DNA of 34,100 nt from a virus, in IMG/VR virus record IMGVR_UViG_3300025141_012569, positions 1 to 34,100 of that record. One strand, written 5' to 3'. The notes below the pieces were generated by a model. It saw only the letters and a program-made list of their open reading frames with translations, searched no databases and had not been told where the DNA came from. Of this stretch, positions 1 to 34,100 are shown one piece after another. Position 1 is the stretch's first letter, and every line of letters begins with the position of its first letter. The position numbers were made by a program, and so were the translations under genes.

Positions 1-196
1 TTCTATGACGTTAAACAAGGAAGTAAGAGAGTACATGGGCTGTAGCGGCTCTAAATAGCTACCTTACACTGAAAGCAATCTTACCTGTACAAGATAACTA
101 CCCCGTACAGGTGGGGGGTGGGGTATACTGAGTATACAACAAAGTAATATATTTTTCACTTGACAAAGCCAAATTTACCTAACACTAGCCAAATAT

Positions 197-226
197 TTGA
201 CAATAGGATAGGGGAGGAGGTATAAT
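197..226 (+). promoter_or_regulatory. Consensus sigma70-type promoter
   Basis: TTGACA at 197-202, an 18-base spacer and TATAAT at 221-226: both boxes match the consensus fully. Two direct copies of AGCCAAAT (167-174 and 187-194, 20 bases apart) lie just upstream, a possible activator or repressor site. The expected transcription start is near 233, and the transcript would enter the hairpin-rich stretch that ends in a terminator at 402, with no gene between. Confidence 0.75.
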
Positions 227-232
227 AGGTTT

Positions 233-402
233 AATCTTTTACAAATTAGTATCTCTTTAGCGGGAGATAGCAAGAAATAACCAGAAACCATTTTAGAAGC
301 TGGTGCTTCTCGGGGTACTTGTACTTTGAGAACGCTAATTCTCAGGGTGATGTTTTCTGAAAACTAACCCTAGAAGCTCTTGCTCTTGAAATGGTTTTTT
401 TT
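233..402 (+). ncRNA. Structured small RNA with intrinsic terminator
   Basis: This is the stretch between the consensus promoter and a terminator, and no start codon opens a credible gene in it. A 9-bp closing stem pairs 285-293 with 389-397 and runs into eight Ts (395-402). Inside it are AGAAGC/GCTTCT (295-300 with 305-310), a GAGAA/TTCTC hairpin (about 328-343), and a long hairpin AGGGT plus GTTTT paired with AAAAC plus ACCCT (about 344-371). A further ATCTC/GAGAT hairpin lies at 251-267. A hairpin series inside a closing stem that also terminates looks like a discrete sRNA of about 170 nt. It matches no family I recognise. Its length recalls 6S RNA, but the branched shape does not. It could instead be a host RNA gene if 1-769 is host flank. 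Confidence 0.5.
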
Positions 403-700
403 ATGCAGAAAGTGTCTCATGCTTGTGACATTTCCTGCAGGGCGTAATTTATTATGTCCTCATTCCCTCGCCCTGTTTTGTGCGTATCATTACGGCAAAT
501 GATGGGGATACAACATAGATCGGCTTATGCCAATGATCTGTAGACCCTGGATCACGGTAAAGGGTCAGCGTGTTTACGCTAGTAGCCGTGGACTGAAAGC
601 ATTTTGCTTTTGGGTTGACAAAGTTCGACCTGCGAAGCAAAAAAAAGAAGAAGATGTAATTACATCAACTTCTACTTCAAACGAGTCCTAGGACTCACAT
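403..700. other. Gene-free stretch with several hairpins
   Basis: I see no credible gene. Perfect stems include CAGGGCG (438-444) with CGCCCTG (469-475) followed by TTTTG, an AGATC/GATCT stem enclosing GGC/GCC (about 517-539), GACCCT (543-548) with AGGGTC (560-565), and AAAGCA/TGCTTT near 595-611. A palindrome GATGTAATTACATC follows near 654-667. The density of stems suggests another structured RNA, or the 3' continuation of the small RNA region. The identity is unknown. Confidence 0.35.
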
Positions 701-736
701 AAGACCCGTTTACTTTGAACAGTGCGGGTCTTTTGT
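701..736 (+). terminator. Rho-independent terminator
   Basis: AAGACCCG (701-708) pairs with CGGGTCTT (725-732), and T-rich TTTTGTTT follows. It would end rightward transcription from the RNA region before the repeat at 770. Confidence 0.6.
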
Positions 737-767
737 TTGGGTAATTAATAAACCATGGATTACCCAA
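737..767. repeat. 9-bp inverted repeat beside the 126-bp repeat
   Basis: TTGGGTAAT (737-745) and ATTACCCAA (759-767) are perfect inverted repeats separated by 13 bases. They end two bases before the point where the left flank and the right-end sequence diverge. This could be an operator, a hairpin or a recombinase arm site. The 13-base spacer is longer than the usual 6-8 of a tyrosine recombinase core, so an att role is only a guess. Confidence 0.4.
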
Positions 768-769
768 TA

Positions 770-895
770 TGTCAATAGTATACCATGCTTTATTTCTTGG
801 GCAAAGAAGTATCGATTTCACCACTATTTTGGCGCTTACTTAGGTAAAAATATAGCTCAACTCCGACGAATGCAAACCCGCCTATTATTAAACCA
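770..895. repeat. 126-bp direct repeat, left copy
   Basis: Identical over 126 bases to 33975-34100, where the window ends, so the true repeat may be longer. The sequences to the left of the two copies are unrelated. The repeat covers most of a small minus-strand gene, and its first six bases (TGTCAA) read TTGACA on the minus strand. The simplest reading is that 770-33974 is a 33,205-bp circular genome, with 1-769 a second sequence joined at the same point: host DNA at an integrated junction, a strain variant, or an assembly-graph branch with overlap near a k of 127. Confidence 0.8.
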
Positions 896-921
896 AGTAT
901 AAAATAATCACGTAATTCCAT
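790..921 (-). CDS. Small single-TM protein (43 aa)
   Basis: Begins MELRDYFILGLIIGG and has one hydrophobic span (about residues 5-25) followed by a short polar tail ending SLPKK. It looks like a small inner-membrane peptide. There is no clear Shine-Dalgarno, as for most genes here. It lies across the 126-bp repeat, so a truncated second copy sits at the right end. On a circular map it would be upstream of, and parallel to, the minus-strand gene at 33804-33926, giving a leftward set of small membrane peptides opposed to all other phage genes. No family was recognised; superinfection exclusion or lysogenic conversion is speculation. Confidence 0.55.
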   Translation of the reverse strand: MELRDYFILGLIIGGFAFVGVELYFYLSKRQNSGEIDTSLPKK

Positions 922-987
922 AAGGTGGATGAAGTTTTTATCTATGTATAGTATAATATATGTGCAAAAGTATTGGAAGCTAAATAC

Positions 988-1016
988 TTGACATATATAT
1001 TATATTGTGATAAGTT
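988..1016 (+). promoter_or_regulatory. Probable promoter for the integrase operon
   Basis: TTGACA at 988-993, a 17-base spacer and a weak -10 (TAAGTT, 1011-1016), 38 bases before the start codon at 1055. The -35 is consensus and the spacing ideal, but the -10 is poor. A TATAAT at 952-957 lacks a convincing -35. Confidence 0.4.
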
Positions 1017-1054
1017 CTCTCATCCCTTCAATATAGGGGTGGGGGTATATACGT

Positions 1055-1378
1055 ATGCCTAGAAAAACGAAGAAAATCAAGGAAGACCAAGAGAAGGTGG
1101 AAAAGGATGTTAGTACGCTTCATTCTGTGAGAATGCGGATCAATCGTGTTATTGGCCAGTTAGAAACGGCTAAGACCCGAGAAGAGAAGCAACAACTTTA
1201 CTTAGAACTCCATAGTGCGCGTCGAGCACTGGAATCTGCCAACAGGCAACTTGAGATAGACATACTTCAAGAAATGATGGATTTCATTGAAGCTGGTAAT
1301 ATCAAGGAAGCCTTAGCTGTTGGCAACAACCTATTGGGGATCATGGGGCGTAATAACAAAATCACGCCTCAGAAATGA
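1055..1378 (+). CDS. Small helical protein upstream of integrase
   Basis: 107 aa, strongly charged, and predicted by eye to be mostly alpha-helical, possibly coiled coil (about residues 10-75, rich in E, K, Q and R). There is no membrane segment or cysteine motif. It lies 6 bases before the integrase start, so the two are surely co-transcribed. A role as integrase partner or directionality factor would fit the position, but there is no recognisable HTH and no family was identified. The start follows a G-rich stretch (GGGGGTATATACGT) that is not a normal ribosome binding site. Confidence 0.65.
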   Translation: MPRKTKKIKEDQEKVEKDVSTLHSVRMRINRVIGQLETAKTREEKQQLYLELHSARRALESANRQLEIDILQEMMDFIEAGNIKEALAVGNNLLGIMGRNNKITPQK

Positions 1379-1384
1379 GCGTGT

Positions 1385-2248
1385 ATGTTATTGCAAGATG
1401 CATTTGATGACTTCGTAGAGTGGGGACAATCCCACTACTCTATGAGGACAAATCAAACTTATACTTCTTTGTTTAAGAGGTTTGTTAAATATATGGGTAA
1501 AGATACCCATGTAGAAGACATCACAATCAAAGAGATAACTAAGTATGTTCTTTTGTTAAACAGAAAGAACTATGCAGAAAGCAGTGTAGCTTTCATGGTT
1601 GTATCTATTAAAGTATTTTTTAGATACCTATACATGAGGCGACTGATTGACTGGGATTATAATCTTATCAGGATCCCTCGATACTCATCTGTTCACTTTC
1701 CTACAGTTAGGACTGAAGAGATGAAGAGTATGATGGCGAATGTTAAGAGAAAAGATTTCATTGGACTTAGGGACAGGACTGTTATAAGATTTCTGTATGC
1801 GACAGGGTTACGTGTTTCAGAATTAGTATCACTAGATATTGGTGATATGGATACAGACATTAGAGAGGCAGTTGTGCTCACTAAGAAAAATAAGAATAGA
1901 CGGTTAGTAGTTTGGGATCATGAGACTAATGATCTTCTCAAGAAGTACATTTACGAGAGAGAATTACATGCTAAGGATGAATCATTATTCCTAGGAGTTG
2001 GAAATAATAAATACGGAAAGAGAATTAGTGTGAGAGCTATCCAAAGAATAATTAAGAAATACAGATGTGGTAGGGGAGTAGTACCCCATAGTTTCCGTTC
2101 TGGGCTTGCAACTGATATGCTAGAAGGTAATGTGGCACTACCTGTAATTCAAAAAGTTTTAGGCCATAGTAGTCTGAACTCTTTAGAACCTTATGTACGT
2201 GTTCATAACCCGCATTTAAAGAAAGAATACCACCGTGTGAGAGGGTAG
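1385..2248 (+). CDS. int: Tyrosine recombinase / phage integrase
   Basis: 287 aa, a typical length for XerC/D-like or phage integrases. The N-terminal SAM-like core-binding domain spans about residues 1-95 and the catalytic domain about 105-285. The expected active-site residues are visible: R143 (TGLRVSEL), K168 in the beta-hairpin, H235 and R238 (HSFRSG), H261 (LGHSS) and nucleophile Y270, nine residues after H261. It should catalyse site-specific insertion and excision. It lacks the extra N-terminal arm-binding domain of lambda Int, so simple XerC-like sites are expected. Its position about 490 bp from the 126-bp repeat fits int-next-to-attachment-site architecture. The product is complete. 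Confidence 0.95.
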   Translation: MLLQDAFDDFVEWGQSHYSMRTNQTYTSLFKRFVKYMGKDTHVEDITIKEITKYVLLLNRKNYAESSVAFMVVSIKVFFRYLYMRRLIDWDYNLIRIPRYSSVHFPTVRTEEMKSMMANVKRKDFIGLRDRTVIRFLYATGLRVSELVSLDIGDMDTDIREAVVLTKKNKNRRLVVWDHETNDLLKKYIYERELHAKDESLFLGVGNNKYGKRISVRAIQRIIKKYRCGRGVVPHSFRSGLATDMLEGNVALPVIQKVLGHSSLNSLEPYVRVHNPHLKKEYHRVRG

Positions 2249-2271
2249 GGGAGTTATCCACATTAGGGGGT

Positions 2272-2300
2272 TTGACATATTCGTTCGCACGACATATAAT
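2272..2300 (+). promoter_or_regulatory. Perfect sigma70-type promoter
   Basis: TTGACA at 2272-2277, a 17-base spacer and TATAAT at 2295-2300, the ideal sequence and spacing. It lies 24 bases upstream of the start codon at 2325 and is probably the main early promoter. Confidence 0.8.
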
Positions 2301-2324
2301 ATAACCAGAACATAAGAAATTGAT

Positions 2325-2486
2325 ATGAACGATGTATCGAAAGCAGCAAGTGCCCTAGCAAAGATAAGATGGGCTAAAACTACAAAAGAAGAACGTCAGA
2401 AAGTAAACCAAGCTCTCAATAAAGCAAGAGCTGCAAAACGAAAAGAAAGAGAAGAGGCAGAAAAGGGCACCTTACAATCAGATTAA
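2325..2486 (+). CDS. Small basic helical protein (53 aa)
   Basis: Begins MNDVSKAASALAKIRW and continues with a K/R/E-rich helix; no cysteines or membrane span. It is the first gene after a perfect promoter and is followed by a structured region with a terminator, so it may be made early and in quantity. Small, charged, helical first genes of this type are often anti-host or regulatory proteins, but that is only context. No family was recognised. Confidence 0.55.
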   Translation: MNDVSKAASALAKIRWAKTTKEERQKVNQALNKARAAKRKEREEAEKGTLQSD

Positions 2487-2854
2487 ACATAGCGTATAAC
2501 GCGTGAAATTGAGCTCTGAGAGGAGTTTACAGACTTCATGATAAAGGGTCGCACAATCTAATTTAAGCGACCTAAAACCCATCATGTAGTGTCGTAAATA
2601 AAACTTAGTAAACAAAATCACGTGTTAATCGCACGTGATTTTTTATTGTTATCTGACTTGAGCTTCTGCTCAGGTGAGCTAATAAGCTCAATCCTAGTAT
2701 AAGGAAGACCACTCTTTCTTTAGGAAAGGCTAACTAGCCTATGTATCTCGTAACCATCGCATCTAGTACAACTATATACCTTCGGGTGTTGTATACGTGA
2801 TTGGTACGGATTACACGGGCTAGTACAAGTCTTGCTAAATAACCCCATCACACT
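2487..2854 (+). other. Structured untranslated region, no gene
   Basis: I find no credible gene in these 368 bases. A long hairpin pairs CATGAT (2537-2542) with ATCATG (2581-2586) and GGTCGC (2547-2552) with GCGACC (2567-2572). After the terminator at 2615-2644 come TGAGC/GCTCA (2659-2672), TGAGCT/AGCTCA (2675-2690), GGCTA/TAGCC near 2729-2740, and an ACAAC...ACC-TTCG-GGT-GTTGT hairpin (2768-2792). CTAGTACAA occurs twice (near 2763 and 2820). This could be a leader RNA or sRNA controlling the downstream early operon. I cannot name a family. Confidence 0.4.
2615..2644 (+). terminator. Rho-independent terminator
   Basis: A 10-bp stem, AAATCACGTG (2615-2624) with CACGTGATTT (2632-2641), a 7-base loop, and a run of six Ts from 2639. 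It would end or attenuate transcripts from the promoter at 2272-2300 before they reach the gene at 2855. Confidence 0.8.
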
Positions 2855-3019
2855 ATGAAAAACACAGTTAAATGGTTAGAAGGGATGCTCTACCCACTAG
2901 ATAAAGCACTAGAAAAAGAGCCATTACTAAAAAAGGTCGAAGAAGTAACTAACTTAGAATGGGAAGCTGTAGACGAAAAAATAGATTCAGCTTTCTGTGA
3001 TGAAAGATTAATCGTATGA
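2855..3019 (+). CDS. Small acidic protein (54 aa), unknown
   Basis: Begins MKNTVKWLEGMLYPLD. It is acidic and helical, with a single cysteine near the end and no membrane span. Its stop overlaps the next start (ATGA at 3016-3019), implying coupled translation. It is the first gene of the early run after the structured leader. No family was recognised. Confidence 0.55.
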   Translation: MKNTVKWLEGMLYPLDKALEKEPLLKKVEEVTNLEWEAVDEKIDSAFCDERLIV

Positions 3020-3207
3020 AACATAAACAAGGATGGAAAGTAAATAAAAAAGAAGCCATGGTGGACTTCAGCAGGTATCTTTCTGAATTTGATATTAATG
3101 GTCGTTTGATTGAAAAAAAAGAAAACCCCATCACGAGTTTCTTTTTAATAACACTGTTAGTGGTGTTTGCAATAAACGCCCTACCAGCCTTATTGAGTAA
3201 ATTTTAA
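3016..3207 (+). CDS. Small C-terminal-anchored membrane protein (63 aa)
   Basis: The first 40 residues are polar and basic, followed by a clear hydrophobic segment (about residues 41-60, SFFLITLLVVFAINALPALL) and the end LSKF. The likely topology is a tail-anchored or single-pass protein with its N-terminus inside. Its start overlaps the previous stop. The function is unknown. Confidence 0.6.
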   Translation: MKHKQGWKVNKKEAMVDFSRYLSEFDINGRLIEKKENPITSFFLITLLVVFAINALPALLSKF

Positions 3208-3211
3208 CAAT

Positions 3212-3343
3212 ATGGATGAACGAAGTCAAGATCCAATTGAGTTTATTCACGAGATGTTCATGGTACATGAATGCCAAGGTGAAGCCTGCGAAGTGTGCTA
3301 CAGATACCAAATACTTAATGCAGAATTAGCAGGAGCTATATGA
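3212..3343 (+). CDS. Small putative zinc-binding protein (43 aa)
   Basis: Residues 19-29 (HECQGEACEVC) hold a histidine and three cysteines spaced like a metal knuckle (H19, C21, C26, C29). The rest is acidic and helical. The stop overlaps the next start. Unknown function; phage early regions often carry such mini zinc proteins. Confidence 0.5.
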   Translation: MDERSQDPIEFIHEMFMVHECQGEACEVCYRYQILNAELAGAI

Positions 3344-3519
3344 TGGAAAACAGAGACCTAAGTATTCTTACACAAGTTGTCTATAAACAAGTAAGGAAAG
3401 AAGAACCATTAACAAAAGAAGAATGGGATGGGGTAGTTGATGAAGCAGTAAAATTGTCAGTGGCGATTGCTAAAGCCCAAGCAAAACACAAAGAAGTATT
3501 CAAAGGTGTAAATATGTAA
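3340..3519 (+). CDS. Small helical early protein (58-59 aa)
   Basis: Two in-frame start codons lie side by side (3340 and 3343). The first overlaps the previous stop as ATGA, matching a junction used elsewhere in this genome. The protein is charged and helical, rich in K, E and A, without cysteines or a membrane span. It directly precedes the SSB-like gene (2 bases apart). Unknown function. Confidence 0.55.
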   Translation: MMENRDLSILTQVVYKQVRKEEPLTKEEWDGVVDEAVKLSVAIAKAQAKHKEVFKGVNM

Positions 3520-3521
3520 AT

Positions 3522-3935
3522 ATGATCAAGAAGGTTAAATTATTGCAGGTAAGCGTTCAACCCTTTGAAGGGAAGTTTGGACCAACAAACAAAGTAGGGG
3601 TAAAGATCAAAAATAAGGAGGGGGAAGACCAATGGGTTAATGGATTCATGAAGTACTCTCCAAGTTGGCAAGAAGGAGATGAGGTAGAACTAGATATTTT
3701 CAAGAAAGAACACAATGGCAAGACATTCTGGAACTTCAAAGCTCCAAAAAAGGAAGATGCTTTAGAAAGAAGAATAGAAATTCTTGAAAGCCAATACCAA
3801 ACTCTCATGGCTATGGTAAGGGGGAAAAACCAGGTCCAAGAGGCAGCAGAAGCAATTGGCGGAACTGTAGAGCCAGACATGAGCACTCCTGTTGGCAGCT
3901 CAGAACCGATAGACGTAAACAAAATTCCATTTTAA
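3522..3935 (+). CDS. Single-stranded DNA-binding-like protein
   Basis: 137 aa. Residues 1-80 show the strand pattern of an OB fold (VKLLQVSVQPFEGKFGPTN, then VGVKIKN, WVNGFMKY, GDEVELDIF, KTFWNFKAPK), with aromatics suited to stacking on DNA. A helical linker follows (about 80-110), then a polar tail ending DVNKIPF. That end resembles the IPF tip by which bacterial SSBs recruit partner proteins. This supports a phage SSB or replication OB protein. It sits beside the replication-initiator-like gene. No full SSB signature is visible, so the family is uncertain. Confidence 0.65.
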   Translation: MIKKVKLLQVSVQPFEGKFGPTNKVGVKIKNKEGEDQWVNGFMKYSPSWQEGDEVELDIFKKEHNGKTFWNFKAPKKEDALERRIEILESQYQTLMAMVRGKNQVQEAAEAIGGTVEPDMSTPVGSSEPIDVNKIPF

Positions 3936-3990
3936 TCAGCCTTCCTAGGCTGAGCACTGAACAGCTTGTCACTGGTGGTGCAGCCTAGGA
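3936..3990 (+). promoter_or_regulatory. Hairpin and inverted repeats upstream of the initiator gene
   Basis: TCAGCC (3936-3941) pairs with GGCTGA (3948-3953). In addition TCCTAGGCT (3943-3951) is an inverted copy of AGCCTAGGA (3982-3990), so two alternative stems are possible. It lies just before the preferred start at 4002. It may be an operator, a translational control hairpin or part of a replication origin. Confidence 0.4.
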
Positions 3991-4001
3991 ATCAACCACC
4001 T

Positions 4002-4676
4002 ATGAAACTCTCTAAGATTGAAGTCCCATACGGCCAAGTACCAAATCAAGTAATGAATGATCCTAACCTATCATTCAAGGCCAAAGGTCTATTCGCATAC
4101 TTCCAATGCAAACCAAACAACTGGAACTTTGCAATAAGAAGAATAGTCAATGAAACAAAAGATGGAGAATCGGCAGTCAGAGCAGCGATAAATGAACTAG
4201 AAGAGGCAAAATATTTGGTGCGTGAAAAACGAGTGGATGGTCACATGAATTATAACTTAAAACTACCAGACCTATTAGTGGAAACCCCAACGTGCGAAAA
4301 CCTCCCGCAGGAGAAAACCTCACGCTATATAAAGAAAGATAATAATATAAAAAAAGATAATACTACTATTACTAACGTAATAGTAGAGGCAGAGCCTACA
4401 AATACGGATTTTGGTAATTCAGATATTAATTGGATTATGAAGACCTTTGAGGAGATTATGGGTTTTCCGTCTTCTGGGTCAAAGGATCGTTTTTTTGCTC
4501 GGCACGTGCTGAATAATTTTAACAAAGAACAGATACAGGGGATGCTTTTGTTCTGCGCCAACTATGAGTACTCACCCAATATTGGTTCTGTGCAAAAACT
4601 TTGGTATAAGCGTGGGGATATTGTTGCAGGGATTAAGAAAATAAAACAAACAGCAAGATCTGTTAGAAGTCTATGA
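4002..4676 (+). CDS. Replication initiator-like HTH protein
   Basis: 224 aa from the ATG at 4002. An upstream TTG (3966) would add 12 residues but lies within the hairpin region, so I prefer 4002. Residues 1-90 match the pattern of a phage helix-turn-helix domain (MKLSKIEVPYGQVPN..., then FKAKGLFAYF and SAVRAAINELEEAKYLVREKR), as in DnaD-like or replisome-organiser proteins. A polar linker with lysine and asparagine runs follows, then a C-terminal helical domain. It probably recognises the origin and loads the host helicase. The inverted repeats just upstream and the SSB-like neighbour support this. The next gene overlaps by ATGA. Confidence 0.7.
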   Translation: MKLSKIEVPYGQVPNQVMNDPNLSFKAKGLFAYFQCKPNNWNFAIRRIVNETKDGESAVRAAINELEEAKYLVREKRVDGHMNYNLKLPDLLVETPTCENLPQEKTSRYIKKDNNIKKDNTTITNVIVEAEPTNTDFGNSDINWIMKTFEEIMGFPSSGSKDRFFARHVLNNFNKEQIQGMLLFCANYEYSPNIGSVQKLWYKRGDIVAGIKKIKQTARSVRSL

Positions 4677-5020
4677 AATACCAAATAACTACCCAAACCA
4701 AAGAACGATATTGGATTACTGAAGACGAGGCAAAGAATATTGCTAAAGGTGAAATGAAAGGCCTGGTGTTTGTACCAAGCGTAAAAGGATATATCAACCT
4801 TTCATTTGTGGTGAGTGTGATTCCAGAGAACCTTGTGCAGAATGACCACACTGAGGGTCGACTTCACGATGGGACTAAGGTAATTAAACGATTTGGTCAA
4901 TGGGTGGATGCACATAACCCAGATGTAAATCTTGATCATGGGCATTATCCAGAGCTTGGGACTGGTGAAGTGATGAGTGAAGAAGATTATCAAAATAAAC
5001 AAAGCTCTGTTGTTGTCTAG
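4673..5020 (+). CDS. Early protein of unknown function (115 aa)
   Basis: A mixed alpha/beta sequence beginning MKYQITTQTKERYWITEDEA, with a central beta-rich part (GLVFVPSVKGYINLSFVVSV) and a polar, His/Asp-rich C-terminus. No cysteine motif or membrane span. Translation is coupled to the initiator gene by an ATGA overlap. No family was recognised. Confidence 0.65.
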   Translation: MKYQITTQTKERYWITEDEAKNIAKGEMKGLVFVPSVKGYINLSFVVSVIPENLVQNDHTEGRLHDGTKVIKRFGQWVDAHNPDVNLDHGHYPELGTGEVMSEEDYQNKQSSVVV

Positions 5021-5021
5021 T

Positions 5022-5276
5022 ATGCCTTTCACAGACGAACAAGCTAAGTACATTTTTTCTCAGTATCCAGACAGTGCTGCTAACAACACGGAATTCTGTT
5101 TAAGGGTCTGGGAAACTGCTTGCCAACAGCACAACATCGATTTTCCTGATGAGGTTAAGTGGGCGATAAGGCAGTATAAGCCTGAGGCAATTGTTAGGAA
5201 GCGACGTGAATTAGTTGATTCGACCGAGGAACAATTAAAAGAAGAAGTTAAATATAGAGAACATTACAAAAAATAG
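5022..5276 (+). CDS. Early protein of unknown function (84 aa)
   Basis: I chose the ATG at 5022, one base after the previous stop (TAG-T-ATG), over the ATG at 4977, because that junction recurs through this genome and 4977 would give a long overlap. The product begins MPFTDEQAKYIFSQYPDS and is helical and charged at the C-terminus. Unknown function. Confidence 0.6.
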   Translation: MPFTDEQAKYIFSQYPDSAANNTEFCLRVWETACQQHNIDFPDEVKWAIRQYKPEAIVRKRRELVDSTEEQLKEEVKYREHYKK

Positions 5277-5277
5277 T

Positions 5278-5682
5278 ATGGAATCTAAAATGCTTGTCAT
5301 ATTAGCTTTAATAGTTACCGCAGCCTTCTCAATTTGGTATGGATCTTATGTATTTTCTTCCACGAAAGAAGTTGTACAAATAGTCAAAGTAAAACAAACA
5401 CAAAGGTCGGTGGAACAAGAAATAGTGTTTCAGAGTCAGCTAGCAGGAGTGGACGCACAGACAGCCCTAGATATTGCCAGAGCAGAAAGTCATTTCAAAC
5501 CACTAGCTGTAAACCACAACACAAACGGAAGTGACGACAAGGGAGTTTTTCAAATAAATAGTATCCACGGAGTGCCAGATAGTTGCCGACTAGACTATGT
5601 GTGTAACATTAAATGGGCAATGGATGAGATGAAGGAAAACGGAACTAGGGCGTGGTATTCAAGTCAACATAAATGGGAATAG
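5278..5682 (+). CDS. Membrane-anchored lytic transglycosylase (SLT-like)
   Basis: 134 aa. One hydrophobic span at about residues 5-24 acts as signal anchor, then a short linker, then an SLT-like domain from about 50. The family's ALDIARAES motif carries the catalytic glutamate E70, followed by GSDDKGVFQINS (85-95). C103 and C109 could form a disulphide outside the membrane. The enzyme would cleave the MurNAc-GlcNAc bond of peptidoglycan. It is short for the family but keeps the core. Its place among early genes, far from the lysis cassette, is odd; entry, plasmid-like wall remodelling or superinfection roles are possible. Confidence 0.8.
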   Translation: MESKMLVILALIVTAAFSIWYGSYVFSSTKEVVQIVKVKQTQRSVEQEIVFQSQLAGVDAQTALDIARAESHFKPLAVNHNTNGSDDKGVFQINSIHGVPDSCRLDYVCNIKWAMDEMKENGTRAWYSSQHKWE

Positions 5683-5683
5683 T

Positions 5684-6046
5684 ATGAAACAATTATTTCA
5701 AGCACCAGCAACAATTAGGCTACCTAAGATGAGAGCCGACAACACACTCACCTTCACCGTTGACTGCCCCGAATTAGATCCAGCCGAATTGACTGCACTG
5801 TTCAAACTGAATAGCAAACAAGGCTGGTTTTTATTTAAAGAAAATGAGATACAGCCAGAGGATGTCCCCACAGAACAGGCTCCTGAAATGGAAGAGAAGA
5901 GCCAGAGTAAAAGACTAAGGAATACACTATTTGTCTACTGGAAGACCAGACACGATGCAGGACTAATGAAAAGTGATTTTGAAGATTTTAAAAGAAAATG
6001 GTTTGAAAAGAAAATCCAAGAGATTAAAGACAATATTGATCTGTGA
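5684..6046 (+). CDS. Early phage protein of unknown function (120 aa)
   Basis: The N-terminal half is beta-rich (ATIRLPKMRADNTLTFTVDC). A Glu/Pro linker follows (about 55-75), then a basic, aromatic helix pair (YWKTRH...DFEDFKRKWFEKK) that suits nucleic-acid or protein binding. It starts one base after the transglycosylase stop. Such proteins often sit beside recombination or nuclease genes, as here, but I cannot name the family. Confidence 0.6.
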   Translation: MKQLFQAPATIRLPKMRADNTLTFTVDCPELDPAELTALFKLNSKQGWFLFKENEIQPEDVPTEQAPEMEEKSQSKRLRNTLFVYWKTRHDAGLMKSDFEDFKRKWFEKKIQEIKDNIDL

Positions 6047-6324
6047 AGTACAAAGAAGAGTATATAAAATATATTGAAGATCAAGGAAATTTTATAGAGC
6101 ATTATGGTTGTGAAAGATGTGGGAGAACAACAGCTTTTAACTTCAGTGTTCATCATATTTATTACAAATCTGAAATTCCAAACCATCCCAATCTACATGA
6201 TGTAAGAAACTTGACGTGGGTGTGTGGTAAATGTCACTCCTGGTATCATTCAAGAAAGAGTAATAGGGAGAAAATAGCTAAGGAACGTGGACTAAAAGAT
6301 CTTTTCTATGAAATTAAAAAATAA
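6043..6324 (+). CDS. Small HNH-type endonuclease
   Basis: 93 aa with a GTG start that overlaps the previous stop (GTGA). Zinc pairs C23/C26 and C61/C64 flank the catalytic region with H37-H38 (SVHHIYY) and N56, and the protein ends CGKCHSWYH (C61, C64, H65, H69). This is the treble-clef beta-beta-alpha-metal fold of HNH nucleases. It lacks a homing DNA-recognition domain. It may act in recombination, packaging or host DNA degradation. Confidence 0.8.
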   Translation: MKYKEEYIKYIEDQGNFIEHYGCERCGRTTAFNFSVHHIYYKSEIPNHPNLHDVRNLTWVCGKCHSWYHSRKSNREKIAKERGLKDLFYEIKK

Positions 6325-6667
6325 ACCTTTGTCAGTTCCTTTAGAATCAGAAGAACAAAGAGCTGTAGTTGATTATCTAGAATTCAGAGGTCTTAAATTC
6401 TCTTCTATACCTAACAGTACATTCACAAGAAGTTGGAAACAAAAGACAAAGAACAAACAAGAAGGATTAAGAGCAGGACTACCTGATCTCCTAGTCGTCA
6501 CAAAAGATCATCTTCTATTTATAGAAATGAAAAGGTTGAAAGGTGGAAAGGTATCAAGTGTACAAAAAGAATGGCTTGAAGCACTGAATAAAATAAATGA
6601 TGGAGTGGTGGCAAAGATATGCAAAGGAGCAGAAGAGGCTATAGAGTTTATTAATAAATACATATGA
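6308..6667 (+). CDS. VRR-NUC domain nuclease
   Basis: 119 aa. The PD-(D/E)XK core of the VRR-NUC family is visible: an early glutamate (SEEQRAVVDYL, about 15-24), GLPDLLVV with D60, FIEMK with E73 and K75, and a later glutamine (SVQKEWL, Q86). In phages such stand-alone domains act as structure-specific (often Holliday junction) nucleases. The start lies inside the end of the HNH gene, so translation is probably coupled. It likely resolves branched DNA made in replication. Confidence 0.85.
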   Translation: MKLKNKPLSVPLESEEQRAVVDYLEFRGLKFSSIPNSTFTRSWKQKTKNKQEGLRAGLPDLLVVTKDHLLFIEMKRLKGGKVSSVQKEWLEALNKINDGVVAKICKGAEEAIEFINKYI

Positions 6668-6831
6668 CCATTTCAGAGGCAAGAAAATTGACTGGTATGT
6701 CAGATAATTCTATAAGACATTGGATACGACAAAAGAGAATAAGAGCTGAGAAAAGAGATGGTTGGTGGTTCCTAGGTGAAGAAAGTATTGAAGACATAAT
6801 AGTTTTATTGGATAAGTACTACATGCTATGA
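6664..6831 (+). CDS. MerR/excisionase-like HTH protein
   Basis: 55 aa. TISEARKLTGMSDNSIRHWI reads as a winged-helix HTH of the MerR/AlpA/excisionase type: helix, turn, recognition helix ending HWI, then a wing containing GWWFLGEE. It may be the excisionase partner of the integrase or an early regulator. It overlaps both neighbours by ATGA. The short length suits an Xis. Confidence 0.7.
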   Translation: MTISEARKLTGMSDNSIRHWIRQKRIRAEKRDGWWFLGEESIEDIIVLLDKYYML

Positions 6832-6992
6832 ATAAAGTATTCTTTGGAGCTATAGTATTACTTACAATAATAGCTTTCTGTATCCTAATAGTCGCAGGGA
6901 TGTTTCAGGTAAGAGGAGAAGAGGAGTATTATGAATGTACATACCTCGAACCACAAGAAGACTGTGATTGGATGTTAAAATCAATAATATAA
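6828..6992 (+). CDS. Small membrane protein with two cysteines (54 aa)
   Basis: The first 27 residues form a hydrophobic anchor (VFFGAIVLLTIIAFCILIVA). The short tail is very acidic with C37 and C46, which could bond outside the cell. It looks like a secreted or anchored peptide. Unknown function; it overlaps the HTH gene by ATGA. Confidence 0.6.
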   Translation: MNKVFFGAIVLLTIIAFCILIVAGMFQVRGEEEYYECTYLEPQEDCDWMLKSII

Positions 6993-7205
6993 AATAGGGG
7001 CCTAGTGAATAATATTGGGCATAGGCGTTACCAGCGTCAACACTAGGAGCACACAAATAAAGCATGGAAAATTCTCTTCGTACAACTATTCGCTACAGTA
7101 CGGCATAAACATCTCTTCGCTGGTCTAGACAACTAGACCCCCTCGCAGTTTAAGGAGTCTGCTCAAAACTCCTTCGTTCCTTTTACTTAGTAATATAATA
7201 AATAT
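6993..7205. other. Hairpin-rich intergenic region
   Basis: CCTAGTG (7001-7007) pairs with CACTAGG (7041-7047), enclosing a GCGT/AGCGT stem. GGTCTAG (7122-7128) pairs with CTAGACC (7133-7139). AAGGAGT (7152-7158) pairs with ACTCCTT (7168-7174), followed by a T-rich stretch, a possible weak terminator. A 14-codon reading frame at 7063 is too short to claim. The region probably separates the early operon from the SPFH unit. Confidence 0.4.
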
Positions 7206-7304
7206 ATGAAGATAATTTTGCCAGCAATATTTTTGTTGGTTATGGTCACAACTTTTGTTTGGTTAGTGAAAGACTTATTTTTTAAAAAGAGTAAAAAAAA
7301 ATAG
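7206..7304 (+). CDS. Tiny single-TM peptide (32 aa)
   Basis: Begins MKIILPAIFLLVMV: one membrane helix (about residues 2-21), then a lysine-rich cytoplasmic tail. It is separated by one base (TAG-T-ATG) from the SPFH gene, so the two are coupled, and it could be a membrane partner of that protein. No family. Confidence 0.5.
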   Translation: MKIILPAIFLLVMVTTFVWLVKDLFFKKSKKK

Positions 7305-7305
7305 T

Positions 7306-8091
7306 ATGCTTACAAAAGTAACAGCAGGGTTAGTAGGAGTTCTCGCACTTTTCTCATTTGTAGCTGTCATTGCTTCGGCGGAGATAGTTGATCCTGGGGA
7401 GCGAGCAGTTGTAATAAAATTTGGTAAAGTTGTAGATGTAAAATCAGAGGGGTTTTATTGGAGGGCTCCGTTTATTGAAGATTATAAGAAATTAGATGTA
7501 AAAACACAGAAGATAGAGGTTGCTGCTGATGCTGCATCAAGAGATCTGCAAAGTGTTTCTGCAACTATCGCACTTAACTACAACTTAAAACCCGATGAAG
7601 TTGGTCTTTTATGGGAAGAAATTGGAAAGGGTTACCAGGTACAAGTTATCGATCCAGCAATCCAGGAATCGGTAAAGTCTATAACAGCGAACTTTAATGC
7701 TGAAGAACTTGTAACAAAACGGGGGGAAGTTAGAGATGCAATTAAAGAGCTTTTGAAAGAAAAGTTAGGAGAAGAACATATTTTGGTGACTGAATTTGCA
7801 GTAACAAACTTCTCATTTTCTAAGTCATTTAATGCCGCGATTGAAGCAAAAGTAACAGCAGAACAGCGTGCACTTGAGGCTAAGAATAAACTTGAACAAG
7901 TGAAATTTGAAGCAGAACAGCAAATAGAACAGGCTAAGGCAGAGGCAGAATCTATCCGTATCCAAGCTCAGGCCGTTACTCAGCAAGGTGGGAAAGACTA
8001 CGTACAATTACAGGCCATTGCAAAATGGGATGGTAAATTACCGACACAATTTGTACCAGGGTCAGCAGTCCCATTTCTTACACTAGAATAA
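7306..8091 (+). CDS. SPFH/prohibitin-family membrane protein
   Basis: 261 aa. An N-terminal membrane anchor (about residues 4-25) is followed by the PHB domain (about 25-190; note VDPGERAVVIKFGKV and the basic/hydrophobic strands after it), then a coiled-coil helix rich in A, E and Q (about 185-230), and a C-terminal strand region (YVQLQAIAKWDGKLP). The layout matches prohibitin/HflC-type proteins that form large membrane cages and, in bacteria, regulate FtsH. In a phage it could restrain host proteolysis of a regulator, protect the membrane, or alter superinfection. The PHB domain is clear; the role is inferred. Confidence 0.85.
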   Translation: MLTKVTAGLVGVLALFSFVAVIASAEIVDPGERAVVIKFGKVVDVKSEGFYWRAPFIEDYKKLDVKTQKIEVAADAASRDLQSVSATIALNYNLKPDEVGLLWEEIGKGYQVQVIDPAIQESVKSITANFNAEELVTKRGEVRDAIKELLKEKLGEEHILVTEFAVTNFSFSKSFNAAIEAKVTAEQRALEAKNKLEQVKFEAEQQIEQAKAEAESIRIQAQAVTQQGGKDYVQLQAIAKWDGKLPTQFVPGSAVPFLTLE

Positions 8092-8133
8092 ACCTTAAAT
8101 AACAAACAACCTATAAGTTTTAACTAAACATAT

Positions 8134-8214
8134 ATGAGTATAGAACATTGTGATAAATGTGGCCAAAACATAGATACCGACTATAACACCGACCATGATG
8201 CGGATTGTGAATAA
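8134..8214 (+). CDS. Tiny CxxC protein (26 aa)
   Basis: MSIEHCDKCGQNIDTDYNTD then an acidic end with another cysteine. C6 and C9 plus H21 and C25 could bind one zinc, a minimal zinc ribbon. Very short, so only moderately supported. Confidence 0.4.
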   Translation: MSIEHCDKCGQNIDTDYNTDHDADCE

Positions 8215-8218
8215 TTAT

Positions 8219-8344
8219 ATGAAAAGATTACTTTGTTTTTTGGGGTTTCATGATTGGGAGTGGATTGGAAATGTCTTTACAACTGAAAATAATGAAGTTG
8301 GATTGACGATGTGTTCTAGGTGTAGAAAAATAATTTTTTATTAG
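8219..8344 (+). CDS. DUF1660-like small phage protein (41 aa)
   Basis: Begins MKRLLCFLGFHDWEWIGN and ends with MCSRCRKIIFY. The pattern of C6, H11, W13 and a terminal CxxC is that of the small DUF1660-like phage proteins, likely zinc binding. Unknown function. It is the last AT-rich gene before the GC-rich islet. Confidence 0.6.
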   Translation: MKRLLCFLGFHDWEWIGNVFTTENNEVGLTMCSRCRKIIFY

Positions 8345-8349
8345 TTCTT

Positions 8350-8546
8350 ACACAAGAGAGGTGGCGGAATAGGTAGACGCAGACAAAAAACTAGGGAAGT
8401 GGTTACAACTAACTCTAGTGTAAGTATTAACCATGCAAGGTGACTATACGAGTAAAGCGACTAACTGTAATGGGAACGCCGTAATTCCCTCTGAGGTTAG
8501 AAGCCACTATACGGCAATCTCGGCAAATCCTTGCCCTCTCTTGTGT
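8350..8546 (+). ncRNA. tRNA-Leu-like structured RNA with large inserts
   Basis: The ends pair perfectly over 12 bp (8350-8361 with 8535-8546). Bases 8355-8381 read like the 5' half of a leucine tRNA: acceptor AGAGAGG, then TG, then a D-arm GCG-GAATAGGTAGA-CGC with the usual GG and a closing A. A T-stem-like pair GCAAGG (8435-8440) with CCTTGC (8529-8534) lies exactly against the 3' acceptor strand, as in a tRNA, and CAAAT precedes it as in a T-loop. However, no normal anticodon stem is visible, there is about 20 nt extra before the T-stem, and about 88 nt sit inside the T-loop with their own stems (CTAAC/GTTAG, GGGAA/TTCCC). No CCA is encoded. It could be an intron-bearing or decayed tRNA, or a tRNA mimic. 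The insert is too short for a normal group I intron. Confidence 0.5.
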
Positions 8547-8570
8547 GAGTGCTAGTCAACGGAGGCAGCC

Positions 8571-8732
8571 ATGAAACGTCCATGTTGGATTTGTCGAAGG
8601 CAGACAGAACAGACTCACGTCAGGACTAACCGAGTAACTGGGACTAAACGGTGGCATTGTCACCGATGCACTGGGACCAACATCGAGTCGGTGGAGACCA
8701 AGGAGGTCAAATGTACCCAGCAGTCAAGGTGA
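8571..8732 (+). CDS. Small zinc-ribbon protein (53 aa), islet gene 1
   Basis: Begins MKRPCWICRRQTEQTH and contains WHCHRC, giving a four-ligand zinc ribbon (C5, C8, C30, C33, with H29 and H31 nearby). A strong GGAGG (8561-8565) sits upstream of the start, unlike genes outside this islet. Basic and probably nucleic-acid or protein binding. It overlaps islet gene 2. Confidence 0.6.
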   Translation: MKRPCWICRRQTEQTHVRTNRVTGTKRWHCHRCTGTNIESVETKEVKCTQQSR

Positions 8733-8845
8733 TCAACTACAACATCTTCTTCAAACGGATCGTCTTCTTCGGTCAAGCAGTGTACTACAGTCCACTGACT
8801 GGGGATGTCGTTAGCTTCAAGATCAGGATGAGGATCAGAGCATGA
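8711..8845 (+). CDS. Small basic protein (44 aa), islet gene 2
   Basis: I chose the ATG at 8711 because AGGAGG at 8701-8706 gives it an ideal ribosome binding site; the frame stays open further upstream but without one. The product is beta-like, aromatic and ends with arginines (MYPAVKVINYNIFF...MRIRA). It overlaps gene 1 by 22 bases and gene 3 by ATGA. Unknown function. Confidence 0.5.
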   Translation: MYPAVKVINYNIFFKRIVFFGQAVYYSPLTGDVVSFKIRMRIRA

Positions 8846-9042
8846 GAAAGAGTCTTGCAAGGACAGTTATTCTCGACTTCATCAAAAGTCCGTGGAAGTA
8901 TAACAACGGCAAGATGGGGCTCATGTACTGGGCAAAGCGGATTCTTGGCCATGATGGCTATACGGATCTCATCACAGCTCACAACGTTCGTCGTCGGAAC
9001 AACGACCCGAACCTTAGCGCAGGAGAAAAACTCTGTGTGTAA
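8842..9042 (+). CDS. Small basic protein (66 aa), islet gene 3
   Basis: Begins MRKSLARTVILDFIKSPWKY; basic, with an N-terminal amphipathic helix and a middle segment MGLMYWAKRILGHDGYTD. It is coupled to gene 2 by ATGA and overlaps gene 4. C- and G-ending codons are more common than in flanking genes. No family recognised. Confidence 0.5.
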   Translation: MRKSLARTVILDFIKSPWKYNNGKMGLMYWAKRILGHDGYTDLITAHNVRRRNNDPNLSAGEKLCV

Positions 9043-9211
9043 ACGTAAAACCTGTGATGGCAGGTACTATCTGATTCGAGAGGAGCGGAACAGTCAGGTG
9101 ATCATCTATACGCTGAAGAAGCTCTACAGGTGTGACAAGTGTAACCACTCGTACACCGAGAGCAGCTTCGGCCAACGCGGTCCGAGGAGACGGCCAAGGG
9201 GATATGGATGA
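9035..9211 (+). CDS. Small zinc-ribbon protein (58 aa), islet gene 4
   Basis: I place the start at GTG 9035, nine bases after AGGAG (9021-9025). The product has C2 and C6 (CKRKTC), then YRCDKC (about 37-42), a four-cysteine ribbon, and a basic Gly/Arg/Pro tail. It probably binds nucleic acid. It overlaps genes 3 and 5. Confidence 0.5.
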   Translation: MCKRKTCDGRYYLIREERNSQVIIYTLKKLYRCDKCNHSYTESSFGQRGPRRRPRGYG

Positions 9212-9369
9212 AAACGAAAGCAAAAGTGGCCAAAAGGTCATTCTACTGCCCTAAGTGCAAGAAGACCCAAGTCTTCAAACACAAAGGCCGCCATGGATGG
9301 GCGGGTAGCAAGGTTTATGTCTGCTCTCATGGAGGTTGCAGTCAGGAATTGGAGGTGGCTAATGGATGA
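9208..9369 (+). CDS. Small zinc-ribbon protein (53 aa), islet gene 5
   Basis: Begins MKTKAKVAKRSFYCPKCKKT; C14 and C17 pair with C39 and C44 (YVCSHGGC) to make a zinc ribbon. The N-terminus is strongly basic. Coupled to gene 4 by ATGA. Unknown function. Confidence 0.55.
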   Translation: MKTKAKVAKRSFYCPKCKKTQVFKHKGRHGWAGSKVYVCSHGGCSQELEVANG

Positions 9370-9460
9370 AGTCACCAGGGAGTCCTTCCTGTTTATTGCA
9401 TTCATCTTCCTGTACTTTGCTCTTTGTTACCTTGGCAGAGGTGGAAGGGAACCTCCGTAA
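9362..9460 (+). CDS. Tiny single-TM peptide (32 aa), islet gene 6
   Basis: MDEVTRESFLFIAFIFLYFALC then a Gly/Arg-rich end. One membrane helix (about residues 8-24). A strong GGAGG (9351-9355) precedes the start by six bases. It closes the islet operon before a hairpin. Confidence 0.5.
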   Translation: MDEVTRESFLFIAFIFLYFALCYLGRGGREPP

Positions 9461-9472
9461 TATTACACGGTC

Positions 9473-9496
9473 AGGGGCGTACCGTTAAACGCCCCT
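9473..9496 (+). terminator. GC-rich hairpin closing the islet
   Basis: AGGGGCGT (9473-9480) pairs with ACGCCCCT (9489-9496), an 8-bp stem with an 8-base loop. There is no T run, so termination is uncertain. The hairpin sits at the point where base composition returns to AT-rich. Confidence 0.4.
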
Positions 9497-9522
9497 CCAG
9501 TTAACTTCAATGCTTGTAAGTT

Positions 9523-9807
9523 ATGACAAAAAGAAAGAAAAAAAGGGTAAAGTGTAGATCTTGTAATAGAACTGTTGGTCCTAAAGGGTTTGATGGTTCA
9601 TGTGGTCATTGTTTTCTTAATGACTTTGGGGATGTGGAAAGGGAGATATATTTAACAGAGAATAAAATAGAAAGGTTGTTAAGGCAAATAGAAAGGGCAG
9701 AAGTGTGGGATAAAAATTATCTATATATTGTTGCTGATAAAGGGGTAGGAAAACTCATAGAGTTAAGAAAAAGGAAGGAGAAAAAAGATAAGGAAAGTTA
9801 TTCATAG
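9523..9807 (+). CDS. Zinc-ribbon plus helix protein (94 aa)
   Basis: A lysine-rich start, then a four-cysteine ribbon (C11, C14, C27, C30), then a long charged helical region to the end. AT-rich again, without a Shine-Dalgarno. It could bind DNA or RNA. No family recognised. Confidence 0.6.
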   Translation: MTKRKKKRVKCRSCNRTVGPKGFDGSCGHCFLNDFGDVEREIYLTENKIERLLRQIERAEVWDKNYLYIVADKGVGKLIELRKRKEKKDKESYS

Positions 9808-9872
9808 ACCCGTTTGCATTTGGATGTTAAGAATATTAAAATATCCATAAGGATGATTAGTTTTTTATGATA

Positions 9873-9899
9873 GAACCAGCACACGAGGCTGGTTTTTGT
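9873..9899 (+). terminator. Rho-independent terminator
   Basis: AACCAGC (9874-9880) pairs with GCTGGTT (9888-9894), followed by TTT. It separates the early/accessory region from the packaging operon. Confidence 0.75.
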
Positions 9900-9917
9900 A
9901 CTTTTTTATGGAGCGTA

Positions 9918-9964
9918 CTCAATCACAACCTCACGTTGATTGAGAGCTAGTGGGGGTACTCCCC
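9918..9964 (+). promoter_or_regulatory. Two hairpins upstream of the late operon
   Basis: CTCAATCA (9918-9925) pairs with TGATTGAG (9937-9944), and TGGGG (9950-9954) with CCCCA (9960-9964). They lie just before the gene at 9982, the first of the late region, so they may be a leader or operator. I could not see a convincing late promoter. Confidence 0.35.
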
Positions 9965-9981
9965 ATAAGCAAGTAATTATC

Positions 9982-10182
9982 ATGAAAGAATTTCACACTA
10001 ATGGAGGTTCAATAGTTCAAAAAGATGGCTTTGGACGTTTTAAAGTTGATGGGAAGCAAGTTTCAGCTAAACAAGTGAAGAATTTAGTTAAGAGTCACGG
10101 TGGAGTAACTGAAGTTGGAAAGCATTCTTCTAGCAGAGATAAGAGATTTCATGAAATGCAAAGGCGAGTAAAAGGTTTGTAG
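9982..10182 (+). CDS. Small basic protein (66 aa) before TerS
   Basis: I chose ATG 9982; an upstream extension would run through the hairpins. Begins MKEFHTNGGSIVQKDG; basic, with a short beta part and a Lys/Arg/Ser-rich end. One base (TAG-T-ATG) separates it from the TerS-like gene. Unknown function. Confidence 0.6.
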   Translation: MKEFHTNGGSIVQKDGFGRFKVDGKQVSAKQVKNLVKSHGGVTEVGKHSSSRDKRFHEMQRRVKGL

Positions 10183-10183
10183 T

Positions 10184-10579
10184 ATGAAATTAAAACAATA
10201 TTCTGAGAGGACAAAAGAAGAGAAAGAAGAGATGTGGGACGAGATAGCAAAACAATTAGCAAAACCAAAAAGCGACAGACCCCAACAGAAGGAAATGTAT
10301 AACGCATACGGTATTCCAGAAGCTACTTACTATTGGAGAACAGGAAAGACAAGTTTTAAACAGAAAATAGTAGATAATTGCCTTAACGAAGCTAAAACTT
10401 GGATGCCTGAATTAGTAGAAGTACTTAGAGATAAGGCATTAATAGATAGAAGCGAAAAGAGTATTGAAATGGCCTTTAAGTATATAGCTAATGTAGCAGA
10501 GAAGATTGACCATACTACTAAAGGTGAAAAGATAAGTGGATTCAACTATGTCAGTCCAGAAAAGAAGGAAGATGTATGA
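10184..10579 (+). CDS. Terminase small subunit-like protein
   Basis: 131 aa. An HTH-like stretch lies at about 35-60 (KEMYNAYGIPEATYYWRTG), then helices suited to ring oligomerisation. Position is the best evidence: it lies just upstream of TerL (with an HNH gene between) and portal. TerS binds the packaging site and loads DNA to TerL. The sequence is not diagnostic alone. Confidence 0.6.
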   Translation: MKLKQYSERTKEEKEEMWDEIAKQLAKPKSDRPQQKEMYNAYGIPEATYYWRTGKTSFKQKIVDNCLNEAKTWMPELVEVLRDKALIDRSEKSIEMAFKYIANVAEKIDHTTKGEKISGFNYVSPEKKEDV

Positions 10580-11025
10580 TAAGGAATTGCAAATTGTGTC
10601 AAAAAGAGTTTAAGACGTATCCATCAAAAGTAAAGGTTGGTAGAGGTAAGTACTGTAGTAGGGATTGTTCAATGAAGGTGACGAATAAGATTCTGGAAGA
10701 GAATGGTAAAAATACAAGGTTTATTAAAGGGCAAGAAGCATACAATAAAAAAGGGTTTACCCATGTGCAGCCTAGAAAAGGTGGAAAGAAGTACACATTG
10801 ATTTACATGCCAGAGCATCCCTTTTCTACTAAGAAGGGGTATGTAAGAGAGCATCGGTTAGTGATGGAGCAGCATCTAGGCAGGTATTTAGATGACAACG
10901 AAGTAGTGCACCATATAAATGGTGAAACACAAGATAATCGAGTAGATAATTTAGAGGTAATGTCATGGGCTGACCATAGACGAGAACATTTGAAAGACAA
11001 CGTACATAAACGTTGGTATAACTAG
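10576..11025 (+). CDS. HNH homing-type endonuclease
   Basis: 149 aa. An N-terminal zinc finger (C5/C8 and C27/C31) precedes an HNH_3-like nuclease core: REHRLVMEQHLG (about 91-102), the catalytic EVVHHINGETQDNRVDNLEV (H112-H113, N121/N125) and H134/H138. It lies between TerS and TerL, a classic place for free-standing homing nucleases, and overlaps TerS by ATGA. It may home into terminase genes or help packaging cleavage. Confidence 0.85.
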   Translation: MIRNCKLCQKEFKTYPSKVKVGRGKYCSRDCSMKVTNKILEENGKNTRFIKGQEAYNKKGFTHVQPRKGGKKYTLIYMPEHPFSTKKGYVREHRLVMEQHLGRYLDDNEVVHHINGETQDNRVDNLEVMSWADHRREHLKDNVHKRWYN

Positions 11026-11044
11026 ATTCCCCCCTTCAAAAGTT

Positions 11045-12435
11045 ATGTCACTTACTCCTACTATCAAACCCACTCCAAAACAACATGTTGCTTGGGACAA
11101 ATTGAGAGATAGTGTGGCGAAGTACATAGTTTTTGGTGGGGGGGCTTAGCTGGCGGTGGGAAGAGTTGGATTGGATGTGAATGGCTCCTTACAAATTGTT
11201 ACTTTTATCCTGGATCAAAATGGTTTATAGCTCGACGTGAGCTAAAGCGTTTAATGACCAGCAGTTATGTTACCTGGAATAAAGTGTGCAGACATCATGG
11301 TATTCCTAAAGAAGATTGGAGATTAAATGGTCAATACAACTTTATTGAGTTTTCTAACGGTTCTAGAGTAGACCTAATTGACCTAGCGTACCAACCAAAA
11401 GACCCATTATATGAGCGTTTAGGAAGTCTAGAGTACACAGGAGGATGGATTGAAGAAGCCTCTGAAGTTGATTTCCTTGCATTTGATGTTCTTAAATCTC
11501 GTATTGGTCGTCATAAGAATAAAGAGTTTAAACTTCTCCCGAAGATATTCCTGACCTGTAACCCTTCTAAGGGGTGGTTATACCGAGAGGTTTATAAACC
11601 CTATAGAGAAAAAAGATTGGCTGAGGGTTGGCATTTTATTCAGAGTCTTTATACAGATAATCCATACACTGCTAAGGAATATGGTGAATCACTCTCTGAG
11701 ATTAAAGACAGTGCAACAAAACAAAGGCTCATGCTCGGTAACTGGGAATATGATGATGATCCAGCAAAGATTGTAGAGTATGAAGCAATCCAAGACATGT
11801 TTACAAACCATATTGACCCAGGGCAAAAGTATCTAATAGTTGATGTAGCTAGATTTGGTAAAGATAAAACAGTGTTTACACTATGGGATGGGATGGAGTG
11901 CTACAAGATAAAAACTTTAGATAAAAGTTCTATAGAGCAAGTAGTAGAAGAAATAAAAGAGTTAGCACTCTACAATAGAATCCCATTTAGTCAGATACTG
12001 GTGGATGAAGATGGAGTAGGTGGTGGAGTTGTAGATCGTTTACAAGGTATTAAAGGGTTCGTAGCTAATAGAAGTGCAATCCAAACACAATATGATAATC
12101 CTAAAACAGGATACAAACCGAATTATCAGAACCTTAAAAGTCAATGTGCATTTAAACTGGCTGATGCTATCAACAACCATCAAATTGCGGTTACGATCAA
12201 AGATGAGACGATCAAAGAGTTGCTTGTCCAAGAGTTAGAGCAGCTTAAGAGAAAGAACCCAGACAAAGATGGGAAATTGGCTCTTATAGGGAAAGATTTA
12301 ATGAAAGATTCACTTGGAAGGTCACCAGATATAGCAGATTGTTTTATTATGAGAATGTACTTTGAATTAAAACCCGTTAATAAATTTAGACAATCATTTA
12401 TTCCACAACATAAAGGCGGATATTTACGAAGATAA
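11045..12435 (+). CDS. terL: Terminase large subunit (frameshifted at Walker A)
   Basis: Packaging ATPase-nuclease. From ATG 11045 the first frame runs through VAKYIVFGGGA and hits TAG at 11147-11149. The rest continues in the -1 frame as GLAGGGKSWIG to 12435. The break lies at seven Gs (11138-11144) inside the Walker A loop. Adding one G or removing two restores one product of about 462-463 aa, normal for TerL. Downstream are an acidic pair after hydrophobic residues (GGWIEEAS), a coupling motif (FLTCNPSKGW) and three nuclease aspartates (LIVDVARFGKDKT, ILVDEDGVGGG, DIADCF). A sequence error in the homopolymer is most likely. A slip on GGGGGGG would also give exactly this frame change. Confidence 0.9.
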
Positions 12436-12437
12436 CT

Positions 12438-14321
12438 ATGGATTTATTTATTGAACCCCTTAGGGATAAAAAAGGGAAATTAGTTGAGAAGAGTTATAGT
12501 CAATATAATCCTTCAGAAGCTATCAAAGAACGCATTGCAGAAGTAATGCGTGATTATGGTATTGCAGATAACGTAAGAAATAACACTTATGAGGAATTTG
12601 ATAACTTGGATTTGATTGATTATGTTAATGAATGCCAAGTTAGATTTAATGAAAATACTCCTAGTGGAGAGGATGATCCCTCTGATAGTTGGAAGTCAAA
12701 TATTGTAAAGCCCTTTACTAGAAATAAAGTAAGGAATATTGTCGCTCAAGTAACACAGTCTATTCTTTTCCCAAGTATTATTGCTCAAAATAGGGATAAT
12801 GAAGAAGACCGTGAAATGGCAGAAGTAATGAAAGATGTTATCGAATATGTACTTGAACAAGATAATTACTCAGAGAAATTTATTGATATTGCCACAAACA
12901 TGGCGGTATATCCTGGAGAGTGTATTTATCAAGGATTTTCCCAAGTTAAGAGAAAAGTTAAAGAAATACTAGATAATGGGGATTATACGATTAAAGAGGT
13001 GGTAGACGAGATTTATAGTGGGTTTAAACTTATGCATGTCCCTATTGAAGATTTTTATATTGCAAACATTTACGAATCTGATCTGCAAAAGCAGCCTTTT
13101 ATTGTTTATAGTCGTATCATTGATTATTCAGAGGCAGAGGTTAAGTACGGGCATCTTGAAGACTTTAAGTATGTGGTTCCTGGAGTAAGAGTGGGCTATG
13201 CAGACAAAGAGGACACTTTCTTTGATCGTTACGATGATAATCTTCAAAATAGACTTGTAACAGAGGATGTTTATTACAATAGAAGCGCTGATCTTGAGCT
13301 TGTATTGGTAGGTGGTGTTCTTGTTCATGGCGACCCAGAACGACCAATGCAAAGAAAAGATAAGATGTACCCTTTTGCTTTTAATGGGTACGAACGTATT
13401 AGTAGTAGATTCTTCTACTTTAAGCCTCTCGTGCAGAATCTCAAAGGTATTCAGGACGAACTAGACATTATGCATCGAATGATTATTGATGGTACGTATC
13501 TCTCCTTAATGCCACCTTTAGCTGTTTATGGTGAAGAAAATATTGATAATTCAGTGTTTATCCCTGGTTCTGTCCATCCATTTGGTCCAGATACTCAAGT
13601 TAGCCCTATTCAACAAGGGACAAATTTAAATGCTGGTCTTTCAGTATTATCTCAATTAGAGAGTGAAGGTACTGAGGTCTCGGCTAGTGAGTTAGCTGGT
13701 GGAGCTCCGTTGCCAGGAGATAGAACAAAGTTTGAAATTGCAAGGATTGAACAGAATGCAGCTATTAAGCTTGGATTATTTGGAAAGAGGATTAGTTTTC
13801 TTATTAGAGATATTGGAAGATTACTTGTTGGGTCTGTCACTCAACATATGCCTTTCACTGAAGTGATGGAAGTTTCTGGGGACGATGCTCGGGTGAGTTT
13901 TGCGAGTATTATGATGAAAGATCGCAATGTGAAAGGTGAGACGATGGACAGAAGAATTGAGTTTACAAATCAATTTCCTGAAAGTGAAGAAGAACTACAA
14001 GCTGCACAGCTTGAATTGTTAAATAGATCAACTCAAAATAAAGGTGGAAAGCTTGTACAAACCCAGACAATATCGCAAGTGAATCCAGATGCATTTAAGA
14101 GAATGAAATACTTAGTAAAAGTGGAACCAAACTTCACAAGTAGGCAGATAGAGCTAGAGAAGCGAGTAGCATTCTACGATAGAACAATCCAAAATCCATT
14201 CATTAATCAGGAAGAAAACACGAGAGCATTTATCAAACACTTCCTCCCAGGTGAAGAAGAAAAACTGTTAAAGAAACAAAAGAATATAGCTGAAGAATTG
14301 CAAAATGCACCAGCAGTATGA
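12438..14321 (+). CDS. Portal protein
   Basis: 627 aa directly after TerL, with the mixed alpha/beta texture and length of podovirus-type portals. The N-terminal part has the clip/wing pattern (DSWKSNIVKPFTRNKV, about 83-98), and the C-terminal third is helical with a charged end (EEEKLLKKQKN). It forms the 12-mer vertex ring through which DNA is pumped. The assignment rests on length, order and general texture. Confidence 0.8.
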   Translation: MDLFIEPLRDKKGKLVEKSYSQYNPSEAIKERIAEVMRDYGIADNVRNNTYEEFDNLDLIDYVNECQVRFNENTPSGEDDPSDSWKSNIVKPFTRNKVRNIVAQVTQSILFPSIIAQNRDNEEDREMAEVMKDVIEYVLEQDNYSEKFIDIATNMAVYPGECIYQGFSQVKRKVKEILDNGDYTIKEVVDEIYSGFKLMHVPIEDFYIANIYESDLQKQPFIVYSRIIDYSEAEVKYGHLEDFKYVVPGVRVGYADKEDTFFDRYDDNLQNRLVTEDVYYNRSADLELVLVGGVLVHGDPERPMQRKDKMYPFAFNGYERISSRFFYFKPLVQNLKGIQDELDIMHRMIIDGTYLSLMPPLAVYGEENIDNSVFIPGSVHPFGPDTQVSPIQQGTNLNAGLSVLSQLESEGTEVSASELAGGAPLPGDRTKFEIARIEQNAAIKLGLFGKRISFLIRDIGRLLVGSVTQHMPFTEVMEVSGDDARVSFASIMMKDRNVKGETMDRRIEFTNQFPESEEELQAAQLELLNRSTQNKGGKLVQTQTISQVNPDAFKRMKYLVKVEPNFTSRQIELEKRVAFYDRTIQNPFINQEENTRAFIKHFLPGEEEKLLKKQKNIAEELQNAPAV

Positions 14322-14707
14322 AAAGGCCAACAAGAAAACAAATACAAGAAGAGATAGAAAAGATAGCAGCAGGTAAAGCCACAAAAAGACAGCAATGGTT
14401 ATTTGACCAGATAATGAAATCCTTGTTTAGAACAGTAAATTTAGCTGAATTAAAGAAAGGGTTTAAAAGTTTAAATGATCAAGAGAAAAGGAAGTATAAG
14501 GCAGAGGCGAAAGCATTGAAGTCTCTAGAGGTGTATGATTGGTTAGAGGAACAAATGAGTAAACAAATACAAGCAAAAATATATTTTGAATCAAACACAA
14601 AAGAAGAGATAGAAAAAAACCAAATGGGATTATGGGTACTAGCTAAAATGAGAGAAATGATTGAAGAACTAGCTAGGGAAAAAAAGGTGTACAGACCACT
14701 GCAATAA
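14318..14707 (+). CDS. Helical head-region protein (129 aa)
   Basis: Highly charged and helical throughout (MKRPTRKQIQEEIEKIAAGK...), without cysteine or membrane features. It overlaps portal by ATGA. It is followed by a terminator pair. It could be a head assembly or portal accessory protein; unknown family. Confidence 0.6.
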   Translation: MKRPTRKQIQEEIEKIAAGKATKRQQWLFDQIMKSLFRTVNLAELKKGFKSLNDQEKRKYKAEAKALKSLEVYDWLEEQMSKQIQAKIYFESNTKEEIEKNQMGLWVLAKMREMIEELAREKKVYRPLQ

Positions 14708-14718
14708 TACAATCTAAA

Positions 14719-14772
14719 AAATCACGCACTCTTGGACGTAGAGCTCTGTCCACGAGGGGTTTAGCGTGATTT
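14719..14772 (+). terminator. Branched hairpin, possible terminator
   Basis: AAATCACGC (14719-14727) pairs with GCGTGATTT (14764-14772) and encloses GGAC/GTCC (about 14734-14751). A short TCTTT tract follows. A second terminator lies just downstream, so this may instead be a regulatory structure. Confidence 0.5.
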
Positions 14773-14792
14773 CTTTCCTCTCTATGACAGAA

Positions 14793-14835
14793 CTCTGCTA
14801 ACTAAGCAGGGTTTTTTCTTTGGTCTGATGAGACC
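14793..14835 (+). terminator. Rho-independent terminator plus small hairpin
   Basis: CTCTGCT (14793-14799) pairs with AGCAGGG (14805-14811, one G-T pair) followed by six Ts (14812-14817). GGTCT (14822-14826) pairs with AGACC (14831-14835) just before the scaffold start. This isolates the capsid operon, which likely has its own promoter or relies on partial read-through. Confidence 0.7.
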
Positions 14836-14849
14836 GTAATAAATCATTT

Positions 14850-15446
14850 ATGGAAAACCTAGAACAGGCAGTCGAAACACCAGTAGACGAAACTACTACT
14901 CAGCCCGCTGTCGCTGAAGAAACAAACGCAGAGACTTCAGAGAGCGAGGAAAACGCTTCTAAACAAACCACAGAAGACTCAGAGGAGTATTACAAGAAAC
15001 AGCTTGAAAAGGCTGAAAAAGCAATTGTAAAACTCAAAAAGAAACAGAAAGAAACTCCGCAGGAAGAAGACAAGCATCCTGCTGAGGATATTCGGTCTGT
15101 TATCCGTGAAGAACTTAATCAGTTCAAAGCAGAACTTTCTCGTAAAGAAAAAGAGGAACATTTATCTAAAGTCACGAAAGGCGACAATCAACGGAAAATT
15201 GTTGAACATTATCTTGAGAACGTTATCCGCTCTACAGGTGATTATAAACAAGACGTTGAATTAGCGCTTGCTTTGGCTGACAAGGATAAATACCAAAGAG
15301 AAGCACAAACATTGAAAGATGCTGTGGTTTCTCAAAATACAGCTGGTGGTCCCGAGTTTTCTGGTCATAAACGCCCTAAACCAGGAAAAGAAAACTGGAG
15401 CGCCGCTGATAAAGAACTACTTAAAAAGTATGGGGCACTTAAATAA
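14850..15446 (+). CDS. Capsid scaffolding protein
   Basis: 198 aa. A very acidic, Thr/Glu-rich N-terminus (about 1-45), then a long coiled coil rich in K, E and Q (about 45-120), then a compact helical C-terminus ending KKYGALK. This is the layout of phage scaffold proteins, which guide capsid assembly and then leave. Its place between portal and decoration/MCP genes agrees. Confidence 0.8.
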   Translation: MENLEQAVETPVDETTTQPAVAEETNAETSESEENASKQTTEDSEEYYKKQLEKAEKAIVKLKKKQKETPQEEDKHPAEDIRSVIREELNQFKAELSRKEKEEHLSKVTKGDNQRKIVEHYLENVIRSTGDYKQDVELALALADKDKYQREAQTLKDAVVSQNTAGGPEFSGHKRPKPGKENWSAADKELLKKYGALK

Positions 15447-15457
15447 TTTGTTTATAT

Positions 15458-15964
15458 ATGGCTCTTAATGATGTAAAAATCGTTGAAAAAGGCGCTGGAA
15501 CAGTACAAAAGTTTCTTGTAGATGACCGTACTACTTCAGGTGCTTCTGCCACGATTAAAGCAGGTGAACCTGTGAAGTTTGCTTCAGATGGTTCTCCATT
15601 CGTTATCTTGCTTGCAACTGGTGATCCAGAAATCGGGACTGACCAGTTTGTAGGTATTGCTACCGAAGAATCAACTGAAACTTCTACTGCTGATGGTTCA
15701 GTTATGGTGTTCGTACCAGCTCCAAATTCTATTTTGGAATGTAAAGCAACTACATCTACTAATTTTGACACTCAATCTGAGATTGATGCCCTTGTAGGGG
15801 ATACTGTTGCTTTTGACCTTACAGGTGGAACATTCACTGTTGATGAAAACGAAGGACATGACGATAACGTTCATGGCCTACGTATTCTTGGTGGTGATCC
15901 AGACTTGACAATGGTTCGCTTTTCTGTGAAACCAGCTGCAATGCACATTGATAGTGCACTCTAA
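15458..15964 (+). CDS. Capsid decoration/stabilisation-like protein
   Basis: 168 aa, beta-rich. It begins MALNDVKIVEKGAGTVQKF and contains GEPVKFASDGSP and FVGIATEEST stretches like head decoration proteins found upstream of Mu gpT-like capsid genes. It follows the scaffold by 11 bases and precedes the MCP. Probable trimeric surface protein; identity rests on order and texture. Confidence 0.65.
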   Translation: MALNDVKIVEKGAGTVQKFLVDDRTTSGASATIKAGEPVKFASDGSPFVILLATGDPEIGTDQFVGIATEESTETSTADGSVMVFVPAPNSILECKATTSTNFDTQSEIDALVGDTVAFDLTGGTFTVDENEGHDDNVHGLRILGGDPDLTMVRFSVKPAAMHIDSAL

Positions 15965-15987
15965 TAATCTAAGTTAATTAATGTTAT

Positions 15988-16920
15988 ATGGCTTTAACCT
16001 CAGGATTGAGTTCAAATGCCGTGAAAACCGCTCTTGACGCTGTGTTTTATGGGGAATACGAGTACCCAGTTGCTCCTGGAGTAGCTACAGCTCTCGACCC
16101 TTACGTTTTCATGCAGGACTCTGCTGACCGCGCTGCTATTATCACTGAGCAGTTTGAAGGTCCAGGTTACTTCGAGGAACGTGCTGAGCAACAAAATGTT
16201 GCAGAAAAGACACCTCGAATTGGAAATCAAATCACTTACAACGTTGCTAGTTATGCACAATCTGTGCCTATCTCAAAGAGATTCTTTGATGATGATCAAC
16301 ATTCTGTAGTAACTCGTCTTGTTGAAAGAATGGGACGAAACGCTCAACTTTCACGTGATAAAAACGCTTTCGAAGTGCTTAACAATGGTTTCTCTACAAC
16401 TCTTACTAATGATGGTGCTGCTTTGTTTTCAAACTCACACACCACTCTTAGTGGAGAAACTGTAGATAACCTTGAAACTGCTGCCCTTAGCGACACTTCA
16501 CTTGAAACACTTGTTGTTTCTCTTATGGAGCAACACACACAAGACGGTACTCTTGGTGGTTACGTTCCACACTGTCTAGTTGTTCCACCAGCTCTCTTTA
16601 AAGAAGCTACAATCATTGCTAAGTCAGAACTCCGATCAGCTTCAGCTGACAATGATCTTAACTACTTCTCACAAGTTTATCCAGGAATGCAAGTGAAACA
16701 ATCTCCTTTCCTTGGTGCTAACAATGGTGGTAGTGACACTGCTTGGTTCTTGATGAGCCGAAAACACAGCCTATACCGCTGGGTTCGACAAGAAGTTGTA
16801 ACTGACATCGTTGATTACAAATATCAAGCTAACAACAACTACATCTATAAGGCTGAATACCGTGAAATCGTAGGGCCTATCTCATACGAAGGTCTTGTGG
16901 CTTCTAACGGAACTACCTAA
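15988..16920 (+). CDS. Major capsid protein (Mu gpT-like)
   Basis: 310 aa. Residues 124-158 (RDKNAFEVLNNGFS...DGAALFSNSH) and 165-206 (SDTSLETLVVSLM...CLVVPPALFKEA) match the characteristic Mu gpT major head subunit pattern, an HK97-fold capsid. The C-terminal part (KHSLYRWVRQEVVTDIVDY) is the axial domain. There is no long N-terminal delta domain, which agrees with a separate scaffold gene. Confidence 0.9.
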   Translation: MALTSGLSSNAVKTALDAVFYGEYEYPVAPGVATALDPYVFMQDSADRAAIITEQFEGPGYFEERAEQQNVAEKTPRIGNQITYNVASYAQSVPISKRFFDDDQHSVVTRLVERMGRNAQLSRDKNAFEVLNNGFSTTLTNDGAALFSNSHTTLSGETVDNLETAALSDTSLETLVVSLMEQHTQDGTLGGYVPHCLVVPPALFKEATIIAKSELRSASADNDLNYFSQVYPGMQVKQSPFLGANNGGSDTAWFLMSRKHSLYRWVRQEVVTDIVDYKYQANNNYIYKAEYREIVGPISYEGLVASNGTT

Positions 16921-16997
16921 TAGGTATTGTTTGGAGCTTTGGGTGGCTAGAATCACCTCTCCCCTTTGGGGATTAATACATTTGTAATCCATTATTT

Positions 16998-17468
16998 ATG
17001 GCTGGAAGTACTTTTACTGGCCCATTGAAAATCAGAGATTCCAGTGGGACAGAAGTAACTTTTGTTGATGAGAATGGAAACATTGATGCACCTTTGACAA
17101 CATCTAATATTACAGCCTCTGGTGACACCACTCTTGGTGATGCTGAAGGGGATACTATTAGTTTGAATTCAGGTGTGGTCAAGTTTGGTCTTACTGCCGA
17201 AGAACTATCTGGTGCTGGTGCTGTTAGCATTACAAACCCAATTACACATGTTGTAACAACGGGTGCGAATGCTCTCACACTTGCAGATGGTTCAGAAGGA
17301 CAGTGGAAGGCTATTGTAATGAAGACAGATGCAGGTGCTGGTACGCTAACTCCTACAAACTTAGGAAATGGATCAACTATTACCTTTGATGATGTTGGAG
17401 ATTCTGCATGGCTTCTTTTCACTAATGGTGCTTGGCACTTTATGGGTGGAACAGCAACTCTCGCTTAG
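16998..17468 (+). CDS. Small virion beta protein with TGPL N-terminal module
   Basis: 156 aa. The first 29 residues (MAGSTFTGPLKI then SSGTEVTFVDENGNI) are closely similar to the next gene's start, so this is a shared attachment module. The rest is glycine/threonine-rich beta sequence, as in head fibres or decoration spikes. Its place just after the MCP suggests capsid surface fibres. A hairpin follows. Confidence 0.7.
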   Translation: MAGSTFTGPLKIRDSSGTEVTFVDENGNIDAPLTTSNITASGDTTLGDAEGDTISLNSGVVKFGLTAEELSGAGAVSITNPITHVVTTGANALTLADGSEGQWKAIVMKTDAGAGTLTPTNLGNGSTITFDDVGDSAWLLFTNGAWHFMGGTATLA

Positions 17469-17479
17469 TTACTTCTTAG

Positions 17480-17499
17480 GAAGCCTTCGGGCTTCTTAT
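17480..17499 (+). terminator. TTCG-loop hairpin terminator
   Basis: GAAGCC (17480-17485), a TTCG loop, GGCTTC (17490-17495), then TTAT. A stable tetraloop hairpin with a short T tract; probably partial termination, reducing expression after the MCP-linked genes. Confidence 0.55.
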
Positions 17500-17521
17500 A
17501 GAGATAATTAATTAAAGAAAT

Positions 17522-17923
17522 ATGGCAGGTTCAAGTCACACTGGTCCACTAAGTATTCTTACTTCTAGTGGATCACTAGTTACATATGTTGATGCTGATG
17601 GAAATCTAGTGGGGGCTGGAGGGACAAACCCCTTTTGCGCTGCAGGTACTTCTACGGGTACGGCAGTTAATTTACTTCCTTCAGGGGGGGCGACGGCAGC
17701 TTTAACTATTGAGGCAGCGTTTATCATATCTGTTAATGGTTCGGCAAACGCTGTTATTAAGAATAATGGCTCTACGGTTGCCACCATTGCTATAGGGAGT
17801 GCGGGGGCTCTTGTTGGGGCGACAAGCCTTTCAAATACATCAGTTACCGCAGGCAACCAGGTGACGGTTGAAATAGATTCTGCAGGAGAAGCTGTAGGAA
17901 TCGTTTGTTTTAGTTATACATAA
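17522..17923 (+). CDS. Small virion beta protein, TGPL paralogue
   Basis: 133 aa. The N-terminus (MAGSSHTGPLSI, SSGSLVTYVDADGNL) is a paralogue of the preceding gene's module, whereas the C-terminal domain is different (AALTIEAAFIISVNGSANAV). The same plug with a swapped head fits modular surface proteins. Confidence 0.65.
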   Translation: MAGSSHTGPLSILTSSGSLVTYVDADGNLVGAGGTNPFCAAGTSTGTAVNLLPSGGATAALTIEAAFIISVNGSANAVIKNNGSTVATIAIGSAGALVGATSLSNTSVTAGNQVTVEIDSAGEAVGIVCFSYT

Positions 17924-17933
17924 TTAATTTAAT

Positions 17934-18344
17934 ATGAGAAGAAATCATAAAAGTGAACTAAGAATTTTTAATGCAGGTGGATCGACAGGAACTAGCACGG
18001 TAGTAGATGTCAAGGATTTTCGAAATATTGTTGTTGCTGTTTCCGCTGCTGCAAATTCAAGTTTAACTTTCAAATTTAAGGGGGCAGCTCTTAGTAATGA
18101 GGAGGTAGATTTAACTTCAGCACAAGCAGTAGATAATATATGGGACTATGTAGCTGTATACGACTTGAGAGATCCTTCCTCAGTAATTGATGGTGATACT
18201 GGTGTTACGCTTGATAACGACACCGTGGCTAATAACACAAGGCAATATTTAATTAATACTGATTTACTGAATCAATTTGCTGTAGAGATAACGAGCTACA
18301 CGGACGGGTCTCTCACAACCTGGGTGTTTGCCGCATCTGACTAA
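17934..18344 (+). CDS. Virion beta protein (136 aa)
   Basis: Begins MRRNHKSELRIFNAGGSTGTS and continues as beta-sandwich-like sequence with Val/Ala/Ser strands. No cysteine motif or signal. Likely a virion surface or head accessory protein by position. No family recognised. Confidence 0.55.
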   Translation: MRRNHKSELRIFNAGGSTGTSTVVDVKDFRNIVVAVSAAANSSLTFKFKGAALSNEEVDLTSAQAVDNIWDYVAVYDLRDPSSVIDGDTGVTLDNDTVANNTRQYLINTDLLNQFAVEITSYTDGSLTTWVFAASD

Positions 18345-18355
18345 TTACCGTAAGT

Positions 18356-18652
18356 ATGTTAGTTCACAAGCAACAAGGAACAATTACTACAAACGGGGGG
18401 ACAATATCGGTCAATGTAACGGCGGGATTCAATGTTTTACAACAAATTCTTCTAGAGCCAACCACATCTTCTACAAGTTATGACATTAAGTTGGTTGATA
18501 TTTATGATCGTGTCGTTTATGAGCGGCAAGACGAGGTTGGCAAAATGAACGATATCGATATGAGCCTTCCTGCATACGGAAACCTTACGCTTACTGTTGA
18601 AAACGCGAGTGCAGACGAAGATTTTGACTACTTGCTAAATTTTACGGAGTAA
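18356..18652 (+). CDS. Virion beta protein (98 aa)
   Basis: Begins MLVHKQQGTITTNGGTISVNV; a small beta domain (YDIKLVDIYDRVVYERQ) like short phage head-fibre or decoration proteins. One base (TAA-T-ATG) before the next gene. Confidence 0.55.
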   Translation: MLVHKQQGTITTNGGTISVNVTAGFNVLQQILLEPTTSSTSYDIKLVDIYDRVVYERQDEVGKMNDIDMSLPAYGNLTLTVENASADEDFDYLLNFTE

Positions 18653-18653
18653 T

Positions 18654-18875
18654 ATGTGGATCAAATTGAGAAAAAAACTTATTTTGCCTATCAAATTTAA
18701 ACTCTCTAAGAGAAAAAAGATTAAAAGGATTTGTTACAAAGAGAAAAAAGAGTTGTATGAGAAGAAAGAACAATTAGAGGAAAAATTGTTGAGAGCGCAA
18801 CGTTTAAAGCATACAAAGGACATTTATAAATTAGAAGCGCAAATAGAATTACTTACATGGATTATTTATGAATAG
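18654..18875 (+). CDS. Small basic coiled-coil protein (73 aa)
   Basis: N-terminal Lys/Arg-rich stretch (MWIKLRKKLILPIKFKLSKR) then a charged helix (KEKKELYEKKEQLEEKLLRA). Unlike its beta-rich neighbours. Could bind DNA inside the head or act in assembly. Unknown family. Confidence 0.55.
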   Translation: MWIKLRKKLILPIKFKLSKRKKIKRICYKEKKELYEKKEQLEEKLLRAQRLKHTKDIYKLEAQIELLTWIIYE

Positions 18876-19188
18876 TGGATATAAAAAAGTTAATACCAGT
18901 GAAGTAAAAAACCATTTTGATCATGGAAGTACGAGTGTAGGTACAAGTGCAGTACAGATTACTACTACGTCTATACCAACTAAAATGGGCGTTTTGGTTA
19001 AAGCAGATAGTGCAAACACAGGAACAATATATGTAGGGAATAGTGATGTAACAGCAAATACTACGGCAGCAACAGATGGGTTTCAGCTTGGGGCGGGCGA
19101 AAGTCTAGAAGTAGAAATAGATAATGCGGATAAGGTTTATTTTATTGCAACCGTAGCTTCACAGAAAGTTTTTTGGATAACAGTATAA
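18868..19188 (+). CDS. Virion protein with IYVG/GF-LGAGE motif (106 aa)
   Basis: A small beta domain with the pattern seen in many phage minor structural proteins: MGVLVKADSANTGTIYVGNS (about 40-59), then DGFQLGAGESLEVEID, then KVFWITV. It overlaps the previous gene by 8 bases. Probably a surface or fibre-linked domain. Confidence 0.65.
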   Translation: MNSGYKKVNTSEVKNHFDHGSTSVGTSAVQITTTSIPTKMGVLVKADSANTGTIYVGNSDVTANTTAATDGFQLGAGESLEVEIDNADKVYFIATVASQKVFWITV

Positions 19189-19191
19189 ATT

Positions 19192-20010
19192 ATGCCAAGC
19201 CATGAAGGGTCAGGAGCAGCAAGTGCTGCTTTAGACGCAGTTTACTTAAAATTAAACACAACAAATGACCCTTTGACAGGAGGCCTTGATATTGACGTGG
19301 AAGATGCTAATGCTTTTCGCGTTAACAGATCAACTGGCGGACAGACGATATTTTCAGTGGATACCACAACAGCTGATCCAGAAGTACGCATGGATGAGTG
19401 TGAGGTGAGAATTAATACAACTCGAACAGATCATCCCTCCGCTCAATTTGAGCTTTGTCAGGTAATCATGCAAGCAGATACTACTGCTAACGATAGTTCT
19501 GTGTATACGAGTGGAGCGTTCATTTCAAGATATATAGGCACAGATACGTTGACTTCATCAACAGGTGTTCAAGGATTCTTCATGCAAGGAGAAGCTACAG
19601 GAAGTGGTGGAACAACGGGAGTTAAAGCCCTTCAATCAACGATCTTTAACAGTGGTGGAGCCAACATCACACAGGGACAAGGTATTAACTTTGCCCATTT
19701 TAAGGCTGGTGGTGGGACATTTCCTACTTATAAAGCAATAACGTTTACAGACCTTGGTGTACAGGCCGATGATACGTATGCTTTCGATTTTCAAGGCTCA
19801 TATATAGAAAATAATTTTTCGGTTCCTTGTTTGGATAATACAACTACTGAAGTGTGGATGCCACTTTCTACTGCTAATACAGGCATTACTTGGGATAGCC
19901 AAGATCTTACATTAGCAACAACAACAAGTGGAGACATAAATGTTAGTTCAGCAGGGCAATCATTTGTAGATGGATTTAATCCATTACTCTCAGCTCTAGC
20001 ATTTTCATAA
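19192..20010 (+). CDS. Fibre-like virion protein (272 aa)
   Basis: A Gly/Thr/Ala-rich beta protein beginning MPSHEGSGAASAALDAVYLK, with repeated short strands and VNRSTGGQTIFSVDTTT, a pattern used in phage fibre shafts. No chaperone or enzyme motif seen. By length and texture a trimeric fibre or head spike. Confidence 0.6.
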   Translation: MPSHEGSGAASAALDAVYLKLNTTNDPLTGGLDIDVEDANAFRVNRSTGGQTIFSVDTTTADPEVRMDECEVRINTTRTDHPSAQFELCQVIMQADTTANDSSVYTSGAFISRYIGTDTLTSSTGVQGFFMQGEATGSGGTTGVKALQSTIFNSGGANITQGQGINFAHFKAGGGTFPTYKAITFTDLGVQADDTYAFDFQGSYIENNFSVPCLDNTTTEVWMPLSTANTGITWDSQDLTLATTTSGDINVSSAGQSFVDGFNPLLSALAFS

Positions 20011-20011
20011 T

Positions 20012-20350
20012 ATGGCAACAAATACGATTAAACAATTGGGACAGCTTCGACCAGCAAACACTACTGCTGCGAGTTTGTATTCTCCTGCTGCGAGTACTCA
20101 GACTAATATTTATACGGTTGTTGTGTGTAATACATCTGTATCAAGCGCAAAGTACAGAATATTTCATGATGATAATGGTACTACATACGACGAAACGACT
20201 GCCCTTTTTTGGGATATATCACTATCAGCAGATTCTACTGACACGGTAGAAATAAAGATATCCATGAACGATTCAACAGGCAACTTAGCTGTTAGAACTG
20301 ACACTGCCGACGCTTTAACTTTCACAGCCTACGGACTAGAAGTAACATAA
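20012..20350 (+). CDS. Small virion protein (112 aa)
   Basis: Begins MATNTIKQLGQLRPANTTAAS with a later TVVVCNTSVSSAKYRIFHDD; a beta fold like small phage structural proteins that bear LxxLYT-type starts. Coupled by TAA-T-ATG at both ends. Role unknown; likely head surface. Confidence 0.55.
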   Translation: MATNTIKQLGQLRPANTTAASLYSPAASTQTNIYTVVVCNTSVSSAKYRIFHDDNGTTYDETTALFWDISLSADSTDTVEIKISMNDSTGNLAVRTDTADALTFTAYGLEVT

Positions 20351-20351
20351 T

Positions 20352-20708
20352 ATGCCAGTTAATAGAACCCCAGACAATTTTGCTAGAAACACGAATCCAA
20401 CGGATTATTCTTCGGATCATAAGGCCCATGTGTCTCATTTTGGTGTACTTAAGGCTGGACCAACAATTCCAGTGTTTAAAGCTAACTTCCCTGGTACGTC
20501 TCTAAATACAGACCAATGGGTCGATATTTCTGAAAATTCTGCAACACTAACCGTTGCGGACGGTATGGGGAGATTGCAGTCAGGGACAAATTCTGCGGGA
20601 TCAGTAAGTGTTCGATCACGTCAAAAAGGACGATTTGAAGCTGGGCAAGTATCCGCAACAAACACTATTGTTGATGGGGCATTCGAATTTTTTCAAATAA
20701 GTGTATAG
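20352..20708 (+). CDS. Small virion protein (118 aa)
   Basis: Begins MPVNRTPDNFARNTNPTDYS and contains FKANFPGTSLNTDQWVDISE, which resembles the opening of a larger jelly-roll fibre domain found in phages, here ending early. It may be a domain remnant or a stand-alone anchor. The frame is intact with no sign of a break nearby. Confidence 0.5.
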   Translation: MPVNRTPDNFARNTNPTDYSSDHKAHVSHFGVLKAGPTIPVFKANFPGTSLNTDQWVDISENSATLTVADGMGRLQSGTNSAGSVSVRSRQKGRFEAGQVSATNTIVDGAFEFFQISV

Positions 20709-20710
20709 AT

Positions 20711-21082
20711 ATGTTGAAAGTAAACATTAAAAACCCACTTGATGCTGAAGAAGAGTTAACAGATGCGATTGTAGTGATTGATGAAATACATTTAAAACGT
20801 GACAGAACAGGGTCTGTGGTCCTCAAAATATTTAAAAACCAACGGTCTATGACAAACGGTGGTCAAGGTGTAGTCAAGGCAATTCGCGTTGCCAGACAAA
20901 GCTATGAAAATCCAGATGATATGCCTGCAAATCCAGAATATGTAAAAGCAACGGGGTTGCCAGGAGAGTTGGTGACAGTTGCGTTTAGCTCGGTATTTAA
21001 TAAGAGTTATGAACAAATGTACACAAGTTTGGCAAACAAAAAGATTGAGATATTTGGTCAGTTGAAAACTCTTAGAAAGTAA
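20711..21082 (+). CDS. Virion-region protein (123 aa)
   Basis: Alpha/beta sequence (MLKVNIKNPLDAEEELTDAI...VLKIFKNQRSMTNGG), less repetitive than its neighbours, ending in a basic helix. No motif. It could be a completion or connector protein. Followed by 70 gene-free bases. Confidence 0.5.
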   Translation: MLKVNIKNPLDAEEELTDAIVVIDEIHLKRDRTGSVVLKIFKNQRSMTNGGQGVVKAIRVARQSYENPDDMPANPEYVKATGLPGELVTVAFSSVFNKSYEQMYTSLANKKIEIFGQLKTLRK

Positions 21083-21152
21083 AAAATAACAACATAACGA
21101 AAGAATTAATAACGCAAAAGGGGGGTAATTAAAAAATCTAATTAATAAAATT

Positions 21153-21971
21153 ATGGCATTTAGACCACCAACTTCTGGAGGGGTTACTATAGATTCAGTG
21201 TCAAATTATAGTTTACTTTCTTCTTCTGCGTCAGATGGAGATTTGGGTGTTACTACAGTGAACGGTGCTTATTGGAAATACTCACAACCTATTTCAATGT
21301 GGATTCCCGCTCATTGGTGGAAAGAAAGTCAAACTATTGCCACTAATACTGATGATGAAAATTTACATTTAGCCCCTACATTAAGTAGGGCAGCTATCAC
21401 AGCTGCTGGTTTTACGGAAACTGATCCAGATGGAGACAAGGTGGCTGATGTTGCAGATGGTGTACAAATTACTAGGTCTTCATCTGGATCAGTGGCAATT
21501 CATTGCGGTCAGTTAAACACTGCTCATAATAACGATAGATTGGGGATTGTCGTAAGAGCGAAACAAACAGGTACAGGGGATATTTCTGGTGGATCACTCG
21601 TGGTGAGATCTATCCCAACGAATGGGCGTCGTGGTGCTCTTAGTTTCGGTGCTGCAAATACAGCTAATGATATTGGTCTTGCCACAACATATAATAGTAT
21701 GGGTAGCGATCATGCAGGCGTACTAAACGTTAATAGCGACTACGATCCAGTTTTTTGGGAGATAGATATGGCTGCATATGAAGCAGCATCAAGTGATGAT
21801 GACTGTACACAATGCTGGACTATCGATGACACGATAGATTCAAGATGTGTTAAAGAATATTCAGACTTTACGACAACAGGTAGTAGTCCAGGTCTTGTTA
21901 GATTTTGGATTGGTCAAGGCTCTACTGGATCTGTGGCTGTTTTAAAGTCTGCAAGTATTTTAGTTTTATAA
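21153..21971 (+). CDS. Virion beta protein (272 aa), possible receptor-binding
   Basis: Begins MAFRPPTSGGVTIDSVSNYS; rich in S, T, G, D and W (YWKYSQPISMWIPAHWW). DGDKVADVADGVQIT could be a calcium-binding loop. Several cysteines near the C-terminus (DDDCTQCW). A possible receptor-binding or capsid-surface lectin-like domain; the family is unknown. Confidence 0.55.
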   Translation: MAFRPPTSGGVTIDSVSNYSLLSSSASDGDLGVTTVNGAYWKYSQPISMWIPAHWWKESQTIATNTDDENLHLAPTLSRAAITAAGFTETDPDGDKVADVADGVQITRSSSGSVAIHCGQLNTAHNNDRLGIVVRAKQTGTGDISGGSLVVRSIPTNGRRGALSFGAANTANDIGLATTYNSMGSDHAGVLNVNSDYDPVFWEIDMAAYEAASSDDDCTQCWTIDDTIDSRCVKEYSDFTTTGSSPGLVRFWIGQGSTGSVAVLKSASILVL

Positions 21972-21984
21972 ATAATTTTTATAT

Positions 21985-22149
21985 ATGTTAGAAACATTAA
22001 AAGTCACACCTCAAAAAGGAAAAACTCAAGGTGATTATTTGGTTTTATTTCAATTTAATGATGGTTCAGATGATGACGTTTCATATTTTAATACCTTGGT
22101 TGAAGTACGCGATCATATACATTCTCAACTGACGAGTTTATCTGAATAG
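21985..22149 (+). CDS. Small protein (54 aa)
   Basis: Begins MLETLKVTPQKGKTQGDYLV. Short alpha/beta, acidic in the middle. It precedes the XhlA-like lysis gene by two bases. Unknown function. Confidence 0.5.
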   Translation: MLETLKVTPQKGKTQGDYLVLFQFNDGSDDDVSYFNTLVEVRDHIHSQLTSLSE

Positions 22150-22151
22150 AT

Positions 22152-22703
22152 ATGAATCCAGACAGGGAACATGAAACCTATTTTAGGAAAAACCCTAAAG
22201 GTAATCACAATACAATGAGTGACGAAACAGCACGTGAGTTGCACAAGCTCAGAGCGGATATTATGAACAAAATTGATGACGAATTAAAAGAGATCCATCA
22301 ATTTCACCTAGGATCAGTCAAGAATGACACTACGGTGCTAGAGCAACTTAAAGCAATAAATAAACAATTAGTTATAATGAACGGCCGAATTGGCAAAAAT
22401 GAAGAACGTGGGCTTAATAATGAAAAAACTAATGAAATGCTCACGGCCAACTTCAACCGAGTGTATGAGGAATATCATAGTCATAGGATTGCCACTAAGA
22501 ACAGCATTGAGCGCTGGAGAGAGTGGATGGTGAGGGGCATTGTGGGAACGCTTTTATTAATTGTTGGAGCGCTTGTACTTTTGGTCTTAGAAAGAACAAA
22601 AGTAATTGATTTGTCTGAAAGAAGTTCCGATACTGCGCAGGTTGATATAGCACAGGTTGTAGAAGAATTAAGAAATTTAGAATTAGTTGAACAATATGAT
22701 TAA
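22152..22703 (+). CDS. XhlA-like membrane-anchored coiled-coil protein
   Basis: 183 aa. A charged coiled-coil region (about 24-120) is followed by one hydrophobic segment (residues 127-147, WMVRGIVGTLLLIVGALVLL) and an acidic tail. The layout recalls XhlA-type holin-associated proteins, though longer. It is the first gene of the lysis cassette. An alternative start at residue 22 (22215) would shorten the N-terminus. Confidence 0.65.
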   Translation: MNPDREHETYFRKNPKGNHNTMSDETARELHKLRADIMNKIDDELKEIHQFHLGSVKNDTTVLEQLKAINKQLVIMNGRIGKNEERGLNNEKTNEMLTANFNRVYEEYHSHRIATKNSIERWREWMVRGIVGTLLLIVGALVLLVLERTKVIDLSERSSDTAQVDIAQVVEELRNLELVEQYD

Positions 22704-22806
22704 AAAAATTCGTAACAAAAAAACAGGAAAAATAAAGATTTATAAAAAGAAAAAGAAAAAAAAACCTAAAAAGAAAATATATAATTCAAGTAAACGACTA
22801 GCTTAG
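22696..22806 (+). CDS. Very Lys-rich 36-aa peptide
   Basis: About half of the 36 residues are lysine, with almost no acidic residue. The ATG at 22696 lies within the end of the previous gene, and the stop TAG is one base before the endolysin start. Both ends fit the junction rules of this genome, which supports translation. It could disturb membranes, bind DNA, or be a basic partner of the acidic XhlA-like tail. Confidence 0.45.
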   Translation: MIKKIRNKKTGKIKIYKKKKKKKPKKKIYNSSKRLA

Positions 22807-22807
22807 T

Positions 22808-23413
22808 ATGGCTAAAAAAGTTTTTTCATTAATTTGCCCTATTCCTCGAAAATTTTTAACCAAGGGAGATACCTGTACTGTAAATCAATTATTTGGTGAA
22901 AATAGGAATGCACTCTTTTATGGCCCTAAAGGGCATCAAGGGATAGATATCCGTACAAAAGGACCAATTAAGTGGATATATCATAACCTAAAGGGTTACA
23001 CCCGAGCAAAGAGGGAAAAGCCTGAGGAGAACGGATTGATCCCGATTAAAGCAATGCACGATGGTTATATAGTTTCAGGACATAATGATAACAAAAGAAA
23101 AGGTATTTACATGAAAATTAAGTCTGGAGATTTTGAATCGTTTTACTTCCATTTAGATGAACTAAGAATTTGGAAGAGTGATGGCAAAACGAGCACTTGG
23201 GAGACAAAAAGAGGGAAAGATTTTGTAAAAGCGGGGACTATTATAGGTTGGGCAGGTAACACTGGTAGATTTACAACAGGGGCCCACCTACACATTGAGT
23301 TAAGGAAAAAAGGGAAGAGAATAAACCCAATGCCGTACTTCCGAGATGGTGTGAAGTATATAAGAGCAGAGTTTACAAGGAAAAGAGTATTCTTAAATGG
23401 GAAAGAAATATGA
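22808..23413 (+). CDS. M23 peptidase endolysin
   Basis: 201 aa. A zinc endopeptidase with canonical M23 ligands: H43 and D47 (GHQGIDI), H115 (FHLDEL) and H160/H162 (GAHLHIEL). It lacks a signal peptide, so it should need a holin to reach peptidoglycan and cut the cross-link peptide. It lies between the XhlA-like/Lys-rich and holin-like genes, a complete lysis cassette. Confidence 0.9.
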   Translation: MAKKVFSLICPIPRKFLTKGDTCTVNQLFGENRNALFYGPKGHQGIDIRTKGPIKWIYHNLKGYTRAKREKPEENGLIPIKAMHDGYIVSGHNDNKRKGIYMKIKSGDFESFYFHLDELRIWKSDGKTSTWETKRGKDFVKAGTIIGWAGNTGRFTTGAHLHIELRKKGKRINPMPYFRDGVKYIRAEFTRKRVFLNGKEI

Positions 23414-23613
23414 AATTCTTAAAAGAAGAGTGGAAAGACTATCTACGCAGTGCTTTGATGACTTTTATTGCAGGTTTTGCAACAGAAATTTTGATGCATC
23501 TAGATGATATTACAATAGAGACCATAAAAGATGGATCGTGGTTTGGTATCCTTTTTGTCGCAATAAGAACAGGGATAAGAGCTTTGTTTCAGCTTTACTT
23601 AGAAAAAAAATGA
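23410..23613 (+). CDS. Holin-like small membrane protein (67 aa)
   Basis: Two hydrophobic stretches (about 14-29 and 43-60), short charged ends, and a Lys-rich C-terminus (QLYLEKK). It overlaps the endolysin by ATGA. Size and location suit a holin; the hydrophobic spans are modest, so a membrane-active amphipathic protein is an alternative. Confidence 0.6.
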   Translation: MKFLKEEWKDYLRSALMTFIAGFATEILMHLDDITIETIKDGSWFGILFVAIRTGIRALFQLYLEKK

Positions 23614-23756
23614 CTTCCTTTTGACGGGTTCCCGATGGCTCTACGGGTACACGTAGTACGGCCTTCGGCCTAAGAATGCGCTTTGGGAGGTCTTGATACA
23701 TTTTGTGTCTCCTTGGGCGTGATACTTCACGCTCAGAGGGAATATAATATTGATTT
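23614..23756. other. Hairpin-rich region between lysis and adaptor genes
   Basis: CTACG (23641-23645) with CGTAG (23652-23656), GGCC (23660-23663) with GGCC (23667-23670), and GCGTGA (23717-23722) with TCACGC (23727-23732). A TATAAT at 23743-23748 lies 9 bases before the next start but lacks a consensus -35. It is likely an operon boundary, a mix of terminator and weak promoter. Confidence 0.45.
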
Positions 23757-24926
23757 ATGCCTATTTCACTAACAAACGTAAAATCAAATCTAGCTGGAAT
23801 GCTTCATATCACAGATACAGGAAAGGTGGCTAACATTACTAACCTCCTAAACCGTACTGCTCGTGAAGTGTTGCATGATATAGATTTTGAAGAGACCAAG
23901 CGCCGAACAACAACAGCAACGACAATTTATGACAAGGTGTATGACTACTCAGCACCTTCGGATCTAAAGATGGATAAAGTCCTAGATATTAGAAAACAAG
24001 TAAGAAGAAGTGGGACAGACAGATTTTCACAATCTCAATCTGTAGGGTTTGACCTTGTTAAGGTAGACAACACATTTAGTGTTCAGTATGTAAATGGCAC
24101 TAAAACTCTTAGGATTGCAAAGCAAGTAGGAAATACTATCCTTGTAGATGCGCTAAATGCTACAACTGGTTGGGCAGTAGGGAGTGATGCAACTAATTTA
24201 ACAAAAGATGGCAATAACTATATATCTGGTGATGGTTCATTAAATTTTGATCTTAGTGGGGCTACAACTGCAGGGTATATTGAGAGTAGTTCAATTACAG
24301 CCGTGGATCTTTCTGATGGTGAAGATATTGGATCGTTCTTTACTTGGGTTTTTCTTCCAAGTGGGTCTGCAGTTACTAATCTAATTCTTAGATGGGGTGA
24401 TGATAGTACAAATTATTGGAGTGATACTGTGACAAGTGGACATTTTGAGTCATTTAAAGATGGTTGGAATTTAGTTCGTTTTGATTGGAATGGTGCAACG
24501 CAGACAGCAAGTCCAACTTCAAGTTCAGTGAATTATTTACGGTTTACAGTAACCTATGACGGTACTGCTGACACTGATATTAGATTAGACAACATTACAT
24601 TTAGTACAGGTGAACTTTTCGAAATAGATTATTACTCTGACCGAATCTTCCAAAATTCATCTGGTTCTTATATTGAATCTACTAGTTCTGATGATGATAA
24701 TCTTATGCTAGAAGGATACTCAGCAAATATTTTTATCTACAAAGCTGCAGAAATGGCAGCACAACAAATTCAAGAACAGGGTGGTTCTGCAGATGTTCAG
24801 TACTTTCAACAACAGTATGAAAAAGCCAAAAGAAGATATAAACAACAGTACTTATCTGAAGCAATAAGACCAAGAAGTACATACTACAGTTTAAATAGAC
24901 GCTCACCAGCTAAATTCTTACCATAA
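23757..24926 (+). CDS. Head-tail adaptor with inserted jelly-roll domain
   Basis: 389 aa. The N-terminal helical part (about 1-80: NITNLLNRTAREVLHDIDF, then VYDYSAP) and the C-terminal helical part (about 325-389: NIFIYKAAEMAAQQIQEQGG, then tyrosine/arginine-rich helices) together match podovirus head-tail adaptor proteins. Between them lies a beta jelly-roll (about 130-285; GSLNFDLSGATTAGYI, FTWVFLPSG, NLILRWGDDSTNYWSD, DGWNLVRFDWNGA) resembling carbohydrate-binding or decoration modules. So an adaptor ring may display a sugar-binding domain at the neck. Confidence 0.7.
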   Translation: MPISLTNVKSNLAGMLHITDTGKVANITNLLNRTAREVLHDIDFEETKRRTTTATTIYDKVYDYSAPSDLKMDKVLDIRKQVRRSGTDRFSQSQSVGFDLVKVDNTFSVQYVNGTKTLRIAKQVGNTILVDALNATTGWAVGSDATNLTKDGNNYISGDGSLNFDLSGATTAGYIESSSITAVDLSDGEDIGSFFTWVFLPSGSAVTNLILRWGDDSTNYWSDTVTSGHFESFKDGWNLVRFDWNGATQTASPTSSSVNYLRFTVTYDGTADTDIRLDNITFSTGELFEIDYYSDRIFQNSSGSYIESTSSDDDNLMLEGYSANIFIYKAAEMAAQQIQEQGGSADVQYFQQQYEKAKRRYKQQYLSEAIRPRSTYYSLNRRSPAKFLP

Positions 24927-24927
24927 T

Positions 24928-26739
24928 ATGAGTAAATACCAGGTAGTTAGCCAATTTATTGGATACGAAAACAAAAAAGAGGTTACTAACCAGCAGCCAG
25001 GTATTTTGGTTACAGGGAGTAAGAACGTGGTTAGTACAGACGGTGACACTGTGGCAATTAGAAAGGGCTACTCCTTACTTGGCTCGGCTAATGCAACACT
25101 CAACCCCATTGAAGCAAGTTATGAGTGGCAGAAGCTCCGTATAGGACAACTTGCATTAAGATCTTATGATGATGAATTAGAAGTATTCTTTAGCTCTGAC
25201 ATTGGAGAAACAGGATCTTGGACTGGTACTGATGATTGGATAAGAGTTGCCGACAGTTGGTCAGCAGTAGATTTCAACTTTGCACCGATTTATAACTCTA
25301 CCGAATCTGATGATACCTTACTTTTTGTTAATGGTGATGCAAATGTTTATGAATGGTCTGGTGGTATTGCTGAGATTGCAAGTGTAACTGCAAATACTAT
25401 TACTAAAGAAGGTTCTGCTTCTTGGTCAGCAAGGGGCTTCTTTACCAGTGGTACGCGAAGAGTCGTCATTGGGGGAACAGCTTATACATACACAGGTGGA
25501 GAAACTACAGATACCCTCACAGGGGTTACTCCTGATCCATCTGTTGGTGGGGTTGTTGATGGTGATATTGCTGTACAACAATTTAGGACTAACTCAAATT
25601 CACCTGCTAGCGGCGTAGAAAATGATCTTGTTGAAGTACTAGATAACCAAGTATTTGTGGGGTCATTAAATAGTAGACAAATTTATGTATCTGCTAACGA
25701 TGATTATACAGATTACACTTTTAGTAGCCCTCGCCTTCCTGGAGAAGGAGCCCTTCTTACACTTGATGCTCCTCCTGTGGGCTTTGATGTCTCTACTGAT
25801 GGTGATGGGGAGAAGTTTCTTCGAATAAGTGCTGGTAAAGATTTCTGGTATCAAACAAAGTTTGTACTTTCGGCTGATCTTACTAAAGAGAATCTAAATA
25901 TTGTTCCTCTAAAAAACAGTCCATTACAAGGTGCTGTCAGTCAGTCTGCAATAGGGAAGATCAAAAACTTTACTGTGTTCATTAGTAATGAGCCCACATT
26001 GGACTTTTTAGGGCGAGTGCAGGATGTAAATACTCCTCAATCCAAACCGATAAGTGATCGAATCAAAGCTGATTTTGATAGTTACAATTTTACTGGGGCT
26101 CATGTGAAGTACTACAAAAATAATTTGTACATTGCTGTTCCTGAAGAATCCAAGTTGCTTGTTTACAATGTAGAAAAAGGTTTTTGGGAAGCACCATGGG
26201 ATATGCCAGCAGGGAGACTAGCTATTATAGGCTCTGATCTATGTTTACATAGTAACGTAGTCCCTGAGACATATAAGCTTTTTCAAGGATATAACGACAA
26301 TGATAATGCAATCAATGCAATAGCACGGTTTAGCTATATGAACTATGGAGATCGTGTGAGTCTGAAATCTCATACCGAAACATACTTGGAAGGGTATATC
26401 GGTACAAGTACAGAATTAACTCGTAAAGTTCTATTGGATTATGAAGGTTACACTGCAACATCCACAGAAACGATTGAAGGTGATGATGCGAATATTATTT
26501 TTACTTCTAATATTGGTGGGGCTCTTGGTAAACAAAGCTTGGGTAAACAACCTCTCGGAGGAGGAAATGCTCAGTCAGAAGTCAGTAAATTTAGAGTAAT
26601 TCATACTGAACAACGGCAAGACTTCTATGAAGAACTCTATGAATTTAGTACGAATGATATTGATTTTCAATGGGAAATAATTGCCTTTGGTAGCGACGTT
26701 ACACTTTCAACTAATAAACCAGTAGACATTAAAAAATAA
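24928..26739 (+). CDS. Tail stabilisation / hub-like protein (603 aa)
   Basis: A large beta-rich protein with repeated strand blocks (WQKLRIGQLALRSYDDELEV, VNGDANVYEWSG, KYYKNNLYIAVPEESK) like the beta-propeller tail-stabilisation proteins of short-tailed phages. It directly follows the adaptor (TAA-T-ATG). It would close the portal and bind the fibres. Name given by analogy of order and fold. Confidence 0.65.
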   Translation: MSKYQVVSQFIGYENKKEVTNQQPGILVTGSKNVVSTDGDTVAIRKGYSLLGSANATLNPIEASYEWQKLRIGQLALRSYDDELEVFFSSDIGETGSWTGTDDWIRVADSWSAVDFNFAPIYNSTESDDTLLFVNGDANVYEWSGGIAEIASVTANTITKEGSASWSARGFFTSGTRRVVIGGTAYTYTGGETTDTLTGVTPDPSVGGVVDGDIAVQQFRTNSNSPASGVENDLVEVLDNQVFVGSLNSRQIYVSANDDYTDYTFSSPRLPGEGALLTLDAPPVGFDVSTDGDGEKFLRISAGKDFWYQTKFVLSADLTKENLNIVPLKNSPLQGAVSQSAIGKIKNFTVFISNEPTLDFLGRVQDVNTPQSKPISDRIKADFDSYNFTGAHVKYYKNNLYIAVPEESKLLVYNVEKGFWEAPWDMPAGRLAIIGSDLCLHSNVVPETYKLFQGYNDNDNAINAIARFSYMNYGDRVSLKSHTETYLEGYIGTSTELTRKVLLDYEGYTATSTETIEGDDANIIFTSNIGGALGKQSLGKQPLGGGNAQSEVSKFRVIHTEQRQDFYEELYEFSTNDIDFQWEIIAFGSDVTLSTNKPVDIKK

Positions 26740-26758
26740 CTTAACTTAGCGATATATG

Positions 26759-27349
26759 CTATTTAGCATCGAACAATTTATGACAAGGTTTACAAAGCTG
26801 TCTCCAGTCTTCTCTGATTCTCAGGTATTCTCCGCTAATGTTAGCCCAATCAAAAAACCTTTTCTTGCTTTGTGGCAAGGTGTCAAGGCCACAATCTTCG
26901 CAATGATTAGCAGAGCCAAAGTGGTATCTTACCCATTTGTGTTTTACGTTGTAAGAGGCATCATCACCTTTCCAAATGTAATTATTCTCATTTCTGTTTT
27001 TTTTACCAAAACAGGTTTTAGAACAAAAGCGTGGGTTACCAATCGCAAAGGCAGACAATTTCGCAAAAATTTTTTTACCACAGTGTTCACAAGGAAAATA
27101 CTTTCTTCGTCTTTCCCGTTTCCAACCACACTCTTTAGAGCAACACCTTATTTTGTATTTTCTTTTTTCTCTGGATTTCGGAATTTTAAAAACCTTGGTA
27201 CAGATAATACAATTCTTAGTTATGCTATTTTTTCTCGAATCGATTGCACACTGTTTAGAGCAATTTTTCCTTTCGTTTCGTTTATTGTAGGGGCAATCAA
27301 AGGTTGTTTTACATGTTTTACACTTAAGTTTTACTGGCGGTTGAGCCAT
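26759..27349 (-). CDS. Minus-strand HNH endonuclease with zinc fingers
   Basis: 196 aa, encoded against all neighbours. Three tandem treble-clef fingers (C10/C13 with C30/C34; C47/C50 with C70/C74; C87/C90 with C109/C113) precede an HNH-like core: C150/C153, FFDWANISGEY (W168, N170), and CKPCH (C186, C189, H190). The WANISGEY form is a known phage HNH variant. The orientation and its insertion between two tail genes indicate a homing-type mobile gene. An overlapping plus-strand frame of 209 codons is its shadow. Confidence 0.85.
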   Translation of the reverse strand: MAQPPVKLKCKTCKTTFDCPYNKRNERKNCSKQCAIDSRKNSITKNCIICTKVFKIPKSREKRKYKIRCCSKECGWKRERRRKYFPCEHCGKKIFAKLSAFAIGNPRFCSKTCFGKKNRNENNYIWKGDDASYNVKHKWVRYHFGSANHCEDCGLDTLPQSKKRFFDWANISGEYLRIREDWRQLCKPCHKLFDAK

Positions 27350-27388
27350 AAAAATAAATTAATAATTAATAACAACATTATATAACGT

Positions 27389-29047
27389 ATGTGCGCAGAC
27401 TTCCACCAATTCGTTCAGCTACAAGATTTATTCTTGGCTGGATCAGGTATCTCAACAACAGATACAACAATAGTACTTAAGTCGATGAAATTTGCCGTTA
27501 GTAACGATACAGTTGTCATGGCTGATTTTGGGGACACAGGATACGGTGTTTTAGAGCCAGGTACTGCAAGAGAAGAAAACATTTCTTTTACAGGAATAAC
27601 CCAAAATGGAGATGGGACGGCAACACTTACTGGTGTAACTCGGGGATTAGACTTCGCTGCACCCTATACTAATGTCGCTGCATTGCAAAAATCCCATGCA
27701 GGAAACAGTCTATTCAGGATCTCTAATTCAGCTCCATTCTATAATGAACTTGGTGCTAAGGATAATGACGAGACAGTTACAGGTACGTGGACTTTTACAA
27801 ACCCACAATATCCAAAAATGGATAGTGCTGTAGCGGCACCAACTGATGATGAACAGCTAGCCACCAAAAAGTACGTAGACGATACTGCTGGTGGAACTCC
27901 AGTAAGTATTAATCGTATTGTAGTAGCTGCTACTGCAGGTGCAACTATTACTGATGGAGACTGTGTATACCTTGATGAAACTGATAATGAATGGAAGCTA
28001 GCTGATGCTAGTGCTACAGCTACAAGTGAGAATGTTCAATTAGGTATTGCTCAAGGTGCAGGAACAGATGGTAATGCTATTACTGGAGGAGTTCTACTAT
28101 CAGGTAGGGACAATGCACAGAGTGGCTTCTCAGCAGGGGATGCTGTGTTTATTTCTGATACTGCTGGTACTTTATCTAATTCTGCGGGTACAAAAAGTGT
28201 TCAAGTAGGACAAGCGGTATCTGCCACAGAGGTTGATTTTACTCCTTCATATTATAAATCTGTTGCTACTGCTGATGAAAAGGCTGCTATGGCAGGGACT
28301 AGTGGAACACCAAGTACAAGTAATAAATTCGTTACAAATGATGATACGAGCGCAACTAGCTCAGCGAGTAAATTAATCAGAGCCAATGCTAGCGGTGATA
28401 TTGCTGATGAATTTCTAAATCTTACGATAGCAGGAGATACTGTTTACTCTGATGGGGCAGATTTGACTAGATTACCAATTGGGACTGCTGGGCAAGTCTA
28501 TACAGTAAATAGTGGAGCAACAGCTCCAGAATGGGCTACTGCTGGGGGGGATCTAATTGATTCTGATTCAACTGCGACTACAGTTGCAAATACAGCCTCA
28601 GAGACTAGTCTGTATTCTGTAAGTATCCCAGCCAACACTCTAGGCTCCGCTAATGCTGTGATGGTAGATATGGATGTAAGCAGTTATGGAGCTTTATCAG
28701 GGGATACTCAAACTTTTAGACTAAAGTATGGGAGTACTACTGTTGCAACATTTAATCTAACAGTTGGGGCTGCTAATATTACTACGACATCAGGTAGGAT
28801 TATTGCTAAGCTTTTCGGAGATGGGGGTACAAGTGCACAGTCAGGTTCAATTAGGGCAAATATTGTCGATCCAGAGGCAGAAACAACTGCGAATGCTTCC
28901 CATCGCTTACATGGTTATGCGTCTGGAACTGCAGCAGAAGATAGCACAGGGGCTCTTACACTAGATATAACAATAGATTCTTCAGGCACTTCAGCAACAA
29001 ATACAATTACAGTAAGAAACGTCATTGTTCAAACAATTAAAGCTTAA
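27389..29047 (+). CDS. Tail fibre protein (552 aa)
   Basis: An N-terminal attachment part (about 1-130), a TWTF-type start of the shaft (about 130-165, then DEQLATKKYVDD), a Gly/Ala/Thr-rich shaft, and a C-terminal beta domain (ANTLGSANAVMVDMDVSSYG... to TVRNVIVQTIKA) that likely forms the receptor-binding tip. It is followed by a hairpin terminator. Probably a trimeric fibre. Confidence 0.8.
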   Translation: MCADFHQFVQLQDLFLAGSGISTTDTTIVLKSMKFAVSNDTVVMADFGDTGYGVLEPGTAREENISFTGITQNGDGTATLTGVTRGLDFAAPYTNVAALQKSHAGNSLFRISNSAPFYNELGAKDNDETVTGTWTFTNPQYPKMDSAVAAPTDDEQLATKKYVDDTAGGTPVSINRIVVAATAGATITDGDCVYLDETDNEWKLADASATATSENVQLGIAQGAGTDGNAITGGVLLSGRDNAQSGFSAGDAVFISDTAGTLSNSAGTKSVQVGQAVSATEVDFTPSYYKSVATADEKAAMAGTSGTPSTSNKFVTNDDTSATSSASKLIRANASGDIADEFLNLTIAGDTVYSDGADLTRLPIGTAGQVYTVNSGATAPEWATAGGDLIDSDSTATTVANTASETSLYSVSIPANTLGSANAVMVDMDVSSYGALSGDTQTFRLKYGSTTVATFNLTVGAANITTTSGRIIAKLFGDGGTSAQSGSIRANIVDPEAETTANASHRLHGYASGTAAEDSTGALTLDITIDSSGTSATNTITVRNVIVQTIKA

Positions 29048-29055
29048 CCTTTTAA

Positions 29056-29076
29056 GCCCCATCATCTTGGTGGGGC
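29056..29076 (+). terminator. Hairpin after the fibre gene
   Basis: GCCCCA (29056-29061) pairs with TGGGGC (29071-29076) with a 9-base loop; only a weak T tract follows (ATAT), so partial termination at best. Confidence 0.5.
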
Positions 29077-29099
29077 ATATAAAGATTAACCCTACTTAT

Positions 29100-29261
29100 A
29101 TGCAAATAGACCAACCAGAACTAATAATTAACCAGCTCCAAGCTCCAGGTTTTACTCCTTTAAAAGAGGAGGTAACTGTGATCACACCAGACAAGTTAAT
29201 AGAAAAGACACAAAAGAACTTACAAATGTTGGAGCAATTAACAGGCTTTAACCTACAATAA
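29100..29261 (+). CDS. Small protein (53 aa) after the fibre
   Basis: I chose ATG 29100, after the hairpin, over an earlier in-frame start at 29025 that would overlap the fibre gene and the hairpin. MQIDQPELIINQLQAPGFTP then a helical end. Two bases before the next gene. Possibly a fibre accessory or chaperone by position; unknown family. Confidence 0.5.
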   Translation: MQIDQPELIINQLQAPGFTPLKEEVTVITPDKLIEKTQKNLQMLEQLTGFNLQ

Positions 29262-29263
29262 TT

Positions 29264-31459
29264 ATGGCAACGTTGAAAGCAAGAAAATTAGCAACCGCTG
29301 AAGAACAGCAACAGTTTGGAACTGGGAAGTTTATTGATGTTGATATTAGTGCTGACGAGGCTGAAGGATATAAAGCAGGTGGGTATGAAATCATTGGACT
29401 ACCTAAACAAGATCTTAACCCCGCTCAAATTAGCACCCCAAAAGTGAAAGAGCCTTTAGTTCAAGCACCTATCCAGCCTAAACAACAACCAATCAGTTCT
29501 CCATCTGCAGATCTTCCTGATGAGGTTAAAACAATGTTTCAAAACACCAACGCTCTTCAAGAACAACAGATTCAGACCGTACAGGATCAATATGAAAAGA
29601 TGAAGGAATTTGCTGATGCACAGCTAACGGGAATTATTAATAACATCAATGATTCGATGAATTCTCGTCTTCGGGAACAAAAAGTACTAAACCAAGCTAG
29701 ATTAGGTGGACAAACAAAGTTGGGGTTTCGTTCTGGTCGTGCTAGGTATGCACCTGAAATTCAATCTTCTATCCTAGGTAAAGAAGAGAGTGAAGGTTTA
29801 GCTAGACTTAATAGCATTGAAGTACAAAGACAAGGACTAATTGGACAAGCTAAAAGTGCAGCATTAGAGAGTGATTGGAAGATGTTTAATGAAAGTTTTA
29901 CCAAAATTAATGCACTTCAACAACAAAAACAAGAGACTCTTTTGAACCAATATGCTTTGGCCAAACAAGCTGAAGAACAAGCATATCAAAGATCTAGACA
30001 AGCAATCCAAGATGAGAGAGAGGCATTTAAATTTAATTTGGAGCTAGAAAATAGTTTGAAAGAACAAGAGAGTGAGCTTGCTTCTATTGTGATATCGGAT
30101 CTTGTTTCTTTGGATGAAAATTTTAATGTTATTAGGCCTTCTGATGAAGAAGTCAACTCTCTTGCAGATGAGTTGGGGGTTAGCTCAATCCTGCTAAGCT
30201 CTTTAGCAAAACAAAAAGCTAATGAATTAGAAAGTTTTTCTTTAGACCAAAGGAAGGGGCAATATGATCTTTTAAATACTCAATCTGTTATTCAAAATAG
30301 AAATTTTCAACAATCTTTGGCAGAAAGAGAATTTCAGTTAAAGAAAGAGCAGTTAGATTTTCAGAATGAACTTGATATTGAAGAATTGAAAATAAGAGCG
30401 TCTGATTTACAAGGTGCAGCAATGCAACTGTCACCTCAACAAATACAAGATGCTGTAAATAAAGGTTACAAAAGTGAATCTGAGTTAAGATTGTATGCTT
30501 CTCAGCTTTCAGGAGGTGTTGAACCAGCAAGTTTGAAAAAGATTTCTACTGAACAGAAAAAGTTAGAATCTTTAGTTATTAGTGGTTTAAATGATGTTAG
30601 TACCTTAAGAGATAAATTAGCAGCATCGTTTGGGCGGGGCAAGTTTAATGATGCGATTTATAAGCAGGCAGAGGATAATCTTACCGATGTAATTGGGCGT
30701 CTGCGTTCAGGTGGTGCTATTACATCCGATGAAGAAAAGCGATTTTTAAGATTATTACCATCTGGGATTAGAACAGACAAAACAAACACTGAAAAACTTA
30801 GAAATTTAGAAAATTATTTAATTGATGCTATTGGGCAAGATAGATATAACGAGAAAAAGAAAGAAGTCTATGCAGATTTCACTTCTTTTACAAGAATGGG
30901 AAGTGCAGAAGAGAGAAGAGCTTGGGATGATTTTTTAGACGATGTTGGCGCTGGACCAAATGATGATTTGGATGATTGGTTTGCTGAGTATAGACAGGAA
31001 CAGGGCTATGGATTTTCTTCAGAGAGAAGTTTTAATCAGGTTGGCAGCGACACGAACCAAGCTGTAGAAGGTGGGGTACTTAGTCTAGGTAAAATAACAG
31101 GATTTGGTTCACCGCTTTGGAAACACGGACTAGATATCGATTTAAAGAAGGGTGATCCTGTGCCTAGTCCAGTAGATGGAACTGTGGAATTTGTTGGAAA
31201 TAATGGTGGTTTCGGTAAGCAAGTGAGAGTGACTGATGCAAAAGGAAATTCTATCTGGCTTTCTCATCTTGATGGGTATCGTGTTAAAAAAGGCGATCGA
31301 GTGAAGGCTGGGCAGGTGGTTGGTCTGGGAGGTAACACTGGGAAGACAATCCCAGGACCAAATGGGGACGGAAGCCATTTAGACCTCACAGTAAAAACAA
31401 AAACAGGGGAGTATATGGACCCAAAAGAAATATATAATAAACTTAAATCATTTGTTTAA
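29264..31459 (+). CDS. Internal virion protein with C-terminal M23-like domain
   Basis: 731 aa. Beta-like start (about 1-50), Pro/Gln-rich linker, then long coiled coils (about 95-400, rich in Q, E, L and K), then a C-terminal M23-like peptidase fold (about 610-731: PLWKHGLDIDLKKGD, WLSHLDGYRVKKGD, GSHLDLTVK). Two typical zinc ligands are not in place: the HxGxD site reads KHGLD and the last HxH reads HLD (H705, D707), so activity may be altered or lost. It probably ejects with DNA and opens or spans the cell wall. Confidence 0.75.
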   Translation: MATLKARKLATAEEQQQFGTGKFIDVDISADEAEGYKAGGYEIIGLPKQDLNPAQISTPKVKEPLVQAPIQPKQQPISSPSADLPDEVKTMFQNTNALQEQQIQTVQDQYEKMKEFADAQLTGIINNINDSMNSRLREQKVLNQARLGGQTKLGFRSGRARYAPEIQSSILGKEESEGLARLNSIEVQRQGLIGQAKSAALESDWKMFNESFTKINALQQQKQETLLNQYALAKQAEEQAYQRSRQAIQDEREAFKFNLELENSLKEQESELASIVISDLVSLDENFNVIRPSDEEVNSLADELGVSSILLSSLAKQKANELESFSLDQRKGQYDLLNTQSVIQNRNFQQSLAEREFQLKKEQLDFQNELDIEELKIRASDLQGAAMQLSPQQIQDAVNKGYKSESELRLYASQLSGGVEPASLKKISTEQKKLESLVISGLNDVSTLRDKLAASFGRGKFNDAIYKQAEDNLTDVIGRLRSGGAITSDEEKRFLRLLPSGIRTDKTNTEKLRNLENYLIDAIGQDRYNEKKKEVYADFTSFTRMGSAEERRAWDDFLDDVGAGPNDDLDDWFAEYRQEQGYGFSSERSFNQVGSDTNQAVEGGVLSLGKITGFGSPLWKHGLDIDLKKGDPVPSPVDGTVEFVGNNGGFGKQVRVTDAKGNSIWLSHLDGYRVKKGDRVKAGQVVGLGGNTGKTIPGPNGDGSHLDLTVKTKTGEYMDPKEIYNKLKSFV

Positions 31460-31460
31460 T

Positions 31461-33095
31461 ATGGCGTTAACAGCAGAACAAAAACAAAGAGCTGCAGAAT
31501 ATTTTGAGAAAAGAGATAAAAACAAAATGACTGTTGGCGAATATTTAATGAGTAGAAAGAAAGAGGCTTTAAAGGAATCACTATTGGATAGGATCTCTTC
31601 TCGGTTAAGTGAGAGGGGGCAAGACATTAAAGAAACTTTTAGTAAGACGGCATCTGGTGATATCACCCCATTAGAGACTGGTGTAAGAACGGTTGGTGAT
31701 GTTATCGGAGGAGTAGGAGATATTGCTGGTGAAACCCTGGTAGAGCTCACCCCAGAACCAGTTAAAGAAACTGGTCGAAAACTCTTAGAGACTGAAACAG
31801 GGAAAAAAGGACTTGGCTTGCTACAAAAACTTTCTCAAGCATATTCTTCGTTTAAGGATAAAAACCCTCGTGTAGCTGAAACTTTAGAAGGGCTAGGGAA
31901 TATTGGTAGTATTTTACCTGTTTTAGGTGGAGCTAAGGTTGGGCAGACTGTAGGTAAGTCTGGGGTTAAAGGGATGGCAACCGTCGTAAATACTGGAGGT
32001 AAATTAGTAGAACCAACAGTAGACACTGCAAGGAATATAGGGGATTTTACAGTCTCTCAGATTACTGGGCTAAAACCAGATACTATTAAAACTCTTATAG
32101 AAGCTCCTGAATCTTTCAGTAAAGCAGAGCTTGAAGGTCTACGACGTATTACATTAGCCGAAAAAGTAAAGACAGCCTTAGATAAGAGAATTGATGATCT
32201 TGGTGAGCTTGGGTCTAAGTACGATGAAATTAGAAAAAAACCAGTAGTAGTACAAGTCCCTAAAGGTGGGTATGAAAAATTTTTACAAGATAAATTTGGT
32301 TTAAGAGTAAACTCAGAAGGAAAAGTGCAAACTACACCAGAAAGTAGACCAATGAGTAAAGCAGATAAAAATGCTATTTCTGAATTTTTAGAAACATTTG
32401 GGAATGTTGGATCTATGGATGCTAATGAATTTTTAAATGCTCGGCAAGCACTAGATAACATTGCTAAGTTTGGAGAAGGAAAAACTACAGCTAGTAATGC
32501 AGTTTCTAAGGAATTGCGTAGATTTCATGATCAGCTTGGAAAAGATCAGATCGAAGGCCTCGCTGATCTCGATGCACAGTTTGCGCCAGAAAAAAGAACA
32601 TTAGAGAGACTTAAAAAAGATCTTCTTGATAAAGAAGGAAACCTTAAGGATGCTGCGATTAATCGTATTGCAAACGCGACAGGAAAAGGTAAAGATCAAC
32701 AGCTAAGAAGGTTGGAAGAGATATATCCAAATATTGGAGAAGAAGTTAAAATTTTAAAATCACTTGAAGATGTTGAATATGCAACTGGAAATGTTGTTGG
32801 TGCATATGGTAGATCTGCAATTAGTTCAGCTGCTTTAGTTACTGGTGTTGCATTAGGGAATATGCCAATTGTATTAGGTGCAATAATGGTCAACCCTAAA
32901 ATTATTGTCCCAATGTTGAAAAAATTTGGGAACTTTAAAAATGGGGTTAAGATAGACGTTCTTATAGAGAAAATTCAAAATGGGATAAAACTTTCAGATA
33001 AAGAAAAAGACATTGTCAAAGGAGCTATGGAAGGATTTGCTGCTTCTATTGGCGGAGCAACCACACTAGGAGCAATTAATCAAACAACAGAATAA
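31461..33095 (+). CDS. Long helical internal/ejection protein (544 aa)
   Basis: Start at ATG 31461, one base after the previous stop. Early part MALTAEQKQRAAEYFEK; hydrophobic glycine-rich helices at about 70-100 and 150-190 (GNIGSILPVLGGAKVG); a charged middle; and a hydrophobic segment near 450-485 (AALVTGVALGNMPIVLGAIM). This mix of amphipathic and membrane-prone helices fits ejection proteins that form a channel through the envelope. Followed by a hairpin. Confidence 0.6.
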   Translation: MALTAEQKQRAAEYFEKRDKNKMTVGEYLMSRKKEALKESLLDRISSRLSERGQDIKETFSKTASGDITPLETGVRTVGDVIGGVGDIAGETLVELTPEPVKETGRKLLETETGKKGLGLLQKLSQAYSSFKDKNPRVAETLEGLGNIGSILPVLGGAKVGQTVGKSGVKGMATVVNTGGKLVEPTVDTARNIGDFTVSQITGLKPDTIKTLIEAPESFSKAELEGLRRITLAEKVKTALDKRIDDLGELGSKYDEIRKKPVVVQVPKGGYEKFLQDKFGLRVNSEGKVQTTPESRPMSKADKNAISEFLETFGNVGSMDANEFLNARQALDNIAKFGEGKTTASNAVSKELRRFHDQLGKDQIEGLADLDAQFAPEKRTLERLKKDLLDKEGNLKDAAINRIANATGKGKDQQLRRLEEIYPNIGEEVKILKSLEDVEYATGNVVGAYGRSAISSAALVTGVALGNMPIVLGAIMVNPKIIVPMLKKFGNFKNGVKIDVLIEKIQNGIKLSDKEKDIVKGAMEGFAASIGGATTLGAINQTTE

Positions 33096-33100
33096 ACAAA

Positions 33101-33141
33101 AACACCTTCGTCGTAGAGATGGTGTCCTCTCAGAAGGTGTT
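33101..33141. terminator. Hairpin at the end of the late operon
   Basis: AACACCTTC (33101-33109) pairs with GAAGGTGTT (33133-33141). An A-run on the 5' side gives a T-run on the minus strand, so it may also stop leftward transcription; the plus side has no T-run. Confidence 0.5.
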
Positions 33142-33153
33142 ATAACCATTATT

Positions 33154-33366
33154 ATGGATGATTTTAATATAGACAAAATTCTTAAACGTGTCAACGACAC
33201 TAAAAAGATACCCACAACAGTATATATTATGCTCATACTAGCAAATATACAATTTAAGAAACTTATAAAGGTGGGGCTATTTCTAGGGTTTTGTGTTTTT
33301 AGCGTTATAGTCTCTGCGTCTCTTGCAAAGACTATTGTTGCGGGCATAGAATCTATTGTGAAATAA
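33154..33366 (+). CDS. Small membrane protein (70 aa)
   Basis: A hydrophilic basic start (MDDFNIDKILKRVNDTKK), then two hydrophobic stretches (about 22-35 and 40-62: KVGLFLGFCVFSVIVSASLA). It stands after the late-operon hairpin and before a minus-strand terminator. Unknown function. Confidence 0.5.
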   Translation: MDDFNIDKILKRVNDTKKIPTTVYIMLILANIQFKKLIKVGLFLGFCVFSVIVSASLAKTIVAGIESIVK

Positions 33367-33377
33367 GATATAAAGAT

Positions 33378-33405
33378 AAAAAAAGACACCTCTTTGGATG
33401 AGGTG
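33378..33405 (-). terminator. Minus-strand Rho-independent terminator
   Basis: On the minus strand, CACCTC/GAGGTG (33400-33405 with 33387-33392) is followed by a run of seven Ts (from 33384 leftward). It ends transcription from the minus-strand genes to its right. Confidence 0.7.
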
Positions 33406-33438
33406 GCTAAATTTTCTGTAGTTACCTTGGTAAAGGTA

Positions 33439-33552
33439 TTAATCATTTTTAGTGGTTTTGTCTTTATTTCTTTTTTCGAATCCTATCCAAATAATCCTTA
33501 GCCAAACGATTACCCCTATACCGAATACGGCCCAACCTATTTGTTCTAACAT
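33439..33552 (-). CDS. Minus-strand single-TM peptide (37 aa)
   Basis: MLEQIGWAVFGIGVIVWLRI then a basic/polar tail. One membrane helix (about residues 5-24). A terminator follows 34 bases downstream. Similar in layout to the other minus-strand peptides here; may be co-transcribed with the gene at 33804-33926. Confidence 0.5.
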   Translation of the reverse strand: MLEQIGWAVFGIGVIVWLRIIWIGFEKRNKDKTTKND

Positions 33553-33591
33553 ATTATTTTTATTTATAAATTACTCAATATATCTACAGTA

Positions 33592-33807
33592 ATGCATCTT
33601 TGTGGATTTGCTGCGGGTGATTTGGGTACAGCCGCTGGGGCATTTGTGGGTAAAAAGGTAGTCCAATCTCCTACAGCTTTGACTAGTTCTGCTTCAGCAC
33701 TTCAAAAGATAAAGACAAGATTTAGTGACTTGTTGGCAAAATTTGCTCCAGCTGAAAAAGCCCTTCTAAGGGGTTTACTTAACAGACAAGAGAAAAAGGG
33801 TGATTAA
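33592..33807 (+). CDS. Small protein (71 aa), possible fragment
   Basis: MHLCGFAAGDLGTAAGAFVG then an Ala/Leu/Lys helix (ALQKIKTRFSDLLAKFAPAE). Its alternation of Gly/Ala-rich and amphipathic parts resembles the C-terminal part of the ejection protein at 31461, so it may be a decayed or recombined remnant; no upstream frame continues it. A terminator overlaps its end. Confidence 0.4.
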   Translation: MHLCGFAAGDLGTAAGAFVGKKVVQSPTALTSSASALQKIKTRFSDLLAKFAPAEKALLRGLLNRQEKKGD

Positions 33808-33822
33808 CCCTTTTTCTTTTTT
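33793..33822. terminator. Bidirectional terminator between convergent genes
   Basis: AAAAAGGGT (33793-33801) pairs with ACCCTTTTT (33807-33815), loop GATTA, followed by CTTTTTT. A 5' A-run allows it to act both ways. It overlaps the ends of the plus gene at 33592 and the minus gene at 33804. Confidence 0.75.
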
Positions 33823-33926
33823 AACTTGGACTTATCAATCTTCTCTCCTATTAGACATAGTCCATAGGTAAGTCCTACCCAGGCGAGGGCAAGGAAAAGT
33901 GCAGTGTATATAAGTATTTTTAACAT
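33804..33926 (-). CDS. Minus-strand single-TM peptide (40 aa)
   Basis: MLKILIYTALFLALAWVGLT then GLCLIGEKIDKS and a lysine-rich tail. One membrane helix (about residues 3-27). A minus-strand promoter lies 26 bases upstream (33952-33980). Convergent with the plus gene at 33592. Unknown function; a candidate prophage-expressed gene because it has its own promoter. Confidence 0.6.
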   Translation of the reverse strand: MLKILIYTALFLALAWVGLTYGLCLIGEKIDKSKLKKKKG

Positions 33927-33951
33927 ATGTATCTTAGTTATATAATAAAAC

Positions 33952-33980
33952 ATCTTAGCGCAAACAACAAGTATTGTCAA
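33952..33980 (-). promoter_or_regulatory. Minus-strand promoter across the repeat boundary
   Basis: On the minus strand, TTGACA (33980-33975), a 17-base spacer, then TAAGAT (33957-33952). The -35 box is the first six bases of the 126-bp repeat, whereas the -10 is unique to this end. At the left copy (770-775) the same -35 faces different DNA with a weaker -10 (TTTATT at 752-747). Confidence 0.55.
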
Positions 33981-34100
33981 TAGTATACCATGCTTTATTT
34001 CTTGGGCAAAGAAGTATCGATTTCACCACTATTTTGGCGCTTACTTAGGTAAAAATATAGCTCAACTCCGACGAATGCAAACCCGCCTATTATTAAACCA
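33975..34100. repeat. 126-bp direct repeat, right copy
   Basis: Identical to 770-895 and cut by the window end. Joining the copies would give a 33,205-bp circle. Confidence 0.8.
33995..34100 (-). CDS. Truncated copy of the 43-aa TM protein
   Basis: The right-hand copy of the gene at 790-921, lacking the first 26 bases, which lie beyond the window end. On a circular map this is the same gene. Confidence 0.5.
   Translation of the reverse strand, partial: GLIIGGFAFVGVELYFYLSKRQNSGEIDTSLPKK

What the first reader, a model, noticed from the sequence alone, without database searches (positions are those of the whole stretch)
8350..9496. GC-rich, SD-bearing islet in an SD-less phage
Six tiny overlapping genes, three of them four-cysteine zinc ribbons and one a TM peptide, sit in DNA that is visibly richer in G and C: hand counts give 28/60 (9061-9120) and 35/60 (9121-9180), versus 21/60 (8221-8280) and 22/60 (9541-9600) in the flanks. 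Four of the six have strong GGAGG or AGGAG sites at ideal spacing, whereas genes outside lack them. A structured tRNA-like RNA opens the block and a GC-rich hairpin closes it. Inference: a recently acquired cassette from a donor with different translation signals, or an assembly join.
Basis: partly seen in the sequence, partly recalled or inferred. Interest (0 to 1): 0.72.

Follow-up and report, generated by a model that had tools for sequence, protein, structure and literature searches.

The report
Phage tRNA mimic beside foreign genes
The block is real: it starts with a tRNA look-alike RNA that cannot read codons, part of a large RNA family in bacterial viruses that RNA databases do not list, followed by six tiny genes whose composition and start signals mark them as foreign to this virus.

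Summary
The six overlapping genes at 8571-9460 have GC 0.496 against 0.382 ± 0.023 elsewhere, GC3 0.53-0.70, and all carry Shine-Dalgarno sites in an otherwise SD-less phage. Their codon usage is 7 SD from the phage's own. They have no detectable relatives, and 80 terminase relatives lack the block. An acquired cassette fits best; an assembly join is not excluded.

The larger finding is the RNA at 8348-8548. It belongs to a widespread phage RNA family, absent from Rfam 15, with a 7-bp acceptor stem, a tRNA-Leu-like D-arm and a T-arm. A pseudoknot replaces the anticodon and variable arms. The helices covary strongly. Cultured carriers include SPP1, SPbeta-like phages, phi3T and Nitunavirus Grass. 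The window holds a second architecture, whose T-loop is opened by an extra helical domain. A covariance model that never saw the window finds it at 111 bits, E 3.7e-28.

A trans-acting, non-decoding tRNA decoy is my best guess at function, but it is untested.

The parts
8348..8548 (+). Whole tRNA-like RNA with its 14-bp closing helix (8348-8361 with 8535-8548)
   Evidence: Direct sequence; fold z = -3.4; covariance model R1, not trained on the window, hits 8355-8541 at 111 bits, E 3.7e-28
8355..8361 (+). 7-bp acceptor-like stem, 5' strand; 3' strand at 8535-8541
   Evidence: Covaries as exactly 7 bp in 271 relatives and in alignment A1
8364..8380 (+). D-arm: stem GCG/CGC, loop GAATAGGTAGA; nearly invariant across the family
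   Evidence: compensatory changes in the D-stem; 1 nt from true tRNA-Leu D-arms
8390..8432 (+). H-type pseudoknot in place of the anticodon and variable arms: S1 8390-8394/8415-8419, S2 8401-8405/8428-8432
   Evidence: Sequence; the same crossing-stem arrangement is enriched in relatives, p about 1e-57 and 1e-19 against shuffles
8435..8534 (+). T-arm: 6-bp stem 8435-8440/8529-8534; A8433-U8434 link before it
8443..8523 (+). Type-B domain inserted in the T-loop between GGUG and CAAAUCC: ACUAUA, stem CGAG/CUCG (8449-8452/8519-8522), then a variable hairpin region
   Evidence: Found without being specified (shown); 108 contigs; CUCG partner conserved though not part of the search
8571..8732 (+). 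Small gene 1, 53 aa, two CxxC pairs, SD GGAGG
8711..8845 (+). Small gene 2, 44 aa, SD AAGGAGG
8842..9042 (+). Small gene 3, 66 aa, weaker SD AGGA
   Evidence: no relatives
9035..9211 (+). Small gene 4, 58 aa, GTG start, four-Cys, SD AGGAG
9208..9369 (+). Small gene 5, 53 aa, four-Cys ribbon; weak matches to transposase-type zinc ribbons
   Evidence: phrog_28897 E 1.1e-5; Pfam below cut-off
9362..9460 (+). Small gene 6, 32 aa, hydrophobic segment, SD GGAGG
9473..9496 (+). GC-rich hairpin AGGGGCG/CGCCCCT closing the block, without a U-tail
   Evidence: Sequence

Best explanation
Two things lie side by side. First, 8348-8548 encodes a tRNA-like RNA (TLR) of a widespread phage family that appears to be undescribed. 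It has the tRNA elbow (D-arm and T-arm, 7-bp acceptor, 6-bp T-stem), but a hypervariable pseudoknot replaces the anticodon and variable arms, and in this 'type B' a further helical domain opens the T-loop. It cannot decode. The most likely mechanism is inferred: it is cut from the phage transcript by tRNA-processing enzymes and acts in trans as a decoy or inhibitor of a host factor that grips the tRNA elbow, such as a tRNA-targeting defence nuclease, a processing or modifying enzyme, or a translation factor, with the variable pseudoknot as the part under diversifying selection. Second, 8571-9460 is an operon of six tiny genes taken recently from a donor that uses Shine-Dalgarno signals and a GC-richer codon usage. 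Shown here: the structure, the family, the type-B variant and the foreign composition. Inferred: transcription, processing, the decoy role and the acquisition event.
For: Family: more than 250 contigs carry the core and T-arm. Over 271 unique copies the acceptor pairs at 87-99.6% per position against 18-37% when slid by one; the acceptor strands and the 3' half of the T-stem were not specified in the search. Pseudoknot enrichment p about 1e-57 and 1e-19. Type B: 108 contigs, alignment 99% paired, 105 double-change cells against 27 shuffled. The independent model finds the window copy, E 3.7e-28. tRNA origin: D-arm 1 nt from tRNA-Leu. Co-directional with tRNAs (206 of 211 within 2 kb) and without an open frame in 239 of 285. 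Phage or prophage linkage. Foreign operon.
Against: No expression or processing data were available. The discriminator is A in only 60% of type A and U in the window, and no CCA is encoded, so aminoacylation is doubtful. The frequent position between a late activator and the terminase genes equally suits a cis-acting role. Type-B pairing in A1 was partly selected, because the extraction script required acceptor and T-stem pairing. An assembly join at the operon borders is not excluded.
Confidence: 0.5

Rival explanations
1. The RNA acts in cis: it is a tRNA-shaped processing or regulatory signal at the head of late or packaging operons, cut by RNase P or acting on RNA polymerase, with no function once released.
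For: Same-strand late-activator-like genes about 200-350 nt upstream in 72 of 285 loci, and HNH/TerS/TerL downstream in 99; the window copy precedes an HNH gene and TerL.
Against: Other copies lie in tRNA arrays, inside the SPP1 head operon or between SPbeta early genes; the conserved pseudoknot and the 20-nt D-arm exceed what a cleavage signal needs.
Confidence: 0.27
2. The six-gene block, with or without the RNA, is an assembly chimera and not part of this virus.
For: Extreme composition and SD contrast; no contig crossing either border was found; no relatives in phage or plasmid records.
Against: The RNA at the left edge is intact, of the type found also in SD-poor phages (13 of 60 loci), and placed as usual before the packaging genes; genes on both sides have relatives in phages with this kind of terminase.
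Confidence: 0.17
3. The RNA is a phage Y RNA (YrlA kind): a tRNA-like module that serves a Ro60 protein.
For: YrlA RNAs are known tRNA mimics; TROVE/Ro60 genes lie near the TLR in L295 and in L188/L228.
Against: Only 1 of 100 TLR-bearing virus records encodes TROVE; the window has none and does not match Rfam YrlA; carriers infect B. subtilis, a control genome in which the TROVE search did not ring.
Confidence: 0.04
4. It is an ordinary tRNA gene interrupted by an intron.
For: tRNA-Leu-like 5' half; removing 8443-8523 restores the type-A T-loop.
Against: Removing the D-arm/T-arm insert leaves no anticodon arm at all, in this or any other copy; ARAGORN and Rfam see neither a tRNA nor an intron here.
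Confidence: 0.02

Closest known systems
tRNA-Leu (class II tRNA)
   Same: D-arm 1 nt different from real tRNA-Leu, 7-bp acceptor, T-arm with U54, C56 and A58, R15-U48-like link
   Different: No anticodon arm or variable arm; 6-bp T-stem giving a 13-bp stack; pseudoknot instead; type B has an interrupted T-loop
YrlA bacterial Y RNA (Rfam RF02553)
   Same: tRNA-mimicking noncoding RNA, also reported from phages (own knowledge: Chen et al. 2014)
   Different: No Rfam match and no Ro60 linkage
tmRNA (Rfam RF00023)
   Same: tRNA-like domain plus pseudoknots; one phage carries a tmRNA right before its TLR
   Different: TLR is 80-200 nt with an intact D-stem and does not match RF00023
Plant-virus tRNA-like structures
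   Same: A viral RNA that imitates tRNA
   Different: Those sit at the 3' end of RNA genomes (own knowledge); this is encoded inside dsDNA phages

Membership tests
Canonical tRNA | 7-bp acceptor, D-arm, T-arm | tested here: met
   Covariation in 271 copies and in A1
Canonical tRNA | Anticodon arm | tested here: not met
   Replaced by a hypervariable pseudoknot; ARAGORN finds no tRNA
YrlA / Y RNA | Match to Rfam RF02553 | tested here: not met
   for the window; no match at E up to 10 for a type-A member
YrlA / Y RNA | Partner Ro60 (TROVE) gene nearby | tested here: not met
   1 of 100 carrier records; none in the window
tmRNA | Match to RF00023 | tested here: not met
phi29-type packaging RNA or any other Rfam 15 RNA | Match to the family model | tested here: not met
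   No family at gathering score in the window; only chance-level matches at E up to 5
The TLR family described here (type B) | Acceptor, D-arm, T-stem and the ACUAUACGAG/CUCG T-loop domain in one covariance model | tested here: met
   Window 8355-8541, 111 bits, model trained without it
The TLR family described here | Transcribed and processed as a separate RNA | not testable with these tools
   Needs RNA-seq or Northern blot
Mobile cassette of RNA plus six genes | The genes travel with the RNA elsewhere | tested here: not met
   No islet protein near any other fetched TLR, none in phages or plasmids

The most novel reading that the evidence does not exclude
A very widespread, undescribed class of phage RNA derived from tRNA-Leu, with the anticodon arm replaced by a hypervariable pseudoknot and, in a second lineage, a new domain built into the T-loop, works as a non-decoding tRNA mimic in host takeover or counter-defence. 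It would be present in textbook phages such as SPP1 and phi3T.
Probability: 0.4. Interest if true: 0.88.

Novelty: new variant of a known kind. Interest (0 to 1): 0.74.

Why it matters
An RNA conserved almost letter for letter in its D-arm across phages of many hosts, present in model phages studied for decades and absent from Rfam, would be a major overlooked phage component. Copies in SPP1 and in SPbeta-like phages of B. subtilis make its function directly testable in laboratory strains. The type-B T-loop is a new way to build on a tRNA elbow. The SD-bearing operon in an SD-less phage asks how such genes are translated after transfer.

Tried and rejected
DNA and protein searches of the islet against phages and plasmids found nothing. 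Gene 3 gave no relatives in viral contigs, and an exact islet 24-mer found no second contig. Rfam in the window gave only chance hits. Listeria rliG ends at the start of the TLR in L016 and does not model it, so it is not evidence of expression. The Ro60/Y RNA idea was followed after a TROVE gene turned up beside one TLR and was dropped. A Bacteroidota-type promoter motif search did not identify the host. The idea that TLRs are usually followed by odd GC blocks was tested: only a weak rise in GC variance on both sides, and only one other locus of 213 comes near this one. Literature searches, including the core sequence as text, found no description; the library lacks most subscription journals and holds no separate bioRxiv collection.

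Full report
Setting. The window is the whole of one linear IMG/VR virus record of 34100 bases. Its genes are those of a tailed phage: integrase (1385-2248), replication initiator (3966-4676), Band-7/SPFH protein (7306-8091), HNH nuclease (10576-11025), large terminase (11254-12435), portal (12438-14321) and capsid (15988-16920). The block in question lies between the SPFH gene and the packaging genes.

Observation. All quantitative claims hold or are understated. GC of 8556-9490 is 0.496 against 0.382 ± 0.023 in all other windows of that size (maximum 0.441). The likelihood-best GC segment is 8471-9500. GC3 of the six genes is 0.53-0.70 against 0.17-0.46 elsewhere, and all six have SD-like sites. 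Synonymous codon usage of the six genes is 7 SD from random gene blocks of the same phage. The flanks and the terminase relatives are SD-less (median 0).

Relatives. A terminase search gave 80 virus contigs: 79 at 45-59% identity and one 100% DNA-identical contig, L322, which begins at window 11441. None holds a TLR core or a convincing covariance-model hit (only noise at 15 bits or less), and none shows such a GC block. Several left-hand genes have relatives upstream of such terminases, so both flanks look like one phage. No contig crossing either border was found, so a chimera remains possible.

The RNA. The stretch GGTGGCGGAATAGGTAGACGCAGAC recurred exactly in ten virus contigs. Each is followed by a T-arm and a complementary acceptor strand, but by no anticodon arm. 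BLAST found copies in cultured phages, not annotated as RNA in the regions inspected: phi3T, SPbeta-like phages, SPP1, Nitunavirus Grass, Listeria, Enterococcus, Paenibacillus and Lactobacillus phages. A scan of 84,980 prokaryote genomes gave only 55 stretches, mostly Bacillota; half of the unique genome loci examined have a recognised recurrent neighbour family, most often late-activator or packaging genes. Model searches gave 11 of 201 genomes of one Paenibacillus-containing family and 1 of 198 of the order of L295. This patchiness fits prophage carriage.

Structure. In 271 unique type-A copies the acceptor is exactly 7 bp, with per-position pairing of 99.6, 98.9, 99.3, 98.9, 97.8, 96.7 and 86.7%, then a drop to 53%; sliding by one gives 18-37%. 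The T-stem is 6 bp, giving a 13-bp stack. The base after the acceptor is A in 162 of 271. The insert between the D-arm and the T-arm is hypervariable, but its 3' end pairs with an upstream segment (p about 1e-57 against shuffles) and a second stem crosses it (p about 1e-19): an H-type pseudoknot. SPP1 shows it clearly: CCUC/GAGG crossed with GUACGGG/CCCGUAC. In the window the stems are 8390-8394/8415-8419 and 8401-8405/8428-8432. True tRNA-Leu genes in the fetched loci differ from the 20-nt D-arm core by as little as one base, so the RNA probably derives from tRNA-Leu.

Type B. The window's T-loop reads GGUG-(81 nt)-CAAAUCC. A scan that fixed only the D-arm, the GGTG and CAAATCC, and left the insert free, found 15 contigs. 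Twelve, representing eleven distinct loci, have the opened T-loop, mostly as GGTGACTATACGAG or close variants. A scan for that motif gave 108 contigs. In the 83 loci that passed extraction the unspecified partner is CTCG in most. The alignment of 26 scores 99.0% paired and 105 double-change cells (shuffled 27 ± 5), and sliding removes the signal. Caution: the extraction script required acceptor and T-stem pairing, so that part of A1 is selected; the type-A counts are not. A covariance model built without the window finds it at 8355-8541, 111 bits, E 3.7e-28, and also finds type-A copies such as SPP1 at 56 bits. Matches of about 83 nt at about 30 bits in whole genomes are by their size presumably ordinary class II tRNAs.

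Context. 75 of 285 unique loci have tRNAs within 2 kb, 206 of 211 of them on the same strand, and 239 of 285 RNAs contain no open frame. Recurrent neighbours are late-activator-like families 200-350 nt upstream (72 loci) and HNH/TerS/TerL downstream (99 loci), all co-directional (the activator label is inferred from sequence and position and was not scanned against a library). The window copy sits in the same place. Others lie in tRNA arrays or within the SPP1 head operon, which argues against one fixed cis role.

Relation of the RNA to the six genes. None of the islet proteins is found near any other fetched TLR, and GC blocks of this size are not usual downstream of TLRs. TLRs are on average 6.5 GC points richer than their contigs, so the RNA's GC is no sign of foreign origin. 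The foreign segment is therefore best drawn at about 8550-9496, next to a native-looking RNA.

Function. Inference: an RNA that keeps the tRNA elbow and loses the anticodon can bind tRNA-handling factors but cannot decode. Phages are known to face tRNA-targeting defences (own knowledge; PMC13096335 reports Septu cleaving the tRNA-Tyr variable loop). A decoy or inhibitor role with a fast-changing pseudoknot is my first choice, at roughly 0.35; a cis-acting processing or late-operon signal is second. Ro60 partnership is unlikely: 1 of 100 carrier records has a TROVE gene.

Novelty. The family is not in Rfam 15, and the core sequence is not in the open literature held here. tRNA mimics are a known kind, so this is filed as a new variant; prior description in papers not held cannot be excluded.

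Noticed in passing
L017:2145-2495 (Enterococcus phage phiSHEF16, OL799260.1): A tmRNA gene (Rfam RF00023, 130 bits), absent from the record's annotation of this stretch, lies directly upstream of the TLR in a tRNA array.
   Followed up: partly
L012, about 2615-2660 (SPP1, between genes 9 and 11): Directly after the TLR lies a second, shorter tRNA-like element (ACGGAC...CGGGTTCAATTCCCG...GTCCGT) without an anticodon arm; similar ones follow the TLR in L021 and L265.
   Followed up: no
L295; L188 and L228; L191 record (L511): A few TLR loci lie near, or in the same record as, a TROVE/Ro60 gene; possibly a separate Ro60-linked subgroup.
   Followed up: partly
L403/L435 (IMGVR_UViG_2877079323_000003), L258, L069, L073, L007, L002: Several phages carry two to four TLR copies with different inserts.
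   Followed up: no
L016:2338-2536 and 2775-2824: Listeria sRNA rliG ends at about where the TLR begins, and an mcrA RNA follows it.
   Followed up: partly
window 7306-8091: The phage carries a Band-7/SPFH membrane protein gene (Pfam E 1.1e-36) just before the block; its role in this phage is unknown.
   Followed up: no
window 8348-8361 with 8535-8548: In the window the acceptor helix runs on to 14 bp, twice the 7 bp typical of the family.
   Followed up: no
L008:1843-1908 and L014:3863-3928: DUF3800-VIII RNA (Rfam RF03075) lies within about 1.5 kb of the TLR in two SPbeta-like phages.
   Followed up: no
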